A stretch of 52,250 nucleotides of DNA from a candidate division CPR2 bacterium GW2011_GWC2_39_10 (GTDB lineage: Bacteria; Patescibacteriota; CPR2): positions 1-52,250 of the forward strand of contig LBVV01000007.1 in NCBI GenBank assembly GCA_000993275.1, in the 5' to 3' direction. This document shows, piece by piece, positions 1 to 52,250 of the stretch. A model generated the notes under the pieces. That model did not search any database. It worked only from the letters and a program-made list of their open reading frames with translations, and was not told where the DNA came from. Positions within the stretch are counted from its first letter, which is position 1. Every line of letters begins with the position of its first letter. The translations under genes were made by a program, and so were the position numbers.

Positions 1-45
1 GGGAATCCAGAGGGTATGGATTCCAAATCGAGTTTGGAATGACAA
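1..45. repeat. Partial dispersed repeat/hairpin (GGAATCC..GGATTCC, followed by TTTGGAATGACA), cut by the window edge
   Basis: GGAATCCAgagggtaTGGATTCC is a perfect inverted repeat at the window edge. Confidence 0.4.
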
Positions 46-287
46 ATCTAAGGTCAATTTTTAACAATTTTATGAGGAGTTTGTAAAAGTGCACGTGGGT
101 CAGAATTTTGGGCTTCACATATTCTTCAACGGTGTTATAATCGTAACCGTCATGAAAAGACTTAAAGATGAGATTGGTCAGAAATACTTGCAATTTGAAT
201 ATGCCTTACAGTTTTTCAACCGTTACGGTTTTTTCATATAGATTCGGCTAGAATATTAACATGGTTTTAATGAGGTGATTTGCACAA

Positions 288-665
288 ATGCCAGTGAATT
301 TAAGGAATGGCGTTTCGACGGTTAAGATTGCCGGAAACAGCGGAAGGAACGTGCGAATTAAGGTGTCGGATATGCAGTTTGAGATGTTTCGGCGTATGTA
401 TTTAAGACTTACCAAAGACAGTGCATATAAGTCCGAGTCCTTAAGCAAACTGCAGCTAGAGCTTGGCATGAGTGACAATAATTTTCGTTGGCTCATAAAT
501 GCCCTTCATGACAAACGTCTAATTAACAAAATTGACGATAGGTATGAACTAAATCACAAAAAGCTAAAAGAGGTTGAGTTTATTTTGGCTTCCAAAAGCA
601 GAGGAAGTCGCAAACCGACAGGCAAGAAATGGATTGGTGAGACGGGTGAATTTGTAAAAGAATAA
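288..665 (+). CDS. Hypothetical protein, possible winged-helix-like (SDNNFRWLINALHDKRLINKIDDRYELN)
   Basis: 125-aa ORF followed by a terminator hairpin. Confidence 0.6.
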   Translation: MPVNLRNGVSTVKIAGNSGRNVRIKVSDMQFEMFRRMYLRLTKDSAYKSESLSKLQLELGMSDNNFRWLINALHDKRLINKIDDRYELNHKKLKEVEFILASKSRGSRKPTGKKWIGETGEFVKE

Positions 666-694
666 TTTTTTTTTCATTGTCTGTAACCCCCCAA

Positions 695-732
695 AAAAGA
701 GCTTGGTATTCCAAAAACAAGCTCTTTTTCTT
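695..732 (+). terminator. Rho-independent terminator
   Basis: AAAGAGCTTG...CAAGCTCTTTTT. Confidence 0.75.
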
Positions 733-835
733 ATTTAAACCTTCCTTGGCGACAGTCTAACCCGAGTTTTATTATTAATCTTTTTAGTATAACGTTTAAA
801 TATTTCAACTTTTTCCATTAAAGACTTTTCTATCC

Positions 836-1435
836 TTAAGCTTTGTATTTAATCATGGCAAAAGCCGCAGGCACGATAAATAATAAGGTTTCCGGTATGT
901 CGAGTAAAGAATAGGGTATTATATTAAGAGCGGGCAACAGAACCACTGTCAATAATGCAGCCAGGACATAGCTTACAATGCCTGCAGTAATAATAAGTAA
1001 TTTTTTTCTTACGAGTCCGGTTTGTGTAATAATAGATCTGATTAATAAGGTGGTTCCGTAAAGTATGATAGCCGCGGTACTAAATAGCACTACAACATAG
1101 CCGGCGCCAAGTTCATACGTAAATGAATTGTTGTTAATAACGATGTCTTTTACATAAAAATCATCAATACCAAAACCTACTAGCAGTATCATGGTAATAG
1201 CAGATATTATTATGGCGATGTTTCTCTTATATCCTTTGCACATCGAGATAATCCATATCAATGCTGTTGATTTCGCCATCGCACTTATTATAAATGTTAA
1301 TTTGAATAATGCTGGATTTTCTAAAATAACCGAAATATAGCTTATTGAAATGTAAGAAGAAAGAAGAATTGTAAATATAAAGAATGACACATTAATAGGA
1401 TTCGTTCGATTTTTGACAAAAACCAAAGCGCCCAA
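836..1435 (-). CDS. Polytopic membrane protein, unknown
   Basis: 199-aa ORF with several hydrophobic segments. Confidence 0.6.
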   Translation of the reverse strand: MGALVFVKNRTNPINVSFFIFTILLSSYISISYISVILENPALFKLTFIISAMAKSTALIWIISMCKGYKRNIAIIISAITMILLVGFGIDDFYVKDIVINNNSFTYELGAGYVVVLFSTAAIILYGTTLLIRSIITQTGLVRKKLLIITAGIVSYVLAALLTVVLLPALNIIPYSLLDIPETLLFIVPAAFAMIKYKA

Positions 1436-1596
1436 AGGAAATTAGCAAGAGAGGCGAAGATTGTAATAATAGCGAGTGTCATGGCTATATAATCACATAA
1501 ATGCTTGAGGTTTATGATATAAATTATCGCATTTTGGAAAATAAACGGGAGAAAATGTTGAGAAGGGTGGTATAATATCATAAAAGGAGAATAAAA

Positions 1597-1818
1597 ATGG
1601 CTAATGAAGAAAAGGGATGTAAGTGCGATCATGGTTCGAACAAGGCAATCAATTGCGGTGGTGCTTCCGGAGGTATCTACGGTTTGGCATTTATTGGGGC
1701 TTTGGTATATTATTTCCAACACGCCAGCGTGCTAATGGATTTTGTGCTTGGTTTTTTGAAAGCGCTAGTTTGGCCGGCAATAATAGCATACAAAGTTCTT
1801 GAGTTTTTTAAGATGTAA
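1597..1818 (+). CDS. Small membrane protein with a Cys-rich N-terminus
   Basis: 73 aa; AGGAG upstream of ATG; terminator at 1851-1879. Confidence 0.65.
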   Translation: MANEEKGCKCDHGSNKAINCGGASGGIYGLAFIGALVYYFQHASVLMDFVLGFLKALVWPAIIAYKVLEFFKM

Positions 1819-1850
1819 GCAATCAGAAGTTTATGCGTAAATGATTTTTA

Positions 1851-1879
1851 AAAAGGGGCTCTTGCTTGGCCCCTTTTTT
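1851..1879. terminator. Terminator hairpin
   Basis: AAAAGGGGCtcttgcttgGCCCCTTTTTT. Confidence 0.75.
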
Positions 1880-1882
1880 GGA

Positions 1883-2425
1883 TTACTGCTTATTCTCTTT
1901 TTCCTCTTTTTCCTCTTTCTCATGCCTTTTTTCGTAGAAGGTTTGTCTTTCCTCTGTTATTCTCATTATTGGCTCTTCTCTCTCCATTTCATAACTTCCA
2001 TACCAGTTGCTAATCCATGAATATAAAATGGTTGTCAGGATCCCATAAATGGCAATGCTTAAAAGGCTGACTAGGGTAAAGCCGGAAATTAAAGCGACGT
2101 TCATGAATAATGATGCATAAAGTGCAAATGCGATCCATAGTACTAAGCTCAACACTATGCCTTGAGTCAATGAAGATAGATAGCTTTCTGCCGGATTTAC
2201 AATTAATCCATAAATCAGTCCAATTCCTGCCCCAATTGCAAGACTTACAACTAGTGTCAATACCAACTGTTCTCCAAAAACTCCAACGGAAGATCCGGCA
2301 ATACTTATAATCAATGCACTTATAGCAGCCGAAATTAAACCGGCAACTAATCCTGCCCATGCTCTATTTCCCATGCTAAATTCTTTAATCATTTCTTTAT
2401 CACCTCCTTTCATATTGTCAAACAT
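1883..2425 (-). CDS. Polytopic membrane protein, unknown; charged C-terminal tail
   Basis: 180-aa ORF; AGGAGG just upstream of an internal ATG near 2392. Confidence 0.55.
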   Translation of the reverse strand: MFDNMKGGDKEMIKEFSMGNRAWAGLVAGLISAAISALIISIAGSSVGVFGEQLVLTLVVSLAIGAGIGLIYGLIVNPAESYLSSLTQGIVLSLVLWIAFALYASLFMNVALISGFTLVSLLSIAIYGILTTILYSWISNWYGSYEMEREEPIMRITEERQTFYEKRHEKEEKEEKENKQ

Positions 2426-2596
2426 AAATTATTCTTTAATGAATTACATCATCAATTGTTGAAAATATTTAAGTTAATTGAGATTAATTTGCTTTTATAC
2501 GCGCATGCTTATATTTTACCCATCCTAAGCCTTCATTTTTTAAATTGACGAGCTGTCAAAAGAGGAGTTTAATAAGAGTATAAAAGGAGGGCTAAG

Positions 2597-5140
2597 ATGA
2601 ATTTATGGCCAAAATTTAATTTCATTAAGGGTAACCCTAGGTTTTCTAGGGCAACTATTGTATCAATTGCGACACTGCTATTTTTGGGCGGTGTCTATTT
2701 TGTTTACAACTCTCTGGCAGCTACCAGTAATCCTGCCGGAGAAAGCGAGTATTTTGCAAATAAACCTCTCGAAAAAATGACGATGGAAATGCTAAAGGCA
2801 AATAGCGAAGAGATAAATGCGAAAATAGAAAAGCGTGACGAAAAAATTAATAATTTAAGGAAAATTACCGAAGATAGAAAAAAACTTTTTAAAGAATTGG
2901 TTGACACCGACCCCGACCAGGCACTTAAATCGGCCATACCCGACAAATTAAAGAGTAAGTTTCCGAAGGAAATTCAAAACAGTTTGGAGACAAATGCAAC
3001 TGTGGAAGGAAAGTATGAAATTTATCATGCCGACGCCAAAGACCCGAAACAGTCTCGATATATGCGTTACCTAATTAGTAACGATGGTAAACAATATAAG
3101 ATAAATTTTGCCGGTAACATGCCTAATATAGCGACCGGTCAAAAGATAAAAATTAAGGGTAAGAAAATTGATAACGTGGTTGTGGCCGATAATTCTGACA
3201 ACAAGGGAGTAGAGTTTTTGCCCCTAACGGGTAGCGCCCCCGCTACCACCGATCTCGTAACAGCGGCATTGCTTCCCGATTCCCAAACCTCAATTTCGTC
3301 AAAAAAAGTTTTGACATTACTCATTAATTTTCAAAACGACACTTCTCAGCCAATAAGTGCCGATCAGTATAGGCAACAAACTTTTACCGGAGCAACCTCA
3401 GCTAATGCTGCTTACAAAGAGATGTCTTATTCTAAATTCCAGTTTGTCGGCAAAACTAGGGCCGATGGAGATATTTACGGCTATTATACAATTCCTTTTG
3501 ACAGTACAAAATATGATCCTAATGCAAGAACTCACAATGATTGGGCAACTGCTGCGGACAATGCGGCTAAAAATGCGGGAGTAGATGTAACCGGTTATGA
3601 TAGTATTATGTATGTGTTTCCGAAAAGTTCAGCTATTTATTGGTGGGGATTGGGAAGCATAGGAGGTTCTCCGAACAGAGTATGGTGCAATGGAGACTAT
3701 CATTATACTTTATCTGCCCATGAACTTGGCCATAATTTAGGTTGGTATCATTCTTCCAGCACTTCTTGCGTTGACGCAAATAATAAGCGTGTAACTATTA
3801 GTAACAATTGTACGACGGATGAATATGGCGATCCTTTTGATATTATGGGCGGCGGTGCCTATCATCATATGAATGTATTTCAAAAAGGAGTTGTGGGCTG
3901 GCTGGGTGAACCCAATACGCAAACAGCCACATCAAGCGGAACTTACACTATATATCCATTAAATACTGCTTCGAATAACGTCCAAGCCTTAAGAGTACCA
4001 AAAGAACGGGATTCGGCGGGGAATATCACTAAATATTACTATCTGGAATTCAGGCAACCTTCAGCTTATGATCTTTATGATTCAAATCATAATTCCTATC
4101 AGGATGTCAGTATGGCGACAAAGGGTGCTTTAGTTCACATAGCTTCCAAATATTTAAAACCGGTTACGGAGTACGGAAATGCACAGCGGCCACTTATATT
4201 AGACATGACTCCGGCTACCACGTCTTTCTATGATGCTGCTCTAACGTCCGGCAATTCTTATAGGGACGATGCGGCCAAATTTACCATTAAAACCGAATCG
4301 GCAACAACAAGCCAACTTACGGTTTCGGTGACATTTGATGCTTCTCCAACACCAGCTCCAACTCCGGTGCCGACACCTACGCCAACACCAACGAAGGCAC
4401 CAACGGCCACGGTGGTAATAACACCTACGCCCACTCCGACAAAAACACCCACACCTTCACCAACTCCGGTGTCAACTCCAACACCCACACCCTCACCAAC
4501 TTCAACCTGTACGCGGTCAAACCCAACCATTAGCGTAACGCCGGCGAGTCAGTGGGGAAGTCCCGGATTACAGTTAAGTTATACGGTTTCAATAACTAAT
4601 AATGATGTTAGGTCAAGTTGCACGGCCTCCAATTTCAAATTGGCGTCGTTAACATCTTCCGGTTGGACAATTTCTCCGTCATCAGAAGTATTTAGTCTTG
4701 CGCCCGGAGCTAAGGCAGATCGCACAATTGCTGTTGCTCCTCCCGTTTCTACAATCAGCGGCTTTTATGCTATCAACTTCAAAGTAGAAAATAGTAGTGA
4801 TGCAAAATTTAACGCTAGTATTTCCGCCAATTATAATATTTCCTCAGCTGACAATATTGCGCCCAATATCATTTCTTATGCTCCCAACGAAGGCAAAGTT
4901 TTATTCGGTAATAGCAGGACTTATGTTCGGGTCTACGCAAAAGACACGAGCGGTATTGGTAAAATAGAATTTTTCATTGATAACCAGTCAAAATTTACAT
5001 GCATAAATTCAATATCTTGTTCCTTTATGCTGTATTACAACACCTTAAGTAGCGGGAACCATAAAGTTAGATTTGAAGTGACTGATAAGGCTCTGGTGCC
5101 CAATATCACCAAACAAGAAGTAACAGTGACAAGGAAATAA
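2597..5140 (+). CDS. Secreted zinc metalloprotease (gametolysin/M11- or M6-like) with Thr/Pro linker and Ig-like C-terminal domains
   Basis: [11 protein letters not shown] (HExxHxxGxxH) motif; N-terminal signal/TM; PTPTPTP linker. Confidence 0.85.
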
Positions 5141-5189
5141 ATATTTACCGGACCACGTAATATTTTTATGTATTAACATAAAATATAAA

Positions 5190-5235
5190 AAAACCCGATG
5201 GTCTTAAGCATTTCTGCGTAAGTATCGGGGTTCGC
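5190..5235. terminator. Bidirectional terminator
   Basis: AAACCCGAT...ATCGGGGTT between convergent genes. Confidence 0.7.
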
Positions 5236-5248
5236 GTGTTTGGTCCTT

Positions 5249-5509
5249 CTATTTTGGTTCTACTAATAGCCTAATGGCGGTTCTTTCCTCGCCATTTATC
5301 GTAATGTCCGCAAATGATGGCTTGCATACAAGATCGAGTCCGGAAGGTGCCACGAATCCGCGGGCGATTGCTATTGCTTTTACTGCCTGATTGAGTGCGC
5401 CGGCTCCTATTACCTGCATTTCTGCGGCTCCGCGTTCCCTTATGACTCCGGCTAAAGCTCCGGCCACGGAATTCGGGCTAGACTTTGATGAAACCCTTAG
5501 TACTTCCAT
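5249..5509 (-). CDS. spoVS: SpoVS-like (stage V sporulation protein S) protein
   Basis: LRVSSKSSPNSVAGALAGVIRERGAAEMQVIGAGALNQAVKAIAIARGFV matches the SpoVS family pattern. Confidence 0.9.
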   Translation of the reverse strand: MEVLRVSSKSSPNSVAGALAGVIRERGAAEMQVIGAGALNQAVKAIAIARGFVAPSGLDLVCKPSFADITINGEERTAIRLLVEPK

Positions 5510-5722
5510 TTCTAAATGCCTTTCTTCTACTGGTGATCTGCAACGTAAGGTTCTTATATTTTTAAGGCCTATGACCTGAATTTTTCTATAAATTATTAAA
5601 GTGCATATATCCGAAATGCAATTATATAATAAATAAATAATAAATGCAAGGGTTTTATTTTATTGGTTTGGCCTTATAATGCATAAAAAGGCACCTTTAC
5701 AAGTCGATAGGAGGGGGAAATA

Positions 5723-7057
5723 ATGAAGAGGTATATGATTTTGGCATTAGTTTTGGCTTGTCTATTGCTCAACGGTTGCGCGTCTGTTCAAAATGATCTT
5801 AATATTTTATCCGGCGAACAAGATAAAGAGGCAAGATTAGAAGCGGCTGATCATTTGGCAAAATCGCAGGATAAAGAGGCTATCAAAAAACTAATTGAAG
5901 CGTCAAAAACTTCAGAGCTGGCAAGTCAGGGGGTTGGTGAAGTAAGAGACAGTCTAATTGCGGAGTCTTTAGTAAAAGAAACGGATCTATTAAAAACCAT
6001 AGACTGTTTGCAAGTAATTGGCGACGAGGCAAGTTACGACAAGATTTTTAGTATGATGCTTATCGCGGAAGACATCAAGGTTTTGAAAAAAATATTGGAT
6101 ATCATAACCAGTACGGACAATGATCAAGCAATTCCTTATTTGGTAGAATTTTTGAGTGTAAGTCCGGACGAAGGACTAACAACAACCGTGGAAAACATTA
6201 TCATGGCTTATGACAATAGAGCAGTCCCGTGTTTAATGCAAACTGCTAAGGATAATGTGGCAGATTCCGCCGAATTTATTAATGCAACGGATTTGCTTGC
6301 AGGCATCGGGGAGGATGCGATTCTGCCTTTGGTTGGGCAGTTGGGGGCAAGTTCGTGGGCTAAGGACATATTAATAAAGATTGGTGCTTCAACCGCTGAT
6401 TATGTCTATCCAAAAATTTGGGACAAAGATGTTCGGGTGCGGGCAGATGCGATTAAAGTATTTTCCGCCTTAACAGAAAGCGACAAGTCGTTATTTAATA
6501 AACTGACGGAAACAGATATTAAAATGCTTGTCAATTTACGAACCGAGCATAATGACAATAGCGAAGATGCATCAGCAATAGACAATTTAATACTTGGATC
6601 CGGAAGCAAAGCACTCCCGTATCTTGCCAAATACTATTTAAATCAGCCGTGGGCAGAAGCAAATATAGTAATAATAGGTTCGCCGTCTCTGCCGTATCTT
6701 GAAAAAATTGCGGCTGGTGGCAGCAATGAAACAATGTCAAAAGTTATAGGTAATATTCAGAGTATTGCTCAGTCGGATGAAAAAGCTACAAATTCGATTC
6801 TGAATATCATCAAGAATAAAAGTCTCAAGCAAATACGAAATAATTATGACTATTATATTAAACTGGGTCAGACCGGATCTGAGGGCATTTTGGCAAATGC
6901 ACTGTATAAATACGGCAACGCAACAATGTGTGTAGATTATTTAAATTGCGGTAACGATATATTATATAAGGCTGGCGAGCGTTGGGCCACAAGTCATGGT
7001 TATCGTGTTCTTTCGGGGGGATCTCATTATGGTCCGAGTTGGGGTTCCGGTGTTTAA
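5723..7057 (+). CDS. Lipoprotein with HEAT-like repeats
   Basis: LLLNGCAS lipobox; repeated ...LPYLxxxL/VPxL helices. Confidence 0.7.
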   Translation: MKRYMILALVLACLLLNGCASVQNDLNILSGEQDKEARLEAADHLAKSQDKEAIKKLIEASKTSELASQGVGEVRDSLIAESLVKETDLLKTIDCLQVIGDEASYDKIFSMMLIAEDIKVLKKILDIITSTDNDQAIPYLVEFLSVSPDEGLTTTVENIIMAYDNRAVPCLMQTAKDNVADSAEFINATDLLAGIGEDAILPLVGQLGASSWAKDILIKIGASTADYVYPKIWDKDVRVRADAIKVFSALTESDKSLFNKLTETDIKMLVNLRTEHNDNSEDASAIDNLILGSGSKALPYLAKYYLNQPWAEANIVIIGSPSLPYLEKIAAGGSNETMSKVIGNIQSIAQSDEKATNSILNIIKNKSLKQIRNNYDYYIKLGQTGSEGILANALYKYGNATMCVDYLNCGNDILYKAGERWATSHGYRVLSGGSHYGPSWGSGV

Positions 7058-7068
7058 TCATTTTTTTA

Positions 7069-7098
7069 AGGCAAACCAAAAAGGTTTGCCTTTTTTAT
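7069..7098 (+). terminator. Terminator
   Basis: AAGGCAAACCaaaaaGGTTTGCCTTTTTT. Confidence 0.8.
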
Positions 7099-7177
7099 AT
7101 CAAACCCTTGCTTTAATATAAAAATGAAATGTATAAAAAAACTCCCAAAAACGGGAGCTTCAATTGTGACTATGAAA

Positions 7178-7576
7178 TTACTCTGTGGTTTGATTGTCAA
7201 ATTCGGCTTCTTGGGCCATGGCTTCTTCTTTATCGGCCATAATAATTTGATCCTTGTGATGGGCGGGGGAATAGATGGTGTATAGTTTTAGATCTTCCTC
7301 GTCTGAAATATTGATAACATTATGCTGGGCGCCAGCCGGCACAACAACGGCATCTCCATCTGTCACGTTATATTCATTGTCGTCAATTATTACTTTGCCT
7401 TCACCGCTTTCAAATCTAAAAAATTGATCGTTTTCTTCATGCACCTCCATGCCAATTTCTTCATTTGGCTTTAGTCTCATTAATACCAGCTGACTGTGGG
7501 GGGCAGTATATACGACCTTTCTAAAATTATCGTTTTCCAGCGATAATGTTTCGATGTTGCCAAAAAATCCTTTCAT
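7178..7576 (-). CDS. Cupin domain protein
   Basis: GMEVHEENDQFFRFESGEGKVIIDDNEYNVTDGDAVVVPAGAQHNVIN. Confidence 0.85.
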   Translation of the reverse strand: MKGFFGNIETLSLENDNFRKVVYTAPHSQLVLMRLKPNEEIGMEVHEENDQFFRFESGEGKVIIDDNEYNVTDGDAVVVPAGAQHNVINISDEEDLKLYTIYSPAHHKDQIIMADKEEAMAQEAEFDNQTTE

Positions 7577-7683
7577 ATTTTCCTCCTTGTTAATAATGTC
7601 GTAATTATATCAAGAAGACAAAAGGCCGGTAATGGCGAAAAATCTAAAAAATTTAAATTAGTATAAATAGATGGTTTGAGTCT

Positions 7684-7911
7684 TTAAGTATTTAGTGCGT
7701 CTAATGTTTCGGATTTTTGTCTGGACATCCAGTCCATTAATCTTTTTCTATGCTTTTCTATAGACCATTCCGCTGTAATTTTGAATTCGTTCGGATGTTC
7801 GCTTCTGTATTGTTCGCAAATATTTCTTGTTATTTTGTGGTTGGGAATATTAAAAAGCAGATTATATTCCTTAATAAATTTATCCATTAGATCTTCAATT
7901 TCGCTGTTCAT
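7684..7911 (-). CDS. Hypothetical protein
   Basis: 75-aa ORF. Confidence 0.45.
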   Translation of the reverse strand: MNSEIEDLMDKFIKEYNLLFNIPNHKITRNICEQYRSEHPNEFKITAEWSIEKHRKRLMDWMSRQKSETLDALNT

Positions 7912-7972
7912 ATATACATTGTACCACAGTTTGCGGAGAAACTCAATCTAATCGCAGTAACCAATCTAAAAA

Positions 7973-8012
7973 AGCGTTCGATTCTCTTTTCAAAGAAAGT
8001 AAACGCTTTTCT
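7973..8012. terminator. Long hairpin, likely terminator of the small acidic ORF
   Basis: AAAGCGTT...AACGCTTTT with an inner TCTTT/AAAGA stem. Confidence 0.5.
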
Positions 8013-8048
8013 AGAAAACTAGCTAAAAGTTAGTTTAAAGATTCACTA

Positions 8049-8153
8049 TTATGCTTCTTCAGTTTCTGTTTCTTCAGCATCAGTTGTTTCTTCTTCGGTA
8101 TCAACAACATCAGTTGCTTCTACCTCTGGAGTAGTTTCTTCTTCGTTTGGCAT
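8049..8153 (-). CDS. Very acidic 34-aa microprotein MPNEEETTPEVEATDVVDTEEETTDAEETETEEA
   Basis: Read from the reverse strand; AGGAGG ribosome-binding site just upstream; not in the ORF track. Confidence 0.6.
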   Translation of the reverse strand: MPNEEETTPEVEATDVVDTEEETTDAEETETEEA

Positions 8154-8280
8154 GATTACCTCCTTTATTTATATTACAACAATAGCACAAACGGAAGACT
8201 GTTGCAATTTTTTGTTTATACCTCTTTAAAAATCCGGCTATTTTTAGTATAATTAATAGGAATTTAAAGGGAGATAAATA

Positions 8281-9144
8281 ATGAACATATTAAAAACATT
8301 CACATTACTTGGCTTAATGACCGTCTTGATGGTATTTTTTGGCAACATGTTTGGCGGACAAACAGGTATGATTATTATGCTTGGTATTTCTTTAGCCATG
8401 AACTTGGCAAGTTACTGGTTTTCGGGGAAAATGGTAATTAAAATGACCGGAGCCAAGCCGGTAGATAAAAATAAAGAACCGGAGCTTCATCACATGATAG
8501 AAGAAATTTCTCATAGTGCAGGAATCCCGGTACCAAAAATTTATATGACAAATGATGCCCAGCCAAACGCTTTTGCAACTGGACGAAACCCAAAAAATGC
8601 GATTGTAGCCGTAACCGCGGGGCTAATGGAACTGGTAGATAAAAATGAACTAAGAGGCGTAATTGCGCACGAGATGGCACATATTAAAAACCGCGACATT
8701 TTAATAGGATCAATAGCTGCCATGATGGCCGGCGTTATTTCATACATTGCACATATTGCCCAATGGGGTGCAATGTTTGGTGGTTTTGGCGGAAACGATG
8801 AAGAAGAAGGCGGAAACATTGTTGGCACCTTAGTTCTTGCCATTATCGCCCCTATTGCGGCTATACTTATTCAAATGGCAATATCTAGATCCAGAGAGTT
8901 TCATGCCGACGCCACGGGAGCCGGATTTGTAAATGACACTAAAGGGTTATCCGGTGCTCTAGGTAAACTAGAAATTGCTTCGCAAAGAATTCCTTTAAGA
9001 CACGCAAATGCATCAACTGCCCATATGTACATTTCAAACCCCTTAAAAAGCGGGGGAATTATGTCGCTCTTTAGTACTCATCCAACCACCAAAGCTCGGG
9101 TTGAACGCTTAAAAGACTTAAAGCTAAAAAGCACTAATATATAA
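8281..9144 (+). CDS. htpX: M48 family zinc metalloprotease HtpX
   Basis: HEMAHIKNRD, SREFHADATGA, TM segments. Confidence 0.93.
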   Translation: MNILKTFTLLGLMTVLMVFFGNMFGGQTGMIIMLGISLAMNLASYWFSGKMVIKMTGAKPVDKNKEPELHHMIEEISHSAGIPVPKIYMTNDAQPNAFATGRNPKNAIVAVTAGLMELVDKNELRGVIAHEMAHIKNRDILIGSIAAMMAGVISYIAHIAQWGAMFGGFGGNDEEEGGNIVGTLVLAIIAPIAAILIQMAISRSREFHADATGAGFVNDTKGLSGALGKLEIASQRIPLRHANASTAHMYISNPLKSGGIMSLFSTHPTTKARVERLKDLKLKSTNI

Positions 9145-9151
9145 TATTAAC

Positions 9152-9499
9152 ATGGCTAATAAGTGTAAAATGTGCGGATTATGTTGCAAGCTCTTTTTGA
9201 TTAACTTAAGCGAAGAGGAATATAAATCCGGTAGGTACAAAGTTATATTGAAGCATGAGATGGTCAAAGAATTTTCTGAGGCTAAAAAATATGGTCTAAA
9301 TTTGCTAGCTCAAAAAGAAGATGGTAGTTGCATATACCTTCAGAATAATTCTTGTAGTATTCATGAATGGCGGCCAAAAGTTTGCCGTGGATTTTTTTGC
9401 AGTTCAAAGAGCAAGAAATATGAGGGGATGAGGGAGATGGTTGAAAGGTCAAAACTCTTTCTGAAAACAAAAAATCGTGCTAAAATAAGCCAACGTTAA
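9152..9499 (+). CDS. YkgJ-like zinc/iron cluster protein
   Basis: CKMCGLCCKLF...CSIHEWRPKVCRGFFC. Confidence 0.8.
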   Translation: MANKCKMCGLCCKLFLINLSEEEYKSGRYKVILKHEMVKEFSEAKKYGLNLLAQKEDGSCIYLQNNSCSIHEWRPKVCRGFFCSSKSKKYEGMREMVERSKLFLKTKNRAKISQR

Positions 9500-9531
9500 G
9501 GGATAGCTCGTTAAAAAGGTGGTGAGGTGGA

Positions 9532-10785
9532 TTGTTTGAACTAGCTGAACAAGGAATTTTGGAAAGTGAACTACTAACTTACGACGATTGGAAGATTGGA
9601 AAAAAACACTACGAACATCTTCTTACAAGTACTAGCTATGCACAAACCGCCGAAAATGTAATTGTAAATATTATCGGCAATGAGAGCTTAACGCTTTTTA
9701 GGCAGGTGTATTTCCAAAAAAAGATGCCGGATTTAAATAAGATTGCCAAAGACAACCGTCTTACCGCAGACCACCTTTTTTTGAAGGTTGACTTGGTAAG
9801 ACTTGCAGTTTTGGTAATGTTTGAAGATCAGGTAGATTTATATTTGGTGCCGCCGCATTTGGATCACTTGGCTTTACAGATCGCGTATCCTAAAGAATGG
9901 CAGTGTCTTACAAACTGCATCAGTCCTCTTAAGTGGTATGAAGAGGCTTGTGGCGCAACGTCTGAGGACGAGTATTGCCCGCAGCAGAAGCAAAAAAAAG
10001 CATGCAGGCCGCATCAAAGACTTACTAAAGAAGAAATAGCGGCAATTAAGCAAGCCGTTTGGTCCGGCAAAAAAGAGCGCAGAAGAAAAACCAACCCAAA
10101 GGAGGGTATTGTGGTAGGATTTAGACGGTCAAGGGAAGGCGTTTTGAAAAAAGAGCAGCAATTTGCGGAGTTTTTGCACAAAAACAAATGTAAGGGTGGC
10201 CTAATTGCCGGCAATATTGTCGCTTTATACGTGCAATATAATGATGGCAGGCAAAGTACGCATTTTGCCCTTAATTTTGTTCATAGTGGCTGGATTGTTC
10301 GTCTAAAAAACGGAATCTATAAATTTGGCGAAAGGGGTATCGAGTACCTCCTTTGCAATGGGATTATTACGGAAAGCGAGGCGGTAACTCTTGGGGAGGC
10401 TTCATTAGAAAACAAAGCTAAAGTTGCAAAACCCGAGAAAAAAGAGCCGGCAGTCTGCGGCAATAACCCGCAATCGCAGGAAAATACGGCAAGCCTTAGA
10501 GATATAATCAACGTTTTCGTGCAGGATCTTACACAATTAGCGGCCGCGCACGAAGTAAAGATCGCTGAAGCTATAAGCGATACGGAAAAATGGCGGCCAC
10601 TTTTAGGAGAAACGAAAACAGAAGCTATCATATCAACGATCAAGGAAAGCGTAAAAAGCAATACTAGACTAAAGTCAGATCGAATAGAAAATGACATAGA
10701 TGTGTTAAAAAATGCTGGCGAGATATTAAGGCGCCGCGGCATAACTGTCTTAAATGTCGACTATATCGTTGATGAAGCGGAGTAG
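9532..10785 (+). CDS. Hypothetical protein (TTG start)
   Basis: 417-aa ORF; GGTGGTGAGGTGG upstream; terminator 10800-10833. Confidence 0.6.
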   Translation: MFELAEQGILESELLTYDDWKIGKKHYEHLLTSTSYAQTAENVIVNIIGNESLTLFRQVYFQKKMPDLNKIAKDNRLTADHLFLKVDLVRLAVLVMFEDQVDLYLVPPHLDHLALQIAYPKEWQCLTNCISPLKWYEEACGATSEDEYCPQQKQKKACRPHQRLTKEEIAAIKQAVWSGKKERRRKTNPKEGIVVGFRRSREGVLKKEQQFAEFLHKNKCKGGLIAGNIVALYVQYNDGRQSTHFALNFVHSGWIVRLKNGIYKFGERGIEYLLCNGIITESEAVTLGEASLENKAKVAKPEKKEPAVCGNNPQSQENTASLRDIINVFVQDLTQLAAAHEVKIAEAISDTEKWRPLLGETKTEAIISTIKESVKSNTRLKSDRIENDIDVLKNAGEILRRRGITVLNVDYIVDEAE

Positions 10786-10799
10786 TTTCAATAAAAAAA

Positions 10800-10833
10800 A
10801 TGAGGCGTTCTTTTAAAAGAACGCCTTTTTCTG
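10800..10833. terminator. Terminator
   Basis: GAGGCGTTCTTttaaAAGAACGCCTTTTT. Confidence 0.8.
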
Positions 10834-10875
10834 TTTGATTAGTGCATAGAAATTGTGCGATTTTATCTTAATCGC

Positions 10876-11340
10876 TTAGACTCCAACCCTGTTGTTCCAA
10901 AAGGTGGGGTTTATTTCTTTGCCGTGTCTGCTGCCAATGATCATAAGGTCTTGGGCGGCTTGGGCGGCATTCATGTTTTGTACAATTGCACTGCTTATGC
11001 TTACAAGAAAACTTTCTTCTTCGTCGACTCTGTGTGTTTTGGTTTCCCCATCCTCAATTATTATAAGTACAGTTGGATGATTATTTGTACGATTAGCTCG
11101 TTTAATCAGTTGCTGATAGACCCATGATATGGCACTGTTTGCTATCGGATCGGAACTCGTGCAATCGCATCGATCACCGAAATACATAAGCGTCTCTGCT
11201 ACGCTGGCTGGATCTTTACCTTTTTTTGCGGCAAGCTCAATTATTTCAAGAACTTCTTCGCTTGTAATCCTTGCAGCCCAACCGCGCCCGTCTTCAGTGG
11301 TAACGCAGATTGTGATTTTGAGATCATTTCTTTCATTCAT
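10876..11340 (-). CDS. Hypothetical protein
   Basis: Start placed at ATG 11340 (AAAAAGGAGAAGAAGC upstream); track ORF extends to 11376. Confidence 0.55.
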   Translation of the reverse strand: MNERNDLKITICVTTEDGRGWAARITSEEVLEIIELAAKKGKDPASVAETLMYFGDRCDCTSSDPIANSAISWVYQQLIKRANRTNNHPTVLIIIEDGETKTHRVDEEESFLVSISSAIVQNMNAAQAAQDLMIIGSRHGKEINPTFWNNRVGV

Positions 11341-11553
11341 GCTTCTTCTCCTTTTTCTGTAAATATCAGCCTGCACCTAACGAGTTACTGAAAAAAACAT
11401 TTTTCTATCTAACAAATAAAAACCGAAATGCATGATAAGCAAACCTAGTGTTTATTATTTCGTTTTACGTAGTAATATAATATTAAGTAACTTGCTTTAC
11501 CGGAGTTGTCCTATTTTAACATAATTATTAAAAAATGTCTACACTTTTAAGAG

Positions 11554-11675
11554 TAACTGCTCACAACTCTCGCGTCTTTGCGAGTGAAACGAAGCAATCT
11601 CCTCATGCTTGAAACAAGATTGCCGCACTCTCCGGCAGCTGCCGGATCGTTCGCAATGACGATTGTGAGCAGTTA
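11554..11675. repeat. MITE/REP-like repeat, copy 1
   Basis: TAACTGCTCACAA...TTGTGAGCAGTTA ends; interior shared with 25498-25646 and 52144-52250. Confidence 0.85.
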
Positions 11676-11701
11676 CATATTTTTTATCAAGATAAAGGTA
11701 C

Positions 11702-11730
11702 TTGATTTTTATATAATTTTATGGTATAAT
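11702..11730 (+). promoter_or_regulatory. Sigma70-like promoter TTGATT-N17-TATAAT
   Basis: 17-bp spacing between hexamers. Confidence 0.5.
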
Positions 11731-11734
11731 CCAA

Positions 11735-11770
11735 ACTTAGTAACTTAGTAACTTAGTAACTTAGTAACTA
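11735..11770. repeat. (TAACTTAG)n octamer tandem repeat
   Basis: about 4.5 copies visible. Confidence 0.9.
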
Positions 11771-11774
11771 ACTC

Positions 11775-11858
11775 TGGTGCCGGGAGAGGGACTCGAACCC
11801 TCAAGCCTTGCGGCACACGATTTTGAGTCGTGCGTGTTTGCCATTTCACCACCCCGGC
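11775..11858 (-). tRNA. tRNA-Leu (CAA), CCA encoded
   Basis: Reverse complement GCCGGGGTGGTGAAATGG...CACGA-CTCAAAA-TCGTG...GGTTCGAGTCCCTCTCCCGGCACCA. Confidence 0.93.
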
Positions 11859-11896
11859 ATTGAAAATAATTATATATTAATGAACCGGATAAATCA

Positions 11897-12898
11897 ATGA
11901 TCAGACGAAATATTGAACCCGAGAAAGACAATAATTCATCGGCTTCATTCGAAAATTATATACCCGATAAATACAGCTCTCCCTTAGAAAACCACAAAGA
12001 AGAGATTGTTTCGGATTCTAACAATCATGATGTTCAAAAAGATGACCCTATAAATATTGAACCCTCCGATTCAGAGAAACCAAACAAAAACGAGGATTTT
12101 AATTTTCATTTTCCGAAAGTTGAATTTAAAAAACCTAAAAAAGAATTTTTAAAGAAGTTAAAAAAAACCAATTCTAAACGAATAGCAAAATATTTTTTCT
12201 CGATCATTGTACTTTTTTTGGGCCTTTATTTTACTATGAATGCCCCTATGTATTACTACAGATTAACGCACCTTAATCCGAGAAATCTTGTTAGCAAAGA
12301 AGTAAGTAAAGCCAAGCCAACTCCCGCCCCCAAAAGCCAAACAAAAGCGCCGACAACCGAGAGCAAACTTATTGTCAACAAAATTAAAGTTGACGCTCCA
12401 ATTGTTTTTGTTAATTCACGAGCAGAAAAAGACATCCAGGAAGGATTGAGGTCGGGTGTTGTCCATTATGCGGGCACCGCCAAACCCGGAGAGATTGGCA
12501 ACGTATTTGTTACCGGCCACAGCTCCAATTATTGGTGGGAAAAAGGGGAATATAATTACGTGTTTAGCATTTTGGATAGATTGGAAATAGGTGACAAAGC
12601 AACCATATATTACGATGGTCTGGTTTGGGAATATACAGTTTACGAAAAGAAAATTGTGGATCCCACCGATGTGGCTGTTTTAAACCAAACCAGCACACCA
12701 ACCCTGACCCTTATGACCTGTACTCCTCCCGGAACAAGCTGGAAACGATTAATTGTTCGTTTTAATCAATCATACCCAAAAGAAATAACAATACCAAAGA
12801 ATACGCCCATAAAAGAACCCACCAAAAAACCCGAGGATTTACCTGCAGAACAAGATTCCTTCTTTACCAAGCTAAGAAGATATCTTATTCCTAACTAA
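11897..12898 (+). CDS. Sortase (class D/E-like) with long charged N-terminal cytoplasmic region
   Basis: TM, VFVTGHSSNYWW, LTLMTCTPPGTSWKRLIVR catalytic His/Cys/Arg. Confidence 0.88.
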   Translation: MIRRNIEPEKDNNSSASFENYIPDKYSSPLENHKEEIVSDSNNHDVQKDDPINIEPSDSEKPNKNEDFNFHFPKVEFKKPKKEFLKKLKKTNSKRIAKYFFSIIVLFLGLYFTMNAPMYYYRLTHLNPRNLVSKEVSKAKPTPAPKSQTKAPTTESKLIVNKIKVDAPIVFVNSRAEKDIQEGLRSGVVHYAGTAKPGEIGNVFVTGHSSNYWWEKGEYNYVFSILDRLEIGDKATIYYDGLVWEYTVYEKKIVDPTDVAVLNQTSTPTLTLMTCTPPGTSWKRLIVRFNQSYPKEITIPKNTPIKEPTKKPEDLPAEQDSFFTKLRRYLIPN

Positions 12899-14279
12899 CG
12901 TCAAGCTGAATCAGATTACCGTTATCGCCAACATAGTAAAAAGTCTTATGATCGCCAGTGAAGATCAGCCTCGAAATAGGGCTAGACGTTAAATTTGTTC
13001 TATTGGCGCCGTCAAACTCGATGAGAATATTATCATTTTTAGATTGAATTACTACGTGCGCATTATCCGAATACCAATGAGAGGAAACTATATCTCCCTC
13101 AAAAACCCTATACTCTTTTTTCTTATCAAAATCGTAAGACCAAATACTTTTATTATTACCATATAAAAGGCGCCTTCCATTTTCCGACCACTCGGCAAAA
13201 GTAATCTCTTTTGATAAGTCTAACTCTTTGTTCTTACTACTTAAGTCCATTACGGTTATATTTTTGGATTTTTTGGAAATTAGCGCCACTTTTTCTAAAT
13301 TACCATAGGCATAAATGCCATATACATCACCAGGGCTTAGTCCGTCAATTATGGTCGCCTTATTATTACCGGTAACGTTTATTTGCCACAATGCCGTTTC
13401 CAATGTTTTGGGGTCTTTTCTTATATATAAAATCTTATTCTTGTCTTTAGGAACAATGTTGAAAGATAAAATATTATCAGCAATTGCCGCAGTAACGCTT
13501 TTTTCGGATAAATTTATCTTATGCAAACTGTCATTTTTTAAACAGAATATTTCATCCTCAGAATTTGCACTCCACGTTAGCGATGAAACATCTAGTTTAA
13601 ATAAATCCGTTAAATTAGTCACATCTGTAAAGTCCTTGCCGGACAAAATAAAATATTTTTTCGATCCGGAGACTGTTGAATCCACGAGAATTTTACTATT
13701 GTTGTTTGACCAAATAAAATTATTAATCTTGCTGCCTAGCGGAATTTTTTCCTTTCCAATAATTTGGATTTGTTTGTTGCTGTCTACCTCGTAAACGTAA
13801 AAAGAGCTACCGCCGCCGGTTATTGTTTCCAAAATGATTTTTTTGCTATCGTGGCTCGCAAAAACCCTGCTTATTTTTTGTCCATAGGTAAGCTCTTTAA
13901 TGCCGATATCTTCCTTTATTAGCCATATATAGTTTGCCCATGTTACCAGTCCGGCTTCCGCCACCAGCTTTTTGTTCCATGGCAAGTAACCGTCTTTTGC
14001 AACTCTAATATCATGCTCTCCCGGGCTAAATATATTCAGCTTCCTCATAATCATGGTTGACCCGGTTCTATATTTAGATATATTGCCGTTAATATAGATG
14101 CTGGCACCGGCCGGCTTGGAAGCAAAAATAAACATTCCGTTTTGTTTCCAAGCTCTTGCTTTAAAATCAAAATGGTTGCCTTTCGACAAGTTTATTAACA
14201 CATACGCAAACGCCACAAAAGATATTGCTAAGAATGAATATGATAAAATAAGAAAAATATGCTTGAATTTTATTTTCAT
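12891..14279 (-). CDS. PEGA domain protein with TolB/WD-like beta-propeller
   Basis: FIFASKPAGASIYINGN...GEHDIRVAKDGYLPWNKKL. Confidence 0.8.
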   Translation of the reverse strand: MKIKFKHIFLILSYSFLAISFVAFAYVLINLSKGNHFDFKARAWKQNGMFIFASKPAGASIYINGNISKYRTGSTMIMRKLNIFSPGEHDIRVAKDGYLPWNKKLVAEAGLVTWANYIWLIKEDIGIKELTYGQKISRVFASHDSKKIILETITGGGSSFYVYEVDSNKQIQIIGKEKIPLGSKINNFIWSNNNSKILVDSTVSGSKKYFILSGKDFTDVTNLTDLFKLDVSSLTWSANSEDEIFCLKNDSLHKINLSEKSVTAAIADNILSFNIVPKDKNKILYIRKDPKTLETALWQINVTGNNKATIIDGLSPGDVYGIYAYGNLEKVALISKKSKNITVMDLSSKNKELDLSKEITFAEWSENGRRLLYGNNKSIWSYDFDKKKEYRVFEGDIVSSHWYSDNAHVVIQSKNDNILIEFDGANRTNLTSSPISRLIFTGDHKTFYYVGDNGNLIQLDVS

Positions 14280-14359
14280 GAGGATAGGCTGATTATAAAG
14301 TATATCCGACTAATAAACAAGTGGACAAAGCATTAACTATCTTGTATAATAATTCTGTT

Positions 14360-15625
14360 GTGCAAAAATTTGTTATACATGGACCAAATAAATTAGAAGG
14401 CGAAGTAAATGTTAGCGGATCTAAAAATGCCGCCCTCCAGTTGATTCCGGCTACTTTGCTGGCAAATAGTCCCAGCACCATCACTAATGTGCCGGATATT
14501 TTAGATATCAAGAATCTTCTGGATATTATAAAAATGCTGGGCGTCAAAATTGATTTTAAAAACAATGAACTCACAATTGACCCCACAACCCTAAAAAGCT
14601 GCGAATTACCGGAAAAGTTAGTTGGCAAATTAAGAGCATCAATTATGCTTGCGGCGCCCTTGGTTAACAAATTCAACAGATGTCAAATTCCTTACCCCGG
14701 CGGTTGTGTGATCGGGAAAAGACCATTAAACTACCATTTCGATGCCTATCGGGCGCTGGGATACAAAGTAACGGAAGAAGAATCATCATACAGAATCGAA
14801 AAGGGTAATCTTGCGGGTACCACTATCAATATAAACTTTAGCGTTCTTGCTACGGGAAATGCTATTATGGCCGCTGTTTATGCCAAAGGCGAAACCATTA
14901 TTAAGCTAGCCGCTTGCGAACCCGAGGTTTCTATTTTAATCGAATTTTTAAACGGAATGGGCGCAGATATTAAGTGGATAGACAATCATGTCGTTAGAGT
15001 TAAAGGCGTAACCAGCCTGCATGGAGCTAATATAAAGAATATTCCGGACAGAATTGAAGCGGGAACTTTTGCCATTGCTGCTGCCGCATGTCACAGCGAA
15101 ATCATTATAAACGATTTTTATCAGTATCATAATGATGCCTTGTTGTTCAAATTTAAGGAAGCCAACGTCAAGTATGAAATAGAAGAAAATAACCTGCATA
15201 TCAAGAAGGGCACCTTCCTAAAACCGGTCAAAATTCAGACCAAAGAATATCCGGGCTTTCCTACAGATCTGCAAGCGCCTTTTTCTATCATCATGACTCA
15301 AGCCGAAGGGATTAGTGAAGTTTTTGAAACAATATTCGAAGGCAGGCTTGGCTACCTTCATGAGCTGGAGAAAATGGGGGCAAAAGTTATAATTAAAAAT
15401 TCCCAATTTGCAAATATCGAAGGCCCAACACCTCTTTACGGCACCCACATCGAAAGCTTAGACCTAAGAGCCGGCGCAACTTTAATTATTGCCGCGCTAA
15501 CCGCTCAGGGCGAATCAACTATAGACAACATAGACATCATAGATCGCGGCTATGAAGGCATTGAAAAAAAATTAGTTAACCTAGGCGCAAATATTAGTCG
15601 CGTCACCTCTACGCGTCACCTCTAA
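14360..15625 (+). CDS. murA: UDP-N-acetylglucosamine 1-carboxyvinyltransferase
   Basis: GSKNAALQLIPATLL, PGGCVIGKRPLNYH catalytic Cys; GTG start 10 nt after TATAAT. Confidence 0.9.
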   Translation: MQKFVIHGPNKLEGEVNVSGSKNAALQLIPATLLANSPSTITNVPDILDIKNLLDIIKMLGVKIDFKNNELTIDPTTLKSCELPEKLVGKLRASIMLAAPLVNKFNRCQIPYPGGCVIGKRPLNYHFDAYRALGYKVTEEESSYRIEKGNLAGTTININFSVLATGNAIMAAVYAKGETIIKLAACEPEVSILIEFLNGMGADIKWIDNHVVRVKGVTSLHGANIKNIPDRIEAGTFAIAAAACHSEIIINDFYQYHNDALLFKFKEANVKYEIEENNLHIKKGTFLKPVKIQTKEYPGFPTDLQAPFSIIMTQAEGISEVFETIFEGRLGYLHELEKMGAKVIIKNSQFANIEGPTPLYGTHIESLDLRAGATLIIAALTAQGESTIDNIDIIDRGYEGIEKKLVNLGANISRVTSTRHL

Positions 15626-15688
15626 TTAAACAACTTTAATATCCCTCAAAAAAATGATAAGATAATCAATATTTAAGGATTTATTTTT

Positions 15689-16690
15689 ATGATTATAAAA
15701 AGAATTGGAATAGATTTAGGAACGGCAAACGTTTTGGTTTATGTTCCGAAAAAAGGAATTGTTATAAACGAGCCTTCTGTTGTTGCCATTTCAGACGATC
15801 AAAAAATTTTGGCGGTAGGAGAGGAAGCAAAACTGATGGTCGGCAAAACTCCGGATTCCATTAAAGCTTATAGGCCATTACGTGATGGCGTAATCGCAGA
15901 TTATATGGTGACCGAAGCAATGATTAGATATTTTATCAACAAGGTTAGTGGAAATATAAGACTTTTTCGCCCCGAGATCATGGTATCAGTACCCGCAGGC
16001 GCTACTTCTACCGAAAAGAGGGCGGTTATTGACGCTACGAAACAAGCCGGAGCAAAGGAAGCTTTTATTATTCCTGAACCGGTTGCCGCTGCTATTGGAG
16101 CCGGCATTCCTATTGATTCTGCGGCCGGTAATATGGTTATTGATATCGGCGGCGGCACTACTGAAGTTGCCGTCATTTCTCTGGGCGGTATTGTTGCCTC
16201 AAACTCGGTTAGGGTTGGCGGCAATAGAATTGATCAATCAATCTCAGATTTTATCCGAAAAAAATATGGCCTTGCCATCGGCGACAGAACGGCTGAGCAA
16301 ATTAAAATTGAGATCGGCAGCGCAATTCACGAAAAAAAGAACAAAGAAATGGAAATTAGGGGAAGAGATATGATAGCCGGACTTCCCAAAACTGTCGTCA
16401 TTAGTTCCCATGAAATTACCGAGGCAATGAGAGACGAACTGGACAAAATTATTTTGGCGGTTCGATCAGTTTTAGAACAAACTCCACCTGAACTTGCATC
16501 AGATGTTATTGATAGAGGTATGGTTATGACGGGCGGATGCTCCCTACTTAAAAATATTGACAGATTAATCACAACGACCACAGGGATTCCCTGCATCGTA
16601 GCAGATGATGCGCTTCTGTGCGTAGCAAAGGGCATTGGCATTGCCCTCGACAACCTAAACGATTATAAAAGAAGCATTTTGTCTAAATAA
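15689..16690 (+). CDS. mreB: Rod-shape determining protein MreB
   Basis: RIGIDLGTANVLVY, DIGGGTTEVAVIS, VMTGGCSLLKN. Confidence 0.95.
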   Translation: MIIKRIGIDLGTANVLVYVPKKGIVINEPSVVAISDDQKILAVGEEAKLMVGKTPDSIKAYRPLRDGVIADYMVTEAMIRYFINKVSGNIRLFRPEIMVSVPAGATSTEKRAVIDATKQAGAKEAFIIPEPVAAAIGAGIPIDSAAGNMVIDIGGGTTEVAVISLGGIVASNSVRVGGNRIDQSISDFIRKKYGLAIGDRTAEQIKIEIGSAIHEKKNKEMEIRGRDMIAGLPKTVVISSHEITEAMRDELDKIILAVRSVLEQTPPELASDVIDRGMVMTGGCSLLKNIDRLITTTTGIPCIVADDALLCVAKGIGIALDNLNDYKRSILSK

Positions 16691-16692
16691 CT

Positions 16693-17229
16693 ATGATTCC
16701 AACCAGAAAACAATGTGAAAAAATATGGCAGGAATATAATATTCCCGCACCAATAATTGAACATATGGAGCTAGTTTCCCGTGTATGCGTTTTTTTGGGC
16801 GAAAGGCTAGAAAATAAAGGCGAGAAAATTAATACGGAAGCCTTAAAAGCTGCGGCTCTTCTTCACGACTTAGACAAAATAATGATCGGCCGCAACGAAC
16901 ATAATCATGGTTTTTTAGCTGCCCAAATTCTAGAAAAAAAAGGAATGGTGGATCTTTCCGGAATGATAAAGAAACACGCATTAGCCAATATCGCCAGCAC
17001 TGTAAATAAACCGGAATCAATCGAGGAAAAAGTTTTATTTTATGCGGATAAAATTGCTTCAGACAAAATTTTCTCGCTAGAAGACAGAAGCTTCTCCTGG
17101 ATCGAGAATCATCCCGAAGCCAAGAAGCTTATTTTAGAAAAACTTCCGCTCCTTGCCGCGCTTGAACAGGAAATTCTCACCAAAACCGATTTAAAATTTG
17201 AGGATATAAAAAACAAATTTAACAAATAA
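16693..17229 (+). CDS. HD domain protein
   Basis: LLHDLDK, HNHG. Confidence 0.8.
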   Translation: MIPTRKQCEKIWQEYNIPAPIIEHMELVSRVCVFLGERLENKGEKINTEALKAAALLHDLDKIMIGRNEHNHGFLAAQILEKKGMVDLSGMIKKHALANIASTVNKPESIEEKVLFYADKIASDKIFSLEDRSFSWIENHPEAKKLILEKLPLLAALEQEILTKTDLKFEDIKNKFNK

Positions 17230-17267
17230 TGGTTGCTCAAATTGTTTTTTTTCTTCATAATTGAACC

Positions 17268-18251
17268 ATGGCAAATAATCTTTTCAAACAAGTTTTTATC
17301 AAGGATCTAAAAGAGGGAGATCGCATTAGCGGTCAGCCCTTTGTTATCAAATCTTATCGAACCCTAACATCAAAAAACAATAAGCAGTATATTGATATTA
17401 CAATTGGTGATAAAACGGGTTCTATGAAGGGGAAAATATGGAGCGACAATTTAGTTAACTGCCAGGAGGGAAGAGAAGGCGACGTCTTCTTAATTTCCGG
17501 AAATATTGATTCATTTAGCAATAGTCTTCAGATGACAATTACAAGCATGTTTAAAGCAGATGAATTTGAAGTATCGGATTTTTTGCAGGTCGCCCGAGAG
17601 AATCCGGACGAAATGTATAGCCAACTTACCCAATTTATGGCCAAAATTGAAGATGAGGATTTTAAAGACCTCCTGGAAACTGTTTTTGATGACGAGAATA
17701 TCAGAAATACTTTCAAGAAAGCTCCGGCAGCGTTTACGGTTCATCATTCCTATGCCGGCGGCCTCTTAGAACATACCTTAGATTGTTTGGTTTTGGCCGA
17801 AAGTTTACTCGAAAGATATCCGAAAATGCGAAAAGACCTCCTGTTTACAGGCGCCATTCTACACGATTTTGGAAAGATTTTCGAATTTGATATTTCCACA
17901 ACCATAACCATAAGTGATAGAGGGAAATTGCTTGGCCACATTTACATGGGAACAGAGTACATCAGCAAGATTGCTCCCAAGGGTTTCGACCAAGAAAAAC
18001 TGAATGAACTTATGCACCTGCTTCTTAGTCACCACGGCGAATTAGAATTTGGTTCGCCAATAAAGCCTAAAACAATCGAAGCCGTAGCCCTGTGGATGGC
18101 AGACATGGCAAGCGCTAAGGTAAATATGGCATATAATTTTACATATGATAATATAGGAATAGGTAACGATGATCAAAATTTTTCACCCTACCACAAGCAT
18201 TTGGCAACTGATCTTTATTTAAAACCATATATTGCAGAGGAAGATGAATAA
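17268..18251 (+). CDS. OB-fold + HD domain 3'-5' exoribonuclease (YhaM-like)
   Basis: KGKIWSDN OB region; HHSYAGGLLEHT...ILHDFGK...LLSHHG. Confidence 0.85.
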   Translation: MANNLFKQVFIKDLKEGDRISGQPFVIKSYRTLTSKNNKQYIDITIGDKTGSMKGKIWSDNLVNCQEGREGDVFLISGNIDSFSNSLQMTITSMFKADEFEVSDFLQVARENPDEMYSQLTQFMAKIEDEDFKDLLETVFDDENIRNTFKKAPAAFTVHHSYAGGLLEHTLDCLVLAESLLERYPKMRKDLLFTGAILHDFGKIFEFDISTTITISDRGKLLGHIYMGTEYISKIAPKGFDQEKLNELMHLLLSHHGELEFGSPIKPKTIEAVALWMADMASAKVNMAYNFTYDNIGIGNDDQNFSPYHKHLATDLYLKPYIAEEDE

Positions 18252-18299
18252 ACAGAAAGAATTTAAGAAAGGCATGGGCTTTAAGCCCTAAAGATACTT

Positions 18300-19781
18300 A
18301 TGGAGGGTAAAGATTTTATTTGCAGAAATTGCGGAGCTACCAGTTATGTCGTTTTAAAAGACGATATTTATTGTTCTGTATGTGGCAAAAGAAGTAACGA
18401 TGTTAGTAATGCGAGTTCCCAAATTAATGATTCACCTAAAAAAATTGGGGATATTCCTATTAGTGAATTAGTAGAAAATATAGATACTAATAACATTTTG
18501 CCAACAACAACCTCGCCCCAAAAAACCGAACCTACGGCCATATTAACAGGTCCCGCTAATTTATTTGTTACAATAACCCCTTCAACTAATAATAACGATG
18601 ATGTTGGCGGGGCGGAGGACAATAAGCCCGTTTCCATTACCGACAACGATATTGACCCCTATCTTATAACTGTGCCAATTGGCCAAATCTCTCAAAATGA
18701 AGGCACATCATCTAAAGCAGAAACACTCGAGGCGCCTTCAGAATCATTGGCCGACCTTCTGGAAATGACTTTAAATGAAATTGATGTTCAAAAAGAAGTC
18801 CAAGTTATAGAAAGCAAAATTGAAACTTCCGAGGAAATATCAAAAAAAATCGATAATCAAACCAAGCCCTTAGATGAAGCTTCCATTTATGCGAGAACCG
18901 TCTTTAGGGATATAAATAATGAATTAAAAACAGAAACGAAAAACAACCCACCTACGGCAGTAGTGCCTGACACCAAGGTAAAAGAACCAACTACCACAGA
19001 TGTCGCAAACGAAGAACTTATAACCTTAAGAGAAGAAAAGGAACTGGAACATTATGCGCAAAATTTCATTGATTCAAGCACCATAAATGACAATCCCACG
19101 CCCCTTGGACCGAAAAATATCATCGACGGCATCGCTATAAACCAACATTATGTTGGCACAAAAGAACCGGCGAAGGAAGCTGCTCAAGCAGAAACTCCAA
19201 AAACAGAAAATGATAAACCGAACAATTATGTTATTCAAAAGAATAAAAAAACCAGAAAAGCTACCGGAAAGAAGAAATCCCTAAAGTCACGCAGACATTT
19301 TTGGTTGAGCTTCTTCATAATATTCATATCTGTTATCCTAATCATTGCCGGCGCATTCTATGTTTATTACAAAAGCAATACTCCGCCGCCAAAATACGAC
19401 CTGACTGCCGCGACATCCAAACTTTCATTCGAGTTAAAAAAGCCGGATTATATTCCCGAAGGATACTCACCCAGAACTTCATATGGCGACGAAGAAAAGT
19501 ACGTCATGAAATACTACTACCTGCCTAAATACCAAGACGAGAAAGAGGATATGGTAATTACTCAAGAAAAAACGTCCATAGAAAACTCTGACACTTTATA
19601 CACCAATTTAAAAGGCGACAAAACTGCCGATAATCTTTGGAGCTCCGTTAAAGAAAGAGATACATGGTACTATCATGTTAAGGGCAAGATTGTTTTTATA
19701 CGCAATAAAAAATTGTTTACCATAACCGGTAATTCTCTTGATGAATCGGAACTCCAAAAAATCGCTTTCTCAATAAAATAA
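18300..19781 (+). CDS. Zinc-ribbon, single-TM protein with DUF4367-like C-terminus
   Basis: CRNCGATSYVVLKDDIYCSVCGK; TM near residue 340. Confidence 0.65.
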   Translation: MEGKDFICRNCGATSYVVLKDDIYCSVCGKRSNDVSNASSQINDSPKKIGDIPISELVENIDTNNILPTTTSPQKTEPTAILTGPANLFVTITPSTNNNDDVGGAEDNKPVSITDNDIDPYLITVPIGQISQNEGTSSKAETLEAPSESLADLLEMTLNEIDVQKEVQVIESKIETSEEISKKIDNQTKPLDEASIYARTVFRDINNELKTETKNNPPTAVVPDTKVKEPTTTDVANEELITLREEKELEHYAQNFIDSSTINDNPTPLGPKNIIDGIAINQHYVGTKEPAKEAAQAETPKTENDKPNNYVIQKNKKTRKATGKKKSLKSRRHFWLSFFIIFISVILIIAGAFYVYYKSNTPPPKYDLTAATSKLSFELKKPDYIPEGYSPRTSYGDEEKYVMKYYYLPKYQDEKEDMVITQEKTSIENSDTLYTNLKGDKTADNLWSSVKERDTWYYHVKGKIVFIRNKKLFTITGNSLDESELQKIAFSIK

Positions 19782-19828
19782 AGAAAAATTTCTTAAAATA
19801 TGATATCCTCTGTTAAGAAAGGAGTTTT

Positions 19829-20179
19829 ATGGTTGAAGAAAAATGGTTAGACCTGCTAGACAATATTAACGAAAAATTCGAAATTTTAAAAAAAGAGAAA
19901 GAGGAAATGGAGTTTAAGGATGACATAGGCCATGGAAGCAAGGGCACTGTTGAAAAAATCTTCTTTAAGACCCCCATTGGGGAATTAAAACTGGAAAGAA
20001 CAACAAAACCAATGATCATAGACAAAAAAGTCCATTATAATCGAACATCGGGTACGGGAGGAAAAGTAGAATATATCCTTTCGGATACCGAAAAAACAAG
20101 CAAAGTAACGGCCTTCAAGAAAGATGATTTCGGCAATTGGGAAGAAATAAATTTGCCGGGAGGCAATTTGAGTTTTTAA
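19829..20179 (+). CDS. Hypothetical protein
   Basis: 116 aa, AAAGGAG upstream. Confidence 0.6.
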   Translation: MVEEKWLDLLDNINEKFEILKKEKEEMEFKDDIGHGSKGTVEKIFFKTPIGELKLERTTKPMIIDKKVHYNRTSGTGGKVEYILSDTEKTSKVTAFKKDDFGNWEEINLPGGNLSF

Positions 20180-20180
20180 G

Positions 20181-20699
20181 ATGAAGAAGTTTTTTACCAT
20201 TATTTTTATTATGGTTTCTATCCTTAGCATAATTGGTTTGGGAATTTTTAATAAGATTGAAAAGGAATTTAAAACGGATAAAACCGGACAATTATCAAAT
20301 TTGTCTTTTAATAATCCACTTCTTCAGCAAAATGCTACTAAAGACTTTACTTTAAATTTATCTGGCCAAGACTTGCAAAGCAGCCTAAACTCCGGCCTTC
20401 TTCCCAATATTGCAAAGCCTAGTGTTGAAATAACTGATAAAATAATTCTGCTATCGTATACCGGAAAAGCATATTTTACATATACCGGTGAAGCAAATGT
20501 GGCTCCGAAGGCTGACGAGGGCGATTTAAAACTGGAGGTCACTAATTTTAAGGTCTTCGGCGTACCTGCTAATTTTTTGAAGGGCAGTTTTGAAGAAATG
20601 ATCAATAAAAGCATCTCTTCTAAAATTAATGAAGGTGCTACAATTAATAATGTAACGTTAAATGATAATAAAATAATAATTAAGGGAGTTAAAAAATGA
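20181..20699 (+). CDS. Membrane-anchored hypothetical protein
   Basis: N-terminal TM; abuts neighbours. Confidence 0.6.
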   Translation: MKKFFTIIFIMVSILSIIGLGIFNKIEKEFKTDKTGQLSNLSFNNPLLQQNATKDFTLNLSGQDLQSSLNSGLLPNIAKPSVEITDKIILLSYTGKAYFTYTGEANVAPKADEGDLKLEVTNFKVFGVPANFLKGSFEEMINKSISSKINEGATINNVTLNDNKIIIKGVKK

Positions 20700-21229
20700 A
20701 AAATCCAGCGCAAAGAGTCGGCGTTTTTGTAGATGTTCAAAACTTATATTACTCGGCTAAAGCACTTTACTCAGCAAAGGTAAACTTTGGAGAAATCTTA
20801 AAAACTGCAGTTTCCGACAGGCAACTGGTTAGGGCCATTGCTTATACCATAAAGGCTCAGATGCCTGACGAACAAAGTTTTTTTGATGCTCTGGCCAATC
20901 AAGGATTCGAAGTTAAGTCTAAAGATCTGCAGGTTTTCGTTTCGGGCGTCAAAAAAGGCGACTGGGATGTAGGTATAGCGGTTGACATATTAAAGATGGC
21001 CCCAAAATTGGATGCTGTTGTTCTTTGTTCCGGTGATGGCGACTACGAGCTTTTACTTGCTCACGCTAAAGCTGAGGGCGTTAGAGCAGAAGTAATTTCG
21101 TTTGGACGAAGCACATCGGCTCGGCTTTTGGAGGAAGTCGATGACTTTTTCGATTTAGACCTGGATCCTGACAAATATTTAATTAAACAAAAAAAACACA
21201 TACCAAAAAGAAAGGACTTTAATCAGTAA
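20696..21229 (+). CDS. NYN domain (LabA/DUF88-like) protein
   Basis: VGVFVDVQNLYYSAK, KGDWDVGIAVDIL, LCSGDGDYELLL. Confidence 0.9.
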   Translation: MKNPAQRVGVFVDVQNLYYSAKALYSAKVNFGEILKTAVSDRQLVRAIAYTIKAQMPDEQSFFDALANQGFEVKSKDLQVFVSGVKKGDWDVGIAVDILKMAPKLDAVVLCSGDGDYELLLAHAKAEGVRAEVISFGRSTSARLLEEVDDFFDLDLDPDKYLIKQKKHIPKRKDFNQ

Positions 21230-23982
21230 TGTTTCATAACAGATCCATTGATGATTTGTTAAAAGAATATAAATCGTCATTAGCCGGCCTAAGCAGTGAT
21301 GAGGCTAGAAAAAGACTTGCCGAATATGGACACAACAAGATAGAGGCAAAAAAGAAAACATCTCTGGTAAAAACATTTTTCATGCAGTTTGTGGACTATC
21401 TGGCATTGATGCTGGTTGTTGCCAGCGCCTTAAGTTTTGTTTTAGGCTCATTTATAGAGGGCTTTGTTATTGCGGGAATTATTGTTTTAAATGCCACTAT
21501 TTCATTTTTTCAGGAATTTAAAGCCGAGAAAGCTATTGAAGCCCTGCAAAAAATGGTACCTCAAAAAGCAACGGTTATAAGAAATAATAGCCAGCACATT
21601 ATAGATGTTTCAGAAATTGTACCCGGAGATATTCTAGTTTTAGAAGAAGGCAGCAAAATTCCGGCTGATGCCCGCTTAATTAAAGCAAATAGTTTATATA
21701 CCAACGACTTTGCGTTAACGGGCGAATCCGAACCTCAGCTGAAATTTTCCGATGTTATTAAGGAAGAAAATCTATCTGTAACAGAAATTGACAATATGGC
21801 ATTTATGGGCATGAGCGTTTCTACCGGCAACGCCATTGCGTTGGTTGTTAGCACCGGCATGAATACCGAATTCGGCAAAATAGCCCATCTAACAACAGAC
21901 TTAAAAACGGAACTCAGCCCCCTGCAAATAGAAGTTACCCATATTGGCAAAATTGTTAGCAAACTAATTTTTGGGCTTTCTTTTGTAATCGCTATAATCG
22001 GTTTTTTCATGCACTATGGCCTACTTGAGAACATCAAGTTTACGATCGGCGTTGCGGCAGCATTGGTACCCGAAGGCTTACCGGCAACCATTTCCCTGGT
22101 TTTAGCAATAGCAGTTCAAAGAATGGCTAGAAAAAAAGCTATAATAAAAAAACTTTCCGCAGTTGAAACAATGGGATGTATTACCGCCATAGCCACTGAC
22201 AAAACCGGAACACTCACTAAAAATGAAATGACAGTTAAGGATATATTCTTTAATAACCAAAATTTCCACATTAAGGGCGTGGGTTATGACCTTGGAGGCG
22301 AATTTCAGAAAAACGATAAGAAAATATCCGCACAAGAAATGAAGGAGTTAGATTTATTCTTTAAAGCGGCTGTTTTATGTAATAATGCTTCTCTTCATAG
22401 ACACAAAAACAAAACTGAAGTTATTGGTGACCAAACCGAAGGTGCTCTCATTATGATGGCCGAGAAAGCGGGCATAAAAAAAGAAGATTTTGACAAAAGG
22501 TTCACTGAAAAGTTGGAAATTGCTTTTTCTTCCGAACGAAAAAAAATGTCAACTATTAATAAGATGGGTGATCAATATTTTGTTTTTTCAAAGGGCGCAC
22601 CTCAGGAAATTATTAAAATGTGCTCCAAGATCCGGCTAAATGGCAAGGAAATTAAGTTAAACAAAAACACAATTGGAGAAATTGAAGACAAAAATAATGA
22701 ATATGCCGGCAAAGCCATGAGGGTTTTAGCTGTCGCCTATAAACCGATAGAGAAGAAAAATAACTACACGGATAAAGAAGTTGAAAAAGACTTAATATTT
22801 TTAGGTCTTATAGCCATAATTGATCCCCCAAGAGAAGAAGTAAAAGATGCTGTTAAGCTTGCCAGAAAAGCGGGCATAAAAATTTTTATGGTAACCGGCG
22901 ACTATTCTTTAACGGCGCAGGCAATTGCCGGTAAAATTGGCTTGGGAGAAAACCTGCCAATCGTAACCGGAACAGAGTTAAATCATTTTTCTGACGCTAA
23001 AATATTAAATATTTTAAAAAACAATGATTCGGCAATTTTTTCCAGGGTTGCCCCGGAACATAAAATGAGGATTGTTAAACTGCTTCAAAAACTGGGAAAT
23101 ATTGTTGCTGTAACCGGCGATGGCGTAAATGATGCTCCCGCCTTGAAAAAAGCCAATGTTGGCGTGGCAATGGGTATTACGGGCACAGATGTTTCCAAGG
23201 AGGCCGCTTCAGTTGTTTTAGCTGATGACAGTTTTGCTTCCATAATAGCGGCCATAAAAGAGGGCCGAGTTGTTTACTCAAACATGAAAAAATTCATTAA
23301 GTACGTTTTTTCACATAATTTTTCAGAACTATTTTCAATTGTTTTAAGCATTCCCCTGGGAGTTACCGCGCTTACGCCTATCTTGATTTTTGTAATTGAT
23401 TTAGGTTCCGACATACCTCCCTCGCTTGCTTTATCGTTAGACCCCGAGGAGCCAGGCGTTATGGACAAACCGCCAAGGAATCAAAAGAAGAAAATATTCA
23501 ATAAACGGCTAATGCGGGATATGGTATTTGTCGGTCTTATGACGGGAATTTTTGCCGTTGCCTTTTTTGCTTTCGTTCTAGTTAGTGGGGGATGGCAATG
23601 GGGCACAAAATTAACAACCAACGATTATCTTTACAGGCATGCGACTACAGCTACATTTGCCGGCATCGTTTTAGCCCAATTTTTTAATTCTTACTACTGC
23701 CGCGCACCGCACAGCAGCATATTAAAAAGCTTTAGAGAAAATAAAAAACTCCTTAAAGCCAACCTTTTTTCCTTATTTCTATTACTAAATGTCGCCTATA
23801 ACCCGATATTTAATAAACTATTTGCAACAGCTCCTCTTAATTTAATTGACTGGTTTGTTATTATAACGGGTATCATTATTTTTGCCATCATATTGGAAAT
23901 ATATAAAATACTCACAAAACCGAAAACAATACCAACTAAAAAAATTGATGCCATATCAGCGATAACCACGCATAGTAATTGA
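21229..23982 (+). CDS. Cation-transporting P-type ATPase (Ca2+-type)
   Basis: DKTGTLTKNEM, VPEGLPATIS, GDGVNDAPALKKANVGVAMG. Confidence 0.95.
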   Translation: MFHNRSIDDLLKEYKSSLAGLSSDEARKRLAEYGHNKIEAKKKTSLVKTFFMQFVDYLALMLVVASALSFVLGSFIEGFVIAGIIVLNATISFFQEFKAEKAIEALQKMVPQKATVIRNNSQHIIDVSEIVPGDILVLEEGSKIPADARLIKANSLYTNDFALTGESEPQLKFSDVIKEENLSVTEIDNMAFMGMSVSTGNAIALVVSTGMNTEFGKIAHLTTDLKTELSPLQIEVTHIGKIVSKLIFGLSFVIAIIGFFMHYGLLENIKFTIGVAAALVPEGLPATISLVLAIAVQRMARKKAIIKKLSAVETMGCITAIATDKTGTLTKNEMTVKDIFFNNQNFHIKGVGYDLGGEFQKNDKKISAQEMKELDLFFKAAVLCNNASLHRHKNKTEVIGDQTEGALIMMAEKAGIKKEDFDKRFTEKLEIAFSSERKKMSTINKMGDQYFVFSKGAPQEIIKMCSKIRLNGKEIKLNKNTIGEIEDKNNEYAGKAMRVLAVAYKPIEKKNNYTDKEVEKDLIFLGLIAIIDPPREEVKDAVKLARKAGIKIFMVTGDYSLTAQAIAGKIGLGENLPIVTGTELNHFSDAKILNILKNNDSAIFSRVAPEHKMRIVKLLQKLGNIVAVTGDGVNDAPALKKANVGVAMGITGTDVSKEAASVVLADDSFASIIAAIKEGRVVYSNMKKFIKYVFSHNFSELFSIVLSIPLGVTALTPILIFVIDLGSDIPPSLALSLDPEEPGVMDKPPRNQKKKIFNKRLMRDMVFVGLMTGIFAVAFFAFVLVSGGWQWGTKLTTNDYLYRHATTATFAGIVLAQFFNSYYCRAPHSSILKSFRENKKLLKANLFSLFLLLNVAYNPIFNKLFATAPLNLIDWFVIITGIIIFAIILEIYKILTKPKTIPTKKIDAISAITTHSN

Positions 23983-24027
23983 AAAAAACCCTTTATTAGA
24001 CTATAATTAGCTGCACTGGAGATTTTA

Positions 24028-25488
24028 ATGAGCAACATCCGGGTTAGAATAGCCCCGTCACCAACAGGAAAGTTTCAAATAGGCAATGCAAGAACAGCAC
24101 TGTTTAATTACTTATTTGCGAAGAAAAATGGCGGTGTTTTTATTGTTAGAATGGAAGACACCGATCAATCAAGATCAACAAAGGAATCCGAAGAAAATAT
24201 TTTAAAAAGCCTGGATTTTCTTGGACTTTCTTGGGATGAAGGCCCGATTATGGGAGAGGACGGCTATAAGGGTGGTTTTGGGCCCTATAGACAGATGGAA
24301 CGATTAAATACCTATCCGGAATATATCGATAAATTAATTAATGAGGGCGGGGCGTATAGGTGCTTTTGCACGACTGAAGAATTGGAAGAGGAAAGAAACA
24401 AACAAAAAGAAAAAGGAATTGCCGCTCCAAAATATTCGGGAAAATGTCGTAATTTGACCAAAGCCGAAATTGAAGAAAAAATTAAGACCGGTTTAAGCTA
24501 TACTGTCAGACTTAAAATAAAACCCGAAAAAATTAAGTTTAATGACCTCATAAAGGGCGCGTTAGAAATTGATATGTCAAATTATGGTGATCCGGTTTTG
24601 GTCAGGTCGGATGGAATGCCTTTATACAATTTTGTAGTTGTAATTGATGACCTTCTTATGAAAATTACGCATGTTATAAGGGGAGAAGATCATATTTCCA
24701 ACACACCGATTCAAATTCAAATTCATGAAGCCCTGGGTAATACTCCGCCGGAATTTGGCCACATTCCCTTAACGTTAACTCCGGACAAGAAAAAGTTAAG
24801 CAAAAGACACGGCGCCGTCTCTATTGACAAATACAAGGAAATGGGCTATTTAAAAGAAGCTCTAATCAATTTCCTAGTACTTTTGGGCTGGTCATCCGGA
24901 AATGAACAAGAAATTTACTCACTGGAAGAATTGATAGAGGTATTTGATTTGAGCCGAATGCAGAAATCCAATGCAATTTTTGATATAGAAAGACTTAATT
25001 GGCTAAATGGTGTCTGGATAAGAAAGAAAGATATTCAAGAAATTGTCGATTTGTCTAAGCCTTATTTTGAAAAAATGAACGTTAAATTTGACCAAGACTA
25101 TTTAAGCAAAATAATTATACTAATTAGAGACCGCTTAAAATACTTGTCTCAAATACCGGAATTAACCGACTATTTCTTTAACGAAGGAAAGTTGGATAAA
25201 GAAAAATTGGTCTTTAAAAAAAGTACCGCCGAAGCTACTAAAAAGGGGCTTGAGGCTGCCGAAAATAAGCTTTCAGCGCAAGATAAATGGCCAAATGATG
25301 TTGAGGATTTTAATAAATTACTTGCCGAAGTCGTCTCGGAAAACAGTTTATTAAACGGCGATGTTTTCTGGCCCATAAGATATTCTCTTTCGTTTTCTGA
25401 AGCCTCTCCAAGCCCTGCAGAACTTTTATGGGCATTGCCAAAGGATGTTTCTATTTCTAGGATTAAAACTGCAATCGACACGCTATAA
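24028..25488 (+). CDS. gltX: Glutamyl-tRNA synthetase
   Basis: PSPTGKFQIGNARTALFNYLF, RMEDTDQSRS, KKLSKRHGA. Confidence 0.93.
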   Translation: MSNIRVRIAPSPTGKFQIGNARTALFNYLFAKKNGGVFIVRMEDTDQSRSTKESEENILKSLDFLGLSWDEGPIMGEDGYKGGFGPYRQMERLNTYPEYIDKLINEGGAYRCFCTTEELEEERNKQKEKGIAAPKYSGKCRNLTKAEIEEKIKTGLSYTVRLKIKPEKIKFNDLIKGALEIDMSNYGDPVLVRSDGMPLYNFVVVIDDLLMKITHVIRGEDHISNTPIQIQIHEALGNTPPEFGHIPLTLTPDKKKLSKRHGAVSIDKYKEMGYLKEALINFLVLLGWSSGNEQEIYSLEELIEVFDLSRMQKSNAIFDIERLNWLNGVWIRKKDIQEIVDLSKPYFEKMNVKFDQDYLSKIIILIRDRLKYLSQIPELTDYFFNEGKLDKEKLVFKKSTAEATKKGLEAAENKLSAQDKWPNDVEDFNKLLAEVVSENSLLNGDVFWPIRYSLSFSEASPSPAELLWALPKDVSISRIKTAIDTL

Positions 25489-25497
25489 CGATCAAGC

Positions 25498-25646
25498 AAC
25501 TGCTCACAATCGTCATTGCGAACGATCCGGCCCGCCTCGGCGAGTCGTAGGCGAGACAGGCAGCCGCCGGAGAGTGCAGCAATCTTGTTTCAAGCAGAGG
25601 AGATTGCTTCGTTTCACTCGCAAAGACGCAGGGTTGTGAGCAGTTA
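25498..25646. repeat. MITE/REP-like repeat, copy 2, with an extra ~30-nt palindromic insert
   Basis: AACTGCTCACAATCGTCATTGCGAACGATCC...TTGTGAGCAGTTA; insert near 25530-25561. Confidence 0.85.
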
Positions 25647-25678
25647 CACGATCAACTATTGACAGATATCCAGATTGG

Positions 25679-26092
25679 ATGTGTGTGTGTAAACCAAAGG
25701 ACAGAGACTATTCGAAATACGCCCAGATACAAGTGCATCAAGTCCGGCAAACAGATAATGCAGTATTCAGCTTATCGGAATCGCTAGAGATGCCTTCATT
25801 CGAAAAACATGGTCATACCATTACAGTTGTAGAGGAACTAGGCATGCGGGTGCTAAAACTAAAACTTGTTCCGGTATTACCGATGACTGCAAAATCAGCA
25901 ATATTAGGCATTATGGTTGCCATCAAGGCAAAAACGGATAAGGGGTTGGAAATATTCCCAATCGAGGATTACGACATATCGCCAACCGGCATGATAGAAG
26001 CAAAAGTTGATGCGGATCACATTCTAAGTATCGATTCGGTCCTCATCAAAAAATGCTGCAATAAAAATGCCGACTGTTCGTGCAAAAACTAA
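25679..26092 (+). CDS. Hypothetical protein
   Basis: 137-aa ORF followed by terminator. Confidence 0.5.
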   Translation: MCVCKPKDRDYSKYAQIQVHQVRQTDNAVFSLSESLEMPSFEKHGHTITVVEELGMRVLKLKLVPVLPMTAKSAILGIMVAIKAKTDKGLEIFPIEDYDISPTGMIEAKVDADHILSIDSVLIKKCCNKNADCSCKN

Positions 26093-26099
26093 GCTTAAA

Positions 26100-26138
26100 G
26101 CGGGGGACCAATCCTACAGAAACACCCCCGCATTTTTT
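26100..26138 (+). terminator. Terminator
   Basis: GCGGGGG...CCCCCGCATTTTTT. Confidence 0.7.
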
Positions 26139-26267
26139 ATTTCCATAATTTGACTACGAAACGTCTATCAGTCAGTCTTGAAAAATATCAGAATTTCCTT
26201 TAAGATGTGTATGTCTTAATTTGTAATTTCTGTTGTTTCCTGTTAACTGGTTCCTGTTTCCTGATCA

Positions 26268-26325
26268 TGGGGAGTCGCCAAGCGGCCCGTCTCGACTAGG
26301 CGTCGAGCCGAGGTGGATAAGGCAC
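26268..26325 (+). pseudogene. 5' tRNA-Gln fragment (duplicate) interrupted by a palindromic insert
   Basis: TGGGGAGTCGCCAAGCGG and AAGGCAC are identical to 26586-26613; separated by about 30 nt containing CTCGAC-taggc-GTCGAG. Confidence 0.7.
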
Positions 26326-26338
26326 CAACAAAATTTTT

Positions 26339-26581
26339 ATGAAAGCTTATGTCTATTTACTAATCAGCTTCAAAGATCAGGAAACTTATCTTGGTTCTAC
26401 AAATGATCTTGGCAGGAGGATTTCTGAACATAACTCAGGAAAATGCAAATCAACAAAGCAAAGAGGACCATTAAAATTAATTTATTCTGAAGAATATGAT
26501 AATATTGAAGATGCCAGAGTAAGAGAAAAATATTTAAAAACAAAAAACGGAAGAAAAGAATTATCAAATATCTTTAATTAA
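26339..26581 (+). CDS. Small GIY-YIG nuclease (UPF0213-like)
   Basis: VYLLISFKDQETYLGSTNDLGRRISEHNSG. Confidence 0.88.
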   Translation: MKAYVYLLISFKDQETYLGSTNDLGRRISEHNSGKCKSTKQRGPLKLIYSEEYDNIEDARVREKYLKTKNGRKELSNIFN

Positions 26582-26585
26582 GCTT

Positions 26586-26659
26586 TGGGGAGTCGCCAAG
26601 CGGTAAGGCACTGGGTTCTGGTCCCAGCATCGGGGGTTCGAATCCCTCCTCCCCAGCCA
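26586..26659 (+). tRNA. tRNA-Gln (CTG), CCA encoded
   Basis: TGGGGAG/CTCCCCA acceptor; CTGGG-TTCTGGT-CCCAG anticodon arm; GGTTCGAATCC. Confidence 0.92.
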
Positions 26660-26811
26660 AGAAAAATTGAAATGCCCTTTGAGGCATTTTTATTTTTCTT
26701 TGGGGTGTGAGGGTGGGAACTCTCGAGATAAATGTTCAAGAATATACAAGTTGAAACCAAACTTCTCAGAAGATACAATACATAGGGAGTTTATAACAAA
26801 AAACAGTGAAC

Positions 26812-26874
26812 TGCGGTGAGAATCTCGCCCTACGGGTGATCGGCCGAAGGCCGGCCTCCTCCCTAGCCATAGTT
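26812..26874. repeat. Two-hairpin intergenic repeat, copy 1
   Basis: GCGGTGAGAATCTCGCCCT...GATCGGCCGAAGGCCGGCCTCCTCCCTAGCCAT. Confidence 0.5.
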
Positions 26875-27106
26875 CTGGCTCTTTATTCTTCAAATTCCAT
26901 TGTGGCTACCGTTTATGGCGCCATTGTGCACAAATAGAGGTTAGCCCTAAATCAATATTTGGCTATTTGGATTGTGGTGACTGGAGTAATTGCACTAAGA
27001 GTTTTTCTTAGGCAGATATATGGTGGTTGGCGGTTATGCAATTGCTTATGATCTTAAAGAAATAGAGGCTTGATATAATATAATTAGAGAAATCCAAGGA
27101 GGCATT

Positions 27107-27544
27107 ATGTCCAAAGAAAAATTTACATTACGCGGAGCAGTTTACTTAATACTGACCAAAGGTAACCAAATCTTACTTCTTAGAAGAGCTAATACCGGCT
27201 GGAAAGATGGTGAATATAGCTTAGTTGCCGGACATCTTGACGGTAATGAAACTGTTGCAAAGGCTATGGCAAGAGAAGCAAAAGAAGAAGCTGGAATAGA
27301 GATTAAACCGGAAGATTTAAAAGTAGTTCACTTTGTCCATCACATTAGTAATTACGAATTTGTCGACTTCTATTTAACAACCGAGAAATGGCAAGGAAAA
27401 CCAGAAATTATGGAACCAGATAAATGTGACGACCTTTCCTGGTTTCCTCTTGAAGACCTACCAGAAAATATGGTAGACAATGTAAGAGTTGCTTTAGATA
27501 ATTACAAAAACGGTATTACCTTTTCTGAATATCGCTGGAAATAG
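27107..27544 (+). CDS. NUDIX hydrolase
   Basis: GHLDGNETVAKAMAREAKEEAGIEI Nudix box. Confidence 0.92.
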   Translation: MSKEKFTLRGAVYLILTKGNQILLLRRANTGWKDGEYSLVAGHLDGNETVAKAMAREAKEEAGIEIKPEDLKVVHFVHHISNYEFVDFYLTTEKWQGKPEIMEPDKCDDLSWFPLEDLPENMVDNVRVALDNYKNGITFSEYRWK

Positions 27545-27597
27545 TTTATATTGCTCTTCGCCTTATTTGGTTAATAATTATATGCCAGAATTGGTCT

Positions 27598-28218
27598 ATG
27601 ATAGAGAAAAAGAAATACAATGATACTAAACAATCCTATGAAAAACTTGGCGGTAGATACCTTCAAAGCATTCGGGATTTAACACCGTCTGACTTTTATA
27701 ACTTCATAAAAATCATTCCTCGGAGCGCTTTGGTGTTAGATGTGGGCTGTGCAGGCGGTCGAGATTCTCGCAATTTTTTGGACAATGGTTTTAGGGTAGT
27801 AGGCATTGATGTTGTTGAGGAGTTTATAGAAGCCTCTCAAAGATTATATCCCGAAGGAAAGTTTTATAAGATGAGCGTCTTAGATATAAATTTTCCTGAA
27901 GAACAATTTGACGCTATTTGGGCAAATGCGGTTCTGCTTCATCTAGACGATGAGGACTTAGTAAAGGCATTAGATAATCTGCGAAAGGTATTAAAAACTA
28001 AAGGTACTGCTTTTTTAAGTTTCAAACTAGGAAAAGAAGAGGCTACCGTTATTGATAAATTATCGGATGGGGAAGCTAGATATTTCAACTTTACAAATGA
28101 ATCTAAAATTATTAAGTTACTAGAAAAGTTTTTCAAAATCGATAGTTACAATATAGCAGACGATGACGCTAATAGAGATGATGTTAAGTGGATTAGATTG
28201 TTTTTAACGAAAGTATAA
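27598..28218 (+). CDS. Class I SAM-dependent methyltransferase
   Basis: LVLDVGCAGGRDSRNFLDNGFRVVGIDV. Confidence 0.88.
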   Translation: MIEKKKYNDTKQSYEKLGGRYLQSIRDLTPSDFYNFIKIIPRSALVLDVGCAGGRDSRNFLDNGFRVVGIDVVEEFIEASQRLYPEGKFYKMSVLDINFPEEQFDAIWANAVLLHLDDEDLVKALDNLRKVLKTKGTAFLSFKLGKEEATVIDKLSDGEARYFNFTNESKIIKLLEKFFKIDSYNIADDDANRDDVKWIRLFLTKV

Positions 28219-28440
28219 CTAACTTAAATGAAAACTTTAAATCTTTAAAAGTTTGGTAAATAAGAATTTAATTTAAAGAAGGGCTGATAGCTAAATTAAG
28301 TGTTTTGGCAAGTAGGCATAATTCTTTGCCTAAATCTATTATAGGAATGTAGTATTTATCCGTTCTTAATATATCAACTAAGGGCAGCCATAGTTCGAGG
28401 CTTCGACCGAGCTCAGCCGAAGTCCAAGCTCACTATTAAT

Positions 28441-28490
28441 AACTTGACTAGTAAGAGTTATGGAGATCAGAACTTTTTTGATTGAAAGAT
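28441..28490. repeat. Direct repeat, copy 1
   Basis: AACTTGACTAGtAAGAGTTaTGgagATCAGaACTTTTTTGATTGAAA, shared with 29822-29870. Confidence 0.7.
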
Positions 28491-28841
28491 TTAGGCAAGA
28501 ACTATGCCCTGGTTCCACTGAGTCACCACGAAGTGAGTTTATCGAAGGGCTTTTTAAGATAAAAAGACCTCAAAATGTGTCTTTTTTTGAGTTCGATAAG
28601 TTTTGATTAAAATAAAAGATTTACCCTCAAATGATAGCTGAGAAAAAGGAGATTCAAACTTTTTACTTTAAAGATGGAATAGGGTCAAATTATACTGGAA
28701 ATTTTGGCTCTTTTCTGCTATAATCCAAAGTCAGACAAGCAATTCCCGCAAATTGACACAGATATTACATAAAGTTTCTTCGGTGTTTTTATTGAATCAT
28801 GTTTGGATTGGAAGAGATCTCAGAAGGAGGAGGTGAAAACA

Positions 28842-29765
28842 ATGTTAACAAATGTAGTGACTAGTGGAAACGTATTTGATCTCGCTGAGAAGCATCGGCA
28901 CATTGCATTCTTGTTATGTGAAACAGGCTTCAAGGCAACACCATTCTTAAAAAAAGTCGTTGATAGAGGATGGAGAGAGCTTGCCGAAGTTAGAAAGATG
29001 CATAAGGGCAATGTCCTGAGACACGGCAAGGAGCATGATACATGGCAATTTTACGGACTGGTTTGTCTTAATGCGGACGGTATTGACCCCGGTAAGGACT
29101 TGGCGAATACTCTTGCGGGCTGTCTATGGCACGTGAAAGTGCCGTATGGCGATAGTCTGGCACTAGTGCTGGAGGCAAACCTGGAAGACACCGTTAATCT
29201 GCTAAACTTAGCGCCTATACTTGATGCAATCAGCAGATCACCTATTCCGATTAAAGTCTACATGCTTCAACAGAGAGCGTTGCCGAAGAAAACCGGTAAA
29301 ATTCAGGGCTCGGCCGATGCTTTGTCGGATGATAGAACGCTGATCAAAGATGTGATGAAGCTATTTGAGCCTAAGGTAAACGACCTCTTAAGAAAGAGGA
29401 GCTTCAAGGTAAGTGCTACTCCAGCTGGCATGCACGAAGGCACTATTCAGGTCGGCGAATTGTATGAAGTTAAGGATGACTGTCATAGCCGGCATGGTGG
29501 TGGCTATGGTTTTAACGTGCAATGCATTAGGCAGATCGGGAACAATGCGCTTATTCATCTTGTCAGCGATGACCAGCTTCCTATCAAAGAGGGCATACAT
29601 CTTCTGGCAATTGAATCAAATGGTAGGCCATTCAATTCATTTGCATCCGAGTACACGTTTATCATCTGGTCGGAAGTAGAAAGCGCGATCGAAGCTGCGG
29701 GCAAAACCGTCGAGCAAAACCTCATTGATACCATCAGGGGTAATCTTGTTTTCTCAAAGGCGTAA
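28842..29765 (+). CDS. Hypothetical protein (orphan)
   Basis: AAGGAGGAGGTGAAAACA-ATG at 28842 (track ORF starts at 28803, TTG); terminator downstream. Confidence 0.65.
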   Translation: MLTNVVTSGNVFDLAEKHRHIAFLLCETGFKATPFLKKVVDRGWRELAEVRKMHKGNVLRHGKEHDTWQFYGLVCLNADGIDPGKDLANTLAGCLWHVKVPYGDSLALVLEANLEDTVNLLNLAPILDAISRSPIPIKVYMLQQRALPKKTGKIQGSADALSDDRTLIKDVMKLFEPKVNDLLRKRSFKVSATPAGMHEGTIQVGELYEVKDDCHSRHGGGYGFNVQCIRQIGNNALIHLVSDDQLPIKEGIHLLAIESNGRPFNSFASEYTFIIWSEVESAIEAAGKTVEQNLIDTIRGNLVFSKA

Positions 29766-29767
29766 AC

Positions 29768-29830
29768 CTGCAATAATAGCAGGCAGTTGATTTTTAGCTG
29801 CCTGCTATTTTCTTTCCCAAAAACTTGACT
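29768..29830 (+). terminator. Terminator plus conserved tail, copy 1
   Basis: TAGCAGGCAG...CTGCCTGCTATTTTCTTTCCCAAAAACTTGA. Confidence 0.7.
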
Positions 29831-29870
29831 AGAAAGAGTTCTGTGAATCAGGACTTTTTTGATTGAAAAA
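29822..29870. repeat. Direct repeat, copy 2
   Basis: AACTTGACTAGaAAGAGTTcTGtgaATCAGgACTTTTTTGATTGAAA. Confidence 0.7.
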
Positions 29871-29890
29871 AATAAAACCGAAACTATGAC

Positions 29891-29950
29891 AGCGATGAGA
29901 ATCTCGCCCTAAATATGATCAGCCGAAGGGCAGCCTCTTCTCCAATCATT
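29891..29950. repeat. Two-hairpin intergenic repeat, copy 2
   Basis: GCGATGAGAATCTCGCCCT...GATCAGCCGAAGGGCAGCCTCTTCTCCAATCAT. Confidence 0.5.
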
Positions 29951-30030
29951 ATTACTCTAGAGATTTTAGCTATTTTCTAGTATAATCCAAGATCACAAGA
30001 GATAATTCAGTTATGGAGGAGGTGAGCACC

Positions 30031-30555
30031 TTGATAGTAAAAAAGCAAAATAAATACGTTGGAATCGAGTTAGTCTCTAGCTTTCTAAGAGAATTAAAAG
30101 CCAATATGAATCCTGCCAATGTAATTACTCTCTCAAGAATTGTAGCAGTTATTCCAATCAATATCTTTGCACTTCTGGGCTATGATTTACTTGCAAGTAT
30201 TGTCATCACTATGGCTGCCCTTACGGACTTCATAGACGGCAAGATTGCAAGAAGGTTTGGTTGGGTAACAAAAATCGGAAACCTATTAGACCCTATCGCC
30301 GACCATATCTTAATTTGGTCATCAATTATTGCAGTCGCTATTTCTAAAAAAATCATACCTTGGTGGGCAATAGTCATAATTATCCTAAGAGATATTTACA
30401 TTGCCAAAATCAACTTAGCCAAGAATGGGCACAAAGAAAAAGCCACCGTGATTTTTGGAGGCAAGGCATCTACCGTTCTTTTGATGATAGGTGCTGCCTT
30501 ATTAGCGGGAAAAGAGCAGATTTTAGCATTACCAATCGGGGGGGGGGTGCATTAA
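30031..30555 (+). CDS. CDP-alcohol phosphatidyltransferase, C-terminus apparently frameshifted at a G10 tract
   Basis: DFIDGKIARRFGWVTKIGNLLDPIAD fits DxxDGxxARx8GxxxDxxxD; TTG start after GGAGGAGGTG. Confidence 0.85.
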   Translation: MIVKKQNKYVGIELVSSFLRELKANMNPANVITLSRIVAVIPINIFALLGYDLLASIVITMAALTDFIDGKIARRFGWVTKIGNLLDPIADHILIWSSIIAVAISKKIIPWWAIVIIILRDIYIAKINLAKNGHKEKATVIFGGKASTVLLMIGAALLAGKEQILALPIGGGVH

Positions 30556-30674
30556 TAAGAACATAGTTCTTTTGGTAATAGAGTACACCTTCTGGATTGG
30601 TTTTGTTGCTTGTTTGTATTCGGGTTATAGGTACTGGAAGAGATTATCTAGTCAATAGGAAAGCGAGGGTGACA

Positions 30675-30887
30675 ATGGCTAAGAAAGTTAGTAAAGACGG
30701 GGTGGTAACCTTTGATCCACCAGAGCCTACCGGTATTCCTGGTATTTATTGTGTCTGCATAATTACTGGTGAGGCTGCAAGAAAGTTGGATAGAGATCTA
30801 AGCGAGCGTATTGAGAAGGCCTTAGAACCAAATCGTAGATGGAGAGCAGAATCGATGGCGCATGCCAGAGATATTATTCTGGATTAA
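30675..30887 (+). CDS. Small hypothetical protein
   Basis: ATG at 30675; about 70 aa. Confidence 0.5.
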   Translation: MAKKVSKDGVVTFDPPEPTGIPGIYCVCIITGEAARKLDRDLSERIEKALEPNRRWRAESMAHARDIILD

Positions 30888-30897
30888 GGGGGAGGAT

Positions 30898-31155
30898 ATG
30901 AGCCTAGAAGACTATTTTAAGAGGAAGATAGAGGAACTAACAGGCTTTGAAAACCTGAACGATGATGCCCTAACGAAACTCGAGAAAGAAGCCGAAGAAA
31001 AATATCGGCTCGAAGGTACGTTTAGTGAGCTTGACCTGGGCAAATATGGCTACACCAATCCAGAGAGAGTTGCACAAATTGAACGTGAACTTGAGGCCAT
31101 GAAGCCAGGAGTAAGGCCAGAGCCATGCTTTTGTGGGCACAAAAAAGTTCAATAG
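30898..31155 (+). CDS. Hypothetical protein
   Basis: GGGGGAGGAT-ATG at 30898. Confidence 0.55.
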   Translation: MSLEDYFKRKIEELTGFENLNDDALTKLEKEAEEKYRLEGTFSELDLGKYGYTNPERVAQIERELEAMKPGVRPEPCFCGHKKVQ

Positions 31156-31918
31156 AAACGAGTGGGAGGTGAAACGGTTGAAACGAAGAAGGCCTAGAAA
31201 GATGCAAAAGGCTTGGGAAAATTGCCTTGAGAAAGGTATTAGCACTCAAGACTTGCAAGCTTTTGTTAAAACTCCTTTCTTGGGTGGATTGTGGTTCAAA
31301 GAAGAGGCTGGAGAATTACTACTGCAGAGAAGTTCTTCGGTGGAAGAAGTGCTTTTCGTAATTGAAAATATGCGTTCTCTTCGCCTTAAGGCCTGGGATA
31401 AACTCTGGGAGATTGAACCCACTGCTCATGCCTTAGTAAGAGTCATAAAATGGACTCGATCACTTAGGCGGAAAGCTTGGATGAAGTTATTGCAAATGGG
31501 TCCGGATAGAGACGACCTAATGACTGTCATTGAAAAGGCTAGAAACCTTCGTTGGGAGGCTTGGCGTAAGCTCATTGAAATTGGTCCCACAAACGAAAAT
31601 CTAGAAGAAATCATCAGATACCGTCACGGCAAGATGAAGTACGAAGCAACTAAAAGACTCCTCTCACAACGGCCTAGCAACAGGCAGCTCGGGACAATAA
31701 TGCTCTACGGTAACAGTAGGAAATTGACCCTTGAGTCGATGGAGGTGCTTATCAGCAACAATCCAGACATGGAGGACATCAAGTCAATTTACCACCACTA
31801 CCAGATGATTATTCCGGTAAGCAAGAGAAAGAGAAGGCTCAAGCACGAGGCTTGGGATAAGTTTAAGGATACTCCAGAAGGCCAACTCAAGAGTCTTCGT
31901 AGAATCAAGCTTTTCTAA
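31133..31918 (+). CDS. Helical-repeat (28-residue period) hypothetical protein
   Basis: Tandem LRxxAWxKLxxxGPxxxxLxxVIxxxR repeats; true start possibly TTG 31178 (GGGAGGTG upstream). Confidence 0.65.
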   Translation: MGTKKFNRNEWEVKRLKRRRPRKMQKAWENCLEKGISTQDLQAFVKTPFLGGLWFKEEAGELLLQRSSSVEEVLFVIENMRSLRLKAWDKLWEIEPTAHALVRVIKWTRSLRRKAWMKLLQMGPDRDDLMTVIEKARNLRWEAWRKLIEIGPTNENLEEIIRYRHGKMKYEATKRLLSQRPSNRQLGTIMLYGNSRKLTLESMEVLISNNPDMEDIKSIYHHYQMIIPVSKRKRRLKHEAWDKFKDTPEGQLKSLRRIKLF

Positions 31919-31934
31919 GGTGTAAAGAATTTAT

Positions 31935-31970
31935 TGAAGGGATCACGACAATGGATCGGATCCCTTCAAA
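31935..31970 (+). terminator. Terminator-like hairpin
   Basis: GAAGGGATC...GATCCCTTC. Confidence 0.6.
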
Positions 31971-31973
31971 GGG

Positions 31974-32023
31974 AGAGAATTTCGTTAAACATGTTAATCA
32001 CATGCTTACCCGAATTCTCTCTT
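31974..32023. terminator. Second hairpin
   Basis: GAGAGAATTtcgttaaacatgttaatcacatgcttacccgAATTCTCTC. Confidence 0.5.
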
Positions 32024-32224
32024 TTCATTTACTTAAAATCTCTTAGGAAACCCTTAATTTTTTATTAACTTCTTTGACAATTCCCTTATGCTTGTGATAC
32101 AAGATTGATTAACAGTTAAATATATTACAAGCGAGGGCCTTAAGGGCTCTTATTTAATAGGAGGGAGAAAAGGAATATATTAAGAGTTATCTTCGGTTCC
32201 TCTTGTATTCCTTTTTGTTTTTGA

Positions 32225-32488
32225 AATTTTTCCGCACTTAGTGATGGACTGCAGGCGATCTTTCCTGGGGCTTTGGGAGACGTGATTATTAACCATGGGA
32301 AGCATGTAACCTCTATTTATGACCATTTGGATACTATTGGTGTAAAAGTCGGGAACGTTGTTGAAATAGGCGGAATAATCGGTACTCTTGGTGATACCGG
32401 CTGGTCAACCGGCCCCCATCTTCATTTTCAGATTAACGTCTTTGGAATCCCCGTCAATCCAAGGGTGTTTTTGGAGGGGGCGCCGTAG
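32225..32488 (+). pseudogene. Truncated M23 (LytM) peptidase fragment
   Basis: SDGLQAIFPGALGDVIINHGKHVTSIYDHL...TGPHLHFQINVFGIPVNPRVFLE; lacks the N-terminal half and the first zinc ligand; stop TGA immediately upstream at 32222. Confidence 0.75.
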
Positions 32489-32511
32489 AAACAAGAGATC
32501 TCTTAATAATG

Positions 32512-33042
32512 TTAAGCTAAAAATTCCTTGATATTTAAATTTTCATCAATTACAAAACCCTCAGCTTCATCATAATTCTTTTCTGGCTTTTTTATATCTT
32601 TACCCTCGATAACCTTTTCGGCTCTAATCATAGTACCTTCATGAGAGGTGATTAAAGCATTGCCATCTCCTTGAAGTCTTGCAAAAATCTCCTTTATTAA
32701 AGAAACTAATTTTTCTCCCGCAATCTTTAGGGGCCCATGAAGTTCCGGAATTGCTAAAAGAGCGCCAATTGCTCCACATGGATGAGTTTTTCTAATTTCA
32801 TTAAATTGAGATACTTGTTCTTCGGTCATAGCTAATTCTCCGGCTCGATCATCGATTTTTGGCTCCTTGCCCGAAAGAATTTTTGCTGTCTCTATTGTAC
32901 GGTCTCGATTTGAGGAGATTACTAAATCAAACTTTGGTAATTTTTTCGCTACTTCTTTGCACTTCCCAATTCCTTCTGGATTTAGTTGATCTTTTCCCAA
33001 AAAATCCCAGTTTGCATGACGTAAAACGTATATTCTCTTCAT
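32512..33042 (-). CDS. Histidine phosphatase family protein
   Basis: IYVLRHANWDF, VISSNRDRTIETAKIL, ALITSHEGTM. Confidence 0.85.
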   Translation of the reverse strand: MKRIYVLRHANWDFLGKDQLNPEGIGKCKEVAKKLPKFDLVISSNRDRTIETAKILSGKEPKIDDRAGELAMTEEQVSQFNEIRKTHPCGAIGALLAIPELHGPLKIAGEKLVSLIKEIFARLQGDGNALITSHEGTMIRAEKVIEGKDIKKPEKNYDEAEGFVIDENLNIKEFLA

Positions 33043-33179
33043 GGGGAGATTATATCATAATATAAAACCTTTGATTAGCTGTTATGTTATCTTCCAATTT
33101 TTGGCTTAAAATAGTATAATTATGGAAACTACAATAAAGAAAAGTTGGAAGGTTGTAAGTTATTAAACTTGGAGTACTA

Positions 33180-33359
33180 ATGGCAAAAAGACTAAAAATT
33201 GGCGACATTGTAGAAATTGAAACTAAAAAAGGTCTGGCATATATCCAGTACGTTTATCATCATGATGAACCACCTCGGTATGGCAGACTGATCAGAGTTC
33301 TTCCAGGTTTTTTTGATAAAACTCCAGCCTCTTTTTCCGAATTGGTTAAACAAAAGTAA
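33180..33359 (+). CDS. 59-aa protein MAKRLKIGDIVEIETKKGLAYIQYVYHHDEPPRYGRLIRVLPGFF..., possibly Imm26-like
   Basis: Read directly; absent from the ORF track (below length cutoff). Confidence 0.6.
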   Translation: MAKRLKIGDIVEIETKKGLAYIQYVYHHDEPPRYGRLIRVLPGFFDKTPASFSELVKQK

Positions 33360-33370
33360 ATAAAGGTTAT

Positions 33371-33613
33371 ATGCACATAGTTGGCAATGAGCCAGTTTCA
33401 GAAGAGTTCAACAAATTGCCACTGTTTCGAGCTCGAGGAGGTATTGACACTGATGGCAAAGTTGTCTCGTGGTGGTTATGGGACGGAGAGAAAGAATGGA
33501 AAATAGGAAACTTAACGCCAGAGCAACGAAAACTTCCAATACGAGAAGTAATAAATGACACTTTGCTGATTGAGAGGATAGAGTCAGGTTGGAAGCCAGA
33601 AGAAACATGCTAA
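33371..33613 (+). CDS. Hypothetical protein
   Basis: 80-aa ORF. Confidence 0.55.
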   Translation: MHIVGNEPVSEEFNKLPLFRARGGIDTDGKVVSWWLWDGEKEWKIGNLTPEQRKLPIREVINDTLLIERIESGWKPEETC

Positions 33614-33727
33614 TTGATTTTTAAATTGCAATATCTACAGCGTTAAGGTTAATAAGGAACTGATAATTAAAGACGTTTGCGTCGAAGAATATAATGAAAG
33701 AGTTTCTAAATATATAAAGGAGCGAAC

Positions 33728-33997
33728 ATTCCAAAACCATATGATATAGAATGCGAAATAATTTCAGTAAAGGGTAACTGCCGATTAGGTCACCAAGTTG
33801 GCGAAAAGTTTATAATTAAAAGCATGAAAATAGATCATCCCATTTGCACCGAACTTCTCTATAACATGATGCCTTGGATGCAAACTTTAGCCTTCGGCGG
33901 TGAGGTTCCTTGGGATGAAGATGGAGTTGTGGTCAGGATGTGCCCCGATACCGGTAATGCTGTGGAAGTTAGAATGAGAGCAATAAAGGAGGCTTAA
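33728..33997 (+). CDS. TIGR04076-like small protein, apparent ATT start
   Basis: IPKPYDIECEIISVKGNCRLGHQVGEKFIIKS...MMPWMQTLAFGGEVPWDEDGVVVRMCPDTGNAVEVRM; AAAGGAG upstream; not in the track. Confidence 0.7.
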   Translation: MPKPYDIECEIISVKGNCRLGHQVGEKFIIKSMKIDHPICTELLYNMMPWMQTLAFGGEVPWDEDGVVVRMCPDTGNAVEVRMRAIKEA

Positions 33998-34327
33998 ATG
34001 AAATTTAGTGATTTGCCAGCTTGGATTGAAAAACAAAGTGGCAGGCTCAGAGCTCAGTATCCAAATGAAGACGAAGAAAAACGAACTTACGTCCGTACAA
34101 TCAAATTAGTTGAGGAAGTTGGTGAGCTTTGCAATGAAATCCTAATTGCCGGTGATCAGCAAAGACCCTCAAAGGCAGAAAATCATGATAAAGACAATTT
34201 AAGCCATGAATTTGCCGATGTCTTAATAGTAACCTTGCTTCTCGCTAATCAGCTAGGCGTTGATGTTGAAAAAGCACTAGAATCAAAAATTGAAAAAATC
34301 AATGCTAGGTATAATGAAAATGTATGA
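33998..34327 (+). CDS. MazG-like nucleotide pyrophosphohydrolase
   Basis: KLVEEVGELCNEI...LSHEFADVLIVTLLLANQLGVDVEKALESKIEKINARY. Confidence 0.85.
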   Translation: MKFSDLPAWIEKQSGRLRAQYPNEDEEKRTYVRTIKLVEEVGELCNEILIAGDQQRPSKAENHDKDNLSHEFADVLIVTLLLANQLGVDVEKALESKIEKINARYNENV

Positions 34328-34922
34328 GATAGAGCTAAGAGCACTCATTAATGATTTCGCTGCTATAAAAAAGAAACTAGATAGCTTTGCGAGTCTAGTA
34401 AAAGATGGTGAAAGAGAAGCTACAATTTTTTTGTCTAACCCTCATAAGAAGGATTTTGATTTAAGGCTTAAGTTTAAAAAAGATAAGTATTTCCTAAGCT
34501 TTAAAAGCGATCCTTCAAAAAACGTGAGGAAAGAAATTGAATCGGATATTTCTGATCCGGAAGCTATTTATGAAATGCTCATTAACTCGGGTTTTGAGAC
34601 TCAGCTTATCGTTGCTAGAATAAATTATTTATATAATTATGGTGGCTATGACATTCTTCTAAATGAAATAATCGACTGGGGCAATGCTATTGAAGTAGAA
34701 AAAATGGTAGATGGCAAAGAAGACACCGAAAAAGTTGAAAAGGAAATGAAAGAATTTATGAATCGTCAACTAGACATAAAAGAATTACTTAATCGAGAGG
34801 AATTGGTTCGTTTGAACGGCATATATAAAAACAAAGCTGATTTTGATAAAATAAAAGCAGATGATTTAATAGCTTTTGTTAGTGGAGAGATAGATAATAT
34901 AAGTTTTTTAAAGGACAAGTAA
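34320..34922 (+). CDS. CYTH-domain protein
   Basis: MYEIELRAL (ExE motif); ATG 34320 overlaps the preceding gene; track start 34290. Confidence 0.65.
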   Translation: MYEIELRALINDFAAIKKKLDSFASLVKDGEREATIFLSNPHKKDFDLRLKFKKDKYFLSFKSDPSKNVRKEIESDISDPEAIYEMLINSGFETQLIVARINYLYNYGGYDILLNEIIDWGNAIEVEKMVDGKEDTEKVEKEMKEFMNRQLDIKELLNREELVRLNGIYKNKADFDKIKADDLIAFVSGEIDNISFLKDK

Positions 34923-35558
34923 TTGATAAAAAAATTAGCATGCAAAAGCGGATCAAAAAAAATCTCCAAAGAGGTTTTTGATCGAGAATTTAAATATATG
35001 ATTAGCGATATTGAGGAGTTAGTAGAAGAAGCATGTAAAAAAGACGCTAATATTTTTGGCTATGGGAGCTGGAGCCATCATATTGTTGGGGTGGTAAAGT
35101 ATGCGAAATTGTTGGCACGTAAATTAGGAGCTGATGAGGAAATCATTGAACTTGCGGCACTTCTTCACGATTATGCATCGGTGCTAGACAAGAATTTATA
35201 TCCAGATCATCATATTCATGGGGCAAGGCTTGCAGAGGAAATTCTAAAGCCATATAATTATTCTCAAGAAAAAATTGAAAAGATTAAGGATTGTATTTTT
35301 ACTCATCGTGCAAGTAAAGATATTATATACAAGTCGGTTGAGGCAAGGATTATCGCTTCAGCTGATGCTATGGCACATTTTGACAATGTAAATTCTTTGC
35401 TTTATCTTGCTTTTGTAAAACATGAGATGGAGATTGATGAAGGCACGAATTGGGTACTCGAAAAGCTTAAAAGAAGCTGGGAAAAACTAATGCCAGAAGC
35501 AAGAGAAATGATGCGTAAAAGATATGCAGCTATTAAAATAATTTTAGATAAAGGTTAG
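34923..35558 (+). CDS. HD domain protein
   Basis: SWSHHIVGVVKYAKLLARKLGAD...AALLHDYAS...HHIHGARLAEEIL. Confidence 0.85.
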   Translation: MIKKLACKSGSKKISKEVFDREFKYMISDIEELVEEACKKDANIFGYGSWSHHIVGVVKYAKLLARKLGADEEIIELAALLHDYASVLDKNLYPDHHIHGARLAEEILKPYNYSQEKIEKIKDCIFTHRASKDIIYKSVEARIIASADAMAHFDNVNSLLYLAFVKHEMEIDEGTNWVLEKLKRSWEKLMPEAREMMRKRYAAIKIILDKG

Positions 35559-35596
35559 GTATTAAATTAGATTTTATTTATGAAAGGAGAATATTA

Positions 35597-36172
35597 ATGG
35601 CGCAAGTAGACATTTTGATTAAAGGCTATAACCAAGAGGTAAGTGAAGAATTGCACAAATACGCCTCAACAACCACTTTGGTAAGATCGGGCGAATTTAA
35701 TATTGTTGTTGATCCGGGAACTCATAAGTCAACAGATCTGTATGTGCAAGCTTTAAGGGATTTTGATTTAACACCAGATGATATAACCCAGGTATTTACA
35801 ACCCACGAGCATCTTGATCACACAAGAGATATTCCGTTTTTTAAGAATGCCACGGTAATTGACGGTGTAGGTTTTCATAAAGCAGACGAACACCGTTTTG
35901 ACGAAAGTGAAGAGCTAGAAATTGCCCCGGGCGTTAAAAGAATTGCCACTCCGGGTCACGGGCAAGAAGACCAGCATGCTTCTTTGCTGGTTGAAACAGA
36001 TGGGGGAGTAATTTGTATAGCCGGCGATGTATGGTGGAACGAGGATTTTACTCCGGTTGAGGATCCTTATGCCAGCGACCAAAAAGCCTTAGAAGAGAGC
36101 CGCAAAAAAATTCTAGAACTTGCCGACTATATAATTCCCGGACATGGGGGAATGGTGAAGGTGAAAAAATGA
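35597..36172 (+). CDS. MBL-fold metallohydrolase
   Basis: TTHEHLDHTRD...TPGHGQEDQHA...IAGDVWW. Confidence 0.9.
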   Translation: MAQVDILIKGYNQEVSEELHKYASTTTLVRSGEFNIVVDPGTHKSTDLYVQALRDFDLTPDDITQVFTTHEHLDHTRDIPFFKNATVIDGVGFHKADEHRFDESEELEIAPGVKRIATPGHGQEDQHASLLVETDGGVICIAGDVWWNEDFTPVEDPYASDQKALEESRKKILELADYIIPGHGGMVKVKK

Positions 36173-36624
36173 CAAATAAACTTGCAAATTTTCTAGTCAA
36201 GGCTAAAAAGAATACTTACGCTAGTATTGGAGAGGGCGGGGAAATAAGACTAGAAGATGGTGCTAAGGAATTATCATATAAAGATGAAGATTTTAGCTAT
36301 AGGGACCGATATTATGGTTCAAAGGATTTTGCGGGAGAGGAAATTGTATGGCAAGGCGGCAAAGTTATTTGGGGCATGAATTATTATGGAATGACGACTA
36401 AAGATGATATCGATGCGGAAAAAGTTTATTCATTTCTTAAGCTAGCCTTAAGCAATGTAACTACGGAGATGCCTTTTAGAGGCCCGGAAAATTTAAAGAA
36501 AGACAATTGCGAATATGTTAACAAGATAGAGGGTAGTTTAAAAAGTTTTTGCGGCAAAGAAGAAATATTATTAAATGGCCAGGTGGTATATCAGCTCTAT
36601 TATCATGGCGGAAGGATAAGGTAA
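36169..36624 (+). CDS. DUF5680-like protein
   Basis: LEDGAKELSYKDEDFSYRDRYYGSKDFAGEEIVWQGGKVIWGMNYYG. Confidence 0.75.
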   Translation: MTNKLANFLVKAKKNTYASIGEGGEIRLEDGAKELSYKDEDFSYRDRYYGSKDFAGEEIVWQGGKVIWGMNYYGMTTKDDIDAEKVYSFLKLALSNVTTEMPFRGPENLKKDNCEYVNKIEGSLKSFCGKEEILLNGQVVYQLYYHGGRIR

Positions 36625-36634
36625 CGAGGCAACT

Positions 36635-37225
36635 ATGGATCAGGAATTCGAAGTTAAATTTTTAGAAATTAATCCCAAAGAGGTAGAACAAAAGCTTGTT
36701 AAATTGGGCGCCAAGAAGGTTTTTGACAAAGTCTTTAGGGTTAGAATATTTGATTATCCCGACTTAAGATTGCATAATGATGCTGCCTGGTTTAGGGTCA
36801 GAGATGAAGGCGACAAAATTACCATGGCTTTTAAAAAAAGGCTAGGCATAGACACTACGGGCAAGGCAAATGATCTTGGTATGCAGGAACATGAGGTTGA
36901 AGTTAATGATTTTGAAACCGCTTGCAACATTATGTTTAGCTTAGGGTTAATCCAAAAATTCTACGAGGAAAAAAGAAGAATTCGTTATTTGCTTGATAAT
37001 TTAGAATTCGACATTGACCACTGTCCGGGCATAAAACCTTTTTTGGAAATAGAGGCTCCTTCTTGGGAAAAAGTAGATAAAGCAATTTCTTTGTTAGATC
37101 TTGATCCTAAAGATAAGAAAGTTTGCTCAGCTTATCAGATATATGAGACTCATGGAATTAATATGCTGGAATATGAAGAGTTTAGGTTTGACAGCTTGGT
37201 TAAAAGAAAAAAGAAAATCGGTTAA
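36635..37225 (+). CDS. Class IV adenylate cyclase-like CYTH protein
   Basis: MDQEFEVKFLEI (ExExK); FRVRDEG; FDIDHCPGIKPFLEIEAPS. Confidence 0.85.
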   Translation: MDQEFEVKFLEINPKEVEQKLVKLGAKKVFDKVFRVRIFDYPDLRLHNDAAWFRVRDEGDKITMAFKKRLGIDTTGKANDLGMQEHEVEVNDFETACNIMFSLGLIQKFYEEKRRIRYLLDNLEFDIDHCPGIKPFLEIEAPSWEKVDKAISLLDLDPKDKKVCSAYQIYETHGINMLEYEEFRFDSLVKRKKKIG

Positions 37226-37317
37226 AAAAGAGACTGGCGGGACTTGCAACTTCTCCCCGAAGCTCCAAGGCTGGTTGAAAAGGAATATAATGTTTTAAAA
37301 GGGTTCTTGGAGAGTTA

Positions 37318-37761
37318 TTGAAAATGAAAAAGCAAACGTCAATAATTATTGGATTAAAGGATGACAAAGTTCTCTTGGGTATGAAAAAGAGAGGTTTTGG
37401 CGAAGGTTATTGGAATGGTTTTGGCGGTAAAAGAAACGAAAGTGAAACCATGACCGAAGCTGCTCTTAGAGAAGTTGAGGAAGAAGCCGGAATTCTTCCA
37501 ACTGATTTAAAAGAGGTTGGAATAATTGAGTTTGATACTTTTACAACTCATATATATACATTTTCAAATTATGAAGGCAAGTTGGCAGAAACCGAGGAAA
37601 TGAAGCCCGAATGGTTCGATAGAAATAATTTGCCCTACGACAAAATGTGGGAAGGCGATAAAATCTGGTTTCCTCTGGTTCTAGATGGCAAATGCTTTAA
37701 CGCCGAATTTATATTTGAAGGTAAAACTTTAACCGAATGCCATATTAGGATTAGAAAGTAG
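37318..37761 (+). CDS. NUDIX hydrolase (8-oxo-dGTP diphosphatase-like)
   Basis: GFGGKRNESETMTEAALREVEEEAGI. Confidence 0.92.
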   Translation: MKMKKQTSIIIGLKDDKVLLGMKKRGFGEGYWNGFGGKRNESETMTEAALREVEEEAGILPTDLKEVGIIEFDTFTTHIYTFSNYEGKLAETEEMKPEWFDRNNLPYDKMWEGDKIWFPLVLDGKCFNAEFIFEGKTLTECHIRIRK

Positions 37762-37766
37762 TCAGA

Positions 37767-38207
37767 ATGGATCATCTAGCCATAATGAAAAAGTCCTGGG
37801 GTCTAACTGAAAAGATTCTTATGGGACAAAAGAAAATTGAATCAAGATGGTATAAAGCTAAGGTCGCTCCTTGGGATAGGATTAAAGAAGGAGAAGTCAT
37901 CTATTTTAAGAATTCTGGGGAACCAGTAACGCTTAAAGCAGAGGTTGAGAAGGTCTTGCAATTCTCCAATTTAACGCAAGACAAAGTTAAAGGAATTCTT
38001 ACTGAATACGGAGAACTTGATGGCATCGAAAATAATCAAATAAACGATTTTTATCATTTTTTTAAAGATAAGAATTACTGCATGTTAATTTTTTTGACAA
38101 ACCCTCAAAAAGTTAAGCCATTTAATATTGATAAAACAGGCTTTGGAATGATGTCGGCTTGGTTAATGGTTGATGATATAGAAAAAATTAAGGTCAGCAG
38201 CGTATGA
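37767..38207 (+). CDS. ASCH-domain-like protein
   Basis: EKILMGQKKIESRWYKAKVAPWDRIKEGEVIYFKNSGEPV. Confidence 0.75.
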   Translation: MDHLAIMKKSWGLTEKILMGQKKIESRWYKAKVAPWDRIKEGEVIYFKNSGEPVTLKAEVEKVLQFSNLTQDKVKGILTEYGELDGIENNQINDFYHFFKDKNYCMLIFLTNPQKVKPFNIDKTGFGMMSAWLMVDDIEKIKVSSV

Positions 38208-38857
38208 AGATAATTTCATGGAATGTTAATGGGCTTAGGTCAGCTAGCGATAAAGGATTTCTTGATTATATTTTGCAAGAAAATGCTGATGTTGTCTGTT
38301 TACAAGAAATTAAGGCTCATTTTAGTCAGTTAGGCAATAATATAGCTAATATTCCTAACTACAACCTTTATTTAAATGAAGCCCAAAAGGCCGGTTACAG
38401 CTATCTTACAGAGAAGCGGCAATTATGGAGTTTGGCAATAGCAACGATTTTTGGGGTTATTGCTCAATTTTTGGCTACAATAGTCTGGCTATCCTTCATT
38501 GATTGGAGAGCGGCAGTAATAGTCGGTGTCGTTGAGTGGCTCGGTTTGGGACTGGTTGCTAACTTCTTTGCAACCATGGCCAACTTTAATGTTAAAACCG
38601 CCGCCACAAGAGGTCTTTTTAAATGGCCCGGGAACTTTAAGAGTGTTCCGCATTTCAGTTTAGCTCTTGACAATGCCATGATTTATCGAAATATGATAAT
38701 CCAAGATATTTTGGTTAGCATGATTTTTGGCCTTCTAGGTTTTTCTTTAATAGTCATTTTGCGCTGTGAGGACTACTTTATGGAGCATTATGATGAAAAT
38801 GGCCATCTCAAAAAAGGAAATCCGGATACAGTAGATCCAGAAAAACTTCTTTGGTAG
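38204..38857 (+). CDS. Chimeric ORF: exonuclease III N-terminus fused to an unrelated membrane protein
   Basis: MKIISWNVNGLRSASDKGFLDYILQENADVVCLQEIKA then YLTEKRQLWSLAIATIFGVIAQFLATIVWL hydrophobic domain. Confidence 0.85.
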   Translation: MKIISWNVNGLRSASDKGFLDYILQENADVVCLQEIKAHFSQLGNNIANIPNYNLYLNEAQKAGYSYLTEKRQLWSLAIATIFGVIAQFLATIVWLSFIDWRAAVIVGVVEWLGLGLVANFFATMANFNVKTAATRGLFKWPGNFKSVPHFSLALDNAMIYRNMIIQDILVSMIFGLLGFSLIVILRCEDYFMEHYDENGHLKKGNPDTVDPEKLLW

Positions 38858-38899
38858 TCGAAAATCCTGTAGTATCTGCATAATACATTTACAAGTACT

Positions 38900-38961
38900 C
38901 CTGCAATATAGCAGGCAGCGAACGTTCATCTGCCTGCTTTTTCTTTCCCAAAAAACTTGAT
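38900..38961 (+). terminator. Terminator plus conserved tail, copy 2
   Basis: CCTGCAATATAGCAGGCAG...CTGCCTGCTTTTTCTTTCCCAAAAAACTTGA. Confidence 0.7.
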
Positions 38962-38980
38962 TTCTTTAACTTGTAAACCT

Positions 38981-39088
38981 TTATTATCCTATCAACCCGC
39001 CCTAAAAAGAGTTCGAGAGAAAATGCATACAGACCGCACCCCGGCTGAAAGTTAGAATAGACTCTGAAAGAGGCTTTTTTGGTGTTCT
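38981..39088. repeat. Direct repeat flanking TA module, left copy
   Basis: TTATCCTATCAAcCCgCcCTAAAAAGAGTTCGA...CGCACCCCGGCTGAAA...TTTTTTGGTRTTC. Confidence 0.85.
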
Positions 39089-39255
39089 ATTAATTTTAAG
39101 AAAAAGGATCAAATCCATCACAAAAGATTGTTGTGGGAAACGGGATTCGAACTCTTAGAATCTATTTAAAATAATTTTTGTAAAAATGTTATTGATTAAT
39201 TTTGATAATACAGTATATTATCAGTAATACTGTGTAATAATTAATGGAGGTGGTT

Positions 39256-39504
39256 ATGGCTGGTAGATCAACAAAAGTTCTATCTTTTTCTCTTTCCCCC
39301 AAGATGGCAGATGAAATTGAAGATTTAGCGAAAAATGAACGCCGCTCTAAAAGTGAGCTTCTTCGTGAAATGGTGCATGTCTATAAAGAGCGCCAAGCTG
39401 AAGCTGAATGGCAGGATTTGTTTGCGTTTGGCGAAAAGACAACAAAGCGTTTTGGCATCAAAAACGAAGACGAGCTCTTGAAGATTCTTAATGGAAACAC
39501 ATAA
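39256..39504 (+). CDS. RHH/CopG-family antitoxin
   Basis: KVLSFSLSPKMADEIEDLAKNERRSKSELLREMV; GGAGGTGGTT-ATG (track start 39244). Confidence 0.88.
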   Translation: MAGRSTKVLSFSLSPKMADEIEDLAKNERRSKSELLREMVHVYKERQAEAEWQDLFAFGEKTTKRFGIKNEDELLKILNGNT

Positions 39505-39911
39505 TGCTTAGAGTGGTTTTTGACACTAACGTTTACATCTCAGCACTTCTTTTTGATGGTCCCCCGAGGCAAATATTAGAGCTTGTCCTGAAGCAGAAAG
39601 TGGTGCTCATTACCTCAGATGATATTATTAATGAAACGGCTAAAACGCTCAAGGGAAAGTTCTCATGGCCTGAACATAAAGTTCAGCAATTTGTAAGGCA
39701 AACAAGCAGATTAGCTGAAGTTTATAATCCCAAAACAAAGCTTGGTGTAATAGAAGATGAACCAGATAACCGAGTTCTTGAATGTGCTGTTACCGGGAAA
39801 GCCAATCTTATTATTTCAGGAGACAACCATTTGCTTGGGCTTAAATCTTATGAGAATATCCCTATTCAAAAACCAAAATACTTAACCTATCTCATGGAGA
39901 AAAAAGATTAA
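39504..39911 (+). CDS. PIN-domain toxin (COG1569-like)
   Basis: RVVFDTNVYISALLF...EDEPDNRVLECAVTGKANLIISGDNHLLGLKSY. Confidence 0.92.
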   Translation: MLRVVFDTNVYISALLFDGPPRQILELVLKQKVVLITSDDIINETAKTLKGKFSWPEHKVQQFVRQTSRLAEVYNPKTKLGVIEDEPDNRVLECAVTGKANLIISGDNHLLGLKSYENIPIQKPKYLTYLMEKKD

Positions 39912-39925
39912 TTTTTTAAATATTC

Positions 39926-40033
39926 TTGTTATCCTATCAATCCACTCTAAAAAGAGTTCGAACGAAAGTGCATTTAGGCAACGCACCCCGGCTGAAATTT
40001 AGAAAGCTCCCAAAATGAGGATTTTTTTGGTAT
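39926..40033. repeat. Direct repeat flanking TA module, right copy
   Basis: TTATCCTATCAAtCCaCtCTAAAAAGAGTTCGAACGAAAGTGCAT...CGCACCCCGGCTGAAATTTAGAAA...TTTTTTTGGTATTC. Confidence 0.85.
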
Positions 40034-40044
40034 TCCCGAATAAA

Positions 40045-40106
40045 AAAGGCCCCTCTTAGGAAGAGAGAAACCTTTTGTTGTGTTCTTTCTTCCCTTAAGG
40101 GGCATG
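40045..40106. terminator. Long terminator-like hairpin
   Basis: GGCCCCTCTTAGGAAGAGAG...CTTTCTTCCCTTAAGGGGC. Confidence 0.6.
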
Positions 40107-41285
40107 AGTCAGTTTTCTAGCTGTCGCAACGTTTTCGCTTGTTGTTTGAAGGCGTACTGGTAAATCGAGTGGTCTGCCACATTCTCCGCAACCGATGCAT
40201 CCGTCATTTGGATTTGCAGACCAGAGCTTACCCTGATGCCTTGTGCAGCGGATTGTTTCCGAGGCTGACATATCTAGAACAAGCGGCTTCTCACCACTAA
40301 TTCTTGGCCGAGAAACAAATATCAGCCCTCCGCTTCCGTTGTAATGGAAGACATGAGGCATATTCCTTTTGCACAGATCCGAAACTATACAGTTTCCGCA
40401 GGTTTGCGAATAAACCTTATACTTTCCTTGGAACTTACGCTTACCGGATTCGTTGGTTAGAGATGATATACCAACATGTTGTCCGTTTATTGTGTATGCT
40501 CCGGGGGCGTATTTGCACATCTCTGCCGAATAGAACCAAACGGCTTCTCCAATCTCGAGCATACTCACATTTCTAGAATGAGCATAATCGATATAGAGCT
40601 GTCTAATCCTATCTCGGAAAGCATTTAATTCCTTCCATGACCTTACTACATTTCCTTGAGTTACCAGCCCCAAACTTCCGAAGAAACGGTTCTGGTGAAC
40701 ATCAATTGGGGGCGGTACGTCACATGGATCTACGAGCCGAGCATCCACTAAGAAATGGACTAAAAGCGAGAGCATCTTTTCCTGAAACCCCAGAAGCTTT
40801 CTTGGACTCCGAAGAACCCTGCCTTGAAGCTTTTGCCAAATTTCAAGCTCGTTTTTGTACTGAAGGGTATCCCCGAAGATATTACGAGGGTCCCCATCCC
40901 AATATTTGTTTAGTACCCTAGCATTGTGCAGTAACCATTCTGGTCTTGTGTTCCAGAATTGAAGACCAACAGCTTTCATCATTTCGCGTATCTCGTCTGC
41001 TGTATAATTGATAGCTGTTTTAGAATCGTAGATCTTGGGCCACCTTTCGTAAAGCCTTCTGTGTCCGCGAAAACTGGCCTCCGCTGGGTTGCCTCCAGAC
41101 ATATGCAGAAGTACAACAAAGAGGAAATTTGCCTGGTCGAACGGTGATTCAAGGTTAGACGGGTAGTTACGACACTCTTGCGGAAGTCTGTACGCTGCAA
41201 AAGGGCCTTGTCCTGTTCTTGATGCGAAAAGGATGCGATCTAGCGCATCATTTGTTCTTGCTTGGTGCCCCATGAGTCTGGCCAA
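40095..41285 (-). CDS. Hypothetical protein with C-terminal Cys clusters
   Basis: CGNCIVSDLC...CTRHQGKLWSANPNDGCIGCGECG; TTG start after GGAGGTG. Confidence 0.65.
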   Translation of the reverse strand: MARLMGHQARTNDALDRILFASRTGQGPFAAYRLPQECRNYPSNLESPFDQANFLFVVLLHMSGGNPAEASFRGHRRLYERWPKIYDSKTAINYTADEIREMMKAVGLQFWNTRPEWLLHNARVLNKYWDGDPRNIFGDTLQYKNELEIWQKLQGRVLRSPRKLLGFQEKMLSLLVHFLVDARLVDPCDVPPPIDVHQNRFFGSLGLVTQGNVVRSWKELNAFRDRIRQLYIDYAHSRNVSMLEIGEAVWFYSAEMCKYAPGAYTINGQHVGISSLTNESGKRKFQGKYKVYSQTCGNCIVSDLCKRNMPHVFHYNGSGGLIFVSRPRISGEKPLVLDMSASETIRCTRHQGKLWSANPNDGCIGCGECGRPLDLPVRLQTTSENVATARKLTHAP

Positions 41286-41504
41286 TATTCATACACCTCC
41301 TTGACTGAACATACTGTTTATAATTAGGAACTCAGAAGGAGAGGCTTAAGCCTCCACTAATGCCAAGCCATTATATCTCAAAAGTTCGATTTTTAAAATC
41401 CCTTTAATAAATCGAAAAATTATTAAAACAGCAAAAACATTGGTTGATATTAGTGTGGTAATCTTCTTGGTTACTTTACTCTTATTCAAATAAAACTGAT
41501 TAAT

Positions 41505-41536
41505 AGCCGCTTATTTACTTTTAAGCGGTTTTTTTG
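41505..41536 (+). terminator. Terminator-like hairpin
   Basis: CCGCTTatttacttttAAGCGGTTTTTTT. Confidence 0.65.
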
Positions 41537-41592
41537 TTATTTGATATATACTTAATATTCTGGTAAATTATATAAATAAAATCGGAGAAATA

Positions 41593-42837
41593 ATGAAAAA
41601 TAACCCGCTTGAGAATGCTATGGATCAACTAGAGAAAGCCAGCAAAATCCTTCAAATTGACAGGGAAGAACTGGAAATTTTAGAAACCCCGAAAAAGGAA
41701 ATTCATGTCCAAATACTTCTAAAAACTGCTGATGGAAACATGAAAATTTTAAAAGGATACAGAGTTCAGCATAATGACAGTCGCGGGCCCTTTAAGGGAG
41801 GCATTCGCTTTCATCCCAAAGTTGACTTAGATGAAATAAAGGCGCTTTCTTTTTGGATGTCAATTAAAACTGCTGTTTTAAATATTCCGTACGGCGGATC
41901 AAAGGGCGGCATTGCCGTAAATTCCAAAGAATTATCAGCAAATGAAATAGAAAAAATATCAAGGGCTTATGTTAGATCTATCTTTAAGGATATAGGCCCG
42001 GATGTCGACATTCCGGCCCCGGACGTTTATACAAATCCGCAAATAATGGCCTGGATGGCCGACGAATATTCAACTATCGCCGGACAACATGTTCCCGGAG
42101 CATTTACCGGCAAGCCGGTGGAAGTTGGAGGCTCTAAAGGACGTGACACCGCAACTGCACAAGGCGGCATTTACGTTTTAATGGAAGCCATTAAAAAATT
42201 TAAATTTAAAAAACCTATCTCGGTGGCAATTCAGGGGTTTGGAAATGCCGGTGCCAATGCGGCCAAAATTCTTCACTTTGATGATGAGAAGTTTAAAATT
42301 GTAGCCGTAAGCGACTCTGGGGGTGCCGTCTATAACGAAAAGGGGATAGACGTCCCATTTTTACTTTCACATAAAAAAGAAACCGGAGCAGTAACAGATT
42401 TTAAAGACGCAAGGAATTTGAAACCGGAAGAACTTTTAGAGCTTGAGGTTGATATTTTAATTCCGGCTGCCTTAGAAGGTGCCATTACTTTAGAAAACGC
42501 TAAAAATGTAAAAGCAAAAATTCTTTTAGAACTTGCAAACGGACCAATTACCAAAGAAGCTGAAGACATTTTACTCGGAAAAAATATCCTAATTATCCCC
42601 GATGTTCTGGCAAATGCCGGCGGTGTAACCGTAAGTTATTTTGAATGGACTCAAAATAAAAGCGGTTTTTATCTGGATGAAGAAGAAATACAAAAAATGC
42701 TTTCTAAGAAAATGCGTGAAGCATACAAGGACGTTTTGGATTTGGCGGAAGTTTATAAGATTGATCTTAGAACTGCCGCCTATGTTTTGGCTATATCTAG
42801 AATTGTCGATTCTCAAAAATTAAAGGGGCTGTTTTAA
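41593..42837 (+). CDS. Glu/Leu/Phe/Val dehydrogenase (glutamate dehydrogenase)
   Basis: GPFKGGIRFHPKVDLDEIKALSFWMSIKTAVLNIPYGGSKGGI. Confidence 0.95.
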   Translation: MKNNPLENAMDQLEKASKILQIDREELEILETPKKEIHVQILLKTADGNMKILKGYRVQHNDSRGPFKGGIRFHPKVDLDEIKALSFWMSIKTAVLNIPYGGSKGGIAVNSKELSANEIEKISRAYVRSIFKDIGPDVDIPAPDVYTNPQIMAWMADEYSTIAGQHVPGAFTGKPVEVGGSKGRDTATAQGGIYVLMEAIKKFKFKKPISVAIQGFGNAGANAAKILHFDDEKFKIVAVSDSGGAVYNEKGIDVPFLLSHKKETGAVTDFKDARNLKPEELLELEVDILIPAALEGAITLENAKNVKAKILLELANGPITKEAEDILLGKNILIIPDVLANAGGVTVSYFEWTQNKSGFYLDEEEIQKMLSKKMREAYKDVLDLAEVYKIDLRTAAYVLAISRIVDSQKLKGLF

Positions 42838-42887
42838 TTAAGAATATATGATATATGTCTTGCAATTTTGCATTGGGAAGGAGAAAC

Positions 42888-43358
42888 ATGATTGAAGTAT
42901 TTTTGCTTAAACTATTAGATGTAATGCTGAATACGGTTAGAAGTGCTTTTTTTGTCAGAAATAAACATTTCTTGGCATCATTACTTACGGCAATTTCAAC
43001 CTTCACTTACTTTTTGATAATTGTCAAACTGTTACAAATAAGTAGCTTTTTTTCTATTGCGCTAGTATCTCTTGCCGCTTTTTTAGGCAGTTATATTCCG
43101 CCAATAATAATACGCAGACTGGAAAAGGACAAGGTTTGGGTTTTTGATATTACCCCAAACTCAAATGAAAATGGGAAGGAATTTGCAAACCAGATGAGGA
43201 ATAAGGGGTTTTCGGTAGTAACCTATAAGAGCTATAACAAAGGTAATGAATGCGTGGTTTGTTCTAAGGTTTTTTCCAAAAACAAAACCCACAGTAGATT
43301 AATAAAGAAAAACATCCCCAGGGGCTTTAAATGGCATATTGTTTCTGCAATAGATTAA
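42888..43358 (+). CDS. UPF0316/DUF2179-like membrane protein
   Basis: DVMLNTVRSAFFVRNKHFLASLLTAISTF; GGAAGGAGAAAC-ATG at 42888. Confidence 0.7.
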   Translation: MIEVFLLKLLDVMLNTVRSAFFVRNKHFLASLLTAISTFTYFLIIVKLLQISSFFSIALVSLAAFLGSYIPPIIIRRLEKDKVWVFDITPNSNENGKEFANQMRNKGFSVVTYKSYNKGNECVVCSKVFSKNKTHSRLIKKNIPRGFKWHIVSAID

Positions 43359-43365
43359 AAAGCGT

Positions 43366-44022
43366 TTACTTGCGGGTATTGGTCTTAAACTTCAATTTTG
43401 CGTAAATTATTGCCCGAACGATTTGCTTATACATCTTTAATCTTTTTTTGATACCGTAGATAAATCCGTATTTTTTTTCTTTCAAATGCTGAGAAACCCC
43501 ATCCAAAATGATATTTTTTACAACACAACCATTCATTTTAGCGTAAACGTTTATAGAAGTCTCTATTCCGAAATCCGTGATTGTGTTTTTTGCAAAAAAA
43601 CCTTTCCAAAAAACGGTTTTTGCCGCTCTTTGTCCGGAAAGAAAGGGGATTAAGAAATTAAAAATATCCTGTAATTTATATGGCTTAAATCTTCCGCCCA
43701 CCATATCGGCCGAATTTAATGCCTCCAACATTGCCTCAACATGCTTGGGCTTGAAGTTAATCAGATCCGCATCCGCAAATACAACAACTTCGGCCATGGG
43801 ATATTTCTCGCTAACCCTCTTAAAACCAAATTTCATAGCATAACCTTTGCCCCGATTGTTTTTAAGTCTGGCAACATGTACATTTTCTTGCCTGAAATCC
43901 GGCACCGGTTCTTCTTTTGATCCGTCATCAACAACAATAATGGGCCACTTATATTCCAAATTTTTAACTACGTCGGATATATACGGTTCATTAAAAGCAC
44001 AAATGACGATTACAGTTTTCAT
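43366..44022 (-). CDS. Glycosyltransferase family 2
   Basis: VIVVDDGSKEE...NRGKGYAMKFGF...VVFADADL. Confidence 0.92.
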   Translation of the reverse strand: MKTVIVICAFNEPYISDVVKNLEYKWPIIVVDDGSKEEPVPDFRQENVHVARLKNNRGKGYAMKFGFKRVSEKYPMAEVVVFADADLINFKPKHVEAMLEALNSADMVGGRFKPYKLQDIFNFLIPFLSGQRAAKTVFWKGFFAKNTITDFGIETSINVYAKMNGCVVKNIILDGVSQHLKEKKYGFIYGIKKRLKMYKQIVRAIIYAKLKFKTNTRK

Positions 44023-44045
44023 AATTTCTCCTTTGTAAAAGTGCT

Positions 44046-44291
44046 CTATTTGTTTTTTCTCTTCATGAGAGCTTCTTTTACTTGTTTTGGAAGCTTGTTT
44101 AAAATGAATTTGCTTATTTTATTCTTTTCACCCAAAATTAACACACCAATAATAATAAGCAACCATCCCGGTATTATTGGCAAAACCAAACCGGCAATCC
44201 CAAAAATGATAGCCAGCACACCTCCAATAAAAATAAAGAAGTATCCGATTCGCTTTATGTAGTCTGTAATTTTCTTTAAAATTGAATCCAT
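44046..44291 (-). CDS. Small membrane protein (PGPGW-like)
   Basis: GLVLPIIPGWLLIIIGVLILGEKN. Confidence 0.65.
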   Translation of the reverse strand: MDSILKKITDYIKRIGYFFIFIGGVLAIIFGIAGLVLPIIPGWLLIIIGVLILGEKNKISKFILNKLPKQVKEALMKRKNK

Positions 44292-44369
44292 AATCTGCCT
44301 GATTATACCATAATTGAGAATTCTCGAGAAATATAGTAAAATGATAACTGTGAAATAAACAAGGGAAAT

Positions 44370-45287
44370 ATGATGGATACGGTAATTAGTGTTAAAAACC
44401 TGGTTAAGGAATACAAAGACCTTAGGGCTGTAAATAATGTTTCTTTTGAAGTTCTAAAGGGAGAAATATTCGGTTTGCTGGGAGAAAATGGAGCCGGAAA
44501 AACCACGACCCTAGAAATGATCGAAGGCATAAGAAAGCCTACATCGGGAACAATAAAAGTGTTGGGACTGGAAATAAAAAAAGAGATGAACAAAATAAAA
44601 GAGAAAATTGGAGTTCAACTTCAGTCGTCCGCTTACTACAATTATCTTTCGCTAAAAGAAATTCTTGAATTATTCGGCCAGTTTTATGGTAAGGAAGTTG
44701 ACGCTTTAAAACTTTTAGAAATGGTCGACTTAAGTTATAAGGCTAATTCGTACGTCGGTAAACTTTCCGGAGGCCAAAAGCAAAGGTTTTCCATTATTGC
44801 CAGTCTTGTTAATGACCCCGAAATTGTTTTTTTGGACGAACCAACTACCGGCCTGGATCCGTTAGCGAGGCGAAACTTGTGGGAATTAATTGCCAAAATT
44901 AAAGATCAGGGCAAAACAATTATTTTAACAACTCATTATCTAGAAGAAGCGGAAGTTTTGTGTGACAGGGTGGCCATAATGGAAAAGGGGGAAATTTTAA
45001 AGATAGACGAAACCCATAAACTTATAGAAAGCTCGAAGGAACCTTATAAGATCAGCTTTTATGCTCCGAAAATTAAAGAAAATGCCTTAAAACAATTGGA
45101 AAATATGGGAAGACTGAGCAACTTGGGGGGCAAAACTAATCACTTCGAAATGAGGTTAAAGACACAAACACTGCTAAATATTGCAATAAGCATTATTCAT
45201 GAATATAAACCTGAAAGCCTAACTGTCGGCAGGTCAACTTTAGAAGATCTATTTATAGAACTAACCGGAAAAAGGATAGAGGAATAA
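44370..45287 (+). CDS. ABC transporter ATP-binding protein
   Basis: GLLGENGAGKTTT, LSGGQKQRFSI, VFLDEPTTGLD. Confidence 0.96.
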   Translation: MMDTVISVKNLVKEYKDLRAVNNVSFEVLKGEIFGLLGENGAGKTTTLEMIEGIRKPTSGTIKVLGLEIKKEMNKIKEKIGVQLQSSAYYNYLSLKEILELFGQFYGKEVDALKLLEMVDLSYKANSYVGKLSGGQKQRFSIIASLVNDPEIVFLDEPTTGLDPLARRNLWELIAKIKDQGKTIILTTHYLEEAEVLCDRVAIMEKGEILKIDETHKLIESSKEPYKISFYAPKIKENALKQLENMGRLSNLGGKTNHFEMRLKTQTLLNIAISIIHEYKPESLTVGRSTLEDLFIELTGKRIEE

Positions 45288-45288
45288 T

Positions 45289-46371
45289 ATGTATAAGTTA
45301 TTTTTAGCCGATTTAAAAATGCTGATCAGAAACAAACAAGCATTATTCTGGAGCTTATTTTTTCCTTTAATATTTACTTTTGTATTTGGATCTTTTTTTG
45401 CTAAGGGAGATGGGGGCAGCGGAACTCTAAGTATTGTAAATAAATCGAACACGGAAATTGCTAAAAATTTTGAATCTAGTCTAAAAGATACTGGTATATT
45501 TAAGGTTCAAAATGATGACAGCTTTGATAAAGCAAAAGAACTGGTGGACAAGGACAAGGTTTCTGTAGCCGTTTATATTCCGGAGAAGTTCGGCTCGCTA
45601 GAACCCGGTGACCCAAAGAAAATAAAAATTTACTATGTTCCCACCAATAGGCAAGCCGGAAGCATTATAGAAAGCTTTTCTAACACATATTTGACGTCTG
45701 TAAATATGCAAGTTCAAAAAGCGCTACCAATTTTTAGCGTGGAGAAGGAAGAAGGCAATAAGCCTAAGTTTAATTATTTCGATTTTATCTTAATTGGCCT
45801 TATTGGAATGGCTCTTATGAATTCATCTGTTCAGGGAGTTGCCATAGCCATGAGTAGATACAAGGAAGACAAAATATTAAAAAGGCTAACAACAACCCCC
45901 GTAAAATCCTGGCAATTTATTGGAGCTGAGGTTTTTTCAAGATTGGTGCTTAATTTTGTTCAAGTAAGCCTGATTCTTCTTGTTGGAGTTTATGCTTATG
46001 ACGCACACATAAATGGAAGTATCTTTTTGGTATATATCCTCTCATTAATTGGAGCTATCCTGTTTCAATCTATGGGCTTTGTCATAGCTGCCTTCTCCAA
46101 AACCACTGATGCGGCAGAAGGAATGTCAACCGCCATAACAATTCCAATGATGTTTTTAGCCGGAGTATTTTTCCCCATAGACAGCCTGCCGAAGTGGTTA
46201 AGCTCCATAGTTCAATATTTACCACTAGCGCCGCTTCTTAAAAATTTGAGGGGGGTAGCTTTGGAAAAAAATTCTGTTTTTGACAACCCTTATAATATGG
46301 GGTTGGTTTTGGTGTGGATAGTTATAATGTTGCTTATTGCAGCTAAAAGGTTTCGGCTATCAGAAGAATAA
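45289..46371 (+). CDS. ABC-2 type permease
   Basis: N- and C-terminal TM segments; adjacent to ATPase. Confidence 0.9.
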   Translation: MYKLFLADLKMLIRNKQALFWSLFFPLIFTFVFGSFFAKGDGGSGTLSIVNKSNTEIAKNFESSLKDTGIFKVQNDDSFDKAKELVDKDKVSVAVYIPEKFGSLEPGDPKKIKIYYVPTNRQAGSIIESFSNTYLTSVNMQVQKALPIFSVEKEEGNKPKFNYFDFILIGLIGMALMNSSVQGVAIAMSRYKEDKILKRLTTTPVKSWQFIGAEVFSRLVLNFVQVSLILLVGVYAYDAHINGSIFLVYILSLIGAILFQSMGFVIAAFSKTTDAAEGMSTAITIPMMFLAGVFFPIDSLPKWLSSIVQYLPLAPLLKNLRGVALEKNSVFDNPYNMGLVLVWIVIMLLIAAKRFRLSEE

Positions 46372-46435
46372 AATACAACATCACATAAGAAGTATTTACG
46401 GAACCTTAAAAATACAATAGGAGAGGAAGGTAGAA

Positions 46436-47020
46436 ATGGAATATACTTTGCGGCCAACAAAGCTACCCGTAGTTCTAAATGAGTCTCTAAATGCCTTAAT
46501 TGATTATGACACGCTTCATTTAAAAATGCAGACATGGGAAGAATACGAAAGCCAAATATTTTATGAAAATCCGTATTATCTTCATTTTCTATATGAAAGT
46601 ATTGATAAATACTGCAAGGATACTGAATTTGCACTTCAGCTTCCGATTCAGACATACTTAAGATTTGTTGGAGTTTTTGTTTACCGATTATTAAAATCTC
46701 AATGTGAAATTAACGTGCTAAACGATCAATTAATGGGAATTAATTCTCTTTTAGCCAAAAATTTGCCACAGATATCGAAACATATTTATGAATTGGTTCT
46801 GAAAATTCAGGATCCCAAAAAAAAATTTGAAGCAGTAGAGTTTGCAGATTACAAGATTCTCCAATTCATTTCTAGGTTAACAATAGCAGTATCAAAAAAA
46901 GAGTCAAAAAAAATTAAGGAAGACAATTTAGAATTCCTTACAAGAGCAATAAAGGAATATTCGACATTAGCATATTACATGCTTTACGCCCAGTGTGTCG
47001 AAAATGAAAATTACTTATAA
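46436..47020 (+). CDS. Hypothetical protein
   Basis: 194-aa ORF, GGAGAGGAAGG upstream. Confidence 0.6.
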   Translation: MEYTLRPTKLPVVLNESLNALIDYDTLHLKMQTWEEYESQIFYENPYYLHFLYESIDKYCKDTEFALQLPIQTYLRFVGVFVYRLLKSQCEINVLNDQLMGINSLLAKNLPQISKHIYELVLKIQDPKKKFEAVEFADYKILQFISRLTIAVSKKESKKIKEDNLEFLTRAIKEYSTLAYYMLYAQCVENENYL

Positions 47021-47230
47021 AACCGCATTTTGAAATTTTTTCAAACTAAACTGGACTTACGCAAAATGGCACATCTATCCAAGCCGAAAACAAGTGAGAT
47101 AAAATCTCTTTTCTCTACTGGAAGCATATTTGTAGATACGCTGACAGAAGAAAAAGGGATTTTAGCCGCTTTTAGTTGGTTTGGGAGGTGTGATAGTTTG
47201 CGTAAGTCCAGTAAAATATGCGGTTTTTTT
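47019..47230 (+). terminator. Terminator arms AAAACCGCAT / ATGCGGTTTTTTT split by an inserted element
   Basis: Complementary arms lie outside the 47050-47212 element, immediately after the 46436 gene. Confidence 0.6.
47050..47212. mobile_element. Non-autonomous TIR element (~163 bp)
   Basis: Perfect 16-bp terminal inverted repeats ACTGGACTTACGCAAA ... TTTGCGTAAGTCCAGT. Confidence 0.8.
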
Positions 47231-47360
47231 ATTTTAAGCTACTATTTTTTATTAAAAAATATGAAGTATTTTGCATTTTTTTTATATAAAGACCATAAAG
47301 CATTCCACTAACAAAAAGAATATCATCAGACCAATATTAATATTATGAAAGGGGGAACTA

Positions 47361-47624
47361 ATGATTGTTAATTTACTAGCTTGGGTCTTGCTTGGTTTAA
47401 TTGCCGGCTGGATTGCAAATTTAATTGTTCCGGAAGTAACCGGTGCCGGAATTTGGAGCAATGTTGTGGTTGGCATTATTGGAGCAATTGTTGGTGGATT
47501 TGTTTTCCAAGCCCTTGGGGGGCCAGGAATATCCGGTCCATTTAGCTTTTATAGCATACTGGTTGCAATAGCCGGTGCGGCGATTCTTTTATCCTTGGCT
47601 AAAATGCTTCAAACTAGAGCGTAG
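47361..47624 (+). CDS. GlsB/YeaQ/YmgE family membrane protein
   Basis: LAWVLLGLIAGWIANLIV...GIIGAIVGGFVFQALG. Confidence 0.88.
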   Translation: MIVNLLAWVLLGLIAGWIANLIVPEVTGAGIWSNVVVGIIGAIVGGFVFQALGGPGISGPFSFYSILVAIAGAAILLSLAKMLQTRA

Positions 47625-47639
47625 CGTAACTCTTCTATA

Positions 47640-48281
47640 ATGGAAGCCTTTATAGACAGAAAAGATGCGGGCTCTAGGTTAGCTGTTGAAATGAATGACT
47701 ATATCACTAGAGATTCCATTGTAATAGCGCTACCAAGGGGTGGCGTAGTGGTGGGCTACAAAATCGCAAAAAAATACGGTCTGCCATTGGATGTCTTTAT
47801 TTCCAGAAAAATACGGCACCCCTTTAATCCCGAATATGCAATTGGAGCAATAACTGAAACCGGTCATATGTTGAAAGATGAACAATCAATTAGTTCATTT
47901 TATATCACTGGCGAATACCTTGAAAAAACGATTAACGAAGAAAAGAAACTCATTGCTGATAAGATAAATATATTTCGAGGCGGTAAACCATTATCCAACT
48001 TAAACTCAAAAGATATTATTTTAGTTGATGATGGCATTGCCACGGGTTACTCAATAACAGCCGCAATTGAGTCCCTGCGTCAACTAAAAGTTGCAAGCAT
48101 TGTTCTTGTCGTGCCGGTTGCACCGCTTGATGCAATTGAAAGGTTAACCAAACTCGTGAATAAACTATTTGTTCTTTTATCTCCTCCGTATTTCACTGCA
48201 GTCGGGGAATTTTATTCAGATTTTTCGGAAGTTACTGATAATGATGTTGTAGAAATACTTTCCAAATCCAAAAGACCTTGA
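47640..48281 (+). CDS. Phosphoribosyltransferase family protein
   Basis: ALPRGGVVVGYKIAKKYGLPLDVFISRKI...IILVDDGIATGYS. Confidence 0.92.
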   Translation: MEAFIDRKDAGSRLAVEMNDYITRDSIVIALPRGGVVVGYKIAKKYGLPLDVFISRKIRHPFNPEYAIGAITETGHMLKDEQSISSFYITGEYLEKTINEEKKLIADKINIFRGGKPLSNLNSKDIILVDDGIATGYSITAAIESLRQLKVASIVLVVPVAPLDAIERLTKLVNKLFVLLSPPYFTAVGEFYSDFSEVTDNDVVEILSKSKRP

Positions 48282-48294
48282 TACAATATTTCTC

Positions 48295-49443
48295 ATGAAA
48301 AAGATTAACGTAAGCTGGCTTTTGCCAATTATATTGGTAGGTATTTCTTTAATAATTGGCATTTTTTTGGTTAAGAATATAGTTACCAAACCCCAACCAA
48401 AAGAAAATGAAGTTATATCCACCGAGGAACTTAAATCCAAAATCGACGCTAAAACACCTTTTAAATTAATCGATGCGAGGTCTAAGGATCGCTATGAGCT
48501 GGAGCACCTGCCGAACGCAATTAATATTCCCGAAAATGAACTGGACAAAATAAAAAATGTTGCCCTTCCTACCGAATATCTTGTTGTTTATTGTGAGGGA
48601 TTTGGTTGTCCGTCAGCAAAAGAGGCAAAAAATGTTCTCGCTAAAAAAGGATATAAAAACGTTAGGATTTATAACGAAGGAATACCCGGATGGAAAGCCG
48701 ACGGCAATAGCACCGTCAAGGGTTCCGGTACTACCATAAAAAATTTAGCTTCCAGGTATAAAACTTTGCCCTTAGTACTTTTGGCGGGCCTAACAGACGG
48801 CTTTAATCCTTGCGCAATCGGAATGCTTTTATTTTTGCTTGGATATTTAATTATTTTTGCAGAAAAACCCGAAATGAGCCTAAAACTTGGCATAGCCTAT
48901 ATTGCTACCACATTTATGGCTTACTACCTTCTCGGACTTGTGCTTTTGAATTCTTTGTATGTTATTACCGGCTCTTCCGGTTTTCAAGCAATATCCAGGT
49001 CGGTTAATTACGTAATTATTGGTGTCCTTACTATTGCGGCTATCGTTAACATTAAGGATGTGTTTTTTTATGGGAAAGGGCTAAGCCTTCAAATACCCAA
49101 GAAAGTACGAGGACAATTAGAAAAGGTGGTTGAGATTGCAACACTGCCGTCAACTATTGTGCTTGCTTTTCTAGTTACTTTTTTTGAATCTCCCTGCTCT
49201 TTACCGGTTTACATTGGCACTTTAAAGATTCTTCATGAAACATATTCTGCAACAGTTACACTTTTTTACTTAGCCTTATATAATTTGATGTTTGTAATGC
49301 CCATCATTGTACTTCTTGTTGCTGTTTTAAAAGGCGAGCAAATGGTAAAAATTAAAGAATGGGAACATAGAAACAAGAAAAATATGAAACTGACGATGGC
49401 CTTAATGCAATTATTTATTGCCGCTATCATTTACTTTTATTAG
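48295..49443 (+). CDS. Rhodanese - CcdA/DsbD-like membrane fusion
   Basis: Rhodanese FKLIDARSKDRYELEHLPNAINIP...VVYCEGFGCPSA; NPCAIGMLLFLLGYL and FFESPCSLPVYIGTL in the membrane domain. Confidence 0.88.
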   Translation: MKKINVSWLLPIILVGISLIIGIFLVKNIVTKPQPKENEVISTEELKSKIDAKTPFKLIDARSKDRYELEHLPNAINIPENELDKIKNVALPTEYLVVYCEGFGCPSAKEAKNVLAKKGYKNVRIYNEGIPGWKADGNSTVKGSGTTIKNLASRYKTLPLVLLAGLTDGFNPCAIGMLLFLLGYLIIFAEKPEMSLKLGIAYIATTFMAYYLLGLVLLNSLYVITGSSGFQAISRSVNYVIIGVLTIAAIVNIKDVFFYGKGLSLQIPKKVRGQLEKVVEIATLPSTIVLAFLVTFFESPCSLPVYIGTLKILHETYSATVTLFYLALYNLMFVMPIIVLLVAVLKGEQMVKIKEWEHRNKKNMKLTMALMQLFIAAIIYFY

Positions 49444-49485
49444 TAACGCTTGTTTAAATTTAGGGGTTGTGCTAGCGTAATTAAA

Positions 49486-50307
49486 ATGAAGAAATTTTTT
49501 AAGAAATTATTTATTCCTCACGCAAACAATTTATATAGGCCTCATGCTTTTAGGCATAAGGCTATTTCAATTTATTCTGTAGCCCTTATGCTATCCCATT
49601 TAAGCTTTGGCATTGCTTTCACTTCCGCTTCCGTATCTGCTCAGGCCGGAGGGGATATAGCTAAACAAATTATTGGACTCACCAATACCGAGAGATCTGC
49701 GTTTGGACTTGGCTTAGTCATCGAAAACGAAAAATTAACTTTGGCGGCTAAGGACAGAATTAACGACATGTTCGCAAAAAATTACTGGGATCATTATGCA
49801 CCGGAAGGAACCGAGCCTTGGGACGCGGTCAAAAATGCCGGCTATAACTATTCTTACGCCGGAGAAAACCTGGGAAAGGGCTTTACAGATGCTAACGCCG
49901 TTGTTGGAGCATGGATGAATAGCCCGAGCCATAGAGAAAATTTACTTAATAGCAATTATGAAGAAATTGGAGTAGCCATAGGATCGGGACTTTTAAATGG
50001 CAGGAACACGACTATAATTGTCCAGCTTTTTGCATCGCCCTTTGAAAAAGGCGTAAAGCCTGTTACTGTTCTTGGCAGCAAATCTCAAGTCGAGCAATTT
50101 AGCCTCTCAAACGTTTTCAATTCTTCCAATGTTCCATATTCAATTGCTTGGATAATGTTGACCTTAATGCTTATAGCCGATGCCTATATGCTTACCAAAC
50201 AAGGCCATCATAAAGACAGGAAACATAAATTCCACATTGGTTTTGCATCTCTTTTAATTCTGGTATTATTCAGCCTTTTAACTTTCCAACTTGTAAACAT
50301 ATTATAA
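49486..50307 (+). CDS. CAP (SCP/PR1) domain secreted/membrane protein
   Basis: NTERSAFGLGLV...YWDHYAPEGTEPWDAVKNAGYNYSYAGENLG...WMNSPSHRENLLN. Confidence 0.92.
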   Translation: MKKFFKKLFIPHANNLYRPHAFRHKAISIYSVALMLSHLSFGIAFTSASVSAQAGGDIAKQIIGLTNTERSAFGLGLVIENEKLTLAAKDRINDMFAKNYWDHYAPEGTEPWDAVKNAGYNYSYAGENLGKGFTDANAVVGAWMNSPSHRENLLNSNYEEIGVAIGSGLLNGRNTTIIVQLFASPFEKGVKPVTVLGSKSQVEQFSLSNVFNSSNVPYSIAWIMLTLMLIADAYMLTKQGHHKDRKHKFHIGFASLLILVLFSLLTFQLVNIL

Positions 50308-50318
50308 AGGAGCTAAAC

Positions 50319-51236
50319 ATGATTGACTTAGCAATAATTGGGTCCGGTCCGGCCGGATTATCGGCTGCCGTTTATGCAGCAAGATACCTCATGGATTTTG
50401 AAATTTATGGCCAGTTGCCGGGAGGATACGTATCGGAAGCGCATGAAATAGGTAATTACTTAGGGTTTCCAAATGTAACGGGAGCAGAGCTTACAAGCAG
50501 CTTTTTAAAACACCTCGAATCTTTGGATGTTCGCATACAAAATTATCTAGTTAAAGGAATCCGAAAAGAAAACGGTTATTTTTCTATTCACTTTGACGAA
50601 AAGGAAGAAATGGCCAGAAATGTTCTTCTTTGTCTTGGCACCCAGAGAAACAAATTAGATGTTCCGGGAGAGAGCGAGTTTTTAGGAAAAGGTGTTTCTT
50701 ATTGTGCCACCTGCGATGCTTTTTTTTATCGAAATAAAACTGTCGCGGTAATTGGCGGCTCCGATTCTGCCGTTTCCGCTGCCATTTATTTATCCGATGT
50801 AGCCTCAAAAGTCTATTTGATCTACAGGAAGAAAGAGCTGCGGGCAGAACCGGTTTGGATTAAAAGAGCAAAGTCAAATTCTAAAATAGAAATAATTTAC
50901 AAAACCAATATAAAATCTATTGAAGGAGAAAATTTTGTCGAAAAAATCACTCTTGATAAAGAATACGAAGGGAGCAACGAATTAAGCGTAAATGGAATCT
51001 TTATAGAGGTTGGGTCAGCACCAAGCACAGCCATCTATAAACCTTTAGGTGTTAAAACAGAAGACGGCGGGCTTATTGTTGTGGATAGCGCACAAAAAAC
51101 AAGTGTCAACGGCATTTGGGCGGCGGGGGATATTACAACAGGATCTAACAAATTAAGACAGGTAATTACGGCGGCTGCCGAAGGCGCAATTGCCATTCAT
51201 GATATTTATCAGACTATTAAAAAGAGCAAGAAATAG
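50319..51236 (+). CDS. trxB: Thioredoxin-disulfide reductase
   Basis: AIIGSGPAGLSAAVYAARY, YCATCDAFFYRNKTVAVIGGSDSA, GIWAAGDITTG. Confidence 0.92.
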   Translation: MIDLAIIGSGPAGLSAAVYAARYLMDFEIYGQLPGGYVSEAHEIGNYLGFPNVTGAELTSSFLKHLESLDVRIQNYLVKGIRKENGYFSIHFDEKEEMARNVLLCLGTQRNKLDVPGESEFLGKGVSYCATCDAFFYRNKTVAVIGGSDSAVSAAIYLSDVASKVYLIYRKKELRAEPVWIKRAKSNSKIEIIYKTNIKSIEGENFVEKITLDKEYEGSNELSVNGIFIEVGSAPSTAIYKPLGVKTEDGGLIVVDSAQKTSVNGIWAAGDITTGSNKLRQVITAAAEGAIAIHDIYQTIKKSKK

Positions 51237-51359
51237 CCGAGCTAGAAATATGTTCTTGACAACACGTTCGGTTGAGCTATGATTTTAAGCGTAAGCAGCT
51301 TTGCTTTTTAAAAGGCAAACGCTTTAGAAAATAAAACCTTATGAAAGGAGGTGAGTTAA

Positions 51360-51518
51360 ATGGCAGATGAAGTAAAAGCTACAGTAGGTTATTGTGTAAA
51401 ATGTAAAGCAAAACAAGAAATGAAGGACGAGGAAAAAGTAACCCTAAAGAATGGCAAACCAGCAACAAAGGGTACTTGTCCTGTTTGTGGCACCAAAATG
51501 TTTAAAATTGGTGGCTAA
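51360..51518 (+). CDS. DUF5679-like 52-aa zinc-ribbon protein
   Basis: MADEVKATVGYCVKCKAKQEMKDEEKVTLKNGKPATKGTCPVCGTKMFKIGG; AAAGGAGGTG upstream; absent from the ORF track. Confidence 0.88.
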   Translation: MADEVKATVGYCVKCKAKQEMKDEEKVTLKNGKPATKGTCPVCGTKMFKIGG

Positions 51519-51597
51519 TATATCATACGAGGGGGATTTTCAAATGGCCTCGATCTAATATCTTAGGATTTAGTTCGGGGCTATTTGTTTTGATATA

Positions 51598-51626
51598 AAA
51601 AAGCGAGCTTTTGTTGCTCGCTTAAA
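51598..51626. terminator. Terminator
   Basis: AAGCGAGCttttgttGCTCGCTT. Confidence 0.65.
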
Positions 51627-51753
51627 ATATTTTCGTTCTTCTTTCTAATGATTTTTGAGAGGATTCTAGCGCACTACTTGGTAAGGGCTTAAATTCCATC
51701 ATTTATCAATCAATGTGACTTATCTTTTAACTATGCTTTCTCTTTACCTCAGC

Positions 51754-52005
51754 TTATCCCCCATAACTTACCCTAAATTGAGCTCGCACCTTCGATTCAG
51801 CAGTTTCCTTGCTATGTTCTTCGATGTCTGGCCTAACTCTATTTATGCCTGAAATCATGCTTTTGATTATGCTTTCTTTTAATTCCTCGCTGTTTTTAGG
51901 CTTATTCTTCAAAGAAATTATAGCAGTAGGTGGTAATTCAACTGCCAAACCTGCAAACATCGATCGATTAATTTTCGACTTTTCAACGTGCCCTCTCTTC
52001 GCCAT
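51754..52005 (-). CDS. Small hypothetical protein
   Basis: 83-aa ORF. Confidence 0.5.
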   Translation of the reverse strand: MAKRGHVEKSKINRSMFAGLAVELPPTAIISLKNKPKNSEELKESIIKSMISGINRVRPDIEEHSKETAESKVRAQFRVSYGG

Positions 52006-52143
52006 AAATCATCACCCCCCTAATCCTATATGATTTAAAATATGAACGTATCTTATCACAATATTGATAATTATCAAAATTTTGAATTTAATTCATTGGG
52101 ATTTGTTTAGAAATTAGGAATTAACCTCCGGCACAGCTGATAG

Positions 52144-52250
52144 TAACTGCCCACAATCGTCATTGCGAACGATCCGGCAGCCGCCGGAGAGTGCGGCAAT
52201 CTTGTTTCAAGCAGAGGAGATTGCTTCGTTTCACTCGCAAAGACGCAGGG
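52144..52250. repeat. MITE/REP-like repeat, copy 3 (cut by window end)
   Basis: TAACTGCCCACAATCGTCATTGCGAACGATCCGGCAGCCGCCGGAGAGTGCGGCAATCTTG... Confidence 0.85.

Follow-up and report, generated by a model that had tools for sequence, protein, structure and literature searches.

The locus examined here raises a simple question: how did an intact tRNA-Gln gene come to lie behind a broken copy of its own 5' part, with a single small nuclease gene in between? It is found in what we will call the window, namely the whole stretch of 52,250 nucleotides analysed from the candidate division CPR2 bacterium GW2011_GWC2_39_10 (Patescibacteriota; contig LBVV01000007.1, positions 1 to 52,250). On balance, we lean towards the reading that this is a minimal homing-like mobile element, free of integrase, which parasitizes tRNA genes via nuclease-triggered repair. 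We will examine in turn the locus itself, its relatives, the part that moves and the way in which this may occur.

The tRNA-Gln locus

The locus is composed of the following parts:

26230 to 26267, + strand: native tRNA-Gln leader/promoter region, which resembles the tRNA-Gln leader of the sister genome G001 (locus L019)
26268 to 26285, + strand: A, the remnant copy of tRNA-Gln nt 1-18 (18/18 identical to 26586-26603)
26286 to 26317, + strand: h, a GC-rich, hairpin-forming insert of 32 nt within the D-loop of the remnant
26318 to 26325, + strand: B1, the continuation of the remnant, TAAGGCAC, tRNA-Gln nt 19-26 (identical to 26604-26611)
26339 to 26581, + strand: GIY-YIG nuclease ORF of 80 aa, catalytic domain only (PF01541, E=1e-16, residues 2-72)
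26586 to 26659, + strand: intact tRNA-Gln(CTG), probably the regenerated copy (ARAGORN; Rfam RF00005, 59.3 bits)
26855 to 26869, + strand: 15-nt tRNA-Gln 3' remnant, CCTCCTCCCTAGCCA (14/15 match to the tRNA 3' end)

The core of the preliminary description, a GIY-YIG ORF lying between a 5' fragment of tRNA-Gln and the intact gene, is confirmed by ARAGORN, Rfam and PF01541. The fragment at 26268-26325 is real as well, but its 58-nt span is not a contiguous copy: immediately behind G18G19, the D-loop holds an insert of 32 nt, which the preliminary description does not mention. The identity was said to end at the start of the anticodon stem, which is roughly right here (the last copied position is nt 26) but does not hold throughout the family, some loci having a copy that extends to the anticodon loop or the T-stem. 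A 13-nt spacer separates B1 from the ORF, whose stop codon ends 4 nt 5' of the intact tRNA. The ORF is the sole gene between the remnant and the tRNA, and no integrase is found inside the element.

The repeat that carries the ORF is that of the tRNA 5' half (we will speak of a 5'-type locus), and the 15-nt 3' remnant, which the preliminary description had missed, lies 195 nt downstream of the intact gene, an equally good match being obtained in 0 of 2000 shuffles. The exact match of the 18 nt of A scores 18, against a shuffled maximum of 11.5, and the same design is found in dozens of loci, so that the arrangement is not due to chance. In the window locus, neither a group I nor a group II intron is matched at E<=1, and the tRNA-Gln is uninterrupted; a Y1 HUH transposase is absent, the only protein of the element being the GIY-YIG domain, and so is a reverse transcriptase joined to GIY-YIG (a Penelope-like trait), the coding part being limited to the 80-aa ORF. 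No remnant was found beside the other tRNA of the window (Leu, 11775-11858).

Empty sites and other copies in the same genome

The tRNA-Gln genes of G001 (same genus, L019) and G002 (same family, L020) both lie behind gltX with their leader directly attached, and they have no fragment, no insert and no ORF. The G001 gene is syntenic with that of the window, behind gltX and an ORF of 131-137 aa, and the hypothetical ORF upstream of tRNA-Gln is also conserved in this genome. The leader found at 26230-26267 is, in the empty sister site, directly 5' of the intact tRNA-Gln. Relatives devoid of the ORF are thus also devoid of the fragment, in line with the preliminary description.

The same genome contains a second case, at tRNA-Glu(CTC) (C7:52358-52692), on the same contig and just past the end of the window; its downstream flank matches G001, whose site is empty (L176). 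A third case, at tRNA-Asn(GTT), has the same design, which makes three independent cases in one genome. Four more small GIY-YIG genes are present there, none of which adjoins a tRNA; by sequence inspection, they belong to a GTLYIGVT-type subfamily. A sibling-genome search for the empty sites of the G081 and G088 loci gave one match, which lay beside tRNA-Gly, for a query locus at tRNA-Thr.

The empty sites of sister genomes, together with the recurrence of the design across many separate assemblies, rule out chance or an artefact. The element is present or absent at orthologous tRNA genes, on the strand of the tRNA, and its mobility is well supported. The proposal that this is a small integrase-free mobile element, sparing the function of the tRNA by duplicating its 5' part, is supported, and the locus behaves as such.

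Association with tRNA genes across relatives

The connection to tRNA genes was followed in 190 distinct related ORFs, most of which belong to the same phylum (Patescibacteriota). Within 300 nt, a same-strand tRNA or tmRNA was found for 112/190 and an opposite-strand one for 2/190. The tRNA begins at most 60 nt after the ORF stop, or overlaps it, in 71/190 cases, in which the stop codon is often supplied by the TAG of the tRNA at nt 8-10; it lies within 160 nt upstream of the ORF in 31/190, and a further 10/190 have a same-strand tRNA or tmRNA within 300 nt. The 190 ORFs were chosen by their similarity to tRNA-associated members, which biases the rate of association but leaves unaffected both the 112:2 strand ratio and the contrast with the GTLYIGVT subfamily, which is of similar size, comes from the same genomes and has 0/10 members near tRNAs (Fisher p=9e-5). 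The homologs of the GIY-YIG ORF are thus strongly associated with tRNAs, as the preliminary description had supposed. For 76/190 ORFs (about 40%), no tRNA was detected nearby, which counts against the homing-like reading, and some of these are undercounts: L057 and L063, where the element is 5' of a tRNA-Asn with an apparent group I intron, a kind of tRNA that ARAGORN misses, and L089, where the gene is that of the RNase P RNA.

The association extends to the Bacteroidetes. Among 40 ORFs sampled from the class of one MAG, 18 are near a same-strand tRNA or tmRNA and 0 are near an opposite-strand one only, and the hairpin-split cognate remnant is again frequent. In L256 (Bacteroidetes MAG G134), about 3 GIY-YIG ORFs are found in tandem behind a single tRNA-Pro, and a 3' tRNA remnant comes after at least the first ORF of the array. 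Genes for tmRNA, too, have such GIY-YIG ORFs next to them (L083, L133, L151, L270 and L286).

One could imagine that the 5' ends of tRNA genes are a general insertion hot-spot, where some other machinery, such as a trans-acting tyrosine integrase, has deposited the GIY-YIG gene as a mere passenger and where the fragments are ordinary att remnants. Indeed, tRNA genes are common integration sites, the partial copies left there by integrase elements are well known (PMC9897764), and 3' remnants are also found beside tRNAs that have no GIY-YIG gene. However, unlike the elements of tyrosine integrases, the insert has no integrase, measures about 300 nt and carries a palindrome inside the partial copy. 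What is duplicated here is the 5' half (the 3' half in the mirror form described below), over a variable length that is set by the place of the hairpin. Moreover, one gene family dominates, always on the strand of the tRNA, and the related GTLYIGVT subfamily has no tRNA association. We thus regard the hot-spot explanation as very improbable and keep to that of a homing-like element.

The remnant and its hairpin

In the family, the 5' part of the tRNA (A) is followed by the insert (h), the continuation of the tRNA (B1) and the ORF, so that an intact tRNA stands on one side and, at most loci, a partial copy of this tRNA, split by the hairpin, on the other. Wherever a tRNA lies downstream of an ORF, the remnant was sought in two segments, with that tRNA and other isotypes as references. 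The cognate tRNA was the best fit in 52/71 cases, and by more than 3 points in 42/71, compared to 12/87 and 8/87, respectively, for control tRNAs (p=1e-11).

The insert is generally structured: 31/47 confident inserts fold better than at least 59/60 shuffles, and strong hairpins reach 13.4 per kb in the remnants, against 0.36 per kb in the window. The inserts are located in the D-, anticodon or T-loop in 37/47 cases (26.6 expected), and most of the others are at nt 12/13, at the edge of the D-loop; the T-loop cases (L127, L050, L115, L246) are split as TTCG, h, CG, with a 2-nt repeat. The insert of the window, when considered alone, folds weakly better than its shuffles (z -1.26), so the case for a hairpin rests on the family. 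A pattern search of 380 genomes found no copy of this hairpin outside the locus. It has a counterpart in L168, from a Moraniibacteriota MAG of another collection, whose plan is identical to that of the window (tRNA nt 1-18, hairpin, tRNA nt 19-26, ORF, tRNA) and whose hairpin has the same position and the same stem, CCGTCTCG..CGAGGCGG versus CCGTCTCG..CGAGGTGG in the window (common form CCGTCTCG..CGAGGYGG).

Several inserts are common to different tRNAs and genomes (Thr L225, Lys L061 and Ile L223; Lys L127 and Gly L188; several Asn), and paired changes preserve their pairing, as in L053 (TCGTCC/GGACGA) versus L236 (TCAGCC/GGCTGA). In most elements, these palindromes sit at the broken junction, where they might be recognized by the nuclease, as the ends of a REP/RAYT or IS200/605 element would be.

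The preliminary description had placed a fixed target at the boundary of the D-arm and the anticodon stem. This is not supported, since the split point varies even among sister elements with the same target: the hairpin is found at nt 12 or 38 in tRNA-Ser and at nt 34 or 12 in tRNA-Cys. On the protein tree, hairpin positions are not clustered (19 changes versus 20.7 when shuffled, 36/200). Thus, the hairpin is not simply the mark of a cut site, which counts against the homing-like reading, and its use as an exact cut-site marker is not supported on the protein tree.

Other arrangements of the same parts were observed. In L142 (G081), upstream of tRNA-Pro(CGG), there are two tandem ORF-less copies of a unit made of the tRNA-Pro 5' part, the hairpin TCCGTCAGCTGACGGA and a spacer. 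In L043:1380-1650, which has no ORF, an intact tRNA-Gln is nested in a split hairpin: a near-complete 5' remnant ends with CCCTGTCACC, and the 3' remnant is preceded by GTGACAGGG. In L089:1480-2388 (G038), a long hairpin (CCCCCCACTTTCT..AGAAAGTGGGGGG) within the gene of the RNase P RNA carries the GIY-YIG ORF in its loop, and the same RNA has further hairpin-bounded inserts. Finally, L086, L096 and L115 have paired hairpins with complementary loops, e.g. CCACGTAGGG and CCCTACGTGG. They come directly after the CCA end of the tRNA in L086, and L096 and L115 have them inside the remnant; these are possible kissing loops.

Such hairpins bring us to the main rival of the homing-like cycle, namely a single-strand transposition driven by palindromes, in which the hairpins would be the ends of the element, as in REP/RAYT or IS200/605. 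The GIY-YIG nuclease would then process hairpins or extruded tRNA-gene loops during replication, and tRNA genes would be chosen because their DNA folds. This is what one might read in the sharing of hairpins between elements of different tRNAs and genomes, in the compensatory changes that keep their structure, in the splits in or at the edge of tRNA loops, in the match of the protein profile to the structure-specific SLX1 and in the loci L089 (ORF in a hairpin loop), L043 (tRNA in a split hairpin) and L142 (tandem ORF-less hairpin copies). However, GIY-YIG enzymes hydrolyse DNA with no covalent strand-transfer intermediate, so that joining would still require repair by the host. Moreover, elements usually have a hairpin at only one of their two sides, and no constant target sequence was found. 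Such a transposition appears rather doubtful to us, and the homing-like element is still the reading that we prefer.

What moves and what is duplicated

The comparison of L127 (tRNA-Lys) with L188 (tRNA-Gly) gives the limits of the mobile unit. Their DNA is similar from the very start of the insert onwards, across B1 and the ORF, and the two tRNA copies found at a locus both belong to its own host. The mobile unit is thus made of the insert, B1 and the ORF, in other words a palindromic hairpin with a GIY-YIG ORF of about 80 aa, and the 5' part of the tRNA is duplicated locally. In agreement with such local copying, the duplication often goes past nt 1 of the tRNA into the upstream flank (at least 15 nt in L126, 10 in L222, 9 in L235, 7 in L186 and 6 in L138), with a mean of 2.82 contiguous nt versus 0.72 when permuted (maximum 1.53 in 2000 permutations). 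At the tRNA-Gln locus of the window, no upstream-flank match remains. The preliminary description had left the choice between an element carrying the tRNA 5' end and one duplicating it: duplication is favored, and a carried, donor-derived 5' half is disfavored by L127/L188 and by the flank duplication.

A mirror form also exists (3'-type loci), in which the intact tRNA is followed by the ORF and then by a remnant that keeps the 3' part and the hairpin, as at tRNA-Pro in L125. This form is less well characterized, since a cognate remnant was found in only 9/26 of the 3'-type loci of the phylum sample; in the Bacteroidetes MAG, it is found at tRNA-Pro, His, Leu and Pro. In both forms, the outer half of the broken copy is kept and the half facing the ORF is trimmed; this outer half is the one that would be required if a break in the intact gene were mended through homology.

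These forms also bear on the idea that the remnant is under selection as a cis-regulatory RNA. In an otherwise settled and partly domesticated gene, it would act as a pseudo-tRNA leader that controls either GIY-YIG expression or how the tRNA downstream is processed. The conserved pairing of the hairpin would fit with it, as would the start of the ORF a few nt past the remnant, its stop codon often taken from the tRNA and the presence of all parts on the tRNA strand. It accords poorly, however, with the presence and absence of the element between sister genomes, with mirror-image elements whose remnant is downstream of the ORF, with the many different tRNAs involved and with the hairpin-bearing remnants that have no ORF. 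We consider a regulatory leader unlikely and return to the homing-like element.

The GIY-YIG protein

The predicted GIY-YIG fold is unambiguous by profile. The protein profile is nearest to UPF0213, then to SLX1 and I-TevI, and the closest solved structures are those of UPF0213/small GIY-YIG proteins (1zg2, E=1.7e-15, and 1ywl). Unlike the present elements, the GTLYIGVT subfamily of small GIY-YIG proteins is not associated with tRNAs. Residues Y6, Y17, G19, R27, H31 and E63 are invariant among 13 tRNA-associated relatives. The domain occupies residues 2-72 of the 80 aa, which leaves no room for a second, DNA-binding domain. This counts against the homing-like reading, for nothing beyond the catalytic fold accounts for sequence specificity.

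The nearest relatives outside the genus are those of L049, from another family of the same class, and of L168, at 59% and 64% identity, both directly 5' of tRNA-Gln. More generally, the target tRNAs cluster on the protein tree (45 changes versus 53.9 when shuffled, 0/200 shuffles), in which Asn, Ser, Glu, Thr and Gly clades are supported and switches of target are also present.

A putative cycle and its known counterparts

In the homing-like cycle, the substrate of the nuclease would be a tRNA gene without interruption, or the single-stranded form extruded from it, and the cut would fall in a loop or close to one; the hairpin and the ORF would then be copied into the break by repair. The tRNA half on the ORF side would be re-synthesized from the target itself, thereby regenerating an intact tRNA, and the outer half of the broken copy would serve as a conserved homology arm for further moves. 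The hairpin may stop the split copy from being recut or from working as a tRNA. The remaining intact copy would also have to be protected: the adjacent intact tRNA should itself be a target, which counts against this reading.

The nearest parallel is SegB of T-even phages, a free-standing GIY-YIG homing endonuclease encoded beside phage tRNA genes and reported to cut within tRNA-containing sequence, driving the amplification of a tRNA-Tyr segment by means of a short homology that the 3' end of segB shares with the 5' region of the tRNA (PMC13096335). As with SegB, the enzyme of the window is encoded beside a tRNA and outside any intron. It shares with free-standing GIY-YIG homing endonucleases the catalytic Tyr, Tyr, Gly, Arg, His and Glu, as well as a place beside its target that is empty in relatives, but, unlike them, it has no separate DNA-binding region for a long recognition site. 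In the CPR, the insertion sequences of rRNA genes can encode GIY-YIG proteins, are not group I or II introns and are often located at the tops or bases of stem-loops; they were judged sparse and outside homing, tRNA being unmentioned (PMC11270868). They have in common with the present elements the bacterial group and GIY-YIG ORFs in structured RNA genes, but they are located inside rRNA, whereas those described here are at tRNA genes. None of these systems (SegB, CPR rRNA insertions and integrase elements) has this anatomy, and we found no description of tRNA-linked GIY-YIG elements of this kind in the open-licence PMC literature, the sole scope of our search.

Patescibacteria and Bacteroidota have small GIY-YIG genes in abundance, usually listed as nucleases of unknown role. 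Here, those associated with tRNAs are tied to a repeatable anatomy (intact tRNA, ORF, hairpin-split copy), which gives them a testable role as tRNA parasites and accounts for the pseudo-tRNA fragments and palindromes found beside tRNA genes in reduced genomes. At about 300 nt, this is perhaps the smallest known mobile unit that enters an essential gene and yet preserves it, and its recurrence at many tRNA genes, in ultra-small bacteria and Bacteroidetes, points to minimal selfish elements of a class that has drawn little attention. It also raises the concrete question of how a catalytic domain of 80 aa finds one tRNA gene. More tentatively, these could form a distinct, cross-phylum class of transposable elements, possible rather than probable at this stage, whose only protein is a bare GIY-YIG domain and which would insert hairpin-first into the loops of structured-RNA genes (tRNA, tmRNA, RNase P RNA), with a variable local target duplication rebuilding the intact copy; they would do so with no integrase, transposase, intron or reverse transcriptase, their specificity coming from folded DNA or RNA and not from a DNA-binding domain.

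Group I introns in tRNA genes are also small mobile elements found in tRNA loops; unlike there, the tRNA is here duplicated in part and not interrupted. One such intron, devoid of ORF (RF00028), was observed in the tRNA-Asn(GTT) of G001 (L179:896-1160). In the same genome, an insertion of about 114 nt comes after the tRNA-Gln, along with 19 nt copied from the 3' end of this tRNA (L019:1501-1707); G002 (L020) is without this insertion and has the same flank past it. Remnants of this 3' kind also lie 70-180 nt downstream of several tRNAs that have no GIY-YIG gene.
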